This document shows, piece by piece, positions 1-14,014 of a DNA stretch of 14,014 nt. The notes beneath the pieces were generated by a model, which worked only from the letters and a program-made list of their open reading frames with translations, did no database searches and was not told the origin of the DNA. Location of the stretch: positions 16,173 through 30,186 of the forward strand of contig PLRZ01000473.1 in assembly GCA_003164075.1 (NCBI GenBank). The letters run 5' to 3'. The stretch is from Bryobacterales bacterium. GTDB lineage: Bacteria; Acidobacteriota; Terriglobia; Bryobacterales; Bryobacteraceae. The position numbers and the translations under genes were made by a program. The first letter of the stretch is position 1, and each line of letters begins with the position of its first letter.

Positions 1-32
1 GCGCAAAGCATGCGCCGAAGAAACACAATCGC

Positions 33-162
33 CAATTTCAGAACTCCTGATGTCGTGGAATTTGCAGTGAGCCTGCGAAGCTCTCGCCATCGAAAGGAAT
101 GGTTCAGCCCATTTTCCCCGCCGGGCTGAAATTGCGGGGCGACATCGGGAGTTCTGAATTTG
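33..162. repeat. Palindromic (inverted-repeat-ended) intergenic element
   Basis: The arms 39-55 and 140-156 are reverse complements at 16 of 17 positions, and the match continues outward with a few mismatches to 33 and 162. Inside lies a perfect 8-bp hairpin, TTCAGCCC at 103-110 with GGGCTGAA at 123-130. The first 35 bases from position 39 recur exactly at 13894-13928, so this is a dispersed repeat and not a unique site. No coding frame is supported. It resembles a MITE or REP-type palindromic unit; which class cannot be told from one window. Confidence 0.6.
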
Positions 163-274
163 CGCGGTTTCCGAGTGCGCCGTCCGCGAATCCACCGCCT
201 GGAACAATCCGGCGAAAGATGGAGATGCGAACGTCGCCTTGAGATCTGCCGGATTTGGTTGCACAGGGTTGCGT

Positions 275-539
275 TCAGAACAGATCCGAATGCGTCCCGG
301 TGCGGACCAGGTACAAATCGTCGCCGTCAACCTTGTAGATCGGCAGCCAGTCCGGCTCGATGTGGCAATCGCGGTGGTGGCTCCATTCGCCGCCGAGCGG
401 GTGACCTTTGTGCCGGGCTGGCAGCGACTCCCTTAATCAGCGGCAGGATGACCTCCCGCAACTTCGCCATGTCCTTGCCGCGCTTTTGAGCGAGTTTCAC
501 ATCGCGACGGAACTGGGCGCCGCCGATCGGGGTCCGCAA
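275..539 (-). pseudogene. YafQ-type (RelE superfamily) mRNA interferase toxin, frameshifted
   Basis: This is the toxin partner of the antitoxin immediately upstream. YafQ-type toxins are ribosome-associated ribonucleases. The frame starts at a TTG at 539, three bases after the antitoxin stop, and gives FRRDVKLAQKRGKDMAKLRE, a typical family N-terminus. At the GGG run (430-432 on the plus strand) the homology jumps to another frame, which reads ESLPARHKGHPLGGEW, then CHIEPDWLPIYKVDGDD and ends LVRTGTHSDLF with a TGA at 275-277. One base is extra or two are missing; the usual family spacing G-E-x-L-P favours two missing. All residues expected for catalysis (His of HPL, His/Asp/Trp of HIEPDW, His and Phe of THSDLF) survive downstream of the break. 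A sequencing error at the G run is the alternative to real inactivation. Confidence 0.8.
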
Positions 540-542
540 CGA

Positions 543-797
543 TCAGATCCCCAGGTCCTTGAAGAGCGCGCCGGCGGAACGTGATCGCTTTCCCTTGCCC
601 CTGTCCGCGGCGCGCATGGCCTTCACGGTAGTGGCGTTGGGGATCTTCACCTCGAAGGGCAAGGCCTTCTCCGCGGCCACGCGGACCAGCAACATGCGAA
701 CCGCGTCGGACACCGAGATGCCCATCCCGGCCAGCGTTTTCGCCGCCCTCTGCTTGGTCTTCTCGTCCACGCGCACGTGAACCATGGTCGTCGCCAT
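543..797 (-). CDS. RelB/DinJ-family antitoxin
   Basis: This 84-residue protein has the ribbon-helix-helix N-terminus of the RelB/DinJ family. A beta strand (MVHVRVDEKTKQRA, residues 5-18) is followed by two helices (AAKTLAGMGISVSDAVRMLL, 18-37). A conserved PFEVKIPNATT segment (47-57) leads to a basic C-terminal tail ending LFKDLGI that would wrap the toxin. The protein should neutralise the adjacent YafQ-type toxin and repress its own promoter through the RHH domain. The start is ATG at 797, with GAGAGG nine bases upstream; an internal ATG at 785 is possible. A perfect palindrome lies 18 bases upstream and is the likely operator. The toxin follows in the same frame after a single stop codon. 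With the toxin frame broken, the antitoxin may now be an orphan. Confidence 0.9.
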   Translation of the reverse strand: MATTMVHVRVDEKTKQRAAKTLAGMGISVSDAVRMLLVRVAAEKALPFEVKIPNATTVKAMRAADRGKGKRSRSAGALFKDLGI

Positions 798-815
798 CGA
801 TCTGTACCTCTCTGA

Positions 816-828
816 GATACATTGTATC
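816..828. promoter_or_regulatory. Candidate antitoxin operator/promoter palindrome
   Basis: GATACA-T-TGTATC is a perfect 13-bp palindrome 18 bases upstream of the antitoxin ATG. On the minus strand it contains TACAAT, a good -10 hexamer, so a bound RHH dimer would block RNA polymerase. No convincing -35 is visible. The decamer GCGATACAAT recurs upstream of the chaperone operon at 10129-10138. Confidence 0.45.
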
Positions 829-1154
829 GCAACGGGGCCGCATCCCCGACGCGTTCCAGGGAGGCGTGATCGCGATCTCAGCCCTTGCCAGGGGGAGCCG
901 CCTGGTATTTGGTTTCGGGCCGACGATCCGTCCAGGCGCCGGGGGAGGGTACAGTCAGGTCTTCGTGAAGTTGACCCAGGTTTGTCCCTGCCAGGCCCGC
1001 GAGGACGAACGAGACACTCGACAAGCGGGCGGTCCGTCTCGCCGTCAAGTGCAGATGCGCAGCGACCCAGCCGCCATGCCGATTAGGCTCCTTCCCAATC
1101 CGCAAGTATGTGCTACAGTGTTCGACGACCACTTTATGCCAGATCTAGCATACA
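829..1154. other. Intergenic region without a supportable gene
   Basis: About 325 bases separate the two divergent toxin-antitoxin loci. Frames cross it on both strands, but none shows a recognisable protein, a ribosome-binding site or a sensible start. Apart from the putative control region next to 1155, I see nothing in it. Confidence 0.5.
1106..1153 (+). promoter_or_regulatory. Candidate control region of the HigB/HigA-type pair
   Basis: TGCTACAGT at 1111-1119 reads as an extended -10 element about 35 bases before the toxin ATG. It sits inside a gapped inverted repeat: GTATGTGCTA at 1106-1115 and TAGCATAC at 1146-1153, complementary except for one extra base. This is the kind of site an autoregulating HTH antitoxin would use. 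The -35 is weak. Confidence 0.3.
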
Positions 1155-1523
1155 ATGGAGCTTGTGCCCGTAGTGCCGGAACAGCCGCGCAAACTGATTT
1201 GGCTTGTCGACTCGCTCGTTCGGTTGACGGGCTTTCCGCCGATGGTTCGGAAGAAGCTCGGGTTCGCGTTGTACCAGTCGCAGATCGGTCAGAGACATGA
1301 GAGCGCGAAGATGTTGCACGGTTTCACGGACACGATCTGGCAGGTACGCGCCGACGATCCGAGTGGCACGTATCGCACGGTGTATGCGGCACAACTTGGG
1401 GAAACGGTCTACGTTCTTCATGCCTTCCAGAAGAAGGCAACATCTGGAATCGCGACCCCAAAACGGGAGTTGGATCTAATCCGGCAACGGCTTCAACTTG
1501 CGCGGAAGTTAGCGGAAAAGTAA
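1155..1523 (+). CDS. HigB-type toxin (RelE superfamily, phage Gp49-like family)
   Basis: This 122-residue protein matches the short toxins encoded just before an HTH antitoxin, the reverse of the usual gene order. Diagnostic segments are WLVDSLVRLTGFPPMVRKKLGFALYQ (residues 16-41, in outline), MLHGF (53-57), the core strand TYRTVYAAQLGETVYVLHAF (72-91) and QKKATSGIATPKRELDLIRQR (92-112). Family members cleave mRNA at the ribosome. Residue matches are seen directly; the activity is family knowledge. The ATG at 1155 fits the family length; no clear ribosome-binding site precedes it, so a leaderless or weak start is possible. The antitoxin begins 11 bases after the stop, so the two are co-transcribed. 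The gene is intact, unlike the nearby YafQ-type locus. Confidence 0.88.
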   Translation: MELVPVVPEQPRKLIWLVDSLVRLTGFPPMVRKKLGFALYQSQIGQRHESAKMLHGFTDTIWQVRADDPSGTYRTVYAAQLGETVYVLHAFQKKATSGIATPKRELDLIRQRLQLARKLAEK

Positions 1524-1534
1524 GGAGAGGGAAG

Positions 1535-1855
1535 ATGCCTAATCGAGAGTTTACGCCGAGTTCCGGAAACGTGTTCGCCGACCTTAACCTTCCACATGCA
1601 GATGACCTGCTGGCGAAAGCCGGGTTAGCCGCGAAGATCATCGCGGAGATCCAGCGGCGACGACTCACGCAGAGCCAGGCGGCCGCGATTCTCGGAATCG
1701 ATCAGCCCAAGGTCTCAGCGCTCAGGCAGGGCAAACTGTCCGGTTTTTCGATCGAGCGTCTGATGCGGTTTTTGCTGGTGCTTGGACGCGACATCGAAAT
1801 AACGGTTAAGGGAAGGGCAAAGTCGAGGTCAGTGGCTAGACTCCGCGTCGCGTGA
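1535..1855 (+). CDS. HigA-type XRE/HTH antitoxin
   Basis: This 106-residue protein has a helix-turn-helix at about residues 44-66 (LTQSQAAAILGIDQPKVSAL). It is preceded by the SSGNVFADLNLPHAD segment and a KAGLAAKIIAEI helix, the usual arrangement of the antitoxins that follow HigB-type toxins. After the HTH comes LSGFSIERLMRFLLVLGRDIEI (69-90 in outline), then a basic tail. It should bind and neutralise the upstream toxin and repress the shared promoter. The start is ATG at 1535 with a purine-rich AGGAGAGGGAAG directly upstream. The spacing of 11 bases from the toxin stop points to a two-gene operon. No sign of decay is visible. Confidence 0.9.
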   Translation: MPNREFTPSSGNVFADLNLPHADDLLAKAGLAAKIIAEIQRRRLTQSQAAAILGIDQPKVSALRQGKLSGFSIERLMRFLLVLGRDIEITVKGRAKSRSVARLRVA

Positions 1856-1942
1856 CTTTCCAGCAGCCAGCCCGCAAGTCGGGTGGAGCATCTCTCACGA
1901 CTACCGCTCAGTGCGGCGTGTATTTCGGGATGATTTCCTGTG

Positions 1943-2272
1943 TCAGCGCACGCTGCCCATTCGCGTCAGAGCAAGCGCGCCATCGTCGGCCGTCCGCAAT
2001 TCCTTGGCCGCAAGCATCTTGGTGATTGCGGCATTGAGTGTCGCAGGCTTTTGGCGGGCAGCGTCACGGAGTTGCGCGCGGGTGAGCCTGTTGGCGCTCG
2101 CGTGCCCCAACACTTCCTCTCGCGCAGTGATCCCTGTCTGGAGCACGAGCGGCTTGCCATCCGGTTCGTGGATGAGCGAATGCTGGAGCTGCACGATGTT
2201 CGCGATCGTCTCGGCGATGACTTCGCGGTCGGCGTTCCAGGCGATGCGACTGGAGCACCGGCGAAGACAAAG
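1943..2272 (-). CDS. Unrecognised frame, possibly a 5'-truncated gene next to the attachment site
   Basis: I do not recognise this protein. From a weak TTG at 2272 it reads about 109 residues, including NADREVIAETIANIVQLQHS and, near the end, LTRAQLRDAARQKPATLNAA followed by ITKMLAAKELRTADDGALAL. The last part has the rhythm of a winged helix-turn-helix (helix, helix, wing). No ATG or GTG lies upstream in frame, and no ribosome-binding site precedes the TTG. The frame stays open into the tRNA repeat at 2342, but that stretch is antisense tRNA and not protein. It may be the 3' remnant of a gene, perhaps from an earlier insertion at the same tRNA. Its coding status is uncertain. Confidence 0.35.
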   Translation of the reverse strand, partial: LCLRRCSSRIAWNADREVIAETIANIVQLQHSLIHEPDGKPLVLQTGITAREEVLGHASANRLTRAQLRDAARQKPATLNAAITKMLAAKELRTADDGALALTRMGSVR

Positions 2273-2313
2273 CAAAAATCGCTTGTTTATCAGGCTGGTA
2301 AGTGATTGAAAGG

Positions 2314-2342
2314 AATGGCGGGGACGACGGGGCTCGAACCCG
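2314..2342. repeat. Distal attachment site: duplicated 3' end of tRNA-Asp
   Basis: These 29 bases are identical to 13590-13618, which contain the T-loop to CCA part of the intact tRNA-Asp gene. Identity stops abruptly after CGAACCCG: the intact tRNA continues into its variable and anticodon arms, whereas here the sequence becomes unrelated. So only the 3' tRNA end was copied. This is the standard outcome of site-specific integration into a tRNA 3' end and marks the far end of the island. Confidence 0.88.
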
Positions 2343-2441
2343 AACATGGCGGTACCAAGGAGTAGCGGCGCGTGCTAAGTGGTTGTGTTTTCAGTGTGCG
2401 CCGGAGGCGAATGTCCATGCCGTACCGGCGTGTTTTCCTGG

Positions 2442-2462
2442 GAGTCTTGCAAGAGTCTTGCA
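2442..2462. repeat. Tandem decamer pair, probable integrase arm-type site (left)
   Basis: GAGTCTTGCA occurs at 2442-2451 and again at 2453-2462, an 11-base pitch, about 100 bp inside the distal attachment site and just beyond the end of the AAA+ gene. The same pair in the same orientation occurs inside the other end (13524-13543). One helical turn per unit and mirrored placement near both ends suit integrase or excisionase binding. Confidence 0.55.
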
Positions 2463-2484
2463 TGGAAAAGGCGGTTCTCTCTTC

Positions 2485-3939
2485 TCACTGAGCGGAGCCC
2501 CGCGACTGGAACTTTAGGAACCTCGCTTCATCCTCCGGGGTAATCGACGGCGGAACTCGCCGCAGAGCATCCAACAGGATGGGTGTCGAAATCGGGGCAG
2601 CCAGCTCACATGCGGCACGAGCAGACTCCTCGACGAGCATCTTGATATCGCTGGCCGAATAGCCATCGAGGATGGCTGCAACACCACGGATATCGAGATC
2701 AGGTTCGATAGGCCGCTGTCGCAAATGAAACTCCAACATGGCGAGCCTCGCCTCCGAATCCGGAGGTGGGATGTACACCAGTTTGTCGAACCTTCCGGGC
2801 CGACGGACCGCGGGATCGATCTTTTCTGGCAGGTTCGTGGCTGCAATCACCAGGACTTTGCGGTCAGCGCAGCCTTCGAGATTCGCGAGGAACTCGTTCA
2901 CTTCCTCCGACTTGTATTGCTGGTGGCCGCCGAGTTCGGACCTGGACGGCGCGAAAGCATCAAACTCGTCAATAAATAGGACTGACGGCGCTTTCTCTAG
3001 AGCCAGATCAAACATCTCGCGTATTCGTAGCACTGTATCGTGGATGTATCGGCTCCCTACATCGGACGGCTTGATGTCCTGAAAAAAGTAGTTGAGTTCT
3101 TCGGCCAGTTGGCGTGCTATGTACGTCTTTCCGCATCCCGGCGGTCCATAGAAAAGAATTCCGTTGGGGAAGCCAATCCGGTATTTTTCGTAGATCGCCG
3201 GACTTCGCAAAGGGCCAACTATCTCCTTCCGAAGCTGCTCCTTGAGAACACCCATTCCAGCGACTTGGCTCAGCCCTCGATTCTCGCCTGTTTGGGGGAC
3301 ATCGCCAAGGCTTAAGACCGATTCGCTATCCGTAGCCGCCAGGTATCCGATCAACACATCGAGCGCATCAGCGGACATACACCGATTCCAGGAGGCCACC
3401 TTATCGATGTTGGCGGCGACGGCCTCCGGATCTATGCCAGTGCTGCACGATAAGAGCACGGTGGCGAGGTCGTGCAAGACTTGAGCCCTGGACGCACTCT
3501 CCGCGAACGCCGCACAGACCGGGACCAGCCCCTCTTTGGAGATCCACAGCAAAGAAGAGCACAGAATGGGCCGGAGATTCGCCTCCACAGCGTTTTCCAA
3601 CAACTTAACGCTCGCAGCCAGCAGGGGCCCCCACTGTACGTTCTGCATTGACGAGATGTTGCCGGGCAACCAACGGCCATGGACACGGATCGACCGCGTG
3701 TTGTTGCCGAGATCCTCGGATAGGTCCGTTACGAGATGTTCATCGAGAATGCGCCACCATTCGGTCAGGCCATCCCTGTCTGGCTCCGTTGAACGGACAA
3801 GTATTAGATCGGAATCGGCCGACGTTTCAAGTAAATACACCTCGATTGACTCGTCGGAATGCAACGCCTTTCGCACTGGCGGGAGATCTCCGACTCGGAA
3901 TCCAAGCGGTAAGGTGGGGCGGCGCGTGATGAATTCCAT
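2485..3939 (-). CDS. AAA+ ATPase (classical AAA clade) with novel N-terminal half
   Basis: This 484-residue protein has a single AAA+ module at about residues 225-470. Walker A is GPPGCGKT (265-272) and Walker B is SVLFIDEFDAF (319-329, D324/E325). Sensor 1 is Asn369 in IAATN, the second region of homology runs through VRRPGRFD (378-385) with arginine-finger candidates, and GYSASDIKMLVEE gives the sensor-2 helix. This is the Cdc48/FtsH/spastin type that remodels or unfolds proteins. Residues 1-220 are unfamiliar; the spacing faintly recalls a degenerate kinase-like fold, but no catalytic HRD or DFG is present. No protease domain is attached. The frame is open to 4020, but I chose the ATG at 3939: it begins five bases after the Hsp70 stop, whereas the longer start would overlap Hsp70 by 76 bases. 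It is the last gene of the chaperone operon and probably acts on Hsp70 clients. Confidence 0.92.
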   Translation of the reverse strand: MEFITRRPTLPLGFRVGDLPPVRKALHSDESIEVYLLETSADSDLILVRSTEPDRDGLTEWWRILDEHLVTDLSEDLGNNTRSIRVHGRWLPGNISSMQNVQWGPLLAASVKLLENAVEANLRPILCSSLLWISKEGLVPVCAAFAESASRAQVLHDLATVLLSCSTGIDPEAVAANIDKVASWNRCMSADALDVLIGYLAATDSESVLSLGDVPQTGENRGLSQVAGMGVLKEQLRKEIVGPLRSPAIYEKYRIGFPNGILFYGPPGCGKTYIARQLAEELNYFFQDIKPSDVGSRYIHDTVLRIREMFDLALEKAPSVLFIDEFDAFAPSRSELGGHQQYKSEEVNEFLANLEGCADRKVLVIAATNLPEKIDPAVRRPGRFDKLVYIPPPDSEARLAMLEFHLRQRPIEPDLDIRGVAAILDGYSASDIKMLVEESARAACELAAPISTPILLDALRRVPPSITPEDEARFLKFQSRGSAQ

Positions 3940-3944
3940 AGGTG

Positions 3945-6455
3945 TCAGTATTGCCGTAGACCAGGCGGTTTGGCGCGCTCCTCGTCTGCTGCTTTCTCGT
4001 CCTGCGGCCAGAGCTTCCACAAATGCTTGACGGCTTCGCGCAGAGAAACGGAGTCACCCTTGCGAACAGCCAACTCTCCGGCGTCGAGCCACTTCCTAGC
4101 TTCCTGCTGATTCACGAATCTCTGCCCGGAGCGCTGTTGAGCTTCAAAGGTATCCTTCCAGTACTTGTCTTGATTAGATCGAACACGCCCGCCGTGAGCA
4201 TCCAGATCTTCGCCGGCCTTTCGAGCACCTCTCTGATCGTCGCGGCTCAATGCTTCCTCAAGTTTGCGCTTCAGTTGTGCGCTTTCCCGCTTCTCGACCT
4301 CAGTCCCAAATTTCTCGGTGATCTGTGTCGTCCTCTCAGCCCGCGCCATTAGTTTTTCGTTTTCTGTCACGGAAATAGCACCAGATCCAGTCGCCCCTTC
4401 GAGGGGAACCAGGCGCCTCCGGATGTCCCGCATCCGTGCGAGCACGCGGCTGGCGAAATCCGGGTCATCGGAGAGTTCTCCCGACCCGAGATCCAGGTCC
4501 ACATCCTCAAGGTCTCTCCTGAGCCGGGTAACTTCCTGGACTGCGGCTGGGTCGTCTCGTTCGGCCACGACCGGCTCCACGGCTGCGAGCCGATCGAGCA
4601 ATGGCCCAATGGAATCCGCCAGTCTGTCCATTTCTTCCTTCGGGGTTTTCTCCTCCCTGTCGGGCACATAAATCTCCTCGGACAATGGCTCGTTGCCATT
4701 GGGCAACTCAGCATCGACCGTGATCCGTCTGGACTCGTCAATATGCACCGTCAGGACAATCTCGGCACCCGCCGCGATGGGACGGCTCAGGTTGCCACCC
4801 CGAATGTTCATGGCCCCAACCCACAGGTTGGCATCGGGATCCTGCCTTGTCTCCCCCTCCCAGACCTTGATAGAGAGGACGTCGTCGCGCTGAGACCCCC
4901 GCAGTTCGCGAGCCGCGCGATATTTCACTTGGCGTTCTTTCGGCAATAAAGTGCCCTTCGGAAAAACGATGTCCAACCCGGTTTTCCCACCAGCCATTAC
5001 AACCTCAATCCCGATCGAATGGGGAATCGGCGGCGCCCCCGGCACCAGACCATGGCGGATACTCAGTTCATTTGATTCCAGATCAACAAGCGATCCATCG
5101 GCTCGTCTGGCATAGACCCAATACCGGGTCAGTTTGCCTTCCACCAGACGCACGGGGAGATCGACGAAAGCGTCATTCTCCAGTTGAATCCACCCGCTGG
5201 TCCAAAAGCCACCGTCGGCGTCGATTTTGATTTCCTCGATGGCATGCGGCGGCACCACCCTCCCGGTGACTGGCGCTTGTAAATCCGAGCTGACTTTGTC
5301 ATATGCAAGCACCAGATTCACTTTCCCGCCCCTGCTCACCGAAGGTGCGGCCGCCCGCGCCCAATCGACACTGGCGGCAAATATCGCCGCGCCGCGCGCG
5401 ACCACAGTCATCGGGTCGATAGAGGAGTCCAGCTTGATCCCAACGCCATCGGTTAAAGCCGCCCTCAGATACGGAATTCGGGTCGGCCCACCCACCAGGA
5501 GAACGCGATCAAGACCGGACGCGGACAGACGAGCCCCGGAAAGAGCCTCACGAACCAACCCCACGCAAGTACGAATCAGCGGTTCGATTTCCTTCTCAAA
5601 GGCAGATCTGCTGACTTCAATCTCGGCTTCGATTGGCGCTCCAAGACGGTCAAGCCCGACGCCCTCGATGCTGACAATAACGGAGTCACGGGTACTGAGA
5701 TCAATTTTGGCATCTTCGGCCTTCATCAAAAGGCGCCTCAAAAGCCGCAGTCGCTCCGGAGAGGGTGCTTCCGGCAACTCGAATTCCCTTTCAAGTGCGG
5801 GAAGGAAAGCTTTCTCCACAATGAGGCGATCCATATCCTTGCCGCCCAGTAGGTTGTTCCCCTGGTGCTCCAGGATGGTGAGCCGCCCTTCCCGCGTTGA
5901 GACTACGGCGATGTCGAGCGTACCGCCGCCCAAATCGAATACGAGCCAGTATTGATCCCACGACTGCGGTCCTACCCCGTACGCCACGGAGGCCGCAATA
6001 GGCTCCTGCAATAGGTACGTTTCCGTAATTCCCGCCAGCGTGGCGGCACGCGAAGTTGCTTCACATTGTAGGGTGGCGAAAGCCGCCGGAACTGTGATAA
6101 CAGCCTGCTGAATTTCCTCATGCGTTTGAAGACGCACGTCCTCTTTCAGGCTCTTCAGGACCTCGGCGGACAATTCCTCCGGCAACATGTTGCGGCCAGA
6201 AGCGGGGAAGGATTTGCTGACCTTCTGCCCCATTGAGCGCTTAAATTCGGTAGCAACGTTGTCAGGATCCTCGATGACCGCGTTGTACGCACGTTTACCA
6301 ACCAGTAGCCGGCCGCGCTTGGAGATGTGCACCGCCGACGGCGTGACGCTCATTTGATCGTTGTTCTGGTACGCATGAACCTCGACACCGTTGGACCGCG
6401 CAACGGCTGAATTCGTCGTCCCAAGATCGATACCGAATCCGTATTCCACACTCAT
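3945..6455 (-). CDS. Divergent Hsp70/DnaK-like chaperone
   Basis: This 836-residue ATP-dependent chaperone is about 200 longer than housekeeping DnaK. The ATPase domain (1 to about 370) keeps the phosphate-1 loop IDLGTTNS (9-16), a lysine at 72 in FKRSMG matching the catalytic lysine, ITVPAAF (120-126), phosphate-2 FDLGGGTLDI (173-182) and the adenosine motif VLLVGGPTRIP (318-328). The hydrophobic interdomain linker of DnaK is not seen. Instead, about 100 extra residues (376-475) precede a substrate-binding beta domain (about 479-586, with SIGIEV, LPKERQV and ISVKVWEGE-like strands). Residues 600-836 are charged helices, a long lid or coiled coil. The start is ATG at 6455 with GAGGAGG seven bases upstream, and it overlaps the GrpE-like stop by ATGA. 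Catalytic residues suggest active ATP turnover. It is an accessory paralogue rather than the main dnaK. Confidence 0.95.
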   Translation of the reverse strand: MSVEYGFGIDLGTTNSAVARSNGVEVHAYQNNDQMSVTPSAVHISKRGRLLVGKRAYNAVIEDPDNVATEFKRSMGQKVSKSFPASGRNMLPEELSAEVLKSLKEDVRLQTHEEIQQAVITVPAAFATLQCEATSRAATLAGITETYLLQEPIAASVAYGVGPQSWDQYWLVFDLGGGTLDIAVVSTREGRLTILEHQGNNLLGGKDMDRLIVEKAFLPALEREFELPEAPSPERLRLLRRLLMKAEDAKIDLSTRDSVIVSIEGVGLDRLGAPIEAEIEVSRSAFEKEIEPLIRTCVGLVREALSGARLSASGLDRVLLVGGPTRIPYLRAALTDGVGIKLDSSIDPMTVVARGAAIFAASVDWARAAAPSVSRGGKVNLVLAYDKVSSDLQAPVTGRVVPPHAIEEIKIDADGGFWTSGWIQLENDAFVDLPVRLVEGKLTRYWVYARRADGSLVDLESNELSIRHGLVPGAPPIPHSIGIEVVMAGGKTGLDIVFPKGTLLPKERQVKYRAARELRGSQRDDVLSIKVWEGETRQDPDANLWVGAMNIRGGNLSRPIAAGAEIVLTVHIDESRRITVDAELPNGNEPLSEEIYVPDREEKTPKEEMDRLADSIGPLLDRLAAVEPVVAERDDPAAVQEVTRLRRDLEDVDLDLGSGELSDDPDFASRVLARMRDIRRRLVPLEGATGSGAISVTENEKLMARAERTTQITEKFGTEVEKRESAQLKRKLEEALSRDDQRGARKAGEDLDAHGGRVRSNQDKYWKDTFEAQQRSGQRFVNQQEARKWLDAGELAVRKGDSVSLREAVKHLWKLWPQDEKAADEERAKPPGLRQY

Positions 6456-6817
6456 CCACCAACCTCCTCACGGGGTGCGCCACGACGAACCGCTACTTGG
6501 CCAGGGCGAATCAGTCGCCCATTGCGCAACACAATGGGAGCGAGCATTACTTCAATCTTGACAGATTCCGCCGGGGCGCCGGCATCCTCTTCCGAGTCCA
6601 CCACGTCTACCGCCAGGCCCGGGTCATATGGTTGTCCCACGAGATCGCAGGTTTCGAATCCGAGCCCATCGAGAAAGGAAGTCAGGGTGCGAGCGGCCTG
6701 CCGTGCCACTACTCTATCCTTTTCAAAGCCTCTCGCAAGGGCCCAGCGCTGGAGTCGCCAACCATCGATGGCAAGTTCCACCAGTGCCGATAGACCCACT
6801 TCGACTGTCTCGTCCAT
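6452..6817 (-). CDS. Minimal GrpE-like nucleotide exchange factor
   Basis: This 121-codon gene lies between the J-like gene and Hsp70. The second half matches the GrpE beta domain: LTSFLDGLGFETCDLVGQPYD-type helix and loop, then DPGLAVDVV, followed by VLRNGRLIRPGQVAVRRG, the family's R-x-L-R-P-A-x-V-x-V ending. GrpE opens the Hsp70 ATPase domain to release ADP. The N-terminal part is a short helical segment (VELAIDGWRLQRWALARGF) in place of the 60-80 residue dimer coiled coil of E. coli GrpE, so it may act as a monomer. The start is ATG at 6817 with GGGAGG just upstream. A longer frame reaches 6964 but would overlap the preceding gene, and its extra residues do not look GrpE-like. The stop overlaps the Hsp70 start (ATGA), so translation is coupled. 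The assignment rests on the C-terminal match plus context. Confidence 0.8.
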   Translation of the reverse strand: MDETVEVGLSALVELAIDGWRLQRWALARGFEKDRVVARQAARTLTSFLDGLGFETCDLVGQPYDPGLAVDVVDSEEDAGAPAESVKIEVMLAPIVLRNGRLIRPGQVAVRRGAPREEVGG

Positions 6818-6890
6818 TGCGCCTCCCGCCCCAGGTGTTGGGTGGGTATCCCGACATTTGATCCTGACCGTTTCTAGCGGCACCGTCGCA

Positions 6891-9800
6891 TTATTGCTCC
6901 GGTCGTTTGACACCGCCGCCACCGAAGTCTTCGGCCGAAATTGCCTCCGTCCGCGCCGTCCCATTCGGCACGGCGTGCAGAGTCACACTGTTGATGGAGG
7001 ACCATATTTTGTTGGCCTCGCGAGTCTCCGAAAATATGAACGGTTCCTCGAATTTGGAGAACGCACAATCCTGCCTGAAGGAACCGGTAGTAACATCCCA
7101 ATCTCGGCCGGTTGCGAACTCCAACACATAGTTCCCCACCGGAATTTTCGGGATGGTTAGGTCGCTCATGGCTCGTACGTAGACCAATCGGAGCGTGACT
7201 TGATCGTCTGCGGTCTTCAATTTCACGACGGCGTCCTTGTTCGTATAGTTGCTGATCTTGAACTGGCCTCGTCCTGCGGTGCTGGGCAGAGGGATGAGGT
7301 TGGTACCGTTGGGCAAGGAAACAGGATCGTGAGTCTCCGTAACCGTGGGCGGGTCCTTTTTGCTGCTGAGTTCCAAGTCCGCAATGGAAGGCTCCCACTT
7401 TGGGCTGTTGATGCTCTTAATGAGAAGCGGTATCGCTGCGAGAATCGCGATCCCAACGACGATAACCAGTGGTCGCCTAATCCGAGAATCCGGTGCTTTC
7501 GAAAATGTCGAAGACGTGGTTCGTCGCGCCCCACTACTGGATCCGGCGTCCACAGTTCGGGAAGATCCCGGTTCTGATGCTGACCGTTGCTTCTTCGCCC
7601 TGGCAAGTTGGCGCGTGACCTCTTCCCTCAGCCGTCCGCCGTTCGAGGTCAGCGGGAGCGCCTTTGAAGCAAGAGCACACACGGCATCATAATCATCTTT
7701 GCAGGCGAATTCGTGTGCCATGAGATACAGGCACTCTGCAGCTGCATCCCGCACCCGGGTCACAATTTCACGATTGCTTCCGCAACTTGCGAGGATAGTA
7801 GCCATCCACGGCTCGGCTTCGCGCTCGTAATCGCCACTTATCGTCTTGGAGATGACCCGAATGGCACCCGCAGTGCCGCGGCTTGCCTGAATCTCGCGTC
7901 GGCACTCCAGCAGGAGGGATTTGCATAACTGCAAGAATCCGGCGACACTCGGTGGGTCGTCCACCTGCGAGGAACTGCCGTGGGTACCCCCCGAGTCAAT
8001 AGATGAGTTCTTATCCCCTGATTGCCCCGATCCAGTTACTGTCTGAGGCGGGGTTCGGCGGGGGATCTCCCCGTACAATTGCGCGCGCCGCCTGGCGATT
8101 TCATTGGCAGCATATGAATTCTCCGGCGCGAGTTCGGCTGCCGCTGCCATCAGGTTTGATGCCTTTCCGCGGTCATCACAGTGTTGGAAGCCTTCTGCTA
8201 TCGCGAGGAGACATGCTGCGGCCGCAGCCCTTGCTCTAACAGCGTGGGGGCTCGTTTCTGAATCCGTGGTGATGATTCTTGCGAGCCACGGCGATATGGT
8301 GTTTTCGTATCGCTGGTAGGCTTGCTCGCACATTGTCGCGCGGGTTGCACGAACCTCCTCGCAAAGACCCTCGAACTTTTCGATGTCGGCGTCCTTCCGC
8401 CGCCTTCGCTCTTCTACTCCCTCGCCGTCTGGACTTCCCGAGCGGTTCAGATTACCCGGTGCCTCAGAGGCAGTCCGAGTGCGGCTCTTCAAGGCCAGGC
8501 TTGAATGATGCCGCGCGATTTCTGCGAGAGTTTCTGAGTCCTGTGCTGCGAGTTCTGCCGCTACGACCATCAGATCCGATGCTCGGGCTGGTTCATCGCA
8601 ACGTCGAAAACCATCGGCGATCCGTAGAAGACATCGCGCTGCAGCGGCCTTAGCGCTGAGGCAGCGGGGCCCGATTTCTGAATCCGCAGCGCGTATCGTC
8701 GAAAGCCATGGCAACACTGTCTTGTCGTATCGCTGGTATGCTCGTTCGCAGACCTGGACCGCCGCTGTGGAAGCGCCTGCCGCGGCCAGTTTGAGAGCCT
8801 GCGAGATGTCGGAGGGTGCATCCTGGCAGAGGGATTCGAAGCGCTGTAGTTCCAACTCCTGCTGTCGCGTCCGTTCTCTCTCCCTCTCTTGGGACGCTTC
8901 CCCTGAAAACCGGCTGATCGCGCCTTCAATCCGCTCACGAGCCGGGCTGTCTGGAGGCAAACAGGAAAGTGCTAGGCTCATGAGCCTCTCGGCTTCTATC
9001 CAGTGATCTGCCCACGTCAATGCGTTCCCGAGGCCAGCCAGAAAATCGCCGTACTCTTGTCGCACGCGCAACCCCGCTACAGAGCGGGTGCCAGCCATTG
9101 CGACGAAGTCTCGGTACCTCGGTTCCAGTTCCTGCTTCCATCGGTCTACTGCTGCCTCGCATGGTTTTTCGTTCGACTTCGCGCTGGCTCTGTCCTGCCG
9201 GATATCTGCCCAACAGCGTTTAGTAATCTCTTTTGAATTGCGGACCAGATTGTCCTCATATGGTCCAAATACGCTCTCCTCGATGGCAGATCCTATTTCG
9301 GATGGAAGCGCCGTGCGAACGATCCTAAGGGCGCGTCGGCAACGGTCAAACTCGGATCGGGAAGCTGCATCGCGCGCCAGTTGGGCGATAGGTTCAGTCA
9401 CAAGTTGGAGCGATTCAGCCTTGAGTTGATCGAAATCTTCAAGCGATGCCAATGGCTCGAAATCACTTAATTCTTCAACATCCCGAAATCCGCTCCAGAA
9501 CTCTTCTGATTCAACCAGGTTCGTCCACATTTGGAGCGCGATTCGCCAATGATCGGCATCCTGTACAGCCGCATCCTTCATGAAGCACGCTGCCAGGGCG
9601 AGCACTGCCGCATCATGGTGATCAGCAGGAAGCAGGGAGGACCGCAGCGCTGCGACCGAATTGTCGATGGTTTTCGGGGAAATATCCGCGACAAAGGTCT
9701 CAGATTGAGAGATCCAAAAGAGCCTCGCGGTCAATCGCTGGCGTGAATTGTTCAGCCTCCCCAGCGCATCCGAGATGGAACTCCGGTCGTGTTGGGATTG

Positions 9801-9980
9801 GCTGTACCATTCAAGATCCCAGGGCGAAGGCGGACGTCTCACTCCCACTCGCACTGCACGATCCAGAGCAGCGGCGCGTTCTAGGATGGCTTTCTGGGAT
9901 GCGTTGCCTGGCAGGCCCAGCACTCGAAACGCATTCTGCGCGACCTGTTGCAGTAAAGCAGATTGCTCATCGGACCCCAT
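6891..9980 (-). CDS. Membrane-anchored protein with J-like N-terminus, three helical repeats and C-terminal beta domain
   Basis: This 1029-residue protein is the first gene of the chaperone operon. Residues 12-90 open with NAFRVLGLPGNASQKAILERA and continue through a helix pair, the pattern of degenerate J-like domains that accompany bacterial Hsp70 paralogues; the catalytic HPD tripeptide is absent. Residues 100-400 are helical, TPR-like. Three modules of about 90 residues follow at 404-495, 544-635 and 704-795, the first two very similar (CERAYQRYDKTVLPWL versus CEQAYQRYENTISPWL), separated by Ser/Gly/Arg-rich linkers. One membrane segment (835-854, PLVIVVGIAILAAIPLLI) is followed by a beta-rich region (900-985) including NKDAVVKLKT, LRLVYVRA and IPVGNYVLEFATGRDWD. 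The start is ATG at 9980 after GGGAGG. It probably recruits Hsp70 to the membrane and brings clients through the repeats. The chaperone role is inferred from context. Confidence 0.85.
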   Translation of the reverse strand: MGSDEQSALLQQVAQNAFRVLGLPGNASQKAILERAAALDRAVRVGVRRPPSPWDLEWYSQSQHDRSSISDALGRLNNSRQRLTARLFWISQSETFVADISPKTIDNSVAALRSSLLPADHHDAAVLALAACFMKDAAVQDADHWRIALQMWTNLVESEEFWSGFRDVEELSDFEPLASLEDFDQLKAESLQLVTEPIAQLARDAASRSEFDRCRRALRIVRTALPSEIGSAIEESVFGPYEDNLVRNSKEITKRCWADIRQDRASAKSNEKPCEAAVDRWKQELEPRYRDFVAMAGTRSVAGLRVRQEYGDFLAGLGNALTWADHWIEAERLMSLALSCLPPDSPARERIEGAISRFSGEASQERERERTRQQELELQRFESLCQDAPSDISQALKLAAAGASTAAVQVCERAYQRYDKTVLPWLSTIRAADSEIGPRCLSAKAAAARCLLRIADGFRRCDEPARASDLMVVAAELAAQDSETLAEIARHHSSLALKSRTRTASEAPGNLNRSGSPDGEGVEERRRRKDADIEKFEGLCEEVRATRATMCEQAYQRYENTISPWLARIITTDSETSPHAVRARAAAAACLLAIAEGFQHCDDRGKASNLMAAAAELAPENSYAANEIARRRAQLYGEIPRRTPPQTVTGSGQSGDKNSSIDSGGTHGSSSQVDDPPSVAGFLQLCKSLLLECRREIQASRGTAGAIRVISKTISGDYEREAEPWMATILASCGSNREIVTRVRDAAAECLYLMAHEFACKDDYDAVCALASKALPLTSNGGRLREEVTRQLARAKKQRSASEPGSSRTVDAGSSSGARRTTSSTFSKAPDSRIRRPLVIVVGIAILAAIPLLIKSINSPKWEPSIADLELSSKKDPPTVTETHDPVSLPNGTNLIPLPSTAGRGQFKISNYTNKDAVVKLKTADDQVTLRLVYVRAMSDLTIPKIPVGNYVLEFATGRDWDVTTGSFRQDCAFSKFEEPFIFSETREANKIWSSINSVTLHAVPNGTARTEAISAEDFGGGGVKRPEQ
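7596..8771 (-). repeat. Intragenic triplication encoding three helical modules
   Basis: The segments 8496-8771, 8076-8351 and 7596-7871 each encode the same roughly 92-residue pattern: xYxR-Y-(D/E)-PW(L/M), a Ser/Asp/Glu loop, an Ala-rich helix with a C-L-L/Y-x-(I/M)-A motif, then A-x-D-L/C-A and a basic end. Modules 1 and 2 are close at the protein level and partly at the DNA level (CGTATCGCTGGTA recurs); module 3 has diverged. Confidence 0.7.
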
Positions 9981-10128
9981 CCCGGTCAGCCTCCCTGCCG
10001 TATGGTGGATGTCTGTCTCAGCATCTCGTCGCGATGGGCTGATACGGTCGGCGGCTGATGGTCATAGGTTTCTGTAAGACAGATCCGATTCCGGCCGCGC
10101 GGCGGGCGGATGTTTCAGCTACAGCTAT

Positions 10129-10138
10129 ATTGTATCGC
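10129..10138 (-). promoter_or_regulatory. Candidate -10 region of the chaperone operon
   Basis: Read on the minus strand, 10134-10129 gives TACAAT within GCGATACAAT, about 150 bases before the first gene. The same decamer occurs upstream of the RelB-type antitoxin. No good -35 is seen at 16-18 bases. The 273-base interval between the divergent genes (9981-10253) must hold both promoters; I see no other structure there beyond short hairpins. Confidence 0.3.
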
Positions 10139-10253
10139 GGTTGGTGACGTCGCACTCGGACCTGATTGTCCGTTGCGGGGTGCCAGAATCTGGCCCGCCT
10201 GGTCTAGTTCAGCGGAACGCCAAACCATACGAAAGCTGCTACATTACGCTTAA

Positions 10254-10583
10254 ATGGATTCGCTGACGGTCTGGATCGGAGCGGCGGTGGTACTGATCGG
10301 TATCGCCGCTTATGCGTTCAAGCAGGCGGCAAATAGAAGGGTGGAGCGCCTCCGGAAGGAGCACGCCTCCCCGAACCCGTCCGTCGTTTCCCCTCGAGGC
10401 TCGGTGCAAAGAGGCCGGAGCGCCCGATGCGAGGCCGAACGTCAGAAAATGCGTCCGCTGACCAACTATAACGAAGAAGTGATTGACCGGCTAGTTGCGT
10501 TTGAGCGGGACCGAATGCCGCACGCCTCCGAAGAGGAACTGCATTCCGCCGCTCATGAGCGGTTGGTTCGAGACAATCGCTAG
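10254..10583 (+). CDS. Small membrane-anchored protein of unknown function
   Basis: This 109-residue protein is divergent from the chaperone operon. Residues 4-22 form one hydrophobic helix (LTVWIGAAVVLIGIAAYAF). A basic stretch (KQAANRRVERLRKEH) suggests that the rest of the chain is in the cytoplasm. The middle is Ser/Pro/Arg rich and probably disordered, and the C-terminus (YNEEVIDRLVAFERDRMPHASEEELHSAAHERLVRDNR, in outline) is a charged helical pair. I do not recognise a family. The ATG at 10254 has no ribosome-binding site, but TACATT at 10240-10245 sits about nine bases upstream, so the transcript may be leaderless. Membrane segment and frame are convincing; the role is unknown. Its place beside the chaperone operon makes a regulatory or membrane-partner role possible but unproven. 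Confidence 0.6.
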   Translation: MDSLTVWIGAAVVLIGIAAYAFKQAANRRVERLRKEHASPNPSVVSPRGSVQRGRSARCEAERQKMRPLTNYNEEVIDRLVAFERDRMPHASEEELHSAAHERLVRDNR

Positions 10584-10750
10584 GTCGTTCCGTGTCCAGC
10601 CGTTTATCCGCCACCACCTTGCGCCGACCGCTCAGCCATTTTCCGTCGTGCAATCTACGAATGCATTCGCCCTCTGATCGGGTGAATCTGCAACTTAATG
10701 CGAAATGCCGCTTGAGGTTCGGCGCGGCCCGATCAATGAATCGAGGTGCC

Positions 10751-10993
10751 ATGAACCTCGAACGCGGTAGTATCCTTTTCAACCGGACCATCGAGCAGTG
10801 CCGGAGCGTCGGTCGCCGTGGTGGTCGCGCCCGTGCCCGGAATCTGCGCGCACGTAAGACGTCATGTGTGGCGGCGGTCCCGGCTGCCACCCAATCGGAA
10901 GACGAGACAGCCCGCCAAGCTATCGAACGTATCGATGCTCAGTGCCCGTGGCTCAAAGGCTGCGAGTTTCGCACCACAGGCCGACCCGCGTAG
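10751..10993 (+). CDS. Small RGG-rich basic protein, typical of mobile-element accessory ORFs
   Basis: This 80-residue protein has CRSVGRRGGRARARNLRARK in its first half (residues 17-36), a Ser/Thr/Ala linker, and ETARQAIERIDAQCPWLKG (52-70). The pattern of a basic G-R-A-R-A-x-N-L helix followed by an A-x-x-x-I/L-D-A-Q-x-P-W-L motif is one I associate with small hypothetical genes near phage and island genes; I cannot confirm this without a search. I chose ATG at 10751 because GAGGTG lies just upstream. In-frame alternatives are ATG at 10736 and the extension to 10592. Basic charge suggests nucleic acid contact. Function is unknown. It lies between the small membrane protein (167 bases away, same strand) and the convergent protease-like gene. 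Confidence 0.55.
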   Translation: MNLERGSILFNRTIEQCRSVGRRGGRARARNLRARKTSCVAAVPAATQSEDETARQAIERIDAQCPWLKGCEFRTTGRPA

Positions 10994-11130
10994 CACCGGG
11001 CCACCACAAACCCAACGGTTGGCGCACAGGGGCGCGACAGCGCGGCTTGACGGCACCTGGTGGTAGCGGACTGCCAGCACGCTGTCACCAAGCATGGGGC
11101 GCCGCCAAGCGCCGCAGCCGGAGAAGGACT

Positions 11131-11724
11131 TCATACGGAAGCCGCCTGACCATCCGGCACGTATGGCGCGGGCCGTGGCATTAGGCCGGCGCGTGGCAGA
11201 ATGCGCTCGATTTGGATCTGGTCGAGTTCCTGGTGACGAACAAGTTCGCCGGCCAGCGCGGCGATCAGGTGCCAGTGCTGGTCGACAAGATCGCGGGTCC
11301 GCGCCCGCAACCGGTGGGCAACGCGAACCGCAGCTCGCCAACCGTATGGCGGTTCGCACAGCGACAGCATCATGCAGTCGCTCGCAGCGTTCCGCAAATC
11401 ACAGTCCACGCGCGCGGGAAATTCGATTGGTCCAGGCGGCGCCGGCGTTACACCGGCGCTACTGAACCCAGCCAGGTATCCCGAATTCCCGACCCGGGCG
11501 CTCTTGTCGGCCATGATCGAAAGCTTCCACACGAAATCGCCGCGGGCCCACTGCGCGATGGCATGCCCGGCTTCATGATGCGCAAGCAGTTCTTCCGGCG
11601 TACGCCACCGCTGCCAGCCCGGCGCCGAGCCCTGGAGAGCCCGGCGTGCGGCGGCTTTGCCGGCGAGGTGCACGACAACGGCCGCTTCGAAGCGAGCAAT
11701 GATGCGCTCGGTCTCCGCCGTCAC
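11131..11724 (-). CDS. Stand-alone M41-like zinc metallopeptidase domain
   Basis: This 197-residue protein has the zincin motif HHEAGHAIAQWA at 49-60, with H50-E51-x-x-H54 expected to bind zinc and catalyse. The C-terminus (TRDLVDQHWHLIAALAGELV, then RHQELDQIQIERIL) matches the end of the FtsH peptidase domain, where a helix is followed by the L-x-x-x-E-I segment. FtsH carries an AAA+ domain and membrane helices in front of this domain; here they are absent, and the region holding the third metal ligand is shortened. Activity is therefore uncertain. GTG at 11724 is the start and overlaps the preceding stop (GTGA), so it is translationally coupled to the coiled-coil gene. An island AAA+ ATPase lacking a protease is encoded elsewhere in the element; a split FtsH-like pairing is imaginable but not indicated by gene order. 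Confidence 0.78.
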   Translation of the reverse strand: MTAETERIIARFEAAVVVHLAGKAAARRALQGSAPGWQRWRTPEELLAHHEAGHAIAQWARGDFVWKLSIMADKSARVGNSGYLAGFSSAGVTPAPPGPIEFPARVDCDLRNAASDCMMLSLCEPPYGWRAAVRVAHRLRARTRDLVDQHWHLIAALAGELVRHQELDQIQIERILPRAGLMPRPAPYVPDGQAASV

Positions 11725-12620
11725 GCCGCACTCCCTACCGTGAACGTCGGATCGCCGGCGGCGTAGTTCACGCCAAGGAAACTGATGGAACAGCTACCAA
11801 GCTGGAGGTCGCCGTTGCGCCACTTGATACTGTACCTGCGGCTCGTCCGACCATCGTCTTCCCTGCCGGCAAGCTCAGGCCTATCGCGCCGGATCCGAGC
11901 TTCGACCGTGCTGGCCCAGGATTCCACCAGGTGCACCGCGGGCGCCACGATCTCGGGATTGGTGAAATGCTCGTCGGCAAGGACAGCAACCAGCGTCGGC
12001 CGATCAAGTGAACCGTCCAACAACACCTCCCGCTCCTCCAGCGCAACGGCCTTCGCCTCCAAGCCCTTGGCCTGTTCGAACAGTTCCCGTGAGCGCGGCA
12101 CCAGGAACCCGGCGTTGATGTCCGCCGTGGCCTCGATCGGGTTGCACTCTTCGATCGGCGCGCCCGTGATGTAGCTGCCGGTCCACTGGCTGTTCCGCTG
12201 CGCCAGCAGGATGCTGGAACTGTAGGTGAGCCCCTGCAGGTCCGACAGCTTCCGCAGCAGCGGTTCGCAACGTTTGAGAATGTCGGTGGCCTCCTGCCGG
12301 CACCTCGCCGCGATGGAGCGCATTTCGCCAGCGTCTGCTTTGTACCGCTCCTGGATTGCCTTCACACGGCGCTGGCGCACGATGGCGATGGCCTCCTCCG
12401 CGGCCGCCACCTCGGCGTGACGCTGTGCCACGCGGGCGGCCGCATCTTCGATTCCGGTGGTGCCGTCTACAACTTCCTGGGCAACACTATGCCGGATGGC
12501 ATCGAGGTCCAAGATCTTCTGGCGGCGCTTTTCGGTAAGATCGCGTTCGATCTGAAACAGTCGGAGGATCTCCGTTTTGGCCGCCTCGCTGGGCGTCGGC
12601 GTCTGAATATTGTTGAACAT
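11721..12620 (-). CDS. Coiled-coil protein of unknown function
   Basis: I do not recognise this 299-residue protein. Residues 10-165 are almost entirely charged helix with heptad character (for example IERDLTEKRRQKILDLDAIR and VAQRHAEVAAAEEAIAIVRQ), likely a long coiled coil. Residues 170-200 (TADINAGFLVPRSRELFEQA) lead into a second helical stretch, and the C-terminal 60 residues look beta-rich (RYSIKWRNGDLQLGSCSISF). No membrane segment or signal peptide is seen. The ATG at 12620 has a strong AAGGAGA upstream. It lies 53 bases after the Nu1-like gene and overlaps the protease-like gene by four bases, so the three form an operon. In a phage-derived segment a structural or scaffold role is possible, but nothing in the sequence settles it. 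Confidence 0.72.
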   Translation of the reverse strand: MFNNIQTPTPSEAAKTEILRLFQIERDLTEKRRQKILDLDAIRHSVAQEVVDGTTGIEDAAARVAQRHAEVAAAEEAIAIVRQRRVKAIQERYKADAGEMRSIAARCRQEATDILKRCEPLLRKLSDLQGLTYSSSILLAQRNSQWTGSYITGAPIEECNPIEATADINAGFLVPRSRELFEQAKGLEAKAVALEEREVLLDGSLDRPTLVAVLADEHFTNPEIVAPAVHLVESWASTVEARIRRDRPELAGREDDGRTSRRYSIKWRNGDLQLGSCSISFLGVNYAAGDPTFTVGSAA

Positions 12621-12673
12621 GTGTTTCTCCTTTTCTCTTGAAGTCGGCCGGATCTCCCGGCCATCGGGTATTC

Positions 12674-13261
12674 CTACTTGGGTTCGGCGTCTGCGATTGC
12701 CTTCGAAAGGCGCCGTAACATTACGTGGCTGTCATCGCGGATCACCTTGTAGATCGCCTCGATGTCGTGCAACGCCGCCACAGCGGGAGCGAGCCTGTCG
12801 GCCATGGCCAGCACATGGTCGCGGACGAGCCACGAGAACGTGGTCGCGTACTGCGCCAACTCAGTGGCCTCTTTAAGTTCCCCGGCGGCGAAGCGTTCCA
12901 AACGTTCGGCCCGTTTGGCGTCGGCGATTGCTTTCTTCGCCCTGGCGACCAACAGTACGGCTCCTGCATCGCCAGAGAACCTGGTGGTTGTGGCGGCAGG
13001 CTCGACGGGGGGCGGCGCTGCTACCGGCCCTGCCGGCCCACGCTTACCTCTGCCGACGTTGTGGGAAGGGTCTGTGCGGCGGGCGATCCAGTCGAGCGCC
13101 ACCGCCGCATCGACCTTGCCGTCCGGTAGCACCGGCATCCCGGCGTGCACCAACTGCGACACCCGGGGTTTGCTGATCTTCAATCGCCGCGCAAGTTCTG
13201 TCTTGGAGATGGTCGGCTGGCAGAAGATCAAGTCGTGATCCTGGTAGTCGGGTCCGTACAA
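12674..13261 (-). CDS. Phage Nu1/terminase-small-subunit-like DNA-binding protein
   Basis: This 195-residue protein has an N-terminal winged-helix/HTH (SKTELARRLKISKPRVSQLV, residues 19-38) followed by GMPVLPDGKVDAAVALDWIA (41-60). That is the pattern of lambda Nu1-type small terminase subunits, which bind the packaging site. After a Pro/Ala linker comes a helical region (ARAKKAIADAKRAERLERFA) and a C-terminal helix bundle with MADRLAPAVAAL, as in Nu1-like proteins of prophages. No large terminase or capsid gene is nearby, so packaging is not complete here; a satellite-type or regulatory role is possible. The first usable start is TTG at 13261. TTG at 13231, preceded by AGGA, may be the real one. 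Its 5' end abuts the broken 5' end of the integrase, suggesting a deletion junction. Confidence 0.72.
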   Translation of the reverse strand: MYGPDYQDHDLIFCQPTISKTELARRLKISKPRVSQLVHAGMPVLPDGKVDAAVALDWIARRTDPSHNVGRGKRGPAGPVAAPPPVEPAATTTRFSGDAGAVLLVARAKKAIADAKRAERLERFAAGELKEATELAQYATTFSWLVRDHVLAMADRLAPAVAALHDIEAIYKVIRDDSHVMLRRLSKAIADAEPK

Positions 13262-13523
13262 GCTCTTGTCATCGTTCTGCTGGGCACGATGATCTGCCAG
13301 AAGGCGTCAGCCTCCACTCGCTACGGCACACCAACGCGACCGAGTTATTGCGCAACGGCGTACCCATCGCGGAAGTCAGCCGGCGCCTTGGGCACGCAGA
13401 TCAGAACATCACGTTGTCAATTTACAGCCATGCCGTCCCCGCCGACAGTCGCGCAGCGGCGAAGGTTTGGAATGATGCACTCGGGGACGTGATTCAGACC
13501 AGCAAAAAACCTGCGGCGACGCA

Positions 13524-13543
13524 GAGTCTTGCAAAGTCTTGCA
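13524..13543. repeat. Tandem decamer pair, probable integrase arm-type site (right)
   Basis: GAGTCTTGCA at 13524-13533 is followed directly by AAGTCTTGCA at 13534-13543. It is the counterpart of the pair at 2442-2462, same strand and orientation, about 47 bp inside the tRNA-proximal attachment site. It overlaps the 3' part of the integrase frame. Confidence 0.55.
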
Positions 13544-13589
13544 CGGAGACTAGGAAATTGGGAGTTTTTGTTGGAAACAAAAGGAAGAA

Positions 13590-13668
<79 letters not shown>

Positions 13669-13690
13669 GCAATGTCACGCGAACTCTCAA

Positions 13691-13720
13691 ATCGTAACAC
13701 GCCGTGCCCGCCTCACGCAA
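13691..13720 (-). promoter_or_regulatory. Candidate promoter of tRNA-Asp
   Basis: On the minus strand TTGCGT (13720-13715) and TACGAT (13696-13691) are separated by 18 bases, and the mature tRNA begins 22 bases after the -10. Both hexamers match the sigma-70 consensus at four of six positions. It lies outside the island, so tRNA expression should be unaffected by the insertion. Confidence 0.5.
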
Positions 13721-13796
13721 AGGCACCCCCCTTTGCTGTGACGGGCCGGGATATTCGGCGGCGTCATTCTCACGTTCGCGTTGTCGTTCAGTCGAG

Positions 13797-13894
13797 GTCT
13801 TTCCCCTCTTGTTAAGAGCAGTTGCTTTGGGCGCGGCGTAGCGGACCCTTGACGGCGAGGACCGTTCCGAGAGACTCGCGAAGAGGGGAAAGAC
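13797..13894. repeat. Inverted repeat with 14-bp perfect arms
   Basis: GTCTTTCCCCTCTT at 13797-13810 and AAGAGGGGAAAGAC at 13881-13894 are exact reverse complements around a 70-base loop. The right arm runs directly into the dispersed 35-bp repeat starting at 13894. It could be a small palindromic element, a MITE-like unit or a structured RNA; no open frame of interest lies inside. Confidence 0.6.
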
Positions 13895-13928
13895 AGAACT
13901 CCTGATGTCGTGGAATTTGCAGTGAGCC
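13894..13928 (+). repeat. Second copy of dispersed 35-bp repeat
   Basis: These 35 bases are identical to 39-73. In the first copy this sequence is the left arm of a palindromic unit; here no matching right arm appears before the window ends, so the unit is either cut off or differently organised. Confidence 0.8.
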
Positions 13929-13994
13929 CGCAGGTGGGCAGGCGGTGCTCGCCTTCGCTCGATCCTATTCGAGCAGCGGGCCTAATTCAGCGCG

Positions 13995-14014
13995 GGCAGG
14001 CGGCACCGCCTGCC
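13995..14014. repeat. GC-rich perfect hairpin at window end
   Basis: GGCAGGCGG, a two-base loop and CCGCCTGCC form a 9-bp perfect stem. GGCAGGCGGTG also occurs near 13937, so this stretch could pair at longer range. It looks like the start of another palindromic repeat, probably continuing past the window. Confidence 0.5.

What the first reader, a model, noticed from the sequence alone, without database searches (positions are those of the whole stretch)
2485..9980. Complete accessory Hsp70 machine with an AAA+ motor carried as island cargo
Seen: four co-directional genes (J-like/TM repeat protein, GrpE-like, Hsp70, AAA+), the last three coupled by ATGA and a 5-nt gap, inside tRNA-Asp direct repeats. 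Known: DnaJ, GrpE, DnaK and the AAA+ ClpB cooperate in disaggregation. Inference: this is a mobile, membrane-tethered, self-sufficient chaperone-unfoldase system with all parts diverged from the housekeeping set. It may handle membrane or envelope clients, or sense and act on foreign proteins in a conflict or defence role.
Basis: partly seen in the sequence, partly recalled or inferred. Interest (0 to 1): 0.88.

Follow-up and report, generated by a model that had tools for sequence, protein, structure and literature searches.

The report
Membrane-anchored mobile Hsp70–AAA+ chaperone operon
A small mobile DNA island carries a second chaperone machine of its own kind, apparently tied to the cell membrane; some of its relatives in other bacteria sit beside anti-virus genes, so it may be an undescribed kind of bacterial defence that works by pulling proteins apart, but this is untested.

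Summary
The four genes are real and lie in an 11.3-kb tRNA-Asp island with exact 29-nt end repeats, an integrase remnant and a terminase-like gene. The set recurs in several phyla. In 46 Hsp70 loci a GrpE-fold gene is directly upstream in 39 of 43 with room, a J-like protein nearby in 42 of 46, the AAA+ directly downstream in 27 of 45. Of 18 host genomes, 16 hold a separate DnaK over the curated cut-off. In type II loci the J-like gene is separate, and a partner protein often has a TM helix and a peptidoglycan-binding domain. Several relatives lie beside Gabija, Zorya, BREX, RADAR or Septu genes, but a small control is not significant. Best reading: an envelope-anchored Hsp70–Cdc48-like remodelling machine, possibly anti-phage. 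Weak point: type I and type II J-like proteins are only marginally alike. Closest precedent: GTPase-centred HSP70/GrpE/DnaJ conflict systems (PMC7159879).

The parts
6891..9980 (-). J-like / TPR-like / single-TM protein (1029 aa): degenerate J-like N-terminus without HPD, helical repeats, hydropathy TM at residues 839-857, C-terminal strand-rich domain (about 905-1002 in the model)
   Evidence: AF2 mean pLDDT 78; N-terminal profiles find mainly DnaJ chains in PDB, but at weak E-values
6452..6817 (-). GrpE-like nucleotide exchange factor (121 aa; longest ORF begins at 6964, ATG 6817 preferred)
   Evidence: alignment; AF2 pLDDT 89.8; top 12 Foldseek rows are all GrpE entries, TMq 0.42-0.61
3945..6455 (-). 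Hsp70 (836 aa): ATPase domain (7-361), extra conserved region of about 120 residues (not modelled), SBD-beta-like part, long C-terminus
2485..3939 (-). single-domain AAA+ ATPase of the Cdc48/p97/FtsH class (484 aa) with its own N-terminal region
2314..2342 (+). left attachment-site repeat (copy of the tRNA-Asp 3' end)
13590..13618 (+). right attachment-site repeat, overlapping the tRNA-Asp 3' end
13592..13668 (-). tRNA-Asp (GTC), the integration site
2443..2462 (+). tandem AGTCTTGCA pair inside the left end, possible recombinase arm sites (inference)
13525..13543 (+). tandem AGTCTTGCA pair inside the right end
13348..13584 (+). C-terminal remnant of a tyrosine recombinase
   Evidence: phrog_1 E 2.3e-11; PF00589 E 0.0092
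12674..13261 (-). phage terminase small-subunit-like gene in the same island
   Evidence: phrog_57 E 1e-21

Best explanation
It is an accessory, horizontally moving chaperone module. A membrane-anchored J-like/TPR scaffold, with a segment predicted to lie outside the cytoplasm, holds a dedicated Hsp70, its own GrpE-like exchange factor and a Cdc48-class AAA+ at the inner membrane. Shown by sequence or model comparison: the four parts, their order and recurrence, phosphate-binding and Walker A/B motifs in the two NTPases, the GrpE fold, a hydropathy TM segment, and presence on mobile elements. Inferred: the scaffold recruits or senses a client at the envelope, Hsp70 grips it (GrpE resetting Hsp70) and passes it to the AAA+ for unfolding or disassembly. 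The client is possibly a phage or other foreign protein, because several relatives lie beside defence genes and no nuclease, protease or toxin was seen in the conserved set.
For: Set and order: G 39 of 43, AAA+ 27 of 45, J-like 42 of 46 (21 type I-like, 21 type II). Separate DnaK over the cut-off in 16 of 18 genomes and in two type II genomes. Patchy: 6 of 297, 4 of 398, 3 of 369 genomes, seeds included. GrpE fold. Cdc48 class. Walker A 20 of 20, Walker B 20 of 20, DLGTTN 33 of 33, DxGGGT 33 of 33. Peptidoglycan-binding domain in 6 of 9 type II partner proteins tested. Type II J-like and partner fused in one gene in Sinorhizobium/Aminobacter (probabilities 99.7 and 99.6). Defence neighbours: BREX, Zorya and Gabija, RADAR, Gabija and type IIG RM; Septu, Hachiman, DISARM, BREX-helicase models among 60 neighbour ORFs.
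Against: No phage or stress phenotype is known. The in-record control is small and not blind: defence genes in 7 of 9 focal against 2 of 9 control regions (Fisher p 0.057), with PADLOC scans on four focal regions only; by annotation names alone 4 of 9 against 2 of 9, p 0.62. Type I loci like the window have weaker defence linkage: of 10 neighbour proteins checked singly, 3 of L014 and 1 of L011 matched PADLOC. The window itself shows only toxin-antitoxin-like and phage-remnant genes. The J-like homology is weak (best E 0.014), and direct profile comparison of type II with type I J-like proteins failed (0.2 and 2.0%; only the window protein reached 46%). AAA+ is missing in 18 of 45 loci. My sensor-1 and arginine-finger patterns matched only 12 and 9 of 20 AAA+ (narrow patterns). 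4 of 15 type II partners have no TM by hydropathy.
Confidence: 0.47

Rival explanations
1. It is an accessory envelope-proteostasis (stress-resistance) island: the machine refolds or extracts damaged membrane or periplasm-facing proteins and is not a defence system.
For: All parts are chaperone-type. Predicted TM and peptidoglycan-binding domains. A mobile protein-quality-control island is known in Pseudomonas aeruginosa clone C (PMC7685784, passages). Loci without the AAA+ showed no defence link here, though their listed neighbours were not scanned.
Against: None of that locus's parts named in the passages (ClpG, FtsH protease, DegP, HtpX) is annotated in the focal regions viewed (no profile search was made for them). 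Several relatives lie among restriction and defence genes.
Confidence: 0.29
2. It is a chaperone-gated conflict system of the kind predicted for GTPase-centred HSP70/GrpE/DnaJ systems: the machine drives assembly of a large complex or keeps an effector in check, rather than unfolding a client itself.
For: Kaur et al. 2020 (PMC7159879, passages) describe GAP1-N2 GTPase neighbourhoods with HSP70, GrpE and FNIII proteins fused to DnaJ or TPR. The C-terminal part of the J-like or partner protein varies (strand-rich domain in the window model; rhodanese in L017 and L026; peptidoglycan binding).
Against: No non-core gene cluster recurs in 5 or more loci apart from the type II J-like/partner proteins and an IS3-type transposase (clusters were not searched for GTPases, and the E. 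coli region has YfjP-type GTPases). Walker motifs and a [YF][IV]H motif at the pore-loop-1 position in 20 of 20 AAA+ rows favour threading.
Confidence: 0.16
3. It serves the mobile elements themselves (integration, transfer or replication chaperone), not the host.
For: It lies on an island, plasmids, a Tn7-like element and contigs filed as viral.
Against: The carriers look unrelated; the only element gene seen to recur is an IS3-type transposase (six loci). It is also on chromosomes.
Confidence: 0.08

Closest known systems
GAP1-N2 GTPase-centric conflict systems with HSP70/GrpE/DnaJ (Kaur et al. 2020, PMC7159879, passages)
   Same: HSP70 with its own GrpE and a DnaJ- or TPR-bearing protein in a predicted conflict system; membrane association in GAP1-N2 systems
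   Different: Centred on GTPases with FNIII-DnaJ fusions, mainly in actinobacteria and firmicutes. Here no GTPase was found in the window proteins scanned, the J-like domain lacks HPD, and a Cdc48-class AAA+ is the motor.
DnaK-DnaJ-GrpE-ClpB bichaperone
   Same: Hsp70 ATPase domain, GrpE fold, J-like helper, AAA+ partner
   Different: No HPD, no canonical linker, extra region in Hsp70, short GrpE, single-domain Cdc48-class AAA+ in place of ClpB
IetAS anti-phage system (IetA AAA+)
   Same: The AAA+ matches PADLOC IetA models (E 5e-34)
   Different: Far below the NCBIfam equivalog cut-off (113 of 510 bits). Partner set is Hsp70, GrpE and J-like. That IetA pairs with a protease, IetS, is recalled.
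CoCoNuT CnuD / NxD McrB-Hsp70 fusions (PMC11090510, passages)
   Same: Hsp70-like protein in a defence context
   Different: There Hsp70-like domains are fused to McrC or McrB homologues, with degenerate Walker A-like motifs and a proposed RNA target. Here Hsp70 stands alone with its own exchange factor.
TLPQC / locus of heat resistance (PMC7685784, passages)
   Same: Mobile island of protein-quality-control genes
   Different: Different genes (ClpG, FtsH, DegP and others)

Membership tests
Hsp70 | Hsp70 ATPase domain with phosphate-binding motifs | tested here: met
   PF00012 E 1.8e-74; DLGTTN 33 of 33, DxGGGT 33 of 33, EPxAA 32 of 33, GGxT 27 of 33, K70-like pattern 24 of 33 (patterns recalled)
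Hsp70 | canonical interdomain linker (D-V-x-P-L-S type, recalled) | tested here: not met
   1 of 33; similarity to solved substrate-binding domains starts only at positions 118-136 of the C-terminal profile
GrpE | GrpE fold (helices plus beta wing) | tested here: met
   AF2 pLDDT 89.8; top 12 Foldseek rows all GrpE entries, 8 of them at E 0.001 or better
GrpE | binding to and nucleotide exchange on its Hsp70 | not testable with these tools
   needs biochemistry
J-domain protein | J domain with HPD motif | tested here: not met
   HPD in 0 of 21 type I-like J ORFs (L009 and L016 lack the N-terminus) and 0 of 21 type II ORFs
J-domain protein | J-domain helices by sequence profile | tested here: inconclusive
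   6 of 8 PDB rows are named DnaJ (E 0.03-0.27) and the top row, mKIAA0962 (E 0.014), is a J protein by recall; 14 of 25 rows; no Pfam DnaJ match
ClpB/Hsp104 disaggregase | two-ring Clp-class AAA+ | tested here: not met
   one AAA domain; the 60 PDB rows shown (of 265) are Cdc48/p97, AFG2, NVL/Rix7 and kin, none ClpB; ClpA model E 0.0062
Cdc48/p97-class AAA+ | classical AAA domain with Walker A and B | tested here: met
   CDC48 model E 1.2e-52, below its full-length cut-off; Walker A and B 20 of 20
IetA equivalog | curated score cut-off | tested here: not met
   113.4 of 510 bits
GAP1-N2 HSP70 conflict systems | GTPase in the operon | tested here: inconclusive
   none among the 10 window proteins scanned with Pfam; other window ORFs and the relatives were not searched for GTPases
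tRNA-anchored integrative island | direct repeat of the tRNA 3' end at both ends | tested here: met
tRNA-anchored integrative island | complete integrase | tested here: not met
   only a C-terminal remnant
anti-phage defence system | protects against phage | not testable with these tools
   no PADLOC model matches the window J, G or Hsp70 at E 1; type II members give only weak matches (PDC-M61B E 0.0068, PD-T4-6 E 0.0016); some relatives lie beside defence genes

The most novel reading that the evidence does not exclude
A stand-alone bacterial immune system in which a membrane- and often peptidoglycan-anchored Hsp70/GrpE/J-like machine feeds a Cdc48-class unfoldase, so that forced unfolding or disassembly of an invader's protein at the envelope is itself the effector, with no nuclease, protease or toxin.
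Probability: 0.33. Interest if true: 0.88.

Novelty: new variant of a known kind. Interest (0 to 1): 0.67.

Why it matters
Hsp70 machines are usually regarded as housekeeping. A mobile, apparently membrane-anchored set with its own exchange factor and a Cdc48-class motor, recurring from Acidobacteria to (rarely: 2 of 5,426 genomes with any match) E. coli and in several cases beside defence genes, suggests that proteostasis machinery may have been turned into a defence or conflict tool. It is compact (4-5 genes), occurs in culturable hosts and can be tested directly.

Tried and rejected
ClpB-type disaggregase: rejected by class of AAA+. tRNA linkage as a general rule: rejected (1 of 25 loci with any tRNA), though one E. 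coli copy lies in a tRNA-Phe island. The single-sequence scan of genome contigs with the window Hsp70 found no relative; the alignment of its C-terminal region did. Fold search of the whole J-like model gave helical-repeat matches; a J fold for its N-terminus was not listed, which is inconclusive. A profile that mixed full-length and trimmed J-like rows found nothing; the trimmed one did. Direct profile comparison of the type II J-like set with the two type I-like sets found no match (probabilities 0.2 and 2.0%), so their kinship rests on weak N-terminal similarity and on shared place in the operon. Promoter and terminator scan: numbers near chance. Plasmid search with the J-like protein hit only its C-terminal part. 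Phage records gave only the Hsp70 ATPase part in the 20 of 39 records listed. The 91 neighbour ORFs of the loci without AAA+ were listed but not scanned.

Literature: ten searches of the open PMC library returned no paper that I recognised as describing this set. One search was uninformative (20 of 5,467 papers listed). Subscription papers and bioRxiv are not held. PMC11090510, PMC7159879, PMC12169576 and PMC7685784 were seen as passages only; all others as listings.

Changed on review: the linker-to-SBD stretch is no longer called a beta domain (it was not modelled); TM in the type II partner is now 11 of 15; the failed type I/II comparison and the annotation-only control were added, and odds for the best reading went from 0.50 to 0.47 and for the novel case from 0.35 to 0.33, with rivals raised by 0.01 each.
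Full report
What is there. The window holds an 11.3-kb island between exact 29-nt copies of the tRNA-Asp 3' end (2314-2342 and 13590-13618). Just inside each end lies a tandem pair of AGTCTTGCA (four of the five copies in the window; mean 0.07 in shuffles), a layout that would fit recombinase arm sites (inference). Only the C-terminal part of a tyrosine recombinase is left (13348-13584), with a terminase small-subunit-like gene beside it. The cargo is four minus-strand genes in the order J-like, GrpE-like, Hsp70, AAA+.

Identity of the parts. The Hsp70 has a full ATPase domain (residues 7-361). Similarity to solved substrate-binding domains starts only at positions 118-136 of a profile that begins at residue 365, so there is an extra conserved region of about 120 residues; it was not modelled. 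The canonical linker pattern is missing (1 of 33). The small protein is GrpE-like: sequence alone was marginal (E 0.1; 4ani E 0.024), but the model (pLDDT 89.8) has GrpE entries in the top 12 Foldseek rows. The AAA+ belongs with Cdc48/p97 (60 of 265 rows shown). It keeps Walker A and B in 20 of 20 relatives and [YF][IV]H at the pore-loop-1 position in the 20 aligned rows (that this is the pore loop is by recall). My patterns for sensor 1 and the arginine finger matched only 12 and 9 of 20. The J-like protein has an N-terminus that resembles J-domain helices I and II weakly: 6 of 8 PDB rows are named DnaJ (E 0.03-0.27) and the top row is a J protein by recall; 14 of 25 rows in a broader search. 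HPD is absent (0 of 21; 0 of 21 type II). Then come TPR-like helical repeats, one TM helix by hydropathy and a C-terminal strand-rich domain that should face outside the cytoplasm (inference).

Recurrence. Loci were collected from the Hsp70 side: plasmids (L007 and L008 are not members), 19 genome contigs, 1 and 6 viral contigs, E. coli and further plasmids, and sampled genomes. One search counted 46 of them; left out were L007, L008, the duplicate L022, the truncated L030, the short or duplicate copies L035-L044 and L067-L069, and the control regions L052-L060. G lies directly upstream in 39 of 43 with room. Of the four misses, L019 is an ORF-calling artefact (G was found) and L005 has an unlabelled 117-aa ORF there; L050 and L051 remain. 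AAA+ is directly downstream in 27 of 45. A J-like protein is nearby in 42 of 46 (21 type I-like, 21 type II; L002 and L005 are weak). All three are present in 24 of 46. The loci are not all independent (L003/L031; L032/L033/L034; L015/L017/L026). One of these, L076, is a new J-G-Hsp70-AAA+ locus. The other 8 are generic AAA+ without it.

Layouts. Type I (window; Proteobacteria and Acidobacteria MAGs by record title): J-like with TM, G, Hsp70, AAA+. A second group (L015, L017-L021, L025, L026 from Acidobacteria, L024 titled Bacillota) has J-like, G and Hsp70 without the AAA+; two of its J-like proteins carry a rhodanese domain (L017 and L026, the two tested). Type II (mostly gammaproteobacteria and plasmids; also G213 from the phylum sample of G003): G, Hsp70, AAA+, then a partner protein X and a separate J-like protein in either order. 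X has a TM by hydropathy in 11 of 15 and a peptidoglycan-binding domain in 6 of 9 tested (yes: L001, L003, L004 fused form, L047, L070, L071; no: L029, L061, L062). In Sinorhizobium and Aminobacter the J-like and X parts are fused in one gene upstream of G, without the AAA+ downstream (probabilities 99.7 and 99.6). How the type I and type II J-like proteins relate is open: the window protein matches the type II set in register but weakly (46%, E 2e-4), the other type I-like sets do not (0.2 and 2.0%), and the fused X part matches the type I C-terminal part at 87%.

Accessory and mobile. Of 18 genomes that hold the Hsp70, 16 have a DnaK over the curated cut-off and the other two have DnaK in pieces; the accessory Hsp70s score far below it. 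Two type II genomes also hold a separate DnaK-like Hsp70. The family is rare: 6 of 297, 4 of 398 and 3 of 369 sampled genomes, counting the seed genomes that I started from, and 2 of 5,426 E. coli genomes with any match to a type II query.

Neighbourhoods. Near type II relatives and their AAA+-less kin: BREX in Haliscomenobacter, Zorya and Gabija in Polaromonas, RADAR RdrB and a DptF remnant in E. coli HeN100, Gabija and type IIG restriction in Sinorhizobium, restriction genes in another Sinorhizobium, GajA/GajB-like in Aminobacter and DndC-like in Pseudomonas. One Tn7-like element, seen in two plasmids, carries the set beside its transposition genes with no named defence gene, and Vibrio has none. 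That is 7 of 9 after merging near-identical elements, against 2 of 9 antipodal regions of the same records (a CRISPR III-B and a BREX region), Fisher p 0.057. The comparison favours the focal side because four focal regions were also scanned with PADLOC; by annotation names alone it is 4 of 9 against 2 of 9, p 0.62. In 60 hand-chosen neighbour ORFs of ten unannotated type II loci, PADLOC at E 1e-20 matched 97 models (25 shown), among them Septu, Hachiman, DISARM, BREX helicase, RT and methyltransferase; only the first member (L061, PtuB) can be placed. In 73 neighbour ORFs of eight type I loci PADLOC matched 27 models at E 1e-8, and Pfam showed resolvases, integrases, a conjugation coupling protein and a transposase next to metabolic genes. 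Of ten proteins checked singly only three of L014 and one of L011 (MADS8-like AAA) matched. The window itself has no named defence gene among the proteins scanned.

Mechanism. The most economical reading is an envelope-anchored relay: scaffold and sensor (J-like, with X where separate), gripping by Hsp70 with its own exchange factor, and unfolding by the AAA+. Loss of HPD suggests that the J-like part positions Hsp70 or responds to a trigger rather than stimulating it in the usual way (inference). A variable outer part on a conserved inner core looks like a receptor or anchor (inference). That the target is a phage protein rests on neighbourhood and mobility only. Loci without the AAA+ show that Hsp70, G and J-like can stand without it.

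Known or new. The nearest published idea I found is the GTPase-centred HSP70/GrpE/DnaJ conflict neighbourhoods of Kaur et al. 2020 (PMC7159879, passages). This set differs in motor, J-like protein and taxonomy. CoCoNuTs use Hsp70-like domains differently (PMC11090510, passages), and host DnaJ is required for phage sensing by bNACHT25 (PMC12169576, passages). None of ten searches of the open PMC library listed a paper that I recognised as describing this set. I therefore call it a new variant of a known kind, with moderate confidence in the machine and less in the defence role.

Noticed in passing
window 543-797 (-): RelB/DinJ-family antitoxin (TIGR02384 E 1.8e-21) outside the island.
   Followed up: no
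window 1155-1523 and 1535-1855 (+): Possible two-gene toxin-antitoxin pair (phrog_2523 E 2.6e-15, unknown function, and an HTH protein phrog_2339 E 3e-16) just left of the island.
   Followed up: no
window 39-76 and 13894-13931: A 38-nt repeat, 97% identical, flanks the whole region outside the tRNA-Asp repeats; the left copy also has an inverted partner nearby (140-162).
   Followed up: no
window 11131-11724 (-): Small protein with an HEAGH motif and weak M41 peptidase similarity (E 0.0035, below cut-off) inside the island.
   Followed up: no
L008 1230-10668: Haloarchaeal plasmid with a shorter Hsp70 next to a VWA protein and, further off, a tubulin-like protein, resembling the GTPase/tubulin/HSP70 systems of PMC7159879.
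   Followed up: no
L007 8734-9498: The C-terminal domain of the window J-like protein occurs without Hsp70 in a Hymenobacter plasmid protein a few kb from a TerD/VWA cluster.
   Followed up: partly
L017 and L026 J-like proteins, residues about 481-573: Rhodanese domain at the C-terminus of the J-like protein after the predicted TM segment.
   Followed up: no
L061 17584-19323: A second X-like gene beyond the core operon on a contig filed as viral.
   Followed up: no
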